DNA of 48,810 nt. It comes from an uncultured Gammaproteobacteria bacterium (GTDB taxonomy: Bacteria; Pseudomonadota; Gammaproteobacteria; Poriferisulfidales; GCA-002705445). Under the pieces are notes generated by a model that saw only the letters and a list, made by a program, of their open reading frames with translations, was not told the origin of the DNA and did not search any database. Shown here one piece after another: positions 1 through 48,810 of this stretch. A program made the translations under genes and the position numbers. The stretch spans positions 1 through 48,810 of the forward strand of contig CAJXAV010000006.1 in the NCBI GenBank assembly GCA_913050095.1, written 5' to 3'. How positions within the stretch are numbered: the stretch's first letter is position 1; each line of letters opens with the position of its first letter.

Positions 1-351
1 AAAGGTGGTTTTATCCCAACTGATAAGAAGAAATTAAATATGGAAGGCAGAGATAATGTATTTGTTCTTGGTGATACAACGAACCTCCCTATTAGTAAAG
101 CTGGTTCAACAGCTCACTTTGAAGCCGAAGCACTTGGTGAAAATATCGCAGCTTTAGTTCAACAAGGTGAGCCAGTAAGAGATTACGATGGAAAAGTGTT
201 CTGCTTTATTGAAGCTGGAGATGGTAAGGCAACGTATGCAATGTTTGACTATAATAATCCGCCAAACCCTCAAGCACCAACATCAGGTTTGCATTGGTTT
301 AAAACAGCATACAATAGAATGTACTGGGCAAGTGCTAGAGGAATAATATAA
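1..351 (+). CDS. sqr: Sulfide:quinone oxidoreductase, C-terminal part (5' truncated by window edge)
   Basis: The reading frame is open from base 1, so this is the last 116 residues of a longer flavoprotein whose start lies left of the window. The segment VFVLGDTTNLPISKAG is the second FAD-contacting Gly-Asp motif of the disulfide-oxidoreductase-like SQR/flavocytochrome c flavoprotein family, followed by the helix that packs on FAD and the aromatic, amphipathic C-terminus (WFKTAYNRMYWASARG) by which SQRs sit on the membrane. The enzyme would oxidise sulfide to polysulfide or sulfur and reduce quinone at the cytoplasmic membrane. A DUF1641 gene follows after 18 bases, a pairing common for SQR. 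The catalytic cysteines are not in view, so the SQR type cannot be set, and a flavocytochrome c subunit remains a weaker alternative. Confidence 0.8.
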   Translation, partial: KGGFIPTDKKKLNMEGRDNVFVLGDTTNLPISKAGSTAHFEAEALGENIAALVQQGEPVRDYDGKVFCFIEAGDGKATYAMFDYNNPPNPQAPTSGLHWFKTAYNRMYWASARGII

Positions 352-369
352 CAATAAAAGGGTAAAATT

Positions 370-714
370 ATGAGCAGCGAAATAAGTATACAACAACAAG
401 TTGATAGATTTATGCAAGGTGCAGGGGATGCGCTAACAGACGATACAGTTGCAAGACTAGGTTTTATGATGAACGAGCTATTAATAATAGCTGATAGGGT
501 CACAAGAAATAAAAACATCATGAAACTTTTAGAAATGTCAGAAAGTAAAGATTTTGCAAAAATGTTAGATGCCTTATCTGTAGCATTTGATTCCTACAAA
601 GAATCTCCTAGGACTTCCGGTGGTATTGGTGGGATGCTAAAAGTCATGGGCGACCCTGATGTTCAAGGAGCTTTAAAACTTTTAGGTAATTTTAGTAAAG
701 AACTTAATAAGTAA
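370..714 (+). CDS. DUF1641 family protein
   Basis: A soluble protein of 114 residues with no signal or membrane segment. Its C-terminal half carries the DUF1641 signature: a glycine-rich turn (GGIGGMLKVMGDP, about residues 84-96) followed by DPDVQGALKLLGNF and a short charged helix. The start is preceded by AAAAGGG at 357-362. It sits 18 bases after the sqr tail and is probably co-transcribed with it. DUF1641 proteins recur beside sulfide:quinone oxidoreductases and formate dehydrogenases; their molecular role is not established. An accessory or stabilising role for SQR is inference from the neighbourhood only. Confidence 0.8.
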   Translation: MSSEISIQQQVDRFMQGAGDALTDDTVARLGFMMNELLIIADRVTRNKNIMKLLEMSESKDFAKMLDALSVAFDSYKESPRTSGGIGGMLKVMGDPDVQGALKLLGNFSKELNK

Positions 715-747
715 TTACTATAATTTAAATAAAATTAAAGAGACATA

Positions 748-1335
748 ATGTTTGAAAAAAATATCAAATCGATAGATATTCAAACTTATACTGTCTCTTT
801 AATAATTTTGGGAGTTTGTCTTTTAAGATCATTCACTTTTATTAATAATTTTAGCCCAGTTATAGCTCTAGCAATTTTTGGAGCCTTGCATTATAAAAAA
901 AAATCATTAGCTTATATTTTGCCTCTAGCTTCACTATGGTTTAGTGACCTTCTTATAAATAATCTTAGATATGTTTTGTCAGATGAGTTCACATGGTTTT
1001 ACAAAGGGTTTTTTTGGCAATATATTTCTTATTTAATTATCATATTTTTGTGTATTAAATTTAATAACAATAAAATAAATATAAGTAAAATTTTTATAAC
1101 AGCAATATTCTCAAGTTTTATTTTTTTTATTATTTCAAATTTCGGATACTGGTTAAGTTCAGAATTATATGAAAAAAATTTGTTTGGTTTGATAAGCTGC
1201 TATATAGCTGCAATACCATTTTACAAAGGGACAATTTTAGGGGCTTTATTTTATACCCCATTATTTTTTGCTTTTTATTATTTATTACAAAAAAAGATTA
1301 ATATTTTAAAAATTGATAAATTAAAATATGAATAA
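748..1335 (+). CDS. DUF6580-type integral membrane protein
   Basis: A 195-residue membrane protein with about five or six hydrophobic segments. The conserved part is near the N-terminus: NFSPVIALAIFGA followed by a basic turn and PLASLWFSDLLINN, which matches the NFxPvxAlalFgG...PlxaxxxSD pattern of the DUF6580 family. That family is built like the substrate-binding S-components of vitamin and metal ECF transporters, so a role in small-molecule uptake is possible but unproven. It lies 33 bases after the DUF1641 gene in the same direction; no ATPase or T-component gene is nearby. Phe/Ile/Lys-rich composition reflects the low GC content. Confidence 0.65.
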   Translation: MFEKNIKSIDIQTYTVSLIILGVCLLRSFTFINNFSPVIALAIFGALHYKKKSLAYILPLASLWFSDLLINNLRYVLSDEFTWFYKGFFWQYISYLIIIFLCIKFNNNKINISKIFITAIFSSFIFFIISNFGYWLSSELYEKNLFGLISCYIAAIPFYKGTILGALFYTPLFFAFYYLLQKKINILKIDKLKYE

Positions 1336-1432
1336 TATTTATAGAGATTTTTTATAATAATAATATATAATATATTTACTAAGTATTATATTTCAATGAG
1401 TGGAAAAATTTTTATCACACGGGAGGTGAGTG

Positions 1433-2053
1433 ATGAGTAGTGAATTTAATAATAACGATATAATTGATGAGGCTGTAATAGGTCAACACGCACCAGACTT
1501 CAAAGCAACTGCAGTTGTAAATGGCCAGTTTAAAGAAGTTAATCTTTCTGATTATAAAGGAAAATATGTCGTATTATTTTTCTATCCTTTAGATTTTACT
1601 TTTGTATGCCCAACAGAAATTACTGGGTTTAATGACAGATATGATGATTTTAAAAATTTAGATACAGAAATTCTAGGGGTTTCCGTTGATAGTCAATTTT
1701 CACATTTGAAATGGATTCAGACACCTAAAAACCAAGGCGGATTAGGTCAATTAGATTATCCTTTAGTATCTGATTTAACGAAAGAAATTAGCTATAAATA
1801 TGGTGTGCTAATGGATGATTCTATATCTACAAGAGGCTTATTTATCATTGATGCTGAAGGTGTAATACAGCATGTCACAATTAATAATCTTCCGGTAGGG
1901 CGAAATGTTGATGAGACGTTGAGGTTGATATCAGCTTTTAAACACGTTCAAGCAAACCCTAATGAGGTTTGCCCTATGAACTGGACACCAGGAGATAAAA
2001 CTATGAATCCTGATCCAGAAAAATCACAGGAATATTTTAAAGATTTAAAATAA
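1433..2053 (+). CDS. Typical 2-Cys peroxiredoxin (Prx1/AhpC type)
   Basis: This is a cytoplasmic thiol peroxidase that reduces hydrogen peroxide and organic peroxides using thioredoxin. The peroxidatic cysteine is Cys59 in FTFVCPTEI and the resolving cysteine is Cys180 in EVCPMNW. Both features linked to over-oxidation sensitivity in Prx1-type enzymes are present: GGLG at residues 102-105 and a C-terminal tail with Tyr-Phe (EYFKDLK). I chose the ATG at 1433 because the near-perfect ribosome site GGGAGGTGAG at 1421-1430 sits 6 bases away; a GTG three bases upstream in frame would overlap the ribosome site. A terminator follows, so the gene is probably a single-gene unit between sqr and soe. 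Thioredoxin reductase is encoded at 11.9 kb. Confidence 0.93.
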
Positions 2054-2072
2054 ATAACATCAAATAAAAATT

Positions 2073-2106
2073 CTAAACTATTGATTTTAATAGTTTAGTT
2101 TTCTTA
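2073..2106 (+). terminator. Rho-independent terminator after the peroxiredoxin gene
   Basis: A perfect 10-bp stem (CTAAACTATT with AATAGTTTAG) with a 6-base loop is followed directly by a T-rich run starting at 2099. It begins about 20 bases after the peroxiredoxin stop codon. The stem is AT-rich, as expected for this genome. Confidence 0.75.
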
Positions 2107-2171
2107 TTTATATTAGAATTTTATAAAATTATCATAATAAGATATACAAATAATATTATAAATAATTTTTA

Positions 2172-2200
2172 TAAGACTAATAAATTTAATCTATTATAAT
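2172..2200 (+). promoter_or_regulatory. Candidate soeABC promoter
   Basis: A perfect TATAAT hexamer at 2195-2200 lies 34 bases before the soeA start codon and downstream of the preceding terminator. The -35 region (around TAAGAC, 2172-2177) is poor, so the promoter may need an activator, or the hexamer may be chance in AT-rich DNA. Confidence 0.3.
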
Positions 2201-2233
2201 GTAATAACTAGTAACTTAATTGGAAAAAAATTC

Positions 2234-5188
2234 ATGTCGGTTAAACAGGACAAGTTAACTTTTAAAAAAGATTTATTTAGCAACAATGCTAGTAAATTAC
2301 CAAAGTTTGAAAATCATGATAAGCAAACTCAAAAAAACACAACGTGCTATATGTGCGCGTGCAGATGCGGTATTAAGGTAACTTTAGAAAATAATAAAAT
2401 TCGTTATATCCAGGGTGAACCGACACATCCAGTGAACAAGGGAGTTCTTTGCGCAAAAGGTAATGCTGGCATAATGAAGCAGATTTCTCCAGCTAGATTA
2501 AGACAACCTATGATGAGAAAACCTGGTGCTGAGAGAGGCACAAGCGAATTTGTTCCAATCAGTTGGGATGATGCTTTAGATATGCTTACAGAAAGATTAA
2601 GCAAAATAAGGGAAACAGATCCAAAAAAACTAGCTTTCTTTACTGGAAGAGACCAAATGCAAGCTTTGACAGGCTTGTGGGCACAACAATTTGGAACCAT
2701 AAACTGGGCAGCCCATGGTGGTTTTTGTTCCGTAAATATGGCTGCTGCCGGATTGTATACTACTGGATTCTCTTTTTGGGAATTTGGAGACCCAGATTGG
2801 GAAAAAACAAAATACTTTATGCTTTGGGGCGTCGCTGAAGATCATGCATCAAATCCAATAAAGATGGGTCTAAATAGATTAAAAGAACGTGGAGGAAAAT
2901 TTGTAGCTGTCAATCCTGTAAGAACTGGTTACCAGGCTATTGCAGATGAATGGATTCCAATCAAGCCTGGAACAGATGCAATGTTAGCTCTATCACTAAT
3001 ACACGTTCTTCTAAAAAATGAATTATTTGACTGGGAGTTCTTAGTTAGATATACCAATGCACATTATCTTGTTGTTGATACTCCTAGAAAAAAAGGTGAC
3101 GGCTTATTTATCAGAAATGAAAAAGGCGTGCCTCAATCATGGGATTTAGAGAAAGATTGTTTAGTAAATGCTACAGATCCAAAAATCAAACCAGCTTTAT
3201 TAGGTAATTTTAAATCTCCAGAAGGGACTCCCGTTAAAACTGCATTTACGATAATGACAGAAAGATATATGAGTGATGAGTATTCCCCGGAGAACGCAAG
3301 TAAGGTTTGCGGAGTTCCAGCAAAACAAATTGAAAAAATAGCATTAGAGTTAGCACATGTTGCTTTTAAGGAATCAATAGAAGTTGAAACCGAATGGACA
3401 GACTGGACAGGAAGAAAACATGATAAATTTATAGGGAGGCCAGTCTCAATGCATGCTATGAGAGGTATATCTGCTCATTCAAATGGATTCCAAGCGTGCA
3501 GAGCAATTCATTTTTTACAGGTCTTACTGGGCTCAGTGGATTGCCCGGGAGGACATCTAGCAAAACCACCATACCCTAAACATGTCGCTCCCCCAATAAA
3601 ACCTGGAAAAAAAGTTGTTCCTGGGCAGCCCTTAGAAAGTTTCCCTTTAGGGTTCCCAACTGAGCCAGAAGATCTTGCTATAGATGATGATGGAAATCCA
3701 TTGAGAATTGATAAGGCTTATTCTTGGGAGGCACCAATTGCAAATCACGGTTTAATGCATATGGCAATAACAAATGCCGTTGCAGGTGATCCTTACGAGA
3801 TAGATACTATGATTTTCTTTATGGCGAATATGGCTTGGAACTCAACCATGAACACCACTAAGATGAGAGAAAACCTTTGCGCAAAAAATGCAGATGGAGA
3901 ATATAAAATTCCGTTTCTTGTAGTTTGCGATGCATTTGATTCAGAAACAGTTGGCTATGCTGATCTAGTTATACCTGATACAACATATTTAGAGAGGTAC
4001 GATACCATATCAATATTAGATCGACCAATATCTGAGCCACATGCAGTATGTGATTCTATTAGAGCTCCAATCTTAGAGCCTGATAGAGATGTGAGACCTT
4101 GGCAAACTGTTTTAGTAGAGCTTGCAAGTAGATTAAAATTTCCTGCATTTACCAAAGAAAATGGTGACAGAAAATTTAAGGATTATAAAGATTTTATAAT
4201 TAATTTTGAAAAAGCTCCAGGCATTGGCTTTTTAGCAGGTTGGCGTGGTGAAAATGGAGAAAATAGTTTAAAAGGAAAGCCTAATCCGAATCAGTGGGAA
4301 AAATATATTGAGAACAAATGTTTCTTTGAATACAAATTAGCTGATCATCATAAATATTTTCGAGGCGCAAATAAAGACTATTTGGAGTTTGCAAAAAAAT
4401 CTGGTTTTAATGCTTCGAGTGATCCAATTATTATTGAGTTATATTCAGAAAAACTACAGAAATTTAAATTAGCAGGAATGGGGCTTTACGATGGTCCTCA
4501 GCCAAAAAAAGAAAGAGATCAGTTTAGATTATCAAGATTTTTTGATCCTATCCCAGAATATTATATTCCTTTAGAGCATAGATGTACTTTCTCTAAAGCT
4601 TTTCCTTTTTATGCAATTACTCAAAGACCAATGTTTATGTACCACTCTTGGGATTCTCAGAATGCGTGGTTAAGACAATTGCAAGCTCATAACTACATGC
4701 ATATGAATAAAGAAAAAGGAGAAGAGTTAGGAATTGAAGATTTGTCTTGGGTGTGGGTAGAGTCAAATACCGGAAAGATCAAAGTTCAAGTAAAATTAAT
4801 GGAAGGGTGTCAGAGCGACACACTATGGACTTGGAATGCTATCGGTAAACAAAAAGGTAAATGGGGTTTATCAGATGATGCAAATGAATCTACCAAAGGT
4901 TTTTTAATGAATCATTTGATTAATGAGCATTTACCTTGCGCAGATACTGGAAGCCCAGTTACAAACTCTGATCCTATAACTGGCCAAGCTGCATGGTACG
5001 ACTTAAAAGTTAATGTATATCCTGCGGGCCCTGATGAGCAGTTTGGTGTGTACCCTAATTTTGAAGCGGCTTCAAAGCTTCCTGGAAGTCCGGAAACAAA
5101 CGATATTCTTAGATACAACACAAAGAAACCAGTAAGACTATCTAGGTCAATAATTGATATTTTAACTAAAGGTGGGTTTGAAAAATGA
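2234..5188 (+). CDS. soeA: Sulfite dehydrogenase (quinone) molybdopterin subunit SoeA
   Basis: This is the catalytic subunit of a DMSO-reductase superfamily enzyme that oxidises sulfite to sulfate in the cytoplasm. It has 984 residues, the usual length for SoeA. An N-terminal [4Fe-4S] site is formed by Cys38, Cys41, Cys45 and Cys73 (CYMCACRC...GVLC). Cys165 in GGFCSVNMAAAG is the expected molybdenum ligand, as in polysulfide reductase-type enzymes. There is no twin-arginine signal, which separates it from the exported PsrA/PhsA relatives. It overlaps soeB by 4 bases (ATGA) and a membrane subunit follows, giving the full three-subunit set. A thiosulfate or polysulfide reductase cannot be excluded, but missing export signal and sqr neighbourhood favour sulfite oxidation. 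Confidence 0.85.
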   Translation: MSVKQDKLTFKKDLFSNNASKLPKFENHDKQTQKNTTCYMCACRCGIKVTLENNKIRYIQGEPTHPVNKGVLCAKGNAGIMKQISPARLRQPMMRKPGAERGTSEFVPISWDDALDMLTERLSKIRETDPKKLAFFTGRDQMQALTGLWAQQFGTINWAAHGGFCSVNMAAAGLYTTGFSFWEFGDPDWEKTKYFMLWGVAEDHASNPIKMGLNRLKERGGKFVAVNPVRTGYQAIADEWIPIKPGTDAMLALSLIHVLLKNELFDWEFLVRYTNAHYLVVDTPRKKGDGLFIRNEKGVPQSWDLEKDCLVNATDPKIKPALLGNFKSPEGTPVKTAFTIMTERYMSDEYSPENASKVCGVPAKQIEKIALELAHVAFKESIEVETEWTDWTGRKHDKFIGRPVSMHAMRGISAHSNGFQACRAIHFLQVLLGSVDCPGGHLAKPPYPKHVAPPIKPGKKVVPGQPLESFPLGFPTEPEDLAIDDDGNPLRIDKAYSWEAPIANHGLMHMAITNAVAGDPYEIDTMIFFMANMAWNSTMNTTKMRENLCAKNADGEYKIPFLVVCDAFDSETVGYADLVIPDTTYLERYDTISILDRPISEPHAVCDSIRAPILEPDRDVRPWQTVLVELASRLKFPAFTKENGDRKFKDYKDFIINFEKAPGIGFLAGWRGENGENSLKGKPNPNQWEKYIENKCFFEYKLADHHKYFRGANKDYLEFAKKSGFNASSDPIIIELYSEKLQKFKLAGMGLYDGPQPKKERDQFRLSRFFDPIPEYYIPLEHRCTFSKAFPFYAITQRPMFMYHSWDSQNAWLRQLQAHNYMHMNKEKGEELGIEDLSWVWVESNTGKIKVQVKLMEGCQSDTLWTWNAIGKQKGKWGLSDDANESTKGFLMNHLINEHLPCADTGSPVTNSDPITGQAAWYDLKVNVYPAGPDEQFGVYPNFEAASKLPGSPETNDILRYNTKKPVRLSRSIIDILTKGGFEK

Positions 5189-5880
5189 GACTAGGACTCG
5201 TAGTAGATTTAGATAAATGTGTTGGTTGCAACGCATGTGCAATTGCTTGTAAACAGTGGAACACTTCTGGAACTTCTGGATCTTTAACTGACTATAGACC
5301 TTACGGCCCTGACCCAAGTGGAGTATTTTTTAATAGGATAAGACATTATGAAACTGGAACGTATCCAGAAAATAAAACTGTACACTTTCCGATGTCATGC
5401 ATGCATTGCGAAGAAGCGGCATGTGTAACTGTTTGCCCAACAGGCGCATCCTACAAACGAGAAGAAGATGGTATTGTTTTAGTTGATCCCGAAAAATGCA
5501 TGGGATGTAATTATTGTGCATGGGCTTGTCCTTACGGAGCAAGAGAACTTGATAGAGAAGAAGGCATTATGAAAAAATGTACCTTGTGCGTAGATAGAAT
5601 TTATGATGAGAATTTACCAAAAGAAGAGCGTAAACCTGCGTGCGTAATGACTTGTCCCACAACAGCAAGATATTTTGGAGATTTTGATGATCCAAATTCT
5701 GAAGTTTCACTTGCATCTAAAAAAAGAGAAGGGCAAGAATTATTTCCTGAATTAGGATACAAACCAGTAAATCAGTATTTATCACCAAGAAAAAAAGTAG
5801 AAACAAAACAGCACGAAACAAAAGAACCGAGTTTAGTTAAACAAGTCAAAGACTGGGTTAACCAAGTTGTTGAATTATAA
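5185..5880 (+). CDS. soeB: Sulfite dehydrogenase iron-sulfur subunit SoeB
   Basis: A 231-residue ferredoxin-like electron-transfer subunit that carries electrons from the molybdenum subunit to the membrane subunit. Four cysteine clusters are visible in the order expected for DmsB/PsrB/SoeB proteins: CVGCNACAIAC near residue 12, CMHCEEAACVTVCP near 72, CMGCNYCAWACP near 105, and CTLC...CVMTCP near 132-157, enough for four [4Fe-4S] centres. It has no signal peptide, so it stays in the cytoplasm with SoeA. Its start codon overlaps the soeA stop (ATGA), indicating translational coupling. The last 30 residues are a basic, low-complexity tail. Confidence 0.9.
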   Translation: MRLGLVVDLDKCVGCNACAIACKQWNTSGTSGSLTDYRPYGPDPSGVFFNRIRHYETGTYPENKTVHFPMSCMHCEEAACVTVCPTGASYKREEDGIVLVDPEKCMGCNYCAWACPYGARELDREEGIMKKCTLCVDRIYDENLPKEERKPACVMTCPTTARYFGDFDDPNSEVSLASKKREGQELFPELGYKPVNQYLSPRKKVETKQHETKEPSLVKQVKDWVNQVVEL

Positions 5881-5889
5881 GGAGACGTA

Positions 5890-6843
5890 ATGCATCCAGC
5901 ATTTTCAGTAATTTTTTTCACAGTAACATCAGGAGCAGGTTATGGGTTAATTGCATTATTGGGACTTTTTCAATTTTTGCATTTTGGTATTTTTTTAGAT
6001 AAAAATACTTTTTTTATTTCTGCTCTAATAGCTTTCTTATTATTTACAATGGGATTAATATCATCCACTTTTCATTTGGCAAATCCAAAAAATGCTTGGA
6101 GAGCTTTCATGAGATTTAGAACTTCATGGTTAGCTCGAGAAGGACTTTTGGCAATACTATTCTATCCATTTTTATTTTTATATCTATATCTAACGTACAT
6201 CGATTATCAAATTGCCAATTTTATTTTGATGCAGACTTATAGTTTTGCTATTTTTATATTTGCAATTGTAATAATTTATTGCACAGGAATGATTTACGCA
6301 TGTTTAAAAACAATACCTCAATGGAATACTCTTTGGACACCTGTAAATTATATTTCTATAGGTGTATTTTTAGGTAGTCTAATTTTCTTTTTTATATTAG
6401 ATTTTTTTAATTATGAGGTTGACCCTTATAAATTTTATTTATTGTTAGCTATAGCGTTTGCTTTTTTTATGAAACTAATATATTACTTTCGTATTAGAGA
6501 GCCCAGACATAATATTGGTCAAGCTACAAATGCGGCTATAAAACTTAAGGATACAAATGTAAGATTGCTTGATGTTGGCCATACTGGTAGCACATTTTTG
6601 ACAGATGAATTTGGATACAAAGTTGCCAGCAGAAAACTTCTTAAAATCAAATTATTTGCTATAATCAGCGGTTTTTTTATACCTTTTCTTTTGGTTTATA
6701 TTCACAGTTTTATTTACGAAAATCTTATATTTTGTTTAACGGCAATTTTTCTAGCTTTTATAGGTATGGTTGCGGAGAGGTGGTTGTTTTTTGCCCAAGC
6801 CAAACATGTTGTAAATCTTTATCATGGGTCACAAAATGTATAG
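5890..6843 (+). CDS. soeC: Sulfite dehydrogenase membrane anchor SoeC (DmsC/NrfD-like)
   Basis: A 317-residue protein with about eight hydrophobic helices that anchors SoeAB to the inner face of the cytoplasmic membrane and passes electrons to quinone. The DmsC-type signature near the second and third helices is seen in the segment FHLANPKNAWRAFMRFRTSWLARE, which positions a His/Asn/Arg-rich loop beside the membrane (quoted motifs: SSTFHLANP and SWLAREG). The start follows a clear GGAG ribosome site at 5881-5884, 9 bases after soeB. No further gene of the operon follows; after the stop comes a T-run without a convincing hairpin. Confidence 0.88.
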   Translation: MHPAFSVIFFTVTSGAGYGLIALLGLFQFLHFGIFLDKNTFFISALIAFLLFTMGLISSTFHLANPKNAWRAFMRFRTSWLAREGLLAILFYPFLFLYLYLTYIDYQIANFILMQTYSFAIFIFAIVIIYCTGMIYACLKTIPQWNTLWTPVNYISIGVFLGSLIFFFILDFFNYEVDPYKFYLLLAIAFAFFMKLIYYFRIREPRHNIGQATNAAIKLKDTNVRLLDVGHTGSTFLTDEFGYKVASRKLLKIKLFAIISGFFIPFLLVYIHSFIYENLIFCLTAIFLAFIGMVAERWLFFAQAKHVVNLYHGSQNV

Positions 6844-6951
6844 TTTTTTTTAATTCAAGATATTGTATGCTGTATTATAAATATTAAGATCCTAATACAA
6901 TCTCATCGAGAATATTAATATTATACTTATATATAACAATCAGAGACTTAT

Positions 6952-7350
6952 ATGATATACATAAAATTATTTTTAGCTTCTTTCGCAACATTTTTAGTTC
7001 TTGACGCAATTTGGTTAGGACTTATAGCGCGTAGTTTTTATGCTAAACACCTTTCTTTGTATCTTACAGATAATGTTATATGGTCTTCGGCCCTAATTTT
7101 TTATGTTATTTTTAATATTGGTCTACTATTATTTGTAATTTTGCCTTCCATTGAAAAAAACTCATATACTAATTTGGTTATTTATTCGCTTCTTTATGGG
7201 TTAGTAACTTTTTCTACCTACGACTTAACGAATTTGGCCACTATTAAAGATTGGCCAGTATTGGTAAGCATAGTAGATATTGCGTATGGAATGTTTGTGG
7301 CATTTTCGGCAGGTACTGCTGCATTTTATGCTAATAAATACTTGTTCTAA
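6952..7350 (+). CDS. DUF2177 family membrane protein
   Basis: A 132-residue protein with four hydrophobic helices. The family signature is plain: LDAIWLGLIARSFY in helix 1, a central FYVIFNIGLL segment, and YDLTNLATIKDWP followed by VDIAYG near the C-terminus, matching the conserved YDLTNlatlxxWP...DiaWG core of DUF2177. The function of the family is unknown. It is separated from soeC by 108 bases and from the next gene by 81, so it may be transcribed alone. No neighbour suggests a substrate. Confidence 0.8.
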   Translation: MIYIKLFLASFATFLVLDAIWLGLIARSFYAKHLSLYLTDNVIWSSALIFYVIFNIGLLLFVILPSIEKNSYTNLVIYSLLYGLVTFSTYDLTNLATIKDWPVLVSIVDIAYGMFVAFSAGTAAFYANKYLF

Positions 7351-7431
7351 ATTTTTATGTAATCTAATTATACCTTATATTATAGCCATTTAGGCCTTGC
7401 TAATAGATATATAAAAAAGTATTATTTTTGT

Positions 7432-7776
7432 ATGAGATACTTAATAATATTTATAGTTTTTTTTCTTACATCGATAAATGCAATTGCTTTGGAACAAAGA
7501 GCAAATGATAGTTCTGTGCAAATAGATTGCTTAAAATCAAGTAAAAAACATCATCTAGGTAGCGCGCGAAGTAAAAACTTTCCTCAATCTAGGGTGAAAG
7601 ATAATTATTATAATTGTCTAGAGCAGTCTAAAAAAATAGTGAAAGTAAAAGAAACGTCTACACCATCATCAAAAGTTAATACTGGCGCAGCCGTTTTACT
7701 TAATCCAGTGGGGGCAGCATATTGGCTTTTAGATAAAATTGTTAACACAGGTGTTGATAAAACTATAAATAAATAA
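7432..7776 (+). CDS. Small exported protein of unknown function
   Basis: A 114-residue protein I do not recognise. The first 20 residues (MRYLIIFIVFFLTSINAIA) form a typical Sec signal peptide with an Ala-x-Ala cleavage site. The mature part is basic and Ser/Lys-rich, with two cysteines (in QIDCLKSS and YYNCLEQ) that could form a disulfide, and ends with a short hydrophobic stretch (GAAVLLNPVGAAYWLLDKI) that may associate with the membrane. It is likely periplasmic or membrane-associated. Gene gaps of 81 and 63 bases on either side leave its operon membership open. No ribosome site is obvious before the ATG. Confidence 0.55.
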   Translation: MRYLIIFIVFFLTSINAIALEQRANDSSVQIDCLKSSKKHHLGSARSKNFPQSRVKDNYYNCLEQSKKIVKVKETSTPSSKVNTGAAVLLNPVGAAYWLLDKIVNTGVDKTINK

Positions 7777-7839
7777 AAACACTTAAAACTATAAGAACAG
7801 ATATGTCTATTTCATAGCTTTAAAAATCTTTAATATAAT

Positions 7840-8559
7840 ATGATTGAAATTAAAAATTTACATAAAAAGTATGACAATACTATTGTAGTAAATAATTTGT
7901 CTTTGAATGTAGGTAAGGGAGAGGTTTTAGGATTTCTTGGTCCTAATGGTGCTGGTAAATCTACAACTATGAAAATGATTACTGGTTTTATAGAACCTAC
8001 GAGTGGAGATATAAAAATTAAAGGTTTTTCAGTTAAAGATACAGCATATGAAATAAAAAAATCTATAGGTTATTTGCCAGAAGGCGCTCCGCTATATGGG
8101 GAAATGATAACAAAAGACTTCTTAGAATTTATAGCAAAGATTAGAGGTGTTGAGAAGAATAGCATTGCTCAATCAATGGAATTGGTAATAGAGAGCTTAT
8201 CTTTAAAAGATGTTTTAAATAAAAGAATAGAGCATCTATCAAAAGGTTTTAAAAGAAGAGTCGGGATAGCACAAGCAATTATTCATGATCCAGAAATATT
8301 GATTATGGACGAACCAACAGATGGTCTTGACCCTAATCAAAAGTTTGATGTTAGAAAATTGATTAAAAAAATATCAAAAGATAAAACCATTATTATATCA
8401 ACGCATATATTAGAAGAAGTTGAAGCGGTTTGCACAAGAGCAGCTATAATAGCGAAGGGCACATTATTATTTGACGATACACCAAGTAAGTTCCACGAAG
8501 CTGGCGAAGGGTCGTTAGATGATATATTTAGGAAGATAACTATGGGCGAGGGACGCTAA
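7840..8559 (+). CDS. ABC transporter ATP-binding protein (GldA-like)
   Basis: A 239-residue ABC ATPase that would energise the membrane proteins encoded next to it. Visible motifs in order: Walker A GPNGAGKST near residue 34, Q-loop region (GYLPEGAPLY, with Glu-Gly in place of the usual Gln region) near 85, signature HLSKGFKRRVGIAQA (LSKG instead of LSGG) near 132-146, Walker B ILIMDEPTDGLDP near 153, and the switch His in STHILEEVE. The LSKG signature is usual in the Gld-type/CcmA-like exporter branch. It is translationally linked to the permease gene (overlap of one base). The four genes to 11954 form a single transport operon. Substrate unknown. Confidence 0.88.
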   Translation: MIEIKNLHKKYDNTIVVNNLSLNVGKGEVLGFLGPNGAGKSTTMKMITGFIEPTSGDIKIKGFSVKDTAYEIKKSIGYLPEGAPLYGEMITKDFLEFIAKIRGVEKNSIAQSMELVIESLSLKDVLNKRIEHLSKGFKRRVGIAQAIIHDPEILIMDEPTDGLDPNQKFDVRKLIKKISKDKTIIISTHILEEVEAVCTRAAIIAKGTLLFDDTPSKFHEAGEGSLDDIFRKITMGEGR

Positions 8560-9293
8560 TGAAAAATATTTCTATTATTTTTAATCGTGAATTATCGTCA
8601 TATTTTTCTACGCCGATTGCTTATGTTTTTTTAGTAATTTTTCTCTTATTGTCAGGATCATTCACTTTTTACATGGGGAATTTTTATGAAAGAGGCCAGG
8701 CAGACTTATTGCCTTTTTTTGGATTTCACCCATGGTTATATTTATTTTTAGTGCCTGCAATTACAATGAAGTTATGGGCTGAAGAAAGAAAATCTGGAAC
8801 TATAGAATTAATATTAACTCTTCCAGTAAAGGTCTCAGACGTGGTTATAGGTAAATACTTGGCAGCATGGTTTTTTATTGCAATGGCTTTATTTTTGACT
8901 TTTCCAATTTGGGTAACAGTAAATTATCTAGGAGATCCTGATAATGGTTCAATCATATCAGGCTATCTCGGGAGTTTATTAATGTCTGGAGGTTTTTTAG
9001 CTATTGGCTCGTGCATGTCATCTGTGACTCAAAACCAAGTAATTGCATTTATTATATCTATTGTTGTATGTTTTTTATTTTTGCTAAGTGGAACTAATTT
9101 AGTTTTAGACTTCTTTAATACATGGCTACCTCAGGGTGCAGTTGACGCAATAGCATCATTAAGTTTTCTCTCTCACTTCTCTTCATTAAGCAAAGGGGTA
9201 ATAGATCTGAGAGACTTTATATATTATTTTTCATTAATTGCTGTATTTATTTATATAAATATCGAGCTAGTTAATTTAAAGAAAGGTGAATAA
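8559..9293 (+). CDS. ABC transporter permease (GldF-like)
   Basis: A 244-residue ABC-2 type permease with six hydrophobic helices. The N-terminal amphipathic helix NRELSSYFSTPIAYVFLVIF, the loop MKLWAEERKSGTIELILTLPV and the following helices match the GldF branch of the ABC-2 family. It begins on the last base of the ATPase stop (TAATG), so the two are translationally coupled. In bacteria outside Bacteroidetes such GldAF/G systems are widespread and have no link to gliding. Export or insertion of an envelope molecule is the likely role; the cargo is unknown. Confidence 0.85.
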   Translation: MKNISIIFNRELSSYFSTPIAYVFLVIFLLLSGSFTFYMGNFYERGQADLLPFFGFHPWLYLFLVPAITMKLWAEERKSGTIELILTLPVKVSDVVIGKYLAAWFFIAMALFLTFPIWVTVNYLGDPDNGSIISGYLGSLLMSGGFLAIGSCMSSVTQNQVIAFIISIVVCFLFLLSGTNLVLDFFNTWLPQGAVDAIASLSFLSHFSSLSKGVIDLRDFIYYFSLIAVFIYINIELVNLKKGE

Positions 9294-9294
9294 A

Positions 9295-11040
9295 GTGATA
9301 TCAGATAAAAATAAATCAAAAGCTCAGATTTTCCTTTTATTAATTGTATTTGTTCTCTTTATAATGTTAGCCAATAATATATTTAAAGGTTTTCGTTTTG
9401 ATTTGACAGAAAATAAATTATACACATTAGGCGATGGTACATTAAATATAATAAATGAGTTGAAAGATGAGGTAACTTTAAACTATTATTTTTCAGACAG
9501 TTTAACGCAAGATGATACATATTTAAGAGCGTATGCAAAACGAATAAAAGAACTTTTGGAAGAATACCAATTACGATCAAAAGGAAAAATTAAACTTAAT
9601 ATTATTGATCCTATTCCTTTTTCCGATGAAGAAGATGATGCGATGAAATATGGTTTACAAGGCGTACCCTCTAAAACAAAAGAAGAAAATATATTTTTTG
9701 GTTTAGTTGCCGCAAATAGATATGATAGCTACAAGATAATAAAATTTTTTGATCCAGGTAAAGAGGCAGTAATTGAGTATGAGATTACAAAAGTTTTATA
9801 TAGTCTTCTTAATATCAAAAAACCTAAAATTGGCATCATGACTTCTTTGCCAATGTTTGGTGGTTATAATTTTACCAAAAATGAACCTACACCTGAGTGG
9901 GCAATTATTCAGAAAATTAAACCGCTTTTTGATGTTGAGCTTATTGATAAAAAAACCAAAAATTTTAATGATTTTGACATTCTATTTTTAGTTCATCCAA
10001 AAAAATTATCCAATGAAGATAAGAAAAGAGTAATTAGTTTTTATGATAACAAAGGTAAGATTTTATTATTATATGATGTTTATTCGGAAGCAGATCCAGA
10101 ATTTCAAGATCCAAGCCTGCCACCAGCAGGCGGCGGCATACAATCTTCAGATTTTAAAGAGCTTTTAGACAGAATTGGCGTGACCATTGACCCTACAAAA
10201 GTACTTTTGGATAGAAAGTTTGCAATACCAGTTACTTCAGCAGTTTCTGATAGACCTATAAAACATGCTGCTATATTAAGTTTTCCAAAAAATTCATTTA
10301 ATAAAAATTTAAATATGACGAATAAGCTTAATTCTCTAACATCAGCTTTTTCAGGCTCAATTAGAAATACTAATATGAGCAATAGTTTTACAACATTAAT
10401 TTCGTCAAGCAATGATTCATCTATCATAGAAAAAAATGTTTTTAGATATCTGCCGGATCCTTCTGTTCTTTTAGATAAATATAAGCCAACCAAAGAAACA
10501 GAAATATTTGCAGGGCTTGTGGAAAACAAAAATAAACAAGCAATAGTAATTGCAGATGCTGATATTACAGCTAATTATTTGTGGGTTAGAGTGCAAGATT
10601 TCTATGGTGAACAAGTTTTAGTTCCTTGGGCGAGTAATGGTGATTTAATAATCAATTCTTTAGATTATTTATCAGGTGGCAATACATTGGCAAGCATTAC
10701 TAGTAGAGAGTCATTTTCAAGACCATTTACTATTGTAGAAAATTTAAAGCTAACAGCAGAAAAAATATTCAATATCGAAGAAGCAAGGCTTCAAAGTAAG
10801 TTAACCCAACTACAAAATAAAAATAGTGAGCTTTCAGATAAAAACAGTGTTGATTACAGTGCATTTCAAGAAGAATTATTAAAGGTCAGAAAAGAATTAC
10901 GCGATGTTAGAAGAAATCTAAATAAAGATATAGATAATTTAGGATCATTATTAAAATTTATTAATATTTTTCTAATGCCAATTTTATTAACTATTTTTAT
11001 TATCATTTTTTCTTTTTATAGAAAAAATAAAAAAAGTTAA
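9295..11040 (+). CDS. GldG-like ABC transporter auxiliary protein
   Basis: A protein of about 581 residues with one N-terminal helix (IFLLLIVFVLFIMLANNIF), a large extracytoplasmic domain and one C-terminal helix before a basic tail. The segment FRFDLTENKLYTLGDGT just after the first helix is the hallmark of the GldG/DUF7088 family. Near residues 485-540 it has a coiled coil (LQSKLTQLQNKNSELSDKN). I prefer the GTG at 9295 because AAAGGTGA at 9282-9289 gives correct ribosome spacing; a GTG at 9286, inside the permease gene, is the alternative and adds three residues. It ends one base into the DUF4340 gene. It probably senses or guides the substrate in the periplasm. Confidence 0.82.
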   Translation: MISDKNKSKAQIFLLLIVFVLFIMLANNIFKGFRFDLTENKLYTLGDGTLNIINELKDEVTLNYYFSDSLTQDDTYLRAYAKRIKELLEEYQLRSKGKIKLNIIDPIPFSDEEDDAMKYGLQGVPSKTKEENIFFGLVAANRYDSYKIIKFFDPGKEAVIEYEITKVLYSLLNIKKPKIGIMTSLPMFGGYNFTKNEPTPEWAIIQKIKPLFDVELIDKKTKNFNDFDILFLVHPKKLSNEDKKRVISFYDNKGKILLLYDVYSEADPEFQDPSLPPAGGGIQSSDFKELLDRIGVTIDPTKVLLDRKFAIPVTSAVSDRPIKHAAILSFPKNSFNKNLNMTNKLNSLTSAFSGSIRNTNMSNSFTTLISSSNDSSIIEKNVFRYLPDPSVLLDKYKPTKETEIFAGLVENKNKQAIVIADADITANYLWVRVQDFYGEQVLVPWASNGDLIINSLDYLSGGNTLASITSRESFSRPFTIVENLKLTAEKIFNIEEARLQSKLTQLQNKNSELSDKNSVDYSAFQEELLKVRKELRDVRRNLNKDIDNLGSLLKFINIFLMPILLTIFIIIFSFYRKNKKS

Positions 11041-11954
11041 TGAAAAAATTAAGCATAATCATTGTTATTGCTATTGTTCTTATTACAGCAAATATTTTAT
11101 TTAGTGATAATTCATCAAAAATAAAAAAAAGAACACCATCATTGGCTGAAGTAATTAATATGTCAGGATCTATAATATCCTTTGAAATAAAAAATAAAGA
11201 TAAAAAGTTAAAACTATTAGATAAATTTTATTTGGCATATGAAAAAAATTCTTGTTTTGGAATTGAAAGTATAAATTATTATTGCGCAGATAATAAAAAA
11301 ATATCTTTATTGGAAAAATTTTTAAATAGTAGTATTAAAGATTCATATGAAAATAACGCACAAAACCTTGAGAGACTTGGGTTTGATCCAAAAGGAAACG
11401 CGTTTACTTTGATAATTACTACATCTTCAGATTCTGACATTAGTACCACCAATAAAAAAACTTTATTTTTTGGCAATATAAATGACTTTAATGAAGTTTA
11501 TGTCTTGCAGGGCAGTAGGATATATAAGATAGATTTTTTTAAAGGCCTACTTGAAGTTAACACAAAGTATTGGATTGATAGATCAAAACCAATTATTTCT
11601 TTAGTAGATACTGATGAGTTTGATGTTCAAGTCAAATTAGTTACTTCTAATAAATCTTTCTCTTGTGCTTCTATAAAACATAAAGATCTCGTTCTGAAGC
11701 CGGAATATTCTAGTTTGAGAAATACTTTTTTCGATTTATACGCAACTGATGTTGTAAAAATGGTCGGGTCTAATAAAAATCATGAAGATGAAATTTTAGT
11801 ATCTTTAATAAACTCAAACACAAATAAAAAATATTTTATTCGAATATGGAAAGAAAATTTTTTGGTGTATTTGGCCTTAGATAGTGCAGCGCCAAATGTT
11901 TTTATTATTCCTAATTCGGTTTATGATAACCTGAAAAATTACTGTAATAAATAA
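11040..11954 (+). CDS. DUF4340 domain protein, partner of the GldG-like exporter
   Basis: A 304-residue protein with an uncleaved N-terminal anchor (LSIIIVIAIVLITANILF) and a soluble extracytoplasmic domain. The pattern KTLFFGNINDFNEVYVLQ followed by IYKID and later VNTKYWIDRS fits the DUF4340 beta-rich repeat, which regularly follows GldG-like genes. It overlaps the preceding gene by one base and is the last gene of the operon; two bases separate its stop from the convergent trxB stop, and no hairpin terminator is visible there. The domain assignment is from pattern and context, so it is less sure than the rest of the operon. Confidence 0.65.
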   Translation: MKKLSIIIVIAIVLITANILFSDNSSKIKKRTPSLAEVINMSGSIISFEIKNKDKKLKLLDKFYLAYEKNSCFGIESINYYCADNKKISLLEKFLNSSIKDSYENNAQNLERLGFDPKGNAFTLIITTSSDSDISTTNKKTLFFGNINDFNEVYVLQGSRIYKIDFFKGLLEVNTKYWIDRSKPIISLVDTDEFDVQVKLVTSNKSFSCASIKHKDLVLKPEYSSLRNTFFDLYATDVVKMVGSNKNHEDEILVSLINSNTNKKYFIRIWKENFLVYLALDSAAPNVFIIPNSVYDNLKNYCNK

Positions 11955-11955
11955 T

Positions 11956-12906
<951 letters not shown>

Positions 12907-13070
12907 TTATGTGGATTATTAAAATTTATTTGAATTAATCTATTAATTAATATTTAAGCTAAATATAGTATAATCATAAATTAAATGGAAGTTGTAAAAA
13001 ACATATTTCTTCTATTAATTTGCTAAATAAGAAAAATAGCTTGGATTTTTGATATCAGGGTAAAATAAAA

Positions 13071-15281
13071 TTGAAAAATAAAATAAATAAAAAATCTAGC
13101 AAAACCCCAACAAGGAAATTTTTATCACAGGCCTCCAGAGAGGCAATATTGCTTTTTTCACTTTCAATATCATTATTTATATACTTGACATTAACAACAT
13201 ATAATTCTGAAGATAGCAGTTGGATTAACTCATCTTCGTCGGATATTCAAAACCTTGGAGGTCTATTTGGCTCATATTTAAGTGAAACTTTATATTTTAT
13301 CTTTGGCCAAGGTGCTTTTCTAATTCCACTTATAATTATTTTTTCGTCAATTTTAATTTATAACAAAGGTCGATATAATGAAGACAATAATGTATTTATT
13401 AGATATATAGGTTATTTATTTTTTCTTATCTCTGTTTGTTCTTTATTAAGTATTCATAGTGCTAATAGTAATTTAGAAGCTGGGCCTGGAGGTTTAGTTG
13501 GTGACTTTATTGCTTCTATATTAGTTATTAATTTGAGTATTGTAGGTTCAACAATATTATTAGTTACGTTTTTGATAACTGGACTTACCTTGTGGTTGAA
13601 ATTATCTTGGTTAAAAATATTTGAACACATTGGAGCTTATGGTTTTAAATTTAGAGACGTGATCTTTGATTTATTTAAAAAAATAATATTACAAATTATT
13701 AAAGATAAAAATACGATTGATTATAAAAAAGATGTTGAATTTAAGAAAAAATTAGAGAAATTAAAAAAAGTTGATGATATTAAAATAGAGCCTGAAGTAA
13801 AAGTTACAAAGTTTTCAGACAGAATAGATAAAGAAAAACAAATCCCTTTGTTTGAGAATAAAAGCAACTCTAAAATACCTCCATTAAGCTTATTAAATGA
13901 TCCAGACGAGGAGGTATCATCCTATTCTGAAGAGACATTGAAGACCTTATCAAAATTGGTAGAAATAAAATTAGAGGACTACGGTGTTAGAGCAAGTGTT
14001 GTGGCGGTACATCAAGGCCCAGTGATAACTAGATTTGAGCTTGAACCAGAAGCAGGTGTAAAAGCTGGAAAAATTACTGGCTTATCAAAAGATCTTGCAA
14101 GAGCGTTATCTGTAACTAATGTTAGAGTAGTAGAGGTTATACCAGGTAAAAATGTAATTGGCATAGAAATTCCTAATGAAAATAAACAAATTGTAAGATT
14201 ATCGGAAATTTTAAAAACTGCCTCATTTGAAAATTTCAACTCAAAATTAACAATAGGTATGGGAAAAGATATATCTGGCGAACCGGTTATGGCAGATTTA
14301 TCTAAGATGCCACACCTGCTTGTTGCGGGAACAACAGGGTCTGGAAAATCTGTTGCAATTAATTCTATGATATTAAGTTTGATATATAAATCAAGTCCAG
14401 AACATGTGAGAATGATTATGATTGATCCAAAAATGCTCGAACTTGGTATATATGACGGCATTCCACATTTGTTAACTCCAGTTGTTACTGATATGAATCT
14501 TGCAGCAAATGCTTTAATGTGGAGTGTGAAAGAGATGGAGAGGAGATACAAGCTTCTTGCAAAGTATAGCGTTAGAAATATAGACGGCTTTAATTCTAAA
14601 GTTACTAAAGATGATTCAATAGATGAGGAATATTTGCCACAAATTGTTATAGTTGTAGATGAATTTGCAGATTTATTTTTTGTAGTTGGAAAAAAAATAG
14701 AAGAATTAATTGCAAGATTAGCCCAAAAAGCAAGGGCGGCTGGAATTCATTTAATACTTGCAACGCAAAGACCTTCAGTTGACGTTATCACAGGCTTAAT
14801 TAAAGCCAATATCCCATCAAGAGTTGCTTTTCAGGTATCTTCAAAAACTGATTCAAGGGTAATTCTTGACCAATCTGGCGCAGAAAATTTATTAGGGAAC
14901 GGAGACATGCTTTATTTGGAAAGTGGTAAAATGATTCCAGACAGAATACATGGAGCATTCGTTTCTGATAAAGAAGTAAAAGACGTAATCAATTATTTAA
15001 AAGAAGGCGTAGAAAATGAATATATTGAAGAAATATTAGAAAATAATAATACAGGAGACCTCAAAGATTTATATTCAAATTCTGAAAATGATGATGATGA
15101 CTCCCTATACAATGAAGCAGTACAAATAGTTGTTGAAAATGATAAAGCCTCAATATCATATTTACAAAGAAGACTTAAAATTGGATATAACAGGGCTGCA
15201 AGAATGATAGAAAAAATGGAAGAAATGGGAATTGTTACATCTATTCAAAAAAATGGTACTAGGAATGTTATTAAAAAATAA
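13071..15281 (+). CDS. ftsK: DNA translocase FtsK
   Basis: This protein pumps chromosome ends through the closing septum and activates dimer resolution. It has 736 residues, short for FtsK because the linker between the membrane and motor parts is only about 100 residues. Four N-terminal membrane helices span about residues 25-170. The motor has Walker [14 protein letters not shown] near residue 420 and Walker [13 protein letters not shown] near 525. The C-terminal winged-helix gamma domain ([10 protein letters not shown]...[19 protein letters not shown]), which reads orienting sequences, is complete. The start is a TTG at 13071 with AGGG at 13057-13060 upstream; no ATG lies close enough to encode the first helix properly. 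Confidence 0.95.
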
Positions 15282-15897
15282 TAAGTATATAAAAAAAAAT
15301 AAATATATTTTATTTTTAATAATTATATTTTATGTTCCGAGTAGTTTTGCATTTGATTATTTTAGTTATATGGATAATTTAAATTCATTTTCTACATTTT
15401 TCAAACAAAATACCTACAATGATAATGGATTATTAATTAAAAGTAGTGAAGGTTATATGCTTTATAAGAAGCAATCTAAGTATATACTTGAATACAAATA
15501 TCCAAATATTGTGAAATTTGTTTCGGACGGTAACTTTATTACGACTTACGATGAAGATTTAGAACAAGCCATTATACAAAGTACAAATAATAAGGAAAAA
15601 AATAATATTGTAGATATAATGACAAATGAAAAATTGATAAAAAAAAATTTTACGTTAAATACGAACACGATTGACGATGAAAAACATATAAAGTTTAAGC
15701 CAATTGATAATGAAATTAGAAACAATGTTTTTTTATTAGTAATAAAAAAAAATAAAATAGAACGAATTACATTTATGAATGATTTTGATCAAAGTGTTAC
15801 AATGATATTTAAAGATTTTGAGAAAAATATAGAAGTTTTGGATTCTTCGTTTAAAATTGATATTCCAGAAAATTTCGATGTAATTATTGATAAATAA
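15265..15897 (+). CDS. lolA: Outer-membrane lipoprotein carrier protein LolA
   Basis: A periplasmic chaperone that ferries lipoproteins (such as Pal, encoded at 25.3 kb) from the LolCDE complex to the outer membrane. The chosen ATG at 15265 lies inside the end of ftsK and gives a 210-residue precursor with a signal peptide (basic [11 protein letters not shown], then [15 protein letters not shown]). The mature part begins [19 protein letters not shown] and contains the LolA-type Y-x-L-x-Y-P-N pattern (YILEYKYPN). Weakly conserved overall, but the position directly after ftsK is classical. An in-frame ATG at 15253 is also possible. Confidence 0.85.
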
Positions 15898-15910
15898 TAA
15901 AGGAGTAATT

Positions 15911-16189
15911 ATGGCTGAATTAAGCTTATCAACAGAAATTGTAAATAATGTTATAGATGTAATACAAAAACATGATGCTTCTGCATCAGACCATTTAGTA
16001 GCTAGTCAATATTTAGCTGCTATAATTGGTTTTGTTATAGCAAAAGAAAATTTTAGTGATGAACAAAGAAATGATGTTATCAACGAGCTATCGTCTTTTA
16101 TAAGATATGTAGCAGATGACCTTAGAGGCTCAGAAAAAGAAGAAAAAAGTAAGCCAGCAGGAGAAGCTTTTGGAATTTGGAAACCGTAA
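15911..16189 (+). CDS. Conserved-looking small protein of unknown function at the rarA position
   Basis: A 92-residue, mostly helical, acidic soluble protein I do not recognise. It starts at the ATG at 15911, which is preceded by AAAGGAG (15899-15905), one of the better ribosome sites in the window; an upstream in-frame start at 15887 lacks such support. The sequence has an alternating hydrophobic pattern (HLVASQYLAAIIGFVIAKE) suggesting a helical bundle and ends with a Lys/Glu-rich segment and AGEAFGIWKP. It has no signal peptide or cysteine. It stands between lolA and crcB, exactly where rarA is found in Pseudomonas and E. coli relatives, but shares nothing visible with that ATPase. Confidence 0.65.
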   Translation: MAELSLSTEIVNNVIDVIQKHDASASDHLVASQYLAAIIGFVIAKENFSDEQRNDVINELSSFIRYVADDLRGSEKEEKSKPAGEAFGIWKP

Positions 16190-16196
16190 TTAATAG

Positions 16197-16565
16197 ATGT
16201 TACAGTACATATTGATAGCTTTTGGCGGCTCTCTTGGTTCTTTAGCGAGGTACTATTTATCAAATAGCTTATTAAAGAATTTTATTTTTTTTGATTTTCC
16301 GGTAGCTATTTTAGCAGTTAATATATTAGGTTCTTTTGTATTTGGAATTATTATGGGAATTATTGAGAACAATTTGATATCAGAAAATATTAAAAATTTT
16401 CTATTATTTGGGTTTTTAGCTGCGTTTACTACTTTTTCAACTTTTGCATGGGAAGCAATAACTTTAATTCATAGTGAAATGTATATAAAGCTAATTATGT
16501 ATTGTTTATTGTCAGTTTCTTTATCTGTGATTTTTTGTTTAATTGGGTATCACTTAGGAAAATAA
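16197..16565 (+). CDS. crcB: Fluoride ion channel CrcB/Fluc
   Basis: A 122-residue four-helix membrane protein that lets fluoride leave the cell; it works as a dual-topology dimer. Family motifs are present: GGSLGSLARYY in helix 1, NILGSFVFGIIMG in helix 2 and GFLAAFTTFSTFAWE in helix 3, which carries the phenylalanines and the sodium-binding region. It ends one base before the serS start, so it is the first gene of a tightly packed run (crcB-serS-MOSC-aspS-nudB). No fluoride riboswitch is visible, as the gap upstream is only 7 bases. Confidence 0.92.
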   Translation: MLQYILIAFGGSLGSLARYYLSNSLLKNFIFFDFPVAILAVNILGSFVFGIIMGIIENNLISENIKNFLLFGFLAAFTTFSTFAWEAITLIHSEMYIKLIMYCLLSVSLSVIFCLIGYHLGK

Positions 16566-16566
16566 T

Positions 16567-17862
16567 ATGCTTGATTCAAAAAACCTCAGAGAAAATATTG
16601 ATACAATAAGTTCTAATTTAAAAAAAAGAAAATTCATTTTAGATAAAAGTAAATTCTTATCTATCGATAAAGATAGAAAAGAAATCATTGTTGATACCGA
16701 AAATTTAAAGAACAAAAGAAACGTTTTATCAAAAGAAATTGGTATCCTTAAATCAAAAAATGAAGATGCAGGCAGTATTTTAAAAAAAGTTGAAGAAATT
16801 AATAATACTCTAGATCTTAAACAGGGTCTTCTTGAAAATGCTGAGACTCAGTATAATAACTTTTTACTCGATATTCCCAATATATTAGATGATTCTGTTC
16901 CTATTGGAAACTCTGATAAAGATAATAAAGTGATAAAGTATTCTAATGATAAAAATTTAGAGATTTTAAATAAAAATAGTAATTTTAAAGATCATAGTGA
17001 TATTGGAAAATCCTTGAAATTATATGATCAGGAAATTGCAGCAAAGATTTCTAGCTCAAGATTTAGTTTACTTTTTGGTGAATTAGCTAGCTTACATAGA
17101 GCTGTGGCACAATTCATGATTAATGAACATATAAATCATAATGGATATACCGAAGTAAATGTACCTCTAATTGTTAATTCTGATTCTCTTTTAGGTACAG
17201 GGCAGCTTCCAAAATTTAAAGATGATCTCTTTGAAATAAAAAATAAAAAAGATTTTTTCTTGATTCCTACAGCGGAAGTTCCTCTTACAAATATTTTCAG
17301 AGATATTGTATTATTAGAAGATGATTTACCTGTAAAGTATACATCACTATCATCTTGCTTTAGATCAGAAGCCGGTTCATATGGTAAAGATACAAAAGGT
17401 CTTATTAGGCAGCACCAATTTGAAAAAGTTGAGTTAGTTAATGGCGTTAACCCTAGCACTTCTGATGAGTCTCTTGAATTATTGGTAAACAGCGCTGAAA
17501 AAATTTTAGATTTACTAAACTTACCATATAGAAAAATTCTTTTATGTTCTGGTGACACTGGTTTTTCCTCTTCAAAAACATATGATCTTGAAGTTTGGAT
17601 GCCTTCTCAAAATTCTTATAGAGAAGTTTCATCTTGTAGTAATTTTAAAGATTTTCAGTCTAGAAGACTTAATGCAAAATATAAAAATAAGATCTCTAAG
17701 AAAAAACAATTTATTCATACATTAAATGGCTCAGGATTGGCAGTTGGAAGAACTCTTGCAGCTATAATAGAGAATTTTCAAAATAATAATGGTGATATTG
17801 AAATTCCCGAGATATTAAGACCTTATATGAACAACTCAAAAATAATTAAAAAAAGCTCATAA
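16567..17862 (+). CDS. serS: Seryl-tRNA synthetase
   Basis: Charges tRNA-Ser (and is the first step for selenocysteine where used). It has 431 residues, the normal bacterial size. The N-terminal helical arm (about residues 1-105, a coiled coil rich in Lys/Glu/Asn) binds the tRNA long arm. The class II core shows motif 2 FRSEAGSYGKDTKGLIRQHQF and motif 3 GSGLAVGRTLAAIIEN. The gene ends with an overlap of one base with the MOSC gene. Everything needed for activity appears intact. Confidence 0.96.
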   Translation: MLDSKNLRENIDTISSNLKKRKFILDKSKFLSIDKDRKEIIVDTENLKNKRNVLSKEIGILKSKNEDAGSILKKVEEINNTLDLKQGLLENAETQYNNFLLDIPNILDDSVPIGNSDKDNKVIKYSNDKNLEILNKNSNFKDHSDIGKSLKLYDQEIAAKISSSRFSLLFGELASLHRAVAQFMINEHINHNGYTEVNVPLIVNSDSLLGTGQLPKFKDDLFEIKNKKDFFLIPTAEVPLTNIFRDIVLLEDDLPVKYTSLSSCFRSEAGSYGKDTKGLIRQHQFEKVELVNGVNPSTSDESLELLVNSAEKILDLLNLPYRKILLCSGDTGFSSSKTYDLEVWMPSQNSYREVSSCSNFKDFQSRRLNAKYKNKISKKKQFIHTLNGSGLAVGRTLAAIIENFQNNNGDIEIPEILRPYMNNSKIIKKSS

Positions 17863-18341
17863 TGAGTAGTATTCAAAAAATTTCAGGTAAAGTTGAATGG
17901 ATTGGTGTAAGAGAACCTAAGGGTGATATTAAAAGTATGGATTCAGTCTATGCAATCGAAGGCCTTGGCTTGGAAGGTGATAAGATTACTAAGAAAAGCT
18001 CAAAAAAAAGACAAGTAACTTTGATGCAAAAAGAACATATCTCTGTTATCTTGTCGCTAGCACAAGAAGAGGACAGAAGTAAAATAGATAAAATTCAATA
18101 TTATTTTAAAAGAAATTTATTAATCTCTAAGTATAATATTGATAATCTTAAAGGAAAAATTTTTAGTATTGGTGAGGCAAGACTTCTTGGAACAGGTGAT
18201 TGTAAGCCTTGTAAAAAAATAGAAAAATTACTTGGAAAAAAAATGTTGGACGCAATGCAAGGGATGGGTGGCATCACTGCTACAGTTATTAAATCAGGTA
18301 AAATAAAAGTAAATGATAGTTTAAATTTGGAAACTGAATAA
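17862..18341 (+). CDS. MOSC domain protein
   Basis: A 159-residue single-domain protein. The MOSC signature, including the conserved cysteine that can hold sulfur as a persulfide, is seen in LGTGDCKPCKKIEKLLG (about residues 106-122), followed by GMGGITATVIKSGKIKVND, the barrel strand that ends the domain. MOSC proteins transfer sulfur or bind molybdenum-cofactor substrates; standalone ones are mostly uncharacterised. It overlaps both serS and aspS by one base each, so it is produced with the two synthetases. Two molybdenum enzymes in the window make a link to molybdenum or sulfur chemistry reasonable, but that is inference. Confidence 0.82.
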   Translation: MSSIQKISGKVEWIGVREPKGDIKSMDSVYAIEGLGLEGDKITKKSSKKRQVTLMQKEHISVILSLAQEEDRSKIDKIQYYFKRNLLISKYNIDNLKGKIFSIGEARLLGTGDCKPCKKIEKLLGKKMLDAMQGMGGITATVIKSGKIKVNDSLNLETE

Positions 18342-20116
18342 TGAGAACATATTATTGTAATCAAATAAATGAATCGCAAATTGAAAGTGAAGTTCAAGTT
18401 TGTGGCTGGGTAAATAAAATAAGAGATCACGGTGGAGTAATTTTTATAGATCTTAGAGATATAAAAGGCTTAGTGCAAATCGTAGTTAACCCAGACAACA
18501 AAAATCTTTTTAATTTAGCGGAATCTATTAGAAGTGAATATATTATTTCAGTAACAGGCAAGCCTAGACTAAGACCACCTGGATCTGAAAATTTAAAAAT
18601 TGATTCTGGAAAAGTCGAAATTGTAAGTTCACAATTAGAAATTTTATCGAAAGCCGAAACACCACCTTTTCAGTTTGGCGATGATGTTAATGAAGATAAC
18701 AGGCTAAAATATCGAGTTCATGATTTAAAAAGTAATAAGATGCAAAAAAATTTATCTGTTAGAAGTACTGTTGTTAAAATTATCAGGAATTATTTATCTC
18801 AGCTAGACTTTTTAGAAATAGAAACACCTATATTAACAAAAGCTACTCCTGAAGGAGCAAGAGATTATTTGGTGCCAAGCAGAGTTAACCAAGGTCAGTT
18901 TTATGCTTTGCCACAATCGCCACAACTTTTTAAACAAATGCTTATGATGTCAGGTTATGAGAAATATTATCAAATTGCAAAATGTTTTAGAGATGAGGAT
19001 TTAAGAGCTGATAGGCAGCCAGAATTTACCCAGCTTGATATAGAAATGTCTTTTATAGATCAAAACTATGTAATCGCGGTAATAGAAAAATTATTTGAAG
19101 AAATTTTTTTAGAAGTTTTAGATTTTAAAATTAATTTACCGATTGAACGAATAACTTATTCTGATTCAATGGATAGATTTGGATCAGATAGGCCGGATAT
19201 GAGAATACCATTTGAAATAAAAAATATAAATAATATTGTCAAAGACTGTGAGTTTAAAGTTTTTTCCGACCCTGCATCACAGGACGGCAAGAAAGTAAGC
19301 GCACTTTGTATTCCATCTGAAGCAAAATTATCACGAAGAGACATAGATTTGTATACAGATATAGCTATATCTAAAGGCTCGCAAGGACTTGCATATATAA
19401 AATGCAATGATGTAAAAGATTTAGATAACGGTCTGCAATCACCAATTATTAAGTTTTTAGACGCAAAGACAATTGAAAATATTTTAAAAGACGTCAATGC
19501 AACTAATGGCGACATTATATTTTTTAGCGCTGGACCTGATAGCCTTGTAAATAATATTTTAGGCTCACTAAGATGTAAAATAGCTGAAGACAAAAATTTA
19601 ATTAATGATGAATGGAAGTTTGTATGGGTAACTGATTTTCCAATGTTTGAACACGATATTGAAACAAAAAAATGGAAGTGTTTACATCACCCATTTACAA
19701 TGCCAGTTTTTACTAATACTGAAGATATTGAAAAAAATCCCCAATCACTTCTATCAAAGTCTTATGATTTAGTTTTAAATGGAACTGAGTTAGGTGGTGG
19801 ATCAATAAGAATAAATGATTCAGAGGTTCAAAACTCTATTTTTAATGTTCTTGGGTTAAATGATAAGGAAATTAAGAATCAGTTTGGTTTTTTTATTGAG
19901 TCAATGAAATATGGTTGCCCACCTCATGGAGGTATAGCATTTGGTTTAGATAGAATAATAATGTTAATTACTAAATCTAAATCTATAAGGGAGGTCATCG
20001 CGTTTCCAAAAACTCAAACCGCATCATGCTCGTTGACTGGCGCACCTGCAAATATTGACCAGGAACAGATTAATGATCTTGGATTAAAATTAAACAATAA
20101 AGATTTAAAAAAATGA
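18341..20116 (+). CDS. aspS: Aspartyl-tRNA synthetase
   Basis: Charges tRNA-Asp, and tRNA-Asn if the enzyme is non-discriminating. It has 591 residues, the full bacterial length with the inserted GAD domain (about residues 285-420). The N-terminal OB-fold reads CGWVNKIRDHGGVIFIDLRD; motif 2 is CFRDEDLRADRQPEFTQLD and motif 3 is GIAFGLDRIIMLI. The lethal-mutation-free motif 1 region ETPILTKATPEGARDYLVPS is intact. It overlaps the MOSC gene by one base and nudB by four. aspS-nudB-yebC is the classical gammaproteobacterial order. Confidence 0.96.
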   Translation: MRTYYCNQINESQIESEVQVCGWVNKIRDHGGVIFIDLRDIKGLVQIVVNPDNKNLFNLAESIRSEYIISVTGKPRLRPPGSENLKIDSGKVEIVSSQLEILSKAETPPFQFGDDVNEDNRLKYRVHDLKSNKMQKNLSVRSTVVKIIRNYLSQLDFLEIETPILTKATPEGARDYLVPSRVNQGQFYALPQSPQLFKQMLMMSGYEKYYQIAKCFRDEDLRADRQPEFTQLDIEMSFIDQNYVIAVIEKLFEEIFLEVLDFKINLPIERITYSDSMDRFGSDRPDMRIPFEIKNINNIVKDCEFKVFSDPASQDGKKVSALCIPSEAKLSRRDIDLYTDIAISKGSQGLAYIKCNDVKDLDNGLQSPIIKFLDAKTIENILKDVNATNGDIIFFSAGPDSLVNNILGSLRCKIAEDKNLINDEWKFVWVTDFPMFEHDIETKKWKCLHHPFTMPVFTNTEDIEKNPQSLLSKSYDLVLNGTELGGGSIRINDSEVQNSIFNVLGLNDKEIKNQFGFFIESMKYGCPPHGGIAFGLDRIIMLITKSKSIREVIAFPKTQTASCSLTGAPANIDQEQINDLGLKLNNKDLKK

Positions 20117-20532
20117 AGAAAATTCCAATATCAGTTTTAGTTTTAATATATACGAAAAAAAAAGATATATTAATTTTAAAGAAAAAAAATAATAAAGATT
20201 TATGGCAATCTGTTACAGGCAGTATTAATAAGGGAGAAAGTCTAATTGATGCCGCAAAAAGAGAAGTCTATGAAGAGACAGGCCTAAATACTGACAATAT
20301 TGTGGATTGTAACAAAAACTATATTTTCGAGATCTACGATATGTGGAAACATAAGTATGAAGATGAAGTTACTCATAATACTGAACATGTTTTTTTGCTT
20401 GAGCTTGACGATAAAATAGATATTTCATTAGATAGTGATGAACATGTTTCATATGAGTGGACCTCAAGAGTAAAGGCAGCGGAAAAAGTTTTTTCACATA
20501 CAAATAGGCAAGCTATTTTTGATTTAATTTAA
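20113..20532 (+). CDS. nudB: Dihydroneopterin triphosphate diphosphatase NudB
   Basis: A 139-residue Nudix hydrolase that removes pyrophosphate from dihydroneopterin triphosphate in folate synthesis. The Nudix box is complete: G at GSINKGESLIDAAKREVYEE followed by TGL, about residues 36-58, holding the REVYEE metal-binding core. The start overlaps the aspS stop (ATGA). The exact substrate follows from position between aspS and yebC, as in E. coli; the sequence alone shows only a Nudix enzyme. Confidence 0.88.
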   Translation: MKKIPISVLVLIYTKKKDILILKKKNNKDLWQSVTGSINKGESLIDAAKREVYEETGLNTDNIVDCNKNYIFEIYDMWKHKYEDEVTHNTEHVFLLELDDKIDISLDSDEHVSYEWTSRVKAAEKVFSHTNRQAIFDLI

Positions 20533-20556
20533 TTAAATATTTTATAAAGAGGTTAT

Positions 20557-21282
20557 ATGGCAGGACATAGTAAATGGGCAAATATTCAACATAGAAAAAA
20601 GAGACAAGATGCTAAACGCGGAAAACTATTTACAAAACTTATAAAAGAAATAACAGTTGCTGCAAGAGAAGGTGGAGGTGACCCCGATTCAAACCCAAGA
20701 TTACGTCTTGCACTTGATAAAGCTTTCTCTGGAAATATGAATAAAGACACCATAGAAAAAGCTATCAATAGAGGCACTGGAAATCTTGAAGGAGTTAACT
20801 ATGAAGAATTAACCTATGAAGGCTACAGCTCATCCGGAGCAGCTTTAATAGTTGAATGCGTTACAGATAACAAGAATAGGACTGTTGCAGAGGTAAGGCA
20901 TATATTCTCAAAATATTCAGGTAATTTAGGCAGTTCGGGTTCAGTAGCATATCTTTTCAAAAAATTGGGCGTCATTACCTACGAAAGTACAGATAACGCA
21001 GAAGAAATAATGGATCTTGCAATTGAAAATAACGCTATTGATATAGTTCATGAAAAAAATTATGTTGAAATTCATACAGATAAGTCTGATTATTTAGGTA
21101 TTGCCGAAGTTTTAAAAAGTAATAATTTTATTTTTGATAGCGCTGATTTAGAGATGCACGCCGATACAAAAATTGAATTAAACCCAGAAAATACAGAATC
21201 ATTCATAAAATTTATTGATGCGCTTGAAGATTTAGACGACGTTCAAAATGTTTATACAAATGCCGAATATTCAGAAGAATAA
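20557..21282 (+). CDS. yebC: YebC/PmpR family transcriptional and translational regulator
   Basis: A 241-residue DNA/RNA-associated protein of the YebC family. The N-terminus AGHSKWANIQHRKKRQDAKRGK is the family hallmark (MAGHSKWANI seen directly), and the central GNLGSSGSVAYLFKK is equally typical. Members regulate transcription or relieve ribosome stalling at proline-rich stretches. It has its own AGAGG ribosome site before the ATG. In most gammaproteobacteria ruvC follows; here a different nuclease gene does. Confidence 0.95.
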   Translation: MAGHSKWANIQHRKKRQDAKRGKLFTKLIKEITVAAREGGGDPDSNPRLRLALDKAFSGNMNKDTIEKAINRGTGNLEGVNYEELTYEGYSSSGAALIVECVTDNKNRTVAEVRHIFSKYSGNLGSSGSVAYLFKKLGVITYESTDNAEEIMDLAIENNAIDIVHEKNYVEIHTDKSDYLGIAEVLKSNNFIFDSADLEMHADTKIELNPENTESFIKFIDALEDLDDVQNVYTNAEYSEE

Positions 21283-21328
21283 AATTAAAGTAGAATATAA
21301 TTTTTAGTATTAATACGGAGACAAAGAA

Positions 21329-21643
21329 ATGTCAAAAATGCAAAGAGATAAGGGTAAGCGTTTTGAGAGAGAAGTTGTAAATACACTTAAAGAATCTGGT
21401 TTTTTTAGTGCAAAAAGAATACCTTTATCAGGATTGCAAGAGGGGTTTAAAGGTGACATTCTTTTAAAAAGAAATGAAACATCAAAAGAACTTCTCGGAG
21501 AATGTAAAAGTCGTGCTGGTGGATTTAAATTAATTTATGATGCTAAAGAACAAGATGACGCAGATATTTTATTTATTAAGCAAGATAGAAAGCCCGTACT
21601 AGTAGTTATGTCTTTAGAAGATTATATAAAAGGTGATTTTTAA
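21329..21643 (+). CDS. PD-(D/E)XK nuclease resembling Hjc-type Holliday junction resolvases
   Basis: A 104-residue protein with the compact core of Hjc-like and phage PD-(D/E)XK resolvases. In order: RDKGKRFEREVV (Glu13 matching the ERE motif helix), the substrate-loop segment RIPLSG, the catalytic Asp43 in FKGDILL, and Glu58-Cys-Lys60 in LLGECKSRAGG; then a helix and a final strand (PVLVVMSLEDY). GGAG at 21317-21320 sets the start at 21329. The gene occupies the slot between yebC and ybgC that holds ruvC-ruvA-ruvB in Pseudomonas-type genomes, so junction cleavage is a natural guess. A different nuclease role or a phage-derived gene remains possible. Confidence 0.75.
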   Translation: MSKMQRDKGKRFEREVVNTLKESGFFSAKRIPLSGLQEGFKGDILLKRNETSKELLGECKSRAGGFKLIYDAKEQDDADILFIKQDRKPVLVVMSLEDYIKGDF

Positions 21644-21653
21644 ATAATAACAT

Positions 21654-22067
21654 ATGTTATCAAAAAAAATTGATATAAGAGTTTATTACGAAGATACTGA
21701 TTCAGGAGGAATAGTATATTATGCAAACTACTTTAAATTTACAGAAAGATGTAGAACAGAATTGCTAAGAGATTTCGGACTAAATCAAACAGATATTTTT
21801 AATAAACATAATATAAAGTTCATTGTTCATAGCGTTTCTATGGAATATATTAATCCATCTTATTTAGATGACATGTTAACAGTAGAAACCTCAATTTCGT
21901 TTACAAAAAAAGCATCTATAGAATTTGATCAAAAAATTTATAAGATTTTAGGAAATAATAAAATTGATATAATTAAATCTAAATGTAAAATAGTATCAAT
22001 TGATAGTAATCTAAAAATAAAAGCCATGCCTAGTGATATCTTAAAAAAATTTTTGGAGGTTAAATGA
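21654..22067 (+). CDS. ybgC: Tol-Pal associated acyl-CoA thioesterase YbgC
   Basis: A 137-residue hot-dog fold thioesterase. The active-site region VYYEDTDSGGIVYYANYF has the catalytic Asp in the conserved YxDTDxxGxVYYxNY motif, followed by ERCRTELLRDFG. It hydrolyses short acyl-CoA or acyl-ACP thioesters and is nearly always the first gene of the tol-pal cluster. Its end overlaps tolQ by four bases (ATGA). The start follows the nuclease gene by 10 bases without an obvious ribosome site. Confidence 0.93.
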   Translation: MLSKKIDIRVYYEDTDSGGIVYYANYFKFTERCRTELLRDFGLNQTDIFNKHNIKFIVHSVSMEYINPSYLDDMLTVETSISFTKKASIEFDQKIYKILGNNKIDIIKSKCKIVSIDSNLKIKAMPSDILKKFLEVK

Positions 22068-22759
22068 ATAGTCTTATTCACCTAGCTTTGAATGCAAGTT
22101 TTTTAGTTCAAATAGTAATGATAGTTCTTCTTTGTTTGTCAATATGGAGCTGGGTAATAATAATAAATAAGCGTAAAGAGTTAAAAATTATCTTAGAAAA
22201 TACTATAAAATTTAATCAAAAAATATGGTCAGGCTTTCAAATGCATAAATATTATGTGCAAATTAAAGATAAAAGAAATAAAACACCAATAGAAGAGATT
22301 TTTTACGCCGGCTGGAATAGGTATGAAACTCTACATAATGAACAAAAAATTATAACACCAGAAAGAATACCACAAACATCACTAAGAGCTATGCAAGTTG
22401 CTATATCTATTGAAAATGAATCTTTAGAAACAGATTTGCAAACACTAGCAACAATTGCTTCTGTTAGCCCATACATTGGTTTGTTAGGTACTGTATGGGG
22501 AATTATGAATTCATTTCAATCTTTAAGCCAGACTTCACAAACAACAATAGCACTTGTAGCGCCAGGTATATCTGAAGCTTTAATAGCTACTGCTTTAGGC
22601 CTTATAGCAGCTATTCCTGCAGTCATTGCTTATAACAAATTTAATCGCGATATTTCCATGATAATTTCAAGGTATGAGAATTTTGCAGAGGAATTAACAG
22701 AGATCTTACAGAGAGATAATATTCCTATAAAGGAAGAAAATAATGAGACGCCAAAGTAA
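22064..22759 (+). CDS. tolQ: Tol-Pal system protein TolQ
   Basis: An inner-membrane proton-channel subunit of 231 residues that, with TolR, energises TolA for outer-membrane constriction at division. The first helix (LVQIVMIVLLCLSIWSWVIII) is followed by a cytoplasmic loop and two C-terminal helices: SPYIGLLGTVWGIMNSF and ATALGLIAAIPAVIAYN, the conserved ExbB/MotA/TolQ core with its Thr residues. Overlaps ybgC by 4 bases and tolR by 17 bases, so the complex is made in a coupled way. Confidence 0.95.
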   Translation: MNSLIHLALNASFLVQIVMIVLLCLSIWSWVIIINKRKELKIILENTIKFNQKIWSGFQMHKYYVQIKDKRNKTPIEEIFYAGWNRYETLHNEQKIITPERIPQTSLRAMQVAISIENESLETDLQTLATIASVSPYIGLLGTVWGIMNSFQSLSQTSQTTIALVAPGISEALIATALGLIAAIPAVIAYNKFNRDISMIISRYENFAEELTEILQRDNIPIKEENNETPK

Positions 22760-23168
22760 AAAAAAGCTTTTAGCAGAAATTAATATAGTTCCATATATAG
22801 ATGTAATGTTAGTTTTACTTTTAGTTTTTATGATTACAACTCCATTATTATACCAAGGACTTGAAGTTGATTTGCCAACTACAGAAGCTAATGAAATTGA
22901 TATTAGCGAATTTGAAGAACCACTGATTGTTGAAATAAATTCAAAGGGATTAATTAGAGTAATTCAAAAAGATAATTTCAATGAAACAGTCTCTGAAAAA
23001 GATTTGGCAAACACTATTATATCTATATATAAAAATAAAAAAATAGATAAAGTATATGTAAAGGGAGATAAAAAAATAGAATATGAAAAAGTAATTAGGT
23101 TAATTTCAATTTTAAATGAAGGTGGTGTTGAAAATATTGGCTTAATAACTTTACCAGTAAATGAATAA
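22743..23168 (+). CDS. tolR: Tol-Pal system protein TolR
   Basis: A 141-residue protein of the ExbD/TolR family with a short cytoplasmic head, one helix and a periplasmic domain. The proton-carrying aspartate is in the segment INIVPYIDVMLVLLLVFMIT (Asp at about residue 19), just where the membrane helix begins. The periplasmic part ends with the strand GGVENIGLITLPV typical of the family. Overlaps tolA by 8 bases. Confidence 0.95.
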   Translation: MRRQSKKKLLAEINIVPYIDVMLVLLLVFMITTPLLYQGLEVDLPTTEANEIDISEFEEPLIVEINSKGLIRVIQKDNFNETVSEKDLANTIISIYKNKKIDKVYVKGDKKIEYEKVIRLISILNEGGVENIGLITLPVNE

Positions 23169-23967
23169 AAGTAATAAAAAAAATATAGTAATCGCGTTTA
23201 AAGTATTTATTATTCATATAATCATAATATTTATTTTAGACATAAATTTATCCGCTATTATTAAAAATGATAGAAGTAATTTTAATGAAAAAAATAATGC
23301 TCAATTTTTAAATTTAAAAAGTATAAGCATGGAAGAGCTTCAAAATAAAAGACGTGCAATAGAAATTGAAAAAAAAAGATTACAAGATTTGAAAAGAAAA
23401 AGATTGGCAGAGCAAAAAAGAAAAAAGAAGTTAGCTGAAGAGAAAAAAAAGAAGCTAGCTGAAGAGAAAAAAAAGAAGTTAGCTGAAGAGAAGAAGAAAA
23501 AACTTGACGAGCAAAAAAGAAAAAAGAAGCTAGCTGAAGAAAAGAAAAAAAAGGAATTAGAGGACTTAAAGAACGATGAGATTGAAAAACTTGCAAAATA
23601 TGAACTTGAGAAGTTAGAGCGAGAACTATTAGAAATTGAAAGAATTGAGACTTTAATCAAAAATCAGAATATTCGTAATGCTCAACTTACAGATGCTGAA
23701 AAGAAATATATACTTACTATTAAGGCAAAGATCGAGAATAACTGGCTTGTTCCACATGATTCAAGATATGATAAAATATGTACAGTTATAGTTAATCAGC
23801 TTCCAAGTGGCAAGGTAACTAATGTTAAAGTTCACGGTTGCAAAGGCGATAGTCTTTATATTGATTCATTAATAAATGCCGTCTGGAAGTCTAGTCCTTT
23901 GCCAATAGCTCCTGATATAGAAGTTTTTCAGGAAAATATTGTATTACAGTTTGTAGGACCACAATAA
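23161..23967 (+). CDS. tolA: Tol-Pal system protein TolA
   Basis: A 268-residue inner-membrane protein that spans the periplasm and contacts TolB and Pal. The N-terminal anchor helix is VFIIHIIIIFILDINLSAII; residues about 55-160 form a very Lys/Glu-rich helix (domain II) with near-perfect repeats of KKLAEEKK; the C-terminal domain (about 175-268) contains the expected IENNWLVPHDSRYDK start and TNVKVHGCKGD with a paired cysteine, Cys at CTVIV and CKGD. Domain II is short compared with E. coli TolA (421 residues in total). Low conservation of domain II is normal. Confidence 0.93.
   Translation: MNKSNKKNIVIAFKVFIIHIIIIFILDINLSAIIKNDRSNFNEKNNAQFLNLKSISMEELQNKRRAIEIEKKRLQDLKRKRLAEQKRKKKLAEEKKKKLAEEKKKKLAEEKKKKLDEQKRKKKLAEEKKKKELEDLKNDEIEKLAKYELEKLERELLEIERIETLIKNQNIRNAQLTDAEKKYILTIKAKIENNWLVPHDSRYDKICTVIVNQLPSGKVTNVKVHGCKGDSLYIDSLINAVWKSSPLPIAPDIEVFQENIVLQFVGPQ
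23425..23547 (+). repeat. In-frame 24-bp tandem repeat in tolA
   Basis: Three contiguous copies of a 24-bp unit beginning AAGAAG(T/C)TAGCTGAAGAG start at 23425, 23449 and 23473; a degenerate unit (27 bp) follows at 23497 and another good unit at 23524. Each encodes KKLAEEKK and extends the rigid helix of TolA domain II by about 1.2 nm. Unit length is a multiple of three, so copy-number change would keep the frame. Confidence 0.85.
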
Positions 23968-25245
23968 ATGAAAAAAATTTTTACAACTTTTGTTCTTTAT
24001 TTTATGATTTCAGCTAATGCTCATTCAGAGTTAACAATAAAGATTGATAGAGCTGAAATTGGAGCGCTACCAATCATGGTTAAAGTTAGCAATAATTTAC
24101 CAAATATTTCCTCAAATAAAATTAAAGAAATTATTGAAAATGACTTATATGGAAGTGGTTATTTTACTGTTCTAGACTCTTCAAAAATTAGTGGTAAATT
24201 TGAAAATAAAGATACTAAATATGCCTTACTTAGTCTCGCTGGTGCAAACTTCTTTTTAGATTCTAAAATTTACAACGAAAACTCGAATACATATATTAGG
24301 TTTGATCTTTATAATATTATAAAAAAAGAGTTAGTTATATCCTATAAAATAAATTTAAAAAATAATAATATTAGAAAAATTGCACATACAATAAGCAATG
24401 TTATTTTTGAGGAAATTACAGGTATAAAAGGAATATTTGATACAAAAATTGCTTACATAAGTACCGAAATAAAAAAAAATGCAAATAAAAAGATATATAA
24501 ATTACATGTTGCTGATATAGATGGCCATAATTCCATTGCAATTTATAAGTCTTCAAAGCAAATCATGTCGCCAACATGGTCACCAAAAAATGACAAAATT
24601 GCGTATGTTTCTTTTGAAAATAATAGACCTGAAATTTTTATTCAAACATTAGAAACGGGAGAAAGAATAAAATTAGATAATAATAAAAAATCTTCAAGCG
24701 CTCCTGCTTGGTCCCCCAATGGAAATTTTATGGCTTATACTTCTTCAGTTAATGGTAATTTAGAAATTTTTGTTTATAGTTTTGTGTCGAAATCTGATAG
24801 ACGTATTACAAATAGTATAGGTATTGATACAGAGGCTGAGTGGAATATCAATAATAAGGAGATTTTTTTTACCTCAGATAGAAGCGGAAAACCACACATA
24901 TATATAAAATCTATAAATAGTGGAAAAGCAAAAAGATTAACATTTGAAGGAACCTATAACGCTGATGCTAATTTATCTTCAGATGGAAAAGAGCTATCTT
25001 TAGTACATAATAATGGTAGTGGGCATAAAATTGGAATATTATCACTCAAAGATAATTTTCTTAAAGTTATATCAAATGGAAAATTAGATGAGGCTCCAAG
25101 CTTTGCTCCAAATAATAAAATGGTTTTATTTGCATCAAAAAAAATCCATAAAGGTATTCTTGTTGCTGCCAGTAATGATGGTAGAATAAGAAAGGAAATA
25201 GAGCTAGTTGGCGAAAACGTTAGAGAGCCAATCTGGTCACATTAG
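23968..25245 (+). CDS. tolB: Tol-Pal system periplasmic protein TolB
   Basis: A periplasmic beta-propeller protein of 425 residues that links TolA to Pal. A signal peptide (MKKIFTTFVLYFMISANAHS) precedes an N-terminal domain and six propeller blades, visible as repeats of the SPTWSPKNDKIAYVS, APAWSPNGNFMAYTS and AEWNINNKEIFFTSDRSG type. The start codon immediately follows the tolA stop. The blade repeat SFAPNNKMVLFAS near the end completes the propeller. Confidence 0.95.
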   Translation: MKKIFTTFVLYFMISANAHSELTIKIDRAEIGALPIMVKVSNNLPNISSNKIKEIIENDLYGSGYFTVLDSSKISGKFENKDTKYALLSLAGANFFLDSKIYNENSNTYIRFDLYNIIKKELVISYKINLKNNNIRKIAHTISNVIFEEITGIKGIFDTKIAYISTEIKKNANKKIYKLHVADIDGHNSIAIYKSSKQIMSPTWSPKNDKIAYVSFENNRPEIFIQTLETGERIKLDNNKKSSSAPAWSPNGNFMAYTSSVNGNLEIFVYSFVSKSDRRITNSIGIDTEAEWNINNKEIFFTSDRSGKPHIYIKSINSGKAKRLTFEGTYNADANLSSDGKELSLVHNNGSGHKIGILSLKDNFLKVISNGKLDEAPSFAPNNKMVLFASKKIHKGILVAASNDGRIRKEIELVGENVREPIWSH

Positions 25246-25267
25246 TCAACTTACAACGGAGTATGCT

Positions 25268-25822
25268 GTGTTCACAAGATTAACAAAAAACATTATTCTA
25301 TTACTTATTGGTATAACATTATCAGGTTGCAATGCTTTTTATCAAAAAGACCCCGATGTAATAGTAACTACCGAACCAATGTTGACTAAGTCTGATGGGG
25401 ACTCGGAGTCTTCTGTGGACAAGATAAAATCAGCAGAAAATGTGAATCTTGACTCAGTAGCTTCAAAAGGTTTTACCTTGGGAAATAATGTAATTTATTT
25501 TGAATATGATAAATATTCAATAGATAACGATAATGATAAAGAAATATTAAAAAGGTATTCAGATTACATGCGTAAATATAAAAAAGCGCAAATAAGAATA
25601 GAAGGGCATGCAGATGAAAGAGGTTCGCGCGCTTATAATTTGGCTTTAGGTGAAAAAAGAGCAGAAACAATTAAAGAAATTTTGCTAATAAATGGTGTGA
25701 AAAAGGATGCAGTAGAAGTAGTAAGCTATGGAGAAGAAAATCCAGCTGTTATCGGAACCAATGAGGACACACATTCATTAAATAGAAGAGTAGAAATAGT
25801 TTTTAGTAATACAGGAAAATAA
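25268..25822 (+). CDS. pal: Peptidoglycan-associated lipoprotein Pal
   Basis: An outer-membrane lipoprotein of 184 residues that grips peptidoglycan and completes the Tol-Pal bridge. I place the start at the GTG at 25268: GGAG at 25258-25261 has correct spacing, and the product then begins with a lipoprotein signal ending in LSGC, with Cys21 to be lipidated. Upstream in-frame starts within tolB would bury the signal. The OmpA-like domain has IRIEGHADERGSRAYNLALG with the conserved Asp and Arg that bind meso-diaminopimelate, and ends with LNRRVEIVFS. Confidence 0.95.
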   Translation: MFTRLTKNIILLLIGITLSGCNAFYQKDPDVIVTTEPMLTKSDGDSESSVDKIKSAENVNLDSVASKGFTLGNNVIYFEYDKYSIDNDNDKEILKRYSDYMRKYKKAQIRIEGHADERGSRAYNLALGEKRAETIKEILLINGVKKDAVEVVSYGEENPAVIGTNEDTHSLNRRVEIVFSNTGK

Positions 25823-25823
25823 A

Positions 25824-26654
25824 TTGATAAAGAAAATACTTTTTTTAGCCGCTCTCCTTGCAATATCTTCAAATTCATTTTCTAATGAAAATGAAGTCAT
25901 GATGCGTATGTATGAAAGACTCGAGATGGTAAGAGAACAAATGCAACAATTAACAGAAGAAAACCAGCAGCTTAATAATAAAATACAAAATTTACAAAAT
26001 CAGCAAGATAGACTATATCAGGATTTATCAAAAAAAATTCAAAAAATGCAAGAGGCTGTAGACGCTAATAATAAAAAAATAAAAAAAGAAAATATAATTA
26101 CATCAGATTTTAATAATGAAAAAGAAAATAAAAAAAGTGTTTTAAATAATAATGCAAATAAAAAAATTGAGAAAGAAAATATTATTCCTAAAGACGAAAG
26201 TGATCTTGATGTTGCAAAAATATACAAAAATGATAATTTTAAAAAAAACCTTGAAACCTATGAACTTAAGAGTGAAATTGAGTTGTACAGAAGTGCTTTC
26301 CAACTTGTAAAAGACAAGAACTATAAAGATGCTGAAGATTCTTTTAATGCATTTTTATTTTTATTTCCAGAAAGTAATTATGCCGCAAATGCACAATACT
26401 GGTTAAGCGAATCAATATATGCACAAGGTGACTATAAAAATGCAATGATAAATTTTGCTACAGTTATTGAGAATTATCCTAAAAGCAGCAAAATTGCTGA
26501 CGCTAAATTAAAAATTGGATATTGTTATTATTCGATAAAAAAATGGAAGGAAGCAAGGTTTATATTTTCTGGAATAAAAAAAGACTACCCCAATACAAGT
26601 TTGTCTCAACTTGCAGAAAAAAAAATAAAAAGCATGGATGTTGAGGGAAGATAA
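25824..26654 (+). CDS. cpoB: Cell division coordinator CpoB (YbgF)
   Basis: A periplasmic protein of 276 residues that couples Tol-Pal with peptidoglycan synthesis. It has a signal peptide (MIKKILFLAALLAISSNSFS), a coiled coil at about residues 30-75 (QMQQLTEENQQLNNKIQNLQ), a low-complexity Asn/Lys linker and three tetratricopeptide repeats near the C-terminus beginning YRSAFQLVKDKNYKDAEDSF. The start is a TTG at 25824, with AGGA at 25813-25816. Order after pal is standard. Confidence 0.93.
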   Translation: MIKKILFLAALLAISSNSFSNENEVMMRMYERLEMVREQMQQLTEENQQLNNKIQNLQNQQDRLYQDLSKKIQKMQEAVDANNKKIKKENIITSDFNNEKENKKSVLNNNANKKIEKENIIPKDESDLDVAKIYKNDNFKKNLETYELKSEIELYRSAFQLVKDKNYKDAEDSFNAFLFLFPESNYAANAQYWLSESIYAQGDYKNAMINFATVIENYPKSSKIADAKLKIGYCYYSIKKWKEARFIFSGIKKDYPNTSLSQLAEKKIKSMDVEGR

Positions 26655-26666
26655 GTAAAAAATATA

Positions 26667-27317
26667 ATGAAACACGATAATAGAATAGCTATAAATGAAA
26701 TCTTTTATTCTATTCAAGGAGAAGCAAAATACTCTGGCAAACCAACTGTTTTTATAAGAACAGCGGGTTGCCCCTTTAGATGCTCATATTGTGATACAGA
26801 TTATGCTTTCACAGAAGGAAAGCAACTCGAAATAGACAAAATAATTTCAAAGGTAAAAAAATATAACACTAGTTATGTAACCGTAACAGGAGGAGAGCCC
26901 TTATCTCAAAAAAATATTATTTATTTGCTTAATGAATTACTAAAAAACTCTTTTAATGTTTCAATTGAAACAAGTGGCTTAATGGATATTAGTTTTATAC
27001 CTAAAGATATTGATATTGTTATGGACGTTAAAACGCCATCATCTAATGAGGATCATAACAATATTTTAAATAATTTATCTAAATTAAAAAAAACTGATGT
27101 ATTAAAATTTGTGATCGGAAATAAAGATGATTACGAATGGTCTAAATATTTTTTAAAAGAAAATAATTTGCTAGATTTTGGTAATATTTTCTTTTCACCA
27201 GTTCATGAAAAACTTAAATTAATTAAAATAGCTGATTGGATTTTAGAAGATAGATTAAAAGTAACATTACAATTGCAGTTGCATAAGTATATTTGGGGCA
27301 ACGAAAGAGGTAGGTGA
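26667..27317 (+). CDS. queE: 7-carboxy-7-deazaguanine synthase QueE
   Basis: A radical SAM enzyme of 216 residues that rearranges carboxytetrahydropterin to the deazaguanine core of queuosine. The three cluster-binding cysteines are Cys35, Cys39 and Cys42 in AGCPFRCSYCDTDYAF, the Cx3Cx2C spacing of the family; FYSIQGEAKYSG before it and VTVTGGEPLSQ after it are typical. It overlaps queC by one base and follows cpoB by 12 bases, as in Pseudomonas. Confidence 0.95.
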   Translation: MKHDNRIAINEIFYSIQGEAKYSGKPTVFIRTAGCPFRCSYCDTDYAFTEGKQLEIDKIISKVKKYNTSYVTVTGGEPLSQKNIIYLLNELLKNSFNVSIETSGLMDISFIPKDIDIVMDVKTPSSNEDHNNILNNLSKLKKTDVLKFVIGNKDDYEWSKYFLKENNLLDFGNIFFSPVHEKLKLIKIADWILEDRLKVTLQLQLHKYIWGNERGR

Positions 27318-27994
27318 TGAATAAAAGAAATGCAGTTATTATTCTTTCTGGAGGGATGGATTCAGTTACCACACTTGCTATTGCAAAAAATGAAGGATAC
27401 GAGTGTTTTTGCATAACTTTTAATTATGGTCAAAAAAGTATTTCAGAAATCAATTCAGCTAAATTTTATTCAAATAAATATAATTCACTAGAACATAAAA
27501 TTTTTAATATTGATTTTAATGATTTTACCGAATCATCATTAATAACTGAGAATATATTAGTTCCAGATAAAAATTCCTCAAATAGTATACCGTCTACATA
27601 CGTGCCAATGAGAAATGTAATATTTCTTTCTATTGCATGTTCTTGGGCTGAACAAATAAATTCATCAGATATATTTCTTGGCGCTAATGCAATTGATTAT
27701 TCGGGTTACCCAGATTGTAGAGATGATTTTATTAGCGCATATGAAAAAATGATAAACTTAGGTTCAAAAACTGGTGTTGAAGGTAATAGTTTTAGAATTC
27801 ATAGGCCATTAGTAAGTATGAGAAAAAAAGATATTGTTTTTCTTGGTAAGTCCTTAGGTCTCGATTATAAAAAATCGGTTTCATGTTATCAGGCTACAAA
27901 TGATGGAAAGGCTTGCGGGAATTGTGAGTCTTGTGATTTTAGAAAAAAAGCATTTGAAGAAAATGGTTTTACTGATGAAACTATATATATTTAA
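27317..27994 (+). CDS. queC: 7-cyano-7-deazaguanine synthase QueC
   Basis: An ATP-dependent enzyme of 225 residues that turns carboxydeazaguanine into preQ0, the next step after QueE. The PP-loop SGGMDS sits at about residues 11-16 and the C-terminal zinc site CYQATNDGKACGNCESC is complete. The ATG at 27317 overlaps the queE stop (TGATG) and has AGAGGTAGG upstream; a GTG three bases earlier is an unlikely alternative. QueD and QueF are not in the window. Confidence 0.95.
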   Translation: MNKRNAVIILSGGMDSVTTLAIAKNEGYECFCITFNYGQKSISEINSAKFYSNKYNSLEHKIFNIDFNDFTESSLITENILVPDKNSSNSIPSTYVPMRNVIFLSIACSWAEQINSSDIFLGANAIDYSGYPDCRDDFISAYEKMINLGSKTGVEGNSFRIHRPLVSMRKKDIVFLGKSLGLDYKKSVSCYQATNDGKACGNCESCDFRKKAFEENGFTDETIYI

Positions 27995-28051
27995 TTAAAA
28001 TTCTGGTTTATAATATATAAACATTAATAAATATTGTATAAAAAAAAATTC

Positions 28052-28079
28052 TTGTTATATAAATTATCAACTGTACAAT
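28052..28079 (+). promoter_or_regulatory. Sigma-70 type promoter for tRNA-Lys
   Basis: TTGTTA at 28052-28057 and TACAAT at 28074-28079 are separated by 16 bases, each differing from consensus at one or two positions. The predicted start would lie a few bases before the tRNA 5' end at 28092, which fits a short-leader stable RNA transcript. Confidence 0.55.
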
Positions 28080-28091
28080 CTCAAAGCTATT

Positions 28092-28168
<77 letters not shown>

Positions 28169-28216
28169 ATTTAAAAATTTGATATTGTTGCAATTGTTTT
28201 ATTATTTGATTTAGGT

Positions 28217-29461
28217 ATGAAAAACATTAACGTATACGATATTCTTAAATATAGCATTATAGTTTTTCCTCTGGCATTTGCAGGTATACCTATTTATTTA
28301 CACGCACCAGATTATTATGCTTCAAATCTCGGTATCAAGATAGAAACTATAGGCTTAGCGTTGCTCGTTTTAAGGCTTTTTGATGCTTTTTTAGACCCAT
28401 TGATTGGTCGAATTAGTGATTATTTTTTTTATATTCGTCATAAGATAATATATTTTGGTTCATTTTTACTAGCATTAGGATTTTGGATGGTATTTCATCC
28501 ATACGGCTCTTATATTTTAGCCTGGTTCTTTTTAAGTATTTTCTTGTGTACGTTAGGTTTCAGCTTGATAGCAATAAATATTCAGGCTTTTGGAGGCTTA
28601 TGGGATATTTCCTCAAGGCAAGTTATCAAAGTTATTACTATAAGAGAGGCTATTAGCTTATTAGGTTTATTGACAGCCTCTATCATGCCTACAATTTTAT
28701 ATTTGTACTTTAAAGAAAATAATTTTCATATTCTTTCTATGATCCTTATATTGATTATTTTAATTTCATTAATATTTTTTGATAAATGGTTTAAATTATC
28801 AAGTATTAAAAAGCCAAAAAGTAAATCAGTCTCTATATCTTTTTTCTATATTTTTAAAAACAACATAGTAAAGTTATTTTTTATTTCTTATTTTTTTAGT
28901 ACTTTTGCGGCGTCTATACCAGCAACAATAATTATATTTTATGTGAGAGATTATTTATTAGCCGAACAATTTCTCGGGTTGTTTTTGCTAGTATATTTTT
29001 TGAGCGGAGCTTTATCTATGCCAATCTGGAAGCATATATCAGTACAATATGGGATCAAAAATGCTTGGTTATTTAGTATGATTTTTGCTCTTTTTACATT
29101 CATTTGGGCCTTTTTTCTTCAGCCAAACCATATATTAGGTTTTTTTGTTATATGTTTTCTCTCGGGCATAGCGGTAGGGGCAAATCTTTCTTTGCCATCT
29201 ATGATAGTTGCTGAATTTATAAAGTTGAATAAACATGAAAATTTAGCTGCAAGTTATTATTCTATAAGCAATTTTTTGTCAAAATTTTCTCTTGCCATAG
29301 CTTCTGGAATAGCTTTGCCAATATTGGGATTTATGGGTTATCAGCCTGGAATTATACGTGACGATTATCTTTTTCCTTTTACATATGCACTTTTGCCCTG
29401 CATTTTTCAAGTTATTTCTATTTTTGTACTATATTGGCTTATTATTAAGAAAACTGATTAA
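28217..29461 (+). CDS. Major facilitator superfamily transporter (melibiose/GPH-like)
   Basis: A 414-residue membrane protein with about twelve hydrophobic helices. The loop after helix 2, LRLFDAFLDPLIGRISDYFF, is the conserved DxxxDPxxGxxSD motif of the glycoside-pentoside-hexuronide branch, which uses sodium or protons. The substrate cannot be read from sequence. It starts 48 bases after tRNA-Lys and ends 193 bases before the molybdenum enzyme, so it is probably transcribed separately from it. No strong ribosome site is visible. Confidence 0.82.
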   Translation: MKNINVYDILKYSIIVFPLAFAGIPIYLHAPDYYASNLGIKIETIGLALLVLRLFDAFLDPLIGRISDYFFYIRHKIIYFGSFLLALGFWMVFHPYGSYILAWFFLSIFLCTLGFSLIAINIQAFGGLWDISSRQVIKVITIREAISLLGLLTASIMPTILYLYFKENNFHILSMILILIILISLIFFDKWFKLSSIKKPKSKSVSISFFYIFKNNIVKLFFISYFFSTFAASIPATIIIFYVRDYLLAEQFLGLFLLVYFLSGALSMPIWKHISVQYGIKNAWLFSMIFALFTFIWAFFLQPNHILGFFVICFLSGIAVGANLSLPSMIVAEFIKLNKHENLAASYYSISNFLSKFSLAIASGIALPILGFMGYQPGIIRDDYLFPFTYALLPCIFQVISIFVLYWLIIKKTD

Positions 29462-29654
29462 ACTAAAGTAATTTTGGTTAAATTTGAACGCGTATACCGA
29501 ATGTATGTATTTTATATTAATAAAAAATGTATTACTATATGGGTATAAATTTAGATTTTTTGTGATTAGATACAATTTTAAACGTGATATTTAATAGAAA
29601 ATTTAATAATATAAATATCTAGTTAGAAATTGAGTGGAAAAATAAGGAGAGGAA

Positions 29655-31898
29655 ATGGCAGCTAAACCAAAAGAGTTTTCTAGTTCGGTAGTTAATTATA
29701 TTCCAAAAATAAAACCGCCTGAAGGGCATTCAATACATCATATATGTTGTCCGCATGATTGTCCTGATACATGCTCAATGCTTGTAACTAGAGATGACAA
29801 AACTGGCAAAGCTATAAGTGTTCAAGGTGATCCATCCCACCCAATAACCAGAGGATATTTATGTAATAAGGTTAATCATTACATAGATCTTGTATACAAC
29901 GAAAATAGAGTTTTGTATCCGCACAAGAGGGTTGGTCCTAAAGGCCCTGGAGCTAAATTTGAAAGAATATCATGGGACGAAGCCTTAGAAACAATTACAA
30001 GCGACTTTAAAAAAACTATTAAAGATTATGGGACGGAAGCTGTTCAGCCATTCTCATATTCTGGAACTCTTGGTATGTTAGGTTATTGGACAATGGATAG
30101 CAGGTTCTGGAATAAGATGGAAGCCGCAAGACTAGAGCAATCTATATGTATTTATGCAGCTATGTGGGCAGGACTATATACATATGGTATGGCTAATGGA
30201 CCTCATGTTGGTGAAGCAGCAAGAGATGGTTGCGAGTTAATGATATTATGGGCAACAAACTTAGTTAGCACAGGAGTTCATTCAATACCTTTTATTAGAG
30301 AAGCAAAAGATAGGGGAATGAAGTTAGTAGTTGTTGACCCAAGAAAAACAAGAACAACAATGTTTGCTGATGTACACATACAACCTAAACCTGGTACAGA
30401 TGCATTTTTGGCTAACGCTATGATAAAAGTGATCGTGGATAAAAACCTTCATGATGTTGAGTTTTTGAATTCACAAACACATGGTTGGGAAGAATTTGTT
30501 GAAAAAGTTCTGCCTAAATATACTTTGGAAGAAGCAGAAAAAATTACCGGAGTAAAAGCTGAGGTCATTGAAGAACTTGCTGTTGAATATGCAAAAACAA
30601 AAAAATCTTATATAAGAGCCAATTACGGGTTAAATAGACATCAAAATTCCGGCCAAATGTGTCGAGCAGTCTTAATACTTCCATGCTTTAATGGTTCTTG
30701 GAGAGAAGAGTGTGGCGGTGTTGCATTTGGACAATTAGAGGAAATGTGGCTTCGCTTTGATTTAGGTAAGCTGCATAGGCCAGATTTAGGAAATAGAGCA
30801 GAAAAAAGAGTTGTTAATATGGTTCAAATTGGAAGAGCTTTAGCAGACAATATTGGAGAGGATGGAGAGCAGCTTGATCCACCTATTAAATCTTTATTTG
30901 TTTATAATAGTGATATCGCAAACTGTACTCCAAATAGCGGTAATGTAAGGAAAGGTATGTCCAGAGACGATTTATTCATTACTGTTCACGAGACATTTTG
31001 GACTGACTCTTGTATGTATGCAGATATTGTATTGCCTGCCGATACAGCCCTTGAAAGACATGATTGTCATTGGGCATATGGTTCCTGGTTTTTAGGAATA
31101 AATAAACCTGTTATCGAGCCTCTTGGAGAAAGTATTAATAATACAGAATTATTCAGAATGCTTGCAGATAAAATGGGCTATGTTGACTCTACAGATAATG
31201 CATTCACGCAAACTGATGAAGAAATAATCAAAGATATATTATTAGAAGCTGAGAACGAAGACGGCGAAAGATTTAACTGTCTAACAGAGGGAATAAATTA
31301 TGATGATGTTGTAAAAAATGGTTGGGCAAGGGCATCTACAAACTCAAAAAGACGTGATTTTTTAAATAATGGTTGGGAAACTCCTAGCGGCAAAATAGAA
31401 ATAAAGTGTGAAGCTATTACTGAAGCTTACCCAGATGTTAGTCCTTTCCCTGAATATGTTCCAGAAATTAATGGTCAATATGACCCAGCGAAGTCAAAAT
31501 ACCCAATACAAGTTCTGAGTAGTGCTTCTCATTATTTTATAGGTGACTCTTTTCAATCGGTTCCAAGATTACAAGCTATGCAATCTAGACCGACTGTAGA
31601 ACTTAGTGTGAATGACGCAAAACAAAGAGGTATTGAGGATGGAGATCTCGTAAGATTATATAATGAACAAGGTGATACATATTGTTATGCTGTTATTATA
31701 GATGGATTGTTAGACGGCGTATGTGCTACACAAAAACAATTTAAAGGTAGTAATACCCCAAATGGTTTAAATGTAAATAATTTAAATAGCGAGATGCTAA
31801 CTGACTTTGGAAAGAGCCCAACTTTTTATTCTGTCCTTGTAGAGATAGAAAAGGCTAGTAAAGAAATGTCAGAGAAAGCTATTAAGCAAGGAGCATAA
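29655..31898 (+). CDS. Molybdopterin oxidoreductase of unknown substrate (DMSO-reductase superfamily)
   Basis: A 747-residue cytoplasmic enzyme without a twin-arginine signal. The N-terminal [4Fe-4S] site is Cys32, Cys36, Cys40 and Cys70 (CPHDCPDTC...YLC). By matching the segment SICIYAAMWAGLYTYG with the SoeA segment carrying its molybdenum ligand, Cys165 is the likely metal ligand, not the Ser of DMSO/biotin sulfoxide reductases. The cofactor-binding PRKTRTTMFADVHIQPKPGTD and the C-terminal SSASHYFIGDSF/VELSVNDAKQRGIEDGD domain are intact. A strong AAGGAGAGG precedes the start. The next gene begins directly after its stop and encodes a flavin/Fe-S reductase, most likely its redox partner. 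I do not recognise a characterised enzyme with this partner. Confidence 0.85.
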   Translation: MAAKPKEFSSSVVNYIPKIKPPEGHSIHHICCPHDCPDTCSMLVTRDDKTGKAISVQGDPSHPITRGYLCNKVNHYIDLVYNENRVLYPHKRVGPKGPGAKFERISWDEALETITSDFKKTIKDYGTEAVQPFSYSGTLGMLGYWTMDSRFWNKMEAARLEQSICIYAAMWAGLYTYGMANGPHVGEAARDGCELMILWATNLVSTGVHSIPFIREAKDRGMKLVVVDPRKTRTTMFADVHIQPKPGTDAFLANAMIKVIVDKNLHDVEFLNSQTHGWEEFVEKVLPKYTLEEAEKITGVKAEVIEELAVEYAKTKKSYIRANYGLNRHQNSGQMCRAVLILPCFNGSWREECGGVAFGQLEEMWLRFDLGKLHRPDLGNRAEKRVVNMVQIGRALADNIGEDGEQLDPPIKSLFVYNSDIANCTPNSGNVRKGMSRDDLFITVHETFWTDSCMYADIVLPADTALERHDCHWAYGSWFLGINKPVIEPLGESINNTELFRMLADKMGYVDSTDNAFTQTDEEIIKDILLEAENEDGERFNCLTEGINYDDVVKNGWARASTNSKRRDFLNNGWETPSGKIEIKCEAITEAYPDVSPFPEYVPEINGQYDPAKSKYPIQVLSSASHYFIGDSFQSVPRLQAMQSRPTVELSVNDAKQRGIEDGDLVRLYNEQGDTYCYAVIIDGLLDGVCATQKQFKGSNTPNGLNVNNLNSEMLTDFGKSPTFYSVLVEIEKASKEMSEKAIKQGA

Positions 31899-33038
31899 AT
31901 GTCATCAAGAAGTAACTTTATATACCCAGAAAATGGAATTCCACATTCTAAGACAAAAGTTAACTCTGCGCCTCAACCTGACGTGCAAAACAGTAGGGTT
32001 AAAATAAAAGATGCAGTAATAACATCGATGAAAAATCTTACAGACGATACTTTTTTGTTAACTGTAAAGTTAGATAATAATGAAGTCTTAAATTCACATG
32101 CTGGCCAGTATGGCACGTTAAAGGTTGAAGAACTTGATAAGCCGAGAGCTTTTTCTTTTGCAAAAGCCCCAACAAGCGAAAAGAAAGGCGAATATAGTTT
32201 TTTTATCAAACAAGTCCCAGGAGGAAAATTCTCAGAATACTTGGAAAAAGACAGATCAGGTCAAAAAATAACTTTATCTGGACCGATGGGACAATTCAAA
32301 ATTGATGATTCAGATGAAGACATGGTTTGCATAGCTGGTGGTAGCGGAATGAGCGCTATTAACGCTATTGTTGAAGACGCTGCATTTAATAAAGTCAAAA
32401 GAAATTGTTACTTTTTTTATGGGGCAAGACAACAAAAGGATTTGTATTTAGTTGACGAGATTTCAAAGATCTCAAATATTTGGGCAAAAGGTTATACTTT
32501 TAAATTTATACCAGTTTTAAGCGAAGAGCCTGAAGATTCTGATTGGACAGGTGGTAGAGGTTTTGTGACCGACTATTTTAAAGATAATTATTTGAAAACA
32601 GGAGTTGTTAAAGCAGAATCTTGTAAAGCTTTTTTTTGTGGGCCTCCCCCAATGATAAACGCCGGCGCTAAAGTTCTTGAAGATGCAGGAGTTTCTGAAG
32701 AATCCATGTTCTTTGATAAATTTGAAGATGCAAGATCACCTGCACCTGTAATAGATAATTCAAAATGTGTATTATGTGATGAATGTCTATTAGTTAAACC
32801 TACAGCTGACTGTATAGTTGAGACAGCAAGTTTAAGTGATGCAAAAGATAATGGAAAGTATGCAAATATTTCAAGAATAGATCCAGCATTCACTTCTGGA
32901 TTATATTACAACACGTTATATATTAATGAAGACAAATGTATTAGATGTTACGCCTGTGTTCATGCTTGTCCGCACAACGCAATATCACCAGAATATGATT
33001 TAGAGCCAAAAACTCTTAGAAATATGGTTAAGAATTAA
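31899..33038 (+). CDS. FNR-type flavin reductase fused to a two-cluster ferredoxin domain
   Basis: A 379-residue cytoplasmic electron-transfer protein. Residues about 35-275 are a ferredoxin-NADP reductase module: FAD motif RAFSFAKAP (83-91), phosphate loop GPMGQF, nucleotide motif CIAGGSGMSAINAI (144-157), and FFCGPPPMI near the end. Residues 285-365 carry two cysteine sets: Cys290, 293, 296, 305, then Cys347, 350, 353, 357 in CIRCYACVHACP, fit for two [4Fe-4S] centres. The first 30 residues look unstructured. The start codon abuts the stop of the molybdenum enzyme. It would shuttle electrons between NAD(P)H and that enzyme; direction is unknown. Confidence 0.85.
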   Translation: MSSRSNFIYPENGIPHSKTKVNSAPQPDVQNSRVKIKDAVITSMKNLTDDTFLLTVKLDNNEVLNSHAGQYGTLKVEELDKPRAFSFAKAPTSEKKGEYSFFIKQVPGGKFSEYLEKDRSGQKITLSGPMGQFKIDDSDEDMVCIAGGSGMSAINAIVEDAAFNKVKRNCYFFYGARQQKDLYLVDEISKISNIWAKGYTFKFIPVLSEEPEDSDWTGGRGFVTDYFKDNYLKTGVVKAESCKAFFCGPPPMINAGAKVLEDAGVSEESMFFDKFEDARSPAPVIDNSKCVLCDECLLVKPTADCIVETASLSDAKDNGKYANISRIDPAFTSGLYYNTLYINEDKCIRCYACVHACPHNAISPEYDLEPKTLRNMVKN

Positions 33039-33114
33039 ATTTATTATTAAGATATAATAAAATAAATAATAAATATAAAAAGTTTTAATAAAAAACATAC
33101 GAGGAGCGAACTCT

Positions 33115-34320
33115 ATGAATGATGCAAACACTGCATGGATACTTGTGTCCACTGCATTAGTTCTTTTAATGACACTTCCAGGATTAGCATTATTTTATGC
33201 TGGACTTGTTTCATCTAAAAATACTTTATCAACATTGGCTCAATGTTTTGTAATAGCATGTTTAGCTTCAATAATATGGTTTATTTGCGGTTATTCCTTA
33301 GCATTTAATGGCGATGGCCTTTACTTTGGCGATCTAAATAAAATATTTTTATCTGGTATTTCCATCGATTCATTATCTGGCGATATCCCGGAAACACTTT
33401 TTGTAATGTTTCAGATGACATTTGCAATAATTACTCCGGCCTTAATAGTGGGAGCTTTTGTTGAAAGAATTAAATTTTCTGCAGTTATAGTAATTACAAG
33501 CATTTGGTTAATTCTAGTTTACAGCCCTGTTACACATTGGGTATGGGGAGGAGGCTGGCTTGCGCAAATGGGTGTGATGGATTTTGCTGGAGGATTGGTA
33601 GTACATACTACTGCAGGCATTTCCGCACTCGTTATTGCAAAAGCACTGGGTGCAAGAAATGGTTTTCCAAAATCTGTAAAACCTCCGCACAGCCCAGTAA
33701 TTGCAATGGTTGGCGCAGCATTGTTATGGGTAGGTTGGTTTGGTTTTAATGCCGGTTCTGCACTTGCTGCAAATCAGAATGCAGCGATGGCTATGCTTGT
33801 AACACATATATCAGCTGCTTCAGCAACAATTACATGGATGGTTATTGATTGGTATAAAAATGGCAAACCAGGGTTAGTAGGAATGATAACAGGGATGGTT
33901 GCAGGCCTTGCAACTGTCACTCCTGCTTCAGGGTTCATTGGTCCTCTTGGGGGCTTGATTCTTGGTATATCCTCTGGAGCAGTGTGTTATTGGTTTGTTG
34001 GTTTTGTAAAAGCGTCACTAAATATAGATGACTCACTTGATGTTTTTGCCGTTCACGGTGTTGGGGGAATTTTGGGAACTTTGTTATGTGGCTTGCTAGC
34101 AACACAACAATTCGGTGGATTAGGTTTAGATACAAATGTATGGGATCAAACAAAAGTACAAATAATTGGAGTTTTAAGTATTGCCATATACACCTATATA
34201 GTTACAACAATAATTGTTGCTGTGACTAATAAACTTGTAGGTTTAAGAGTTTCAGACCAAGAGGAAAATACAGAAGGGTGTGACTTTGGTAGTCATGGTG
34301 AAAGTAGTTATAACTTATAA
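33115..34320 (+). CDS. amtB: Ammonium transporter Amt
   Basis: A 401-residue membrane protein with eleven helices that takes up ammonium. Conserved segments: LVLLMTLPGLALFYAGLVSSKN at the N-terminus (quoted key part: PGLALFYAGLV), WGGGWLAQMGVMDFAGGLVVH with the pore-twin His region, and FAVHGVGGILGTLLCG carrying the second pore His. It has no cleavable signal. A good ribosome site (CGAGGAGCG) precedes the start, 77 bases after the reductase gene. No glnK gene is adjacent, although amtB is usually paired with one. It overlaps the convergent protease gene by 6 bases. Confidence 0.94.
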   Translation: MNDANTAWILVSTALVLLMTLPGLALFYAGLVSSKNTLSTLAQCFVIACLASIIWFICGYSLAFNGDGLYFGDLNKIFLSGISIDSLSGDIPETLFVMFQMTFAIITPALIVGAFVERIKFSAVIVITSIWLILVYSPVTHWVWGGGWLAQMGVMDFAGGLVVHTTAGISALVIAKALGARNGFPKSVKPPHSPVIAMVGAALLWVGWFGFNAGSALAANQNAAMAMLVTHISAASATITWMVIDWYKNGKPGLVGMITGMVAGLATVTPASGFIGPLGGLILGISSGAVCYWFVGFVKASLNIDDSLDVFAVHGVGGILGTLLCGLLATQQFGGLGLDTNVWDQTKVQIIGVLSIAIYTYIVTTIIVAVTNKLVGLRVSDQEENTEGCDFGSHGESSYNL

Positions 34321-35772
34321 AATTTCTTTAGATTTTTGAAGTTTTTCAATTTCTTTTAATTTAGAGGAAATTCTTTCGTTAATAATTTTACCTTTCCTAT
34401 TATATTTTATAGCAAGCTTATAATATTTAACGGATGTATTGAAACTACCAAGAATTTTTAAGTAATCTCCTCTATATTCATGCCCAAGTGATTTTTCATC
34501 AAGTTTGTATGCTGCCTCACTTATTTTTAAAACCAATCTATGGTCTTTATGTTCAATAACATAAGGTATTAATTTTTCAATAACTTTTTTGTAATCTTTA
34601 TTTTTTATGTAAGCCTTCGAAAGATTGTATAGAACTGAATTATCTGCGGGATATATATTATTTAAATCTTCTAAAATTGATAATGCTTTTTTATTTTCAT
34701 TATTATTTAAATATGCATCTGCTAAAGCAATATGTATATAATTCTTTATTTGGTATAGTTGTTTTTTTGTCCTTAAGAATTTTTTTAAATTCAAAAATAC
34801 ATTAATTGCTTTAGAATATTTTTTTTCTTTTATTAACGCAAGTCCATATGCATAATGATCGACAACCTTATTGGGAGAATTTACTATATCATCTTCATTG
34901 TAAACGAAATCTTTTATAAATTTTCTTGTGTTTAATTTTTTTATTGAAACTCTTGCTGACACAAATTGGTAACCAAAACTATCATGTTGGAAATTGCCTC
35001 TATACTTTGATGCTAAATTCTCAGTCTCTATTATTCTATTTCTTGTTAATGGGTGCGTTCTTAAAAATTCAATAGCACCTTTTTCGTTGTTCTCCTTTAG
35101 CAATGTTTTGAAAAAATCACTCATTGCCATCGGGTTTATATTTGCGTTCACCATCATACTAATTGCTAGCCTGTCAGCCTCTTTTTCATGTTCTCTAATA
35201 AATGATATTTGTCTTTGTGATTTAAAACCCTCGCCAGCTATAATTGATTTACCAATAGAATCAGAATCATACATTCCAGCTATTACTGCAGCAATTACAC
35301 CTAATGCTGTTGTTATATCTACTTTTGAAGATTGTTCATGCATTCTAGAAAGATGTCTGGCTTTTACATGAGCTATCTCATGAGCTAAGACACTTGCTAA
35401 TTCAGCTTCCGAGCTAGTTTTTAAAATTACACCAGAATTTATAACAATTACTCCACCAGGGGTTGCGAAAGCATTTATTGATGGATGATCTGCCACTAAG
35501 AACCTATATTTGGTTGCGCTATTATGATTGGATATTAATAAGCGATTACCAAGCATTTGGATGTAGTTTGTAATAATAGGGTCTGATATTAGTTTGAATG
35601 ATCCTAATATCTGAGAATATATGATATCTCCAAGTTTATTTTCTTGGGATACACTCATGTATTTTGAAGATGTGTCTCCAATTTTTGGGATTAGAATATT
35701 ATTAGCTTGCGCAGAACGCTCAGAAGTTATTGTTATTATTAGAAATATTGCTGCATATTTTATATATTTCAT
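34315..35772 (-). CDS. bepA: BepA-like periplasmic M48 metalloprotease with TPR repeats
   Basis: A 485-residue exported zinc protease/chaperone. An N-terminal signal peptide (MKYIKYAAIFLIITITSERSAQA) is followed by a peptidase M48 domain with the zinc motif HEIAH at residues 131-135 and the third ligand Glu in HEKEADRLA near 195. The C-terminal half contains tetratricopeptide-like repeats (YAYGLALIKEKKYSKAINVF, LYNLSKAYIKNKDYKKVIEK). This layout matches BepA/YfgC, which repairs or degrades stalled LptD and other beta-barrels at the outer membrane. Gene name given by domain order; a BepA paralog such as LoiP-like proteins would lack the repeats. Confidence 0.85.
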   Translation of the reverse strand: MKYIKYAAIFLIITITSERSAQANNILIPKIGDTSSKYMSVSQENKLGDIIYSQILGSFKLISDPIITNYIQMLGNRLLISNHNSATKYRFLVADHPSINAFATPGGVIVINSGVILKTSSEAELASVLAHEIAHVKARHLSRMHEQSSKVDITTALGVIAAVIAGMYDSDSIGKSIIAGEGFKSQRQISFIREHEKEADRLAISMMVNANINPMAMSDFFKTLLKENNEKGAIEFLRTHPLTRNRIIETENLASKYRGNFQHDSFGYQFVSARVSIKKLNTRKFIKDFVYNEDDIVNSPNKVVDHYAYGLALIKEKKYSKAINVFLNLKKFLRTKKQLYQIKNYIHIALADAYLNNNENKKALSILEDLNNIYPADNSVLYNLSKAYIKNKDYKKVIEKLIPYVIEHKDHRLVLKISEAAYKLDEKSLGHEYRGDYLKILGSFNTSVKYYKLAIKYNRKGKIINERISSKLKEIEKLQKSKEIL

Positions 35773-35809
35773 ATGTTTTTAATATTTTTTTTATAGTGAG
35801 ATTCTTGTG

Positions 35810-35838
35810 TTTACACGGTACACTAATAAGTATATCCT
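35810..35838 (+). promoter_or_regulatory. Candidate promoter for tusA-ilvBHC
   Basis: TTTACA (35810-35815) and TATCCT (35833-35838) are spaced by 17 bases in the 139-base gap between bepA and tusA, pointing toward tusA. The -35 hexamer lies within a short dyad, GTGTTTACAC. Confidence 0.4.
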
Positions 35839-35851
35839 ATTTCGCTTATGT

Positions 35852-35873
35852 AGACACATTAGATAAAGTGTCT
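35852..35873 (+). promoter_or_regulatory. Inverted repeat upstream of tusA (possible operator or leader hairpin)
   Basis: AGACAC at 35852-35857 and GTGTCT at 35868-35873 are perfect inverted copies with 10 bases between. It lies just downstream of the candidate promoter and 38 bases before the tusA start, so it could bind a regulator or form a leader hairpin. No T-run follows, so it is not a terminator. Confidence 0.35.
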
Positions 35874-35911
35874 TATAAAGTTAATAGTTTAATCAAACAT
35901 GGAGATTGTAT

Positions 35912-36142
35912 ATGGCCGAATATGACCAAGAATTAGACGCATGCGGGCTTAACTGCCCATTACCAATATTAAGAGCAAAAAAATCTCTTTCCTCAATGGA
36001 AACAGGGCAAATATTACATGTCGTCGCTACAGACCCAGGCGCAATAAAGGATTTTGAAGCGTTTTCAAATCAAACAGGTAATAAACTTATGGATTCTAAA
36101 GAGGATAGCGGTAAATTTTACTTTCTTATACAAAAAGCATAA
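35912..36142 (+). CDS. tusA: Sulfur carrier protein TusA
   Basis: A 76-residue cytoplasmic protein that holds sulfur as a persulfide and passes it on for tRNA thiolation, molybdenum-cofactor synthesis or dissimilatory sulfur oxidation. The sulfur-binding cysteine is Cys15 in the CPxP motif (GLNCPLPILRAKK); an extra Cys11 precedes it. The ATG at 35912 follows GGAG at 35901-35904 with good spacing. There is no rhodanese or dsrE gene beside it, unlike in dissimilatory clusters. It lies 21 bases before ilvB, in the same direction. Confidence 0.94.
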   Translation: MAEYDQELDACGLNCPLPILRAKKSLSSMETGQILHVVATDPGAIKDFEAFSNQTGNKLMDSKEDSGKFYFLIQKA

Positions 36143-36163
36143 GTAAGTTTTTACACGAACTTA

Positions 36164-37879
36164 ATGAAGCAAAATATTGATAATAAACAAGAATTATTCA
36201 CTGGAGCAGAAATATTTGTTAAATGTCTTGAAGCTGAAGGCATTGATCTAGTATTCGGATATCCAGGCGGTGCTGTTTTGCATATTTATGATGAGCTGCA
36301 CAAGCAAAACAGCGTAACACACATTCTTGTGCGTCATGAGCAGGGCGCAGTTCATGCAGCTGAGGGGTTTGCTAAATCCTCAAATAAACCGGGAGTTGTT
36401 CTAGTTACATCTGGACCTGGAGCAACAAATGCTATAACAGGAATAGCTGACGCATATATGGATTCTGTCCCAATTGTCGTATTTACAGGTCAGGTTAGAA
36501 CTGCATTAATTGGTAATGATGCTTTTCAAGAAGTTGATACTGTTGGTATTACCAGACCCTGTGTCAAACATAATTTTATGATCACAGATGTAAAAGACAT
36601 GGCTAATACAATTAAAAAAGCATTTTACGTTGCTTCAACAGGTAGACCTGGCCCAGTAGTAGTAGATATCCCTAAAGACATCACTGAAGATAAATGCGAG
36701 TTTGTGTACCCAGAAAAAGTATCAATGAGATCTTATAATCCGTCTGTGCAAATTAATGACAAGGACATAGATCTGGCAGTTGAAAAAATTCTAAAGGCAA
36801 AAAAACCTGTAATTTATGCTGGAGGCGGAGTAATTAACAGCAATGCTTCTGATGAGCTAACTAAGTTGGCAAAATATTTAAATTTTCCAGTTACAAACAC
36901 GCTAATGGGCCTTGGATGCTTCCCAGGAAGTGACCCACAATTCTTACAAATGCTAGGAATGCATGGTTCGTATGAAGCAAACATGGCAATGCATGATTGC
37001 GATCTACTTATAGCTGTGGGCGCAAGATTTGATGATAGAATAACTGGTAGATTAGATAAATTTAGTCCAAATGCTACTGTTGTTCATATTGATGTTGATC
37101 CTTCTTCTATTTCAAAAAATATTAAAGCGCATATTCCAATTAATGGAGATGTCAAAGACTGCATTAATAAAATAATAAAAAAAACTATGGATAAAAAGTT
37201 GAAACCAATGAATTTAGATTCCTGGTGGGAACAGATAAATGAATGGAGAAAAAAAGATTCTTTTAAATATATTCAAGAAAAAGATATTATTAAACCTCAG
37301 TATGTTGTTGACAGATTGTATGAAATAACAAAAGGTGATGCTTTTATTACTTCAGATGTGGGACAACATCAAATGTGGGCTGCGCAATTATATAAATTTA
37401 ACAAACCAAAAAGATGGATAAACTCAGGAGGTCTTGGAACGATGGGTTTTGGTTTGCCATCGGCAATGGGTGTTCAGTTTGCAAATCCTGATTCTTTGGT
37501 TTGCTGTATTACCGGCGAAGCAAGTATTCAAATGTGTATACAGGAGCTTTCAACTTGTTTGCAGTATGGGCTACCCATTAAAATTATAAATTTAAATAAT
37601 AGATACATGGGGATGGTAAGACAGTGGCAAGAATTTTTTTATGAAAAAAGATATGCAATGTCATATATGGATGCTCTTCCTGATTTTGTAAAACTAACCG
37701 AAAGCTATGGTCATGTTGGATATAAGGTCGAAAACCCAAATGATGTAGATAGTGCAATCATTGAGGCAATCAATAAAAAAGACAAACTTGTATTTTTAGA
37801 TTTTATAACAGATCCAAATGAAAATGTATTTCCTATGATTGCAACTGGCGCAGCGCACAATAAAATGATACTTTCCTAA
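36164..37879 (+). CDS. ilvB: Acetolactate synthase large subunit
   Basis: Catalyses the first common step of valine, leucine and isoleucine synthesis, using thiamine diphosphate. It has 571 residues. The catalytic Glu region is RHEQGAVHAAEGFAKSS, the cofactor-binding segment near the C-terminus is VCCITGEASIQM...NNRYMGMVRQW, and the central FAD-binding domain is present (GARFDDRITGRLDKF). In the metal-binding motif the usual Gly-Asp-Gly-Ser reads Gly-Glu-Ala-Ser (GEAS), a known variant in this family. ilvH follows after 53 bases. Confidence 0.94.
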   Translation: MKQNIDNKQELFTGAEIFVKCLEAEGIDLVFGYPGGAVLHIYDELHKQNSVTHILVRHEQGAVHAAEGFAKSSNKPGVVLVTSGPGATNAITGIADAYMDSVPIVVFTGQVRTALIGNDAFQEVDTVGITRPCVKHNFMITDVKDMANTIKKAFYVASTGRPGPVVVDIPKDITEDKCEFVYPEKVSMRSYNPSVQINDKDIDLAVEKILKAKKPVIYAGGGVINSNASDELTKLAKYLNFPVTNTLMGLGCFPGSDPQFLQMLGMHGSYEANMAMHDCDLLIAVGARFDDRITGRLDKFSPNATVVHIDVDPSSISKNIKAHIPINGDVKDCINKIIKKTMDKKLKPMNLDSWWEQINEWRKKDSFKYIQEKDIIKPQYVVDRLYEITKGDAFITSDVGQHQMWAAQLYKFNKPKRWINSGGLGTMGFGLPSAMGVQFANPDSLVCCITGEASIQMCIQELSTCLQYGLPIKIINLNNRYMGMVRQWQEFFYEKRYAMSYMDALPDFVKLTESYGHVGYKVENPNDVDSAIIEAINKKDKLVFLDFITDPNENVFPMIATGAAHNKMILS

Positions 37880-37932
37880 AATTAATTTACAATAATAAAA
37901 ATTTAGCGTTCAATAAGAGTGGTATTAAACAA

Positions 37933-39443
<1,511 letters not shown>

Positions 39444-39495
39444 GTTATCATTTATAAACAAGTATATGTTTTAAATAATAAAAGGATAAACAATT

Positions 39496-39576
39496 ATGAG
39501 CGGAATTTTACATTTTATACTTTTTTGGGGATTTTATGCCTTTCTGGCATACATGGTTGTAAATCTTATAAAGTAA
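39496..39576 (+). CDS. 26-residue single-helix membrane peptide
   Basis: A short gene between ilvC and pssA. It begins at ATG 39496 after a clear ribosome site AAAGGAT (39481-39487) and encodes 26 residues that are nearly all hydrophobic: MSGILHFILFWGF, then YAFLAYMVVNLIK. The product would be one membrane helix with a lysine at the inside end. A rho-independent terminator follows 17 bases after the stop, which supports translation as the last gene of the tusA-ilvBHC unit. I know no family for it. It could be a small subunit of a membrane complex or a stress peptide; both are guesses. Confidence 0.6.
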   Translation: MSGILHFILFWGFYAFLAYMVVNLIK

Positions 39577-39593
39577 TAAAATCTTTTTATATA

Positions 39594-39628
39594 ACGCTAA
39601 GCATGTATAACATGGCTTGGCGTTTTTT
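39594..39628 (+). terminator. Rho-independent terminator after the small membrane peptide gene
   Basis: ACGCTAAGCATG (39594-39605) pairs with CATGGCTTGGCGT (39611-39623) across a 5-base loop, with one G-T pair and one bulged C, and is followed by five more T residues. It ends the tusA-ilvBHC transcription unit 12 bases before pssA. Confidence 0.85.
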
Positions 39629-39639
39629 ATATTAATAAT

Positions 39640-40401
39640 ATGATAAGAAATAAGATATATTTAATACCAAATTTGCTAACTACCGGTTCAGTATTATGTG
39701 GTTTTGTGTCAATTATTTATTCTTTTGACGGTTATTTGTCAGTTGCTGCTAATCTTATTTTAGTTTCTTTTATATTAGATGGCTTAGATGGAAGAGTAGC
39801 AAGAATTACAAAAACTACCAGTGAATTTGGAGCACAATATGACAGTTTGTCAGATACTGTTTCATTTGGTGTGGCGCCAGCAGTTTTTTTATACCAATGG
39901 TTTTTAAAAGATATAAATTTTCTTATAAATTCTTGGCTAGAACTTGGCGTTATTGTAGCTTCACTTTATTTAGTTTCAGTTTTACTAAGACTTGCAAGAT
40001 TCAATACTTCTAAGAGTAGTGATTTTTTTATAGGTTTACCGTGTCCACTCGGTGCTATCCTAGTTAGTCTTTTTTTTATTGTTTTAAATAAATTAAATAT
40101 TAGTCCGCTATTGTTTAAAGAAATTTCTGTTTTTATAACACTTTTAATATCATTCCTAATGATAAGTAAGTTTTCATACTTTAGTTTTAAGAATATTGGA
40201 GATCAGGAAAAAATAAAATTTTACTGGTTATTTTTTACAATTTTTGCTTTAGTTGTAACATTGATTAATCCTCCTATGGTTTTATTATTTCTTGCAATAG
40301 TTTACTCACTTTCTGGATTTGTTATGAATGTATTTAGATACTTCAGAAAGAAAAATAATATTTATAACAAAACAAGTGAAAAAAAAGATAAGTATGTCTA
40401 A
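39640..40401 (+). CDS. pssA: CDP-diacylglycerol-serine O-phosphatidyltransferase
   Basis: A membrane enzyme of 253 residues that makes phosphatidylserine, the precursor of phosphatidylethanolamine. The CDP-alcohol phosphotransferase motif is complete: DGLDGRVARITKTTSEFGAQ followed by YDSLSD (D-G-x2-A-R-x8-G-x3-D-x3-D pattern), about residues 48-75. It has about seven or eight hydrophobic segments. pssA lies between ilvC and leuA in many proteobacteria. It ends 8 bases into leuA. Confidence 0.93.
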   Translation: MIRNKIYLIPNLLTTGSVLCGFVSIIYSFDGYLSVAANLILVSFILDGLDGRVARITKTTSEFGAQYDSLSDTVSFGVAPAVFLYQWFLKDINFLINSWLELGVIVASLYLVSVLLRLARFNTSKSSDFFIGLPCPLGAILVSLFFIVLNKLNISPLLFKEISVFITLLISFLMISKFSYFSFKNIGDQEKIKFYWLFFTIFALVVTLINPPMVLLFLAIVYSLSGFVMNVFRYFRKKNNIYNKTSEKKDKYV

Positions 40402-41947
40402 AAATAAAGATAAATTAGTTATATTCGATACAACATTAAGAGATGGTGAGCAAAGCCCCGGTGCATCAATGAATGTTTCCGAAAAACTGCGCATAGCAAA
40501 AGTACTTGAAAAATTAAATGTAGATGTTATTGAAGCTGGATTTCCAATAGCAAGCAGGGGAGATTTTGACGCTGTATTCAATATATCTTCAAATATAAAA
40601 AATAGCACAATTTGTGCTTTAGCTAGAGCTATAGAAAAAGATATTGATGCTGCTGGAGAAGCTATAAAGCCTGCAAAGAGTTCAAGAATACATACTTTTA
40701 TAGCAACTTCTGAAATACACATGCAAAAAAAATTAGGCATGAGTAAAAAAGAAGTGATAGATCAAGCTGTAAAATCTATAAAAAGAATTAAAAAATATAC
40801 TAACAATATTGAATTTTCCCCAGAAGATGCTGGACGATCTGAGTTTGATTTTCTCTCGGAGATAATAGAAAAGGCAATTAATGCTGGTGCGAATACTATA
40901 AATATTCCTGATACTGTTGGTTATAATATACCTGAGCAATTTGGAAATTTAATAAAAAAACTTATTTACAATATTCCAAATTCTGATAAAGCTATATTTT
41001 CGGTTCATTGTCATAATGACTTAGGGTTAGCTGTTGCAAATTCGTTATCGGCCGTAATGAATGGCGCTAGACAAGTTGAGTGCACAATAAATGGGCTTGG
41101 TGAAAGGGCAGGAAATGCTTCTCTTGAAGAAGTTGTTATGACTGTAAAAACTAGACAAGATATTTTCAACTGCGATACACAGATTAACACGGGACATATA
41201 GTTCCCGCATCTAAACTTGTTTCAAGTATTACAGGTTTTCCTGTTCAGCCTAATAAAGCAATAGTAGGTGCTAATGCATTTGCACATGAATCAGGTATTC
41301 ATCAAGATGGCGTTCTTAAACATAGAGAAACTTACGAAATTATGAAAGCTCAAGATGTTGGTTGGCAAGAAAACAAGCTTGTTCTTGGAAAGCATTCCGG
41401 AAGAAACGCATTAAAAACTAGATTGTCAGAAATTGGTTACGAAATTAAAGATACAAGTGAGCTAAATATCTTGTTTAAAAAATTCAAAGATTTGGCAGAC
41501 ATTAAGCATGAGATTTATGATGATGATCTGCACTCTTTAATATCTAATGCTTCAGGCAAAGAAGATAGTCAAAATTATAATTTAGTTAGTATTAAATCTA
41601 TAAGCGATTCTAGTTCAGAACCATATTCAGAAATTACATTAGAGAAAAATATGGAGCGTTTTAATAGTGATTCAAAAGGTGGTGGTCCAGTAGATGCAGC
41701 ATTTAAAGCAATAGAGAAAATAGTAAACAGCAACTCTGTACTACAATTATACTCTGTTAATAATATTACTGATGGAACAGATTCATTAGGAGAGGTAACT
41801 GTCAGAATGGAGAAACAGGGAATTATTGTTAATGGTATAGGTTCAGACACTGACATTGTTATAGCATCAGCTAAGGCTTATCTAGACGCAATAAATAAGT
41901 TAAACAATAAAGCAAATATTGTTCATCCACAATTAGATCATGTCTAG
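40394..41947 (+). CDS. leuA: 2-isopropylmalate synthase
   Basis: Commits carbon to leucine by joining acetyl-CoA with 2-oxoisovalerate. It has 517 residues. The catalytic domain begins [18 protein letters not shown] and has the metal site [13 protein letters not shown]; the C-terminal regulatory domain that senses leucine is complete (about residues 390-517). The ATG at 40394 gives the usual N-terminus [20 protein letters not shown]; reading further upstream would run 66 bases into pssA. Confidence 0.95.
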
Positions 41948-42407
41948 CCAGGAATACTTAAATAAAATTACTTTGCTAAAATTAATGCAATCTGAATTTT
42001 ACATAAAAAAAAATACAATAGAATACGAAGAAAAATTAATTTTAGAAAAAAAAATTATTATATGTAAAGACTTATATGATAAAAATGAATTAATATTCGA
42101 AAATCTTAAAAAGGCAGCTCTTGAGTTTCACGATAAGACATTAATTGATTTAAGAACTAATCAAGAAATTTTATCATCTGTTTCAAATTTTTTTAATAGT
42201 AAGTCAAACTTATCTGTATTAATAATTTGCAGTAAAGAAACATACGAATCTGTAAAAGAAAGATATTCTTTTAATAAAAATATATGCATAAATAGTGAAA
42301 AAAATAATCTTTTAGTATTTAATACTTTGTCACTATCAGATAAAATAACAAATACATTAAAAAAACGAATATGGGAAAATTATAAATATATTATAAGTTA
42401 TGAGTAG
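41940..42407 (+). CDS. Probable DNA polymerase III psi subunit (HolD-like)
   Basis: A 155-residue soluble protein with very low recognisable conservation. It overlaps leuA by 8 bases and rimI by 8 bases. In gammaproteobacteria the gene before rimI is holD, and the end of this protein has the shape of psi: a beta strand NLLVFNTLSLSDKITNTLKKRIWENYK, with the Lys/Leu-Trp-containing last helix (KKRIWENYK) that resembles the psi C-terminus. The central LSVLIICSKETYES fits a strand of the same fold. If correct it bridges the clamp loader and SSB. I rate the name as context-based. Confidence 0.5.
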   Translation: MSSQEYLNKITLLKLMQSEFYIKKNTIEYEEKLILEKKIIICKDLYDKNELIFENLKKAALEFHDKTLIDLRTNQEILSSVSNFFNSKSNLSVLIICSKETYESVKERYSFNKNICINSEKNNLLVFNTLSLSDKITNTLKKRIWENYKYIISYE

Positions 42408-42864
42408 CTTACAAAATACATTAATGACAAAATATGTTCATATGAGTGATACTCATATAGACGCTGTATATATTATCGAAGAGAAATCGTATGGATATCC
42501 TTGGTCTAAAAAAATATTTAATGATTGTTTGTCTAATAATTATATTTGTCGTGTTTTAATACTAGATGATAAATTAATTGGTTATCTTGTAGCTTCTATT
42601 GTTAATGACGAGTGTCATATAATGAACTTATGTATTGATAGCTCGTTTAGAAGTTGTGGGTATGGCAGGTACCTTTTAGGTGAATTGCATAGCGAGATAA
42701 AAATATTAAATTGCAAGGTTGTTTTTCTTGAGTGTAGACCAAGTAATACTTCTGCCTTAAAACTATATAACTCTGAAGGTTATAATGAAATTGGGCAGAG
42801 AAAAAATTACTACCCAGCTCCTGGTGGATATGAGGACGCATTAATGCTAGCCAAATATGTCTGA
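42400..42864 (+). CDS. rimI: Ribosomal protein S18 alanine N-acetyltransferase RimI
   Basis: A GNAT-family acetyltransferase of 154 residues that modifies the N-terminus of ribosomal protein S18. The acetyl-CoA binding motif is SSFRSCGYGRYLLGELH (R-x2-G-x-G pattern), preceded by the strand ECHIMNLCID and followed by ECRPSNTSALKLYNSEGY and KNYYPAPGGYEDALMLAK, all typical of RimI. The ATG at 42400 overlaps the previous gene; an ATG at 42424 would also leave the domain intact. Confidence 0.9.
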   Translation: MSSLQNTLMTKYVHMSDTHIDAVYIIEEKSYGYPWSKKIFNDCLSNNYICRVLILDDKLIGYLVASIVNDECHIMNLCIDSSFRSCGYGRYLLGELHSEIKILNCKVVFLECRPSNTSALKLYNSEGYNEIGQRKNYYPAPGGYEDALMLAKYV

Positions 42865-43054
42865 AAATAATAAAAATGTTGGAATTATAAAAATTATTTT
42901 AAGTATTTTATCAAGTTTCATTGGTATACAGTCTGATAAAAATAGAGTTCGAGACTTCAAATCAAACAATGCAAAAAGTTTTATAATTATAGGGTTAATC
43001 ATGACTTTTTTGCTTGTTTTAATACTATATTTTTCTGTGATTTTAATACTATGA
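42857..43054 (+). CDS. DUF2970 family small membrane protein
   Basis: A 65-residue protein. The N-terminal amphipathic part IIKIILSILSSFIGIQSDKNRVRDF matches the DUF2970 pattern in which a phenylalanine-Gly-x-Gln-Ser motif is followed by a charged NRxRDF; quoted key part SFIGIQSDKNRVRDF. One C-terminal membrane helix follows (SFIIIGLIMTFLLVLILYF). The function is unknown. It overlaps rimI by 8 bases and faces the nuclease gene, which ends 8 bases away on the other strand. Confidence 0.8.
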   Translation: MSENNKNVGIIKIILSILSSFIGIQSDKNRVRDFKSNNAKSFIIIGLIMTFLLVLILYFSVILIL

Positions 43055-43062
43055 AATAATTA

Positions 43063-45522
43063 CTATCTATTAATATCAACATATCCGCAAACATCGCAGC
43101 CAGAAATAGATTTTTTTACCATTAAATTATTTTTTGTCTTTATTCTAGAATAAATCTCGTCCAAACACTTTGTAATTAAAAGCTTAGAAGCATTAAGTTC
43201 GGTAGAATTAAATAAAGTTGACTTGATAGTATTTTTTGAGACATTTATAGATAAATACTCAAAATTATCAACTTTGCTGCTTATGAGTGAATAAAAAGGT
43301 AGCTGAAGAGAATAACCATTTATTACATCACTTTTTGTATCAACATAACCAGTTTTATAATCAACTATATACTCTTGTCTATTTAATATATATTTTAGAT
43401 CATACCTACCAACAAGTTTTATATCATCATTGTAGTCATATTCATGTTTTTTTTCTGACTGAAAATTGGATTTAAGAGAATTCTCGCAATAAAAATAATC
43501 AGCAATTTTAGGTAGAAATTTTTCCCATAATTGCAATTCGTACGAAGTTTTATCCTGATGATAAAAGATTTTTATTTTATCATTGGATAAAGATTTCAGT
43601 GAATGTAATATATCATTATAACTACCTATTTTGTTACCTTTTGTAAACAAACAAGCTAAAACTGAATGAACATATTGACCAAAAATAAGCGAAGAATTAT
43701 TTAAATCAAATTCATTTTTACAATAAGGTGAATTTAATCCTTTGTGAAAACAATAAAAACACTCGAGATAATTTTCAATATCACGATATGTCAATCTTTT
43801 ATATTTATTATTTAATTCTAAAATAATTTTTTTATTTGTATTGTTAGGTAAAATAATACTATTTTTACTTTTATAATCTTTGTAATTTTTTGTGAAATGA
43901 TCAACATACACTTTAAATTTACTTTTTGTGAGTGTTTCTGAATAATTAGATCTGTGAAATGACAAAGTTATAGAATTTGAGTTTTTATTTAATCCTATAA
44001 AACTTTCTATATCTTCAATATTTTCTATATTTGAATTTAGAGAAAAATCTTTTTTTATGACATTGTTTTTTGAAAAATTGTTAATTTTTTTCTTGGGAAA
44101 ATTTGTATTACTCATTGAACTAATATAAATTTTATCGAATTTATATAAGCTTGCATGAGCTATGTCTAAAAAATAAATATTACTTTTATTTTCTTGTGTG
44201 AAACTAGTATTTTCTAATTTTTCAATTAGTTTTTTATGCCATACAATCGGCATATAAGATTTTTTTGTTATTTTGTAATATCTATCCATTTGATTTAGAA
44301 CATTTATAAACTGTGATCCAGCTTTATCACTTTGTATAAAATTTTTTGATTCAAATAAAGATATTTTATTTATTATAAAATCTTTGAATTCTTGGAATGT
44401 GCATAAATTTTCTTCAATACTATCTTTTTTTTTATTAAAAAATTCTGTAATTAAATTTTTATCAGTTGATTTGCGTTGCTCAAAATACAAATCAAGTGAT
44501 ACATCTATATTATTTTTATAAAAATTTCTAATATTTTTTAAAAGTTCTAGTTTATTTTTTCTTGATATATTTGGTCTAAAGTATGGGGACATTACTATGT
44601 CGTATAGATTTATATAATTATTATTTAATATAAAATAATTTATTATGTTATTAATATATGAGCAAAATGTGCTAGTAGATAATAGCCAGCCATCCTTATC
44701 ATTTATTGATATATTATTTCTGTCTAAAATAGCTCTTAGTCTTCTTGCAAAATACCTATCATTATTTATTAATGCAATACTTGTATACTCATTTGATTCA
44801 AGTGTTTTTATTATATCCGATGATAAGAATGATAGCTCATCTTCTTGTTTATCAAAATCAAAACTTTGAAAATTACTTATATAATCATCAATTTCTGATT
44901 TATCAATTTTTTTATTTTCTAAATAACAAATATTTTTAAATTTATTTGAAAGCCATTTTTTTTCTAAATCATACATGCCTTCATAACAAATTAAATGTAC
45001 CTTACTGTCATTACTTGAATTATCATCATTTAATAATCTAATATATTCATTAATATATGTTTTTTCGGTATATGATTTATAAAGCCATGATTTTAATATT
45101 TCTAGAAAAATTTGTGATTCAAATGACAATAAATTAATATTAAGATTATTTACAATATCTTCATAAGAATTTTTTTCATTATTAATATATATATTATTAT
45201 CTAAAAATAATATATTTAGAAGATCTAGTATATTATCAGTCTCATTGTATAAATTTTGCTTGTTGAATATTGAGTCTGTGCTTTCTAAAATTTCTTCTAA
45301 AAAAAACTTATCTTCTTGGATTAAATTATACCCATCAACATTATTTGTGTAAAAGACAAATTCTTCCATATAAAATATTTTTATATTATCAATCTTATTT
45401 ATAGAAAGAATATATTCAATATATTTCTTTGAAATAGTTTTTGGGATAATAATGTTGTTAGTTGAGTCTTCATTTTCAATTATTGTTGAAAGCTCTTCTA
45501 ATAATGTTTGTTTACTAGTCAT
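43063..45522 (-). CDS. AddB-like PD-(D/E)XK nuclease protein (probable DNA repair)
   Basis: An 819-residue protein similar in layout to the AddB/RecC-like probable DNA repair proteins of gammaproteobacteria: a long, divergent, helicase-like N-terminal part without a Walker A motif, then a RecB-type nuclease domain. The nuclease core is visible as IFGQYVHSVLACLF (His), LVGRYDLKYIL (Asp) and EYIVDYKTGYVD (Asp-x-Lys) near residues 620-720. Two cysteine groups that normally hold an Fe-S cluster flank it: ECFYC near 600 and GCDVCGYVDINR at the very end, where the last Cys usually found before the final Arg is Asn. No helicase (AddA-like) gene is adjacent. Lys/Asn/Ser-rich and fast-evolving. Confidence 0.72.
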   Translation of the reverse strand: MTSKQTLLEELSTIIENEDSTNNIIIPKTISKKYIEYILSINKIDNIKIFYMEEFVFYTNNVDGYNLIQEDKFFLEEILESTDSIFNKQNLYNETDNILDLLNILFLDNNIYINNEKNSYEDIVNNLNINLLSFESQIFLEILKSWLYKSYTEKTYINEYIRLLNDDNSSNDSKVHLICYEGMYDLEKKWLSNKFKNICYLENKKIDKSEIDDYISNFQSFDFDKQEDELSFLSSDIIKTLESNEYTSIALINNDRYFARRLRAILDRNNISINDKDGWLLSTSTFCSYINNIINYFILNNNYINLYDIVMSPYFRPNISRKNKLELLKNIRNFYKNNIDVSLDLYFEQRKSTDKNLITEFFNKKKDSIEENLCTFQEFKDFIINKISLFESKNFIQSDKAGSQFINVLNQMDRYYKITKKSYMPIVWHKKLIEKLENTSFTQENKSNIYFLDIAHASLYKFDKIYISSMSNTNFPKKKINNFSKNNVIKKDFSLNSNIENIEDIESFIGLNKNSNSITLSFHRSNYSETLTKSKFKVYVDHFTKNYKDYKSKNSIILPNNTNKKIILELNNKYKRLTYRDIENYLECFYCFHKGLNSPYCKNEFDLNNSSLIFGQYVHSVLACLFTKGNKIGSYNDILHSLKSLSNDKIKIFYHQDKTSYELQLWEKFLPKIADYFYCENSLKSNFQSEKKHEYDYNDDIKLVGRYDLKYILNRQEYIVDYKTGYVDTKSDVINGYSLQLPFYSLISSKVDNFEYLSINVSKNTIKSTLFNSTELNASKLLITKCLDEIYSRIKTKNNLMVKKSISGCDVCGYVDINR

Positions 45523-45603
45523 AATATGTACATATTGATAATATTTTATGTTTATTATATAAAGTTATCATATAAATACATTTAAATTTTATAATTATTT
45601 TCT

Positions 45604-45999
45604 ATGAGTGTTATTGATTTTAAAAGCTATAAAGCTTCACAAAATAAGCCTAAATATACATCTGAACCTAAAGTAGGTAGTAATTTATATAAAAAAAATC
45701 TTGATGCAAAAATTAAATATTTTAATACTCAGATGCAAATTTATGAAAGTAATCCAATAATTGAAAATTGTGTATTTTCTAGTGAGGGCTGCGCTATTAA
45801 ATTCTCGGCCTCAGATAATAAGACAGAGGTACTTTTGATTCTACAAGATTATTCTCCTGAAGAATTTGATACTCATTACGTAACTTGGGAGTTTTATATT
45901 CATAATACTGAGCATGATGAGTACTTAGATTCTAGATTTTTTAGCACTACAGATATGGCCGTAAAGTTTTTTCTTTCTAAAATTAAATATATTGTATAA
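45604..45999 (+). CDS. Hypothetical protein
   Basis: A 131-residue soluble protein that I do not recognise. It has a basic N-terminal stretch (about residues 1-40, VIDFKSYKASQNKPKYTSEP) and a mixed alpha/beta C-terminal part with many aromatic residues (LLILQDYSPEEFDTHYVTWEFYI). No signal, no membrane segment, two cysteines (ENCVF and EGCAI). It stands between two minus-strand genes with an 81-base gap upstream and a 3-base gap to the converging flavoprotein gene. Codon use looks like the neighbours. Confidence 0.5.
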   Translation: MSVIDFKSYKASQNKPKYTSEPKVGSNLYKKNLDAKIKYFNTQMQIYESNPIIENCVFSSEGCAIKFSASDNKTEVLLILQDYSPEEFDTHYVTWEFYIHNTEHDEYLDSRFFSTTDMAVKFFLSKIKYIV

Positions 46000-46002
46000 T
46001 TT

Positions 46003-47253
46003 TCACCTGATCATGTTTTTACCGGCAATCCATCCTGTGGTCCATGCATTTTGAAAATTAAAACCTCCTGTAATCCCATCTACATCAATAATCTCTCCAG
46101 AAAAAAATAATCCTGTACAAATTTTACTTTCCATAGTTTTAAAATTAATTTCTTTTAAATTTACCCCTCCACATTCAACAAATTCTTCCTTATAGCGACT
46201 TTTTCCATTAACACTAAGCTCACAATTGAATAAATTTATAATAATTTTTTCCAACTCAATTTTTGTTAGATCTGACCAATTTTTTTGCATTGAAATATTA
46301 CATTTTGTCAATAATTGAATCCAAAATCTTTTTGTTAATTCTTTTGGATGTATTTTACTGATATTTGATCTTGTATTATTTTTTTTTATATTATCTATAA
46401 GTTCCTTGGTTTTTTCTTTGCTTTCCAAGCCAAGCCAATTAATAAAAATTTTAGCTTTGTATTCAGAATTTTTCATTTCACGCGCAGCCCAAGAAGATAG
46501 TTTTAATAATGCAGGTCCACTTAAGCCCCAATGTGTTATTAATAATGGGCCTTGCTGGTAAAAATTTTTAAATCCCTCAATTTTAAGATTTAAATGAGAA
46601 TTTGAAAATGATGTACCTTGTAAATCTTTTATGATTATATCTTTTATGTTGAACGAAAATAGTGATGGTGCCAATTCTGTAATAGTATGGCCAAGTGATT
46701 CTGCAATTTTATAACCGCTTTTTTTACTTCCTGTAGCAATTAATACAGAGTCTGCAATGAAATTCTCTTTAGTGTTAATCAGTAATGATAGTTTTCCATT
46801 ATTAAGCTTTGTAATATTTTTGATATTTGATTTGGTTAATATCTTAACCTTGTATTTTTTTGCTTCTTTAATAAAGCAGTTTATTATGGTATTTGAATTA
46901 TCGGTAACTGGGAACATTCTACCGTCAGCTTCGTGTTTAAGATTTACGCCTCGATCTTTAAACCATTTTACTGTATCTGTAGTTTTAAATGACACGAAAG
47001 GTGATAGCATTTCTTTTTGACCTCTTGGATAATTTAAGCATAAGTTCTTTTCTTCTTTTATGAAGTGGGTTACATTACATCTACCACCGCCAGAGATTTT
47101 TACTTTTCTGAGAATATCGTTTGAAGCTTCAAATACTCTTATATCAGCATTGATTCCTTTTGTATTTGCAATTTCTGCACACCTAAGCGACGAAAATATT
47201 CCGCTAGCTCCTCCACCAATAATAGCAATATTAGTTATATTTTTTGATTTCAC
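46003..47253 (-). CDS. YhiN/HI0933 family FAD-dependent oxidoreductase
   Basis: A flavoprotein of 416 residues. Motifs in order: FAD-binding IAIIGGGASGIFSSLRCAE at the N-terminus, SGGGRCNVTH (the family hallmark) near residue 55, and the C-terminal FAD motif GLFFSGEIIDVDGITGGFNFQ with GWIAGKNM at the end. The role is not established; relatives act on NAD(P)H-dependent reduction of unknown substrates. I prefer the GTG at 47253, because AGGTGAT (minus strand, 47260-47266) sits at correct spacing; a TTG at 47271 would add six residues. It is the last gene before the tmRNA remnant. Confidence 0.88.
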   Translation of the reverse strand: MKSKNITNIAIIGGGASGIFSSLRCAEIANTKGINADIRVFEASNDILRKVKISGGGRCNVTHFIKEEKNLCLNYPRGQKEMLSPFVSFKTTDTVKWFKDRGVNLKHEADGRMFPVTDNSNTIINCFIKEAKKYKVKILTKSNIKNITKLNNGKLSLLINTKENFIADSVLIATGSKKSGYKIAESLGHTITELAPSLFSFNIKDIIIKDLQGTSFSNSHLNLKIEGFKNFYQQGPLLITHWGLSGPALLKLSSWAAREMKNSEYKAKIFINWLGLESKEKTKELIDNIKKNNTRSNISKIHPKELTKRFWIQLLTKCNISMQKNWSDLTKIELEKIIINLFNCELSVNGKSRYKEEFVECGGVNLKEINFKTMESKICTGLFFSGEIIDVDGITGGFNFQNAWTTGWIAGKNMIR

Positions 47254-47297
47254 GTAGACATCACCTGACAAGTATTTTATTTTGCATTGTTTTAGTT

Positions 47298-47328
47298 TGG
47301 AGGCGGCTGCGGAGATTGAACCCGCGCC
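47298..47328 (-). repeat. Displaced ssrA 3' end (candidate attachment site)
   Basis: On the minus strand this reads the T-arm and acceptor end of tmRNA: GCGCGGGTTCAATC, then TCCGC, GCCGCCTCCA. Compared with the real ssrA end it has a three-base insertion and a single substitution, and it lacks the encoded CCA. Nothing resembling the rest of tmRNA adjoins it. It is not a tRNA gene. Confidence 0.75.
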
Positions 47329-47509
47329 TAGTAAAACTTAAAGCCTATTTATTACATTTTTAACAATCATTGCACACTCTAATTTACCTGTCTAGAGCTG
47401 AATTTAGTTTTCTGTTTGGTCTAATTGATTATTGCAATAGTTATTGTTATTGAATATCATTATTTTAAGTTTTATATAAAATAAGAACATAGACTATGGA
47501 GAGGCAATC

Positions 47510-48412
47510 ATGAATCCCACTACATTATTAAAAAATATACTTGCTTATATTTGGAGTATCATCGTTTTACTTATTGCTTTAACAGGACTATCTACTAATA
47601 TATTTTTTAGTTTATTGGCAGCTATATTAGCCATATGCTTGGCACCAATTGTTCGAGATATAATTATTGCTAGGTTAGGTGAATCGAAAGCAATCAAGCC
47701 AGGAATTTTTGTAGCTTACATTTTATCATTTTTCTTACTTGGAGCAGTTGGCAATAGTGAGGACGAGGTAGTGAAACAAAAAACTACTGACAGTGAGCTT
47801 GCTACTACTCAGGAGCTCAATAAAAAAGCTATTTCCAAACCTTTGCCAACTGATTTTGATTACAATCTGCAGAATAATTTACAAAATCTTGGGTTATTTT
47901 TAAAGTGCTCCAGGTTAAACGGAAACGCAAACCAAAGTGGTGATGTATATTGGGTTGGTATTAGCAAGGATATAGATAAAAAAATGGTGTTTAGATTTCC
48001 TTTCTACCGATTTGGTAGTTCAGAAAATAATACTCACTCAATTATTCTTAAAAAATACAATGCATTTTTATTTTATAGGAACGAATTAAAGCCTAATGAG
48101 TTTGCAAAAAGTATGCAATATGGGGCGAATGTGTCCATTACTGAGAGTTCATACAAATTTCGCTCGGTATCTTCTGTAGCATCACCAAAATATTCGACCA
48201 AAGATTATAGTATAAAAAGAGATACTGGTGTTTTATCAGTAAATGATGATAAGTATGGTGATTATCGCAAGTATGGATGTTCAGCTGTTAATGAAACGCA
48301 GAAGAGTGATATTTTTACAAAACTATATTCAGCAGTGCATAACTACACAATCAATAGGTATGACCAAGTACAGGCAGAGTTCGACAAAGAGATAAATAAT
48401 CGGAAGTTTTGA
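47510..48412 (+). CDS. Membrane protein of unknown function, only gene of the ssrA-integrated remnant
   Basis: A 300-residue protein I do not recognise. The first 80 residues contain two to three closely spaced membrane helices (ILAYIWSIIVLLIALTGL; FFSLLAAILAICLAPIVRDI; IFVAYILSFFLLGAVG). The rest (about 80-300) is a soluble domain with alternating charged and aromatic residues and two cysteines (KCSRL, YGCSAV), ending with a Lys/Asp/Asn-rich helix. GGAGAGG lies just upstream of the ATG. It lies between the two attachment-like repeats, so it is probably transferred cargo. No homology can be claimed. Confidence 0.65.
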   Translation: MNPTTLLKNILAYIWSIIVLLIALTGLSTNIFFSLLAAILAICLAPIVRDIIIARLGESKAIKPGIFVAYILSFFLLGAVGNSEDEVVKQKTTDSELATTQELNKKAISKPLPTDFDYNLQNNLQNLGLFLKCSRLNGNANQSGDVYWVGISKDIDKKMVFRFPFYRFGSSENNTHSIILKKYNAFLFYRNELKPNEFAKSMQYGANVSITESSYKFRSVSSVASPKYSTKDYSIKRDTGVLSVNDDKYGDYRKYGCSAVNETQKSDIFTKLYSAVHNYTINRYDQVQAEFDKEINNRKF

Positions 48413-48489
48413 GTTTAAATTTTTTTTTGGTATACCGCACCTCTTAGTAATTAAATAATATTTACTAATCAATACGATAGAAGGGTGTA

Positions 48490-48810
48490 TGGTGGAGGCG
48501 GCGGGGATTGAACCCGCGTCCGCAAATCCTCTGCCTTTGGTACTACATGTTTAGCTTCGTTATTAAAATTCATGTAACAAATGTTAACGAGCAGACATTT
48601 AATTACACTATCCAATTGAGTTTCGCAGTTATTCTAATGGCGAGAATAAAGGCTATCTTGTGTTAAGCGACACCAAACGGAAATGCACAAGCACGTTTCT
48701 GAATGATGACCAGCAGGATTAAGCTGCTAGTGCGTAGTTGTCTTCGTTTGCAACTATAAGTTTATAGCATTTTTAACGAGAATAGCTATATACTCGACAT
48801 GCACCTAGGG
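48490..48810 (-). ncRNA. ssrA: tmRNA (SsrA), 3' portion; 5' end beyond the window
   Basis: On the minus strand, from the right edge: the conserved pseudoknot region (GGTGCATGTCGAG), the resume codon and tag reading frame at 48719-48751 that encodes ANEDNYALAA followed by TAA, the pseudoknot-rich middle, GCTAAACATGTAGTACC, and the tRNA-like end GGACGCGGGTTCAATCC then CCGCC and CCTCCACCA. The tag is one swap away from E. coli's ANDENYALAA. The genome-encoded CCA ends at 48490. The start of the gene lies outside the window. tmRNA rescues stalled ribosomes with SmpB. Confidence 0.95.

Follow-up and report, generated by a model that had tools for sequence, protein, structure and literature searches.

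A phage-type PD-(D/E)XK nuclease in the ruvCAB slot of a marine gammaproteobacterial family, with a probable second replacement of like kind in SAR86

In the stretch of DNA analyzed here (the window, 48,810 nucleotides, contig C6 of a 1.08-Mb draft genome), a single small gene lies where related genomes carry ruvC, ruvA and ruvB, which raises the question of whether one phage-type nuclease has taken over from RuvABC. For comparison of the locus, 12 genomes of the window's own family (f1), sampled from different projects, were set beside eight genomes of two sister families of the same order (f2 and f3). The gene order in the window is serS–MOSC–aspS–nudB–yebC–resolvase–ybgC–tolQ (Table 1). As the original prediction had it, the putative resolvase gene occupies the ruvCAB slot, with yebC on one side and ybgC on the other: in f2 and f3, ruvC–ruvA–ruvB were found at the same place, between yebC and ybgC or tolQ (loci L038–L044), and all nine f1 genomes with an assembled slot carried the resolvase gene in it.

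Table 1. Features of the locus in the window, with the basis for each assignment
Feature	Position	Strand	Basis
aspS, conserved upstream block	18341..20116	+	Pfam and synteny
nudB (NUDIX), conserved block serS–MOSC–aspS–nudB	20113..20532	+	Pfam; synteny with f2
yebC, upstream flank	20557..21282	+	NCBIfam PRK00110 and Pfam
Slot holding ruvC–ruvA–ruvB in f2 and f3	21283..21653	+	Gene order versus L038–L044; ruvC, ruvA and ruvB of L038 by Pfam
GGAG, likely ribosome-binding site	21317..21320	+	8 nt 5' of the ATG; read from the sequence, function inferred
PDDEXK_15 resolvase gene, 104 aa	21329..21643	+	Pfam, PHROG, PDB profile and fold matches; conservation
Predicted active site of the 21329–21643 product	Glu13, Asp43, Glu58, Lys60		
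ybgC (thioesterase), downstream flank	21654..22067	+	Pfam 4HBT and synteny
tolQ, first gene of the downstream tol-pal block	22064..22759	+	Pfam MotA_ExbB and synteny

The resolvase ORF begins with ATG, 46 nt downstream of yebC, and ends 10 nt upstream of ybgC; its 104 residues include Glu13, Gly42–Asp43 and Glu58–Cys59–Lys60, exactly where the ERE...GD...ECK motifs had been placed. Among the f1 genomes, identity of the encoded protein was 89–93% inside the genus and 68% relative to the second genus. Within-genus amino-acid identity (90%) was the highest of the seven neighboring genes, and the pN/pS of 0.10 was the lowest among the seven genes of the locus; the resolvase gene is under strong purifying selection. 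A chance ORF could be ruled out, and the gene taken as real, because of this low pN/pS and its presence in every assembled f1 slot.

To follow the fate of ruvCAB beyond the window, whole genomes were searched. Neither ruvC nor ruvA was found in any of the 12 f1 genomes, including the window's own, and both were present in all eight sampled order-mates. For RuvB, the RuvB_N domain gave about 29 bits at most in f1 (up to 33 with neighboring matches), compared with 249–276 bits in the order-mates and 245–281 bits for true RuvB; these short matches, in ORFs of about 420–550 amino acids, were rejected as RuvB, since they score far lower and have the pattern of other AAA+ proteins. The predicted absence of ruvCAB could thus be extended from the window to its whole genome and to 11 relatives. 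By the same kind of search, recG was present in the window's genome; full-length recG was found in 11 of the 12 f1 genomes, and the twelfth (73% complete) gave a partial-length match only. Three f1 genomes (G003, G005 and G008) lacked the resolvase gene, but a true loss was rejected there because yebC was missing as well. Outside f1, a direct protein search found the gene in none of 43 sampled genomes.

An artefact of assembly or binning behind the ruvCAB gap, or a gene that is a prophage remnant or contaminant, is hardly credible. Such an error would be easiest to accept in a draft of 39 contigs that is 96% complete, as the window's genome is; against it, the 12 f1 genomes from different projects agree, yebC and ybgC flanked the gene wherever an assembled locus was inspected, and no further phage gene was recognized at the locus.

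Several further observations came from these genomes. Several sister genomes among G012–G019 had a second RuvB_N match of about 55–61 bits, in an ORF of about 460–500 amino acids that is possibly RarA; no f1 genome had such a match, so another replication-recombination ATPase may have been lost there too. In G022, a gammaproteobacterium 97% complete, a strong RuvB was kept, and no RuvA or RuvC was found. The window itself contains an 819-amino-acid ORF (43063–45522, minus strand) with a weak match to the double-strand break repair protein AddB. It also contains, in a genome of 1.1 Mb, two molybdopterin (DMSO-reductase family) oxidoreductase loci (2234–5880 and 29655–33038), one with an iron-sulfur subunit and the other beside a flavin reductase-like protein, to which NCBIfam cut-offs assigned no substrates.

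For assignment of the 104-residue protein to a family, its profile scores were compared with curated cut-offs. PDDEXK_15 (PF24608, "Phage putative PDDEXK endonuclease") was matched at 34.6 bits (cut-off 27), and the best PHROG was PHROG_244, a resolvase family (E = 2.2e-15). The archaeal Hjc family PF01870 was narrowly missed (20.2 bits; cut-off 21.1), the NCBIfam Hjc model NF040854 was far from reached (15.9 bits; cut-off 70), and no match to the RuvC domain (PF02075) or to the RusA and RecU Pfam families was seen at E up to 1. Of the Hjc/phage-type PD-(D/E)XK family first proposed, the phage part stood, as PDDEXK_15/PHROG_244, whereas archaeal Hjc proper had to be given up; judged by these scores, the protein is phage-type rather than an archaeal Hjc. 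The label "RusA-like" attached to PHROG_244 was dropped because the predicted fold is Hjc-type. Relatives in PDDEXK_15/PHROG_244 were found in isolated phages and in at least 80 viral-contig loci, and in only 11 of 369 genomes of the class; the closest non-cellular relatives are phage proteins, for example those of Roseobacter phages at 53% identity.

The fold and active site were approached by a combination of profile search and structure prediction. A profile built from 37 relatives matched only Hjc-type resolvases in the PDB, the best being Hjc_15-6 from a Thermus phage (3.2e-12). In this match, Glu13, Asp43, Glu58 and Lys60 align with Glu10, Asp40, Glu53 and Lys55, the proposed catalytic residues of the solved phage enzyme, in good agreement with the active site originally predicted. 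The AlphaFold model (pLDDT 85.2, pTM 0.79) has the helix and strand order of PD-(D/E)XK nucleases, and the top 17 Foldseek matches in the PDB were all Hjc-type resolvase structures, with single-chain TM-scores to Hjc that were moderate (best 0.59, rmsd about 5 Å). The comparison with Hjc thus predicts an Hjc-type fold, the alignment of individual residues coming from the sequence profile.

PDDEXK_15 was also searched for in 369 genomes sampled evenly across the class. Six of the 11 genomes that carry it lack ruvC, namely three f1 genomes together with G050, G194 and G300; the latter three all belong to one other order and have the resolvase gene between yebC and ybgC or tolQ. Of 151 genomes from the order of G194, 137 gave a PDDEXK_15 match, and ruvC was found in none. 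This order was identified as SAR86 because the FISH probe SAR86-1245 (sequence from PMC8701031) matched exactly in six of its genomes and in none of the tested genomes outside, and because 16S rRNA genes lay at the probe site in all three loci checked; the matches all fall in one of the order's four families, and the name rests for the others on the common order. The resolvase gene was beside yebC, with ybgC and tolQ opposite in nearly all cases, in 32 of the 33 SAR86 loci inspected (L161–L190 and L139–L141); at the last, L169, the gene is an additional copy away from the slot. RuvA and RuvB were searched for in G050 and found absent, and their absence elsewhere in SAR86 was judged from slot contents.

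Other genes and genomes met in this survey were treated separately. The L169 copy (1492–1911, genome G408) is a divergent PDDEXK_15 gene that lies outside the ruv slot, and its product clusters with viral proteins. PDDEXK_15 genes in G028, G120, G173 and G235 were set aside as replacements, since ruvC is kept and the context at L152 is phage-like. In G160, a small-genome gammaproteobacterium with ruvC, L148 (6440–6775) holds a weak relative of PDDEXK_15 at a site other than the ruv locus. Among ruvC-less gammaproteobacteria, G091 had no resolvase beside yebC in the stretch read, and in G148 the contig ends inside yebC.

It is quite unlikely that the window gene encodes a PD-(D/E)XK nuclease with another role (flap processing, damage or defense), its place in the slot being incidental and junctions being handled by RecG and an unrelated enzyme. 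The fold is common to many nucleases with many other jobs, and some gammaproteobacteria lack both ruvC and a PDDEXK_15 gene, so that loss of ruvC alone demands no replacement. Nevertheless, junction resolvases account for every one of the top matches in sequence and fold, the gene occupies the exact place of ruvCAB in relatives, and a second ruvC-less lineage has a member of the family in the same slot.

For the relationship between the two replacements, a tree of 102 resolvase sequences was computed from a short alignment, with many forks weak. The f1 proteins formed one clade (100/99) near phage proteins, including those of Roseobacter phage CRP-823 and Geobacillus virus E2; the SAR86 proteins fell elsewhere, in a region rich in viral sequences, nearest to the IMG/VR contig L193. 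A single clade of f1 and SAR86 resolvases was rejected (AU p = 6e-13). Because the resolvase branches are not one clade, RuvC was probably displaced twice by phage resolvases. An alternative, in which f1 and SAR86 share one ancestral replacement of ruvCAB and one lineage later exchanged its resolvase in place, would leave the f1 gene a replacement still, and is rather unlikely. It would fit the slot being the same in both lineages, and a tree of four flanking proteins is compatible with a clade of f1 and SAR86 (p = 0.22, not rejected). However, in the best tree of the flanking proteins f1 groups with f2 and f3, families that are classed in one order with f1 and keep ruvCAB; the serS–MOSC–aspS–nudB order, common to f1 and f2 and not to SAR86, likewise favors f1 with f2; and the resolvases themselves resist being joined. 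Two replacements at one slot are probably a better reading of these trees than one. RuvABC is thus likely to have been displaced at least twice at yebC–ybgC by different branches of a phage family, on one occasion in f1 and on another in the common ancestor of the entire SAR86 order, a multi-protein resolvasome giving way each time to a single small phage nuclease in ocean bacteria with small genomes.

Viral counterparts of both types were observed. Contig L193 carries at 3001–3420, among neighboring ORFs that resemble those of phages, a resolvase gene whose product shares 63% identity with the chromosomal SAR86 protein; from the sequences, its virus may have been either donor or recipient of the SAR86 gene. 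In Roseobacter phages, an f1-like resolvase (CRP-823) and SAR86-like ones (CRP-821 and CRP-406) were found at the corresponding place (L191, L233 and L234), upstream of genes for a PD-(D/E)XK nuclease-like protein, an ssDNA-binding protein and a primase/helicase. With either type at this place, phages seem to swap both among themselves.

Taken together, a phage-derived PD-(D/E)XK junction resolvase most likely took over from RuvC when ruvCAB was lost in the ancestor of f1. In the proposed course of events, the ancestor of this marine family would have lost the entire ruvCAB block from the interval separating yebC and ybgC, and the resolvase gene would have been acquired from a marine phage. 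If it acts like Hjc_15-6 and archaeal Hjc, the protein would bind the four-way junction as a homodimer and nick opposite strands, Asp43 and Glu58 holding Mg2+ and Glu13 and Lys60 assisting. Branch migration would fall to RecG instead of RuvAB, RecG being the natural candidate because RuvAB is absent; loss of the whole RuvABC set, and not of RuvC alone, is consistent with an enzyme able to act without RuvAB. We infer that the window protein cleaves Holliday junctions and functionally replaces RuvABC.

Resolvases have been described as almost matching RecA in ubiquity and conservation; RecU is the recognized stand-in for RuvC, and prophage enzymes have merely been suggested for that part (PMC1193525). 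A different resolvase in RuvC's place is therefore already known from RecU, and the swap in f1 and SAR86 adds a phage-type nuclease at the ruv slot. Literature searches, with most subscription journals outside their reach, found neither a lineage-wide displacement of RuvABC by a phage-type nuclease at that slot nor a paper pairing SAR86 with ruvC or the Holliday junction. Across a whole bacterial family, f1, all of RuvABC has disappeared and a phage-type nuclease has become fixed in its stead; in SAR86, a widespread marine clade, ruvC is gone, with a replacement of like kind. Together, the two lineages form a natural experiment, run in duplicate, on whether the tasks of RuvABC can be met by a lone resolvase assisted by RecG; they also bear on the supply of core repair genes from phages to bacteria whose genomes are reduced.

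Among known systems, Hjc_15-6 (PDB 7BGS) is the best PDB sequence match, with all four proposed catalytic residues aligned; it cleaves Holliday junctions with Mg2+ and independently of ATP (PMC8805305). It comes from a phage of a thermophile and has about 155 residues, of which only the first 60 or so align well with the window protein. The phage PDDEXK_15/PHROG_244 nucleases (Roseobacter phages CRP-823 and CRP-831; Geobacillus virus E2) belong to the same family and have the same motifs, with as much as 53% identity to the window protein over almost the full length; their genes sit among phage replication genes, whereas the window gene is a fixed chromosomal one at the ruv locus. Archaeal Hjc (Archaeoglobus, Sulfolobus, Pyrococcus) has the predicted fold and active-site pattern in common with the window protein, which is shorter, only about 20–25% identical and below both curated cut-offs. 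RusA, the resolvase of lambdoid prophages, is likewise phage-borne and bypasses RuvABC with the help of RecG, but the window protein has no RusA Pfam match. RecU in Firmicutes is a further case of another resolvase in place of RuvC across a whole lineage, with RuvAB kept (PMC1193525); its gene usually lies away from the ruvAB locus, whereas f1 has lost RuvA and RuvB along with RuvC and has the resolvase gene in their slot.
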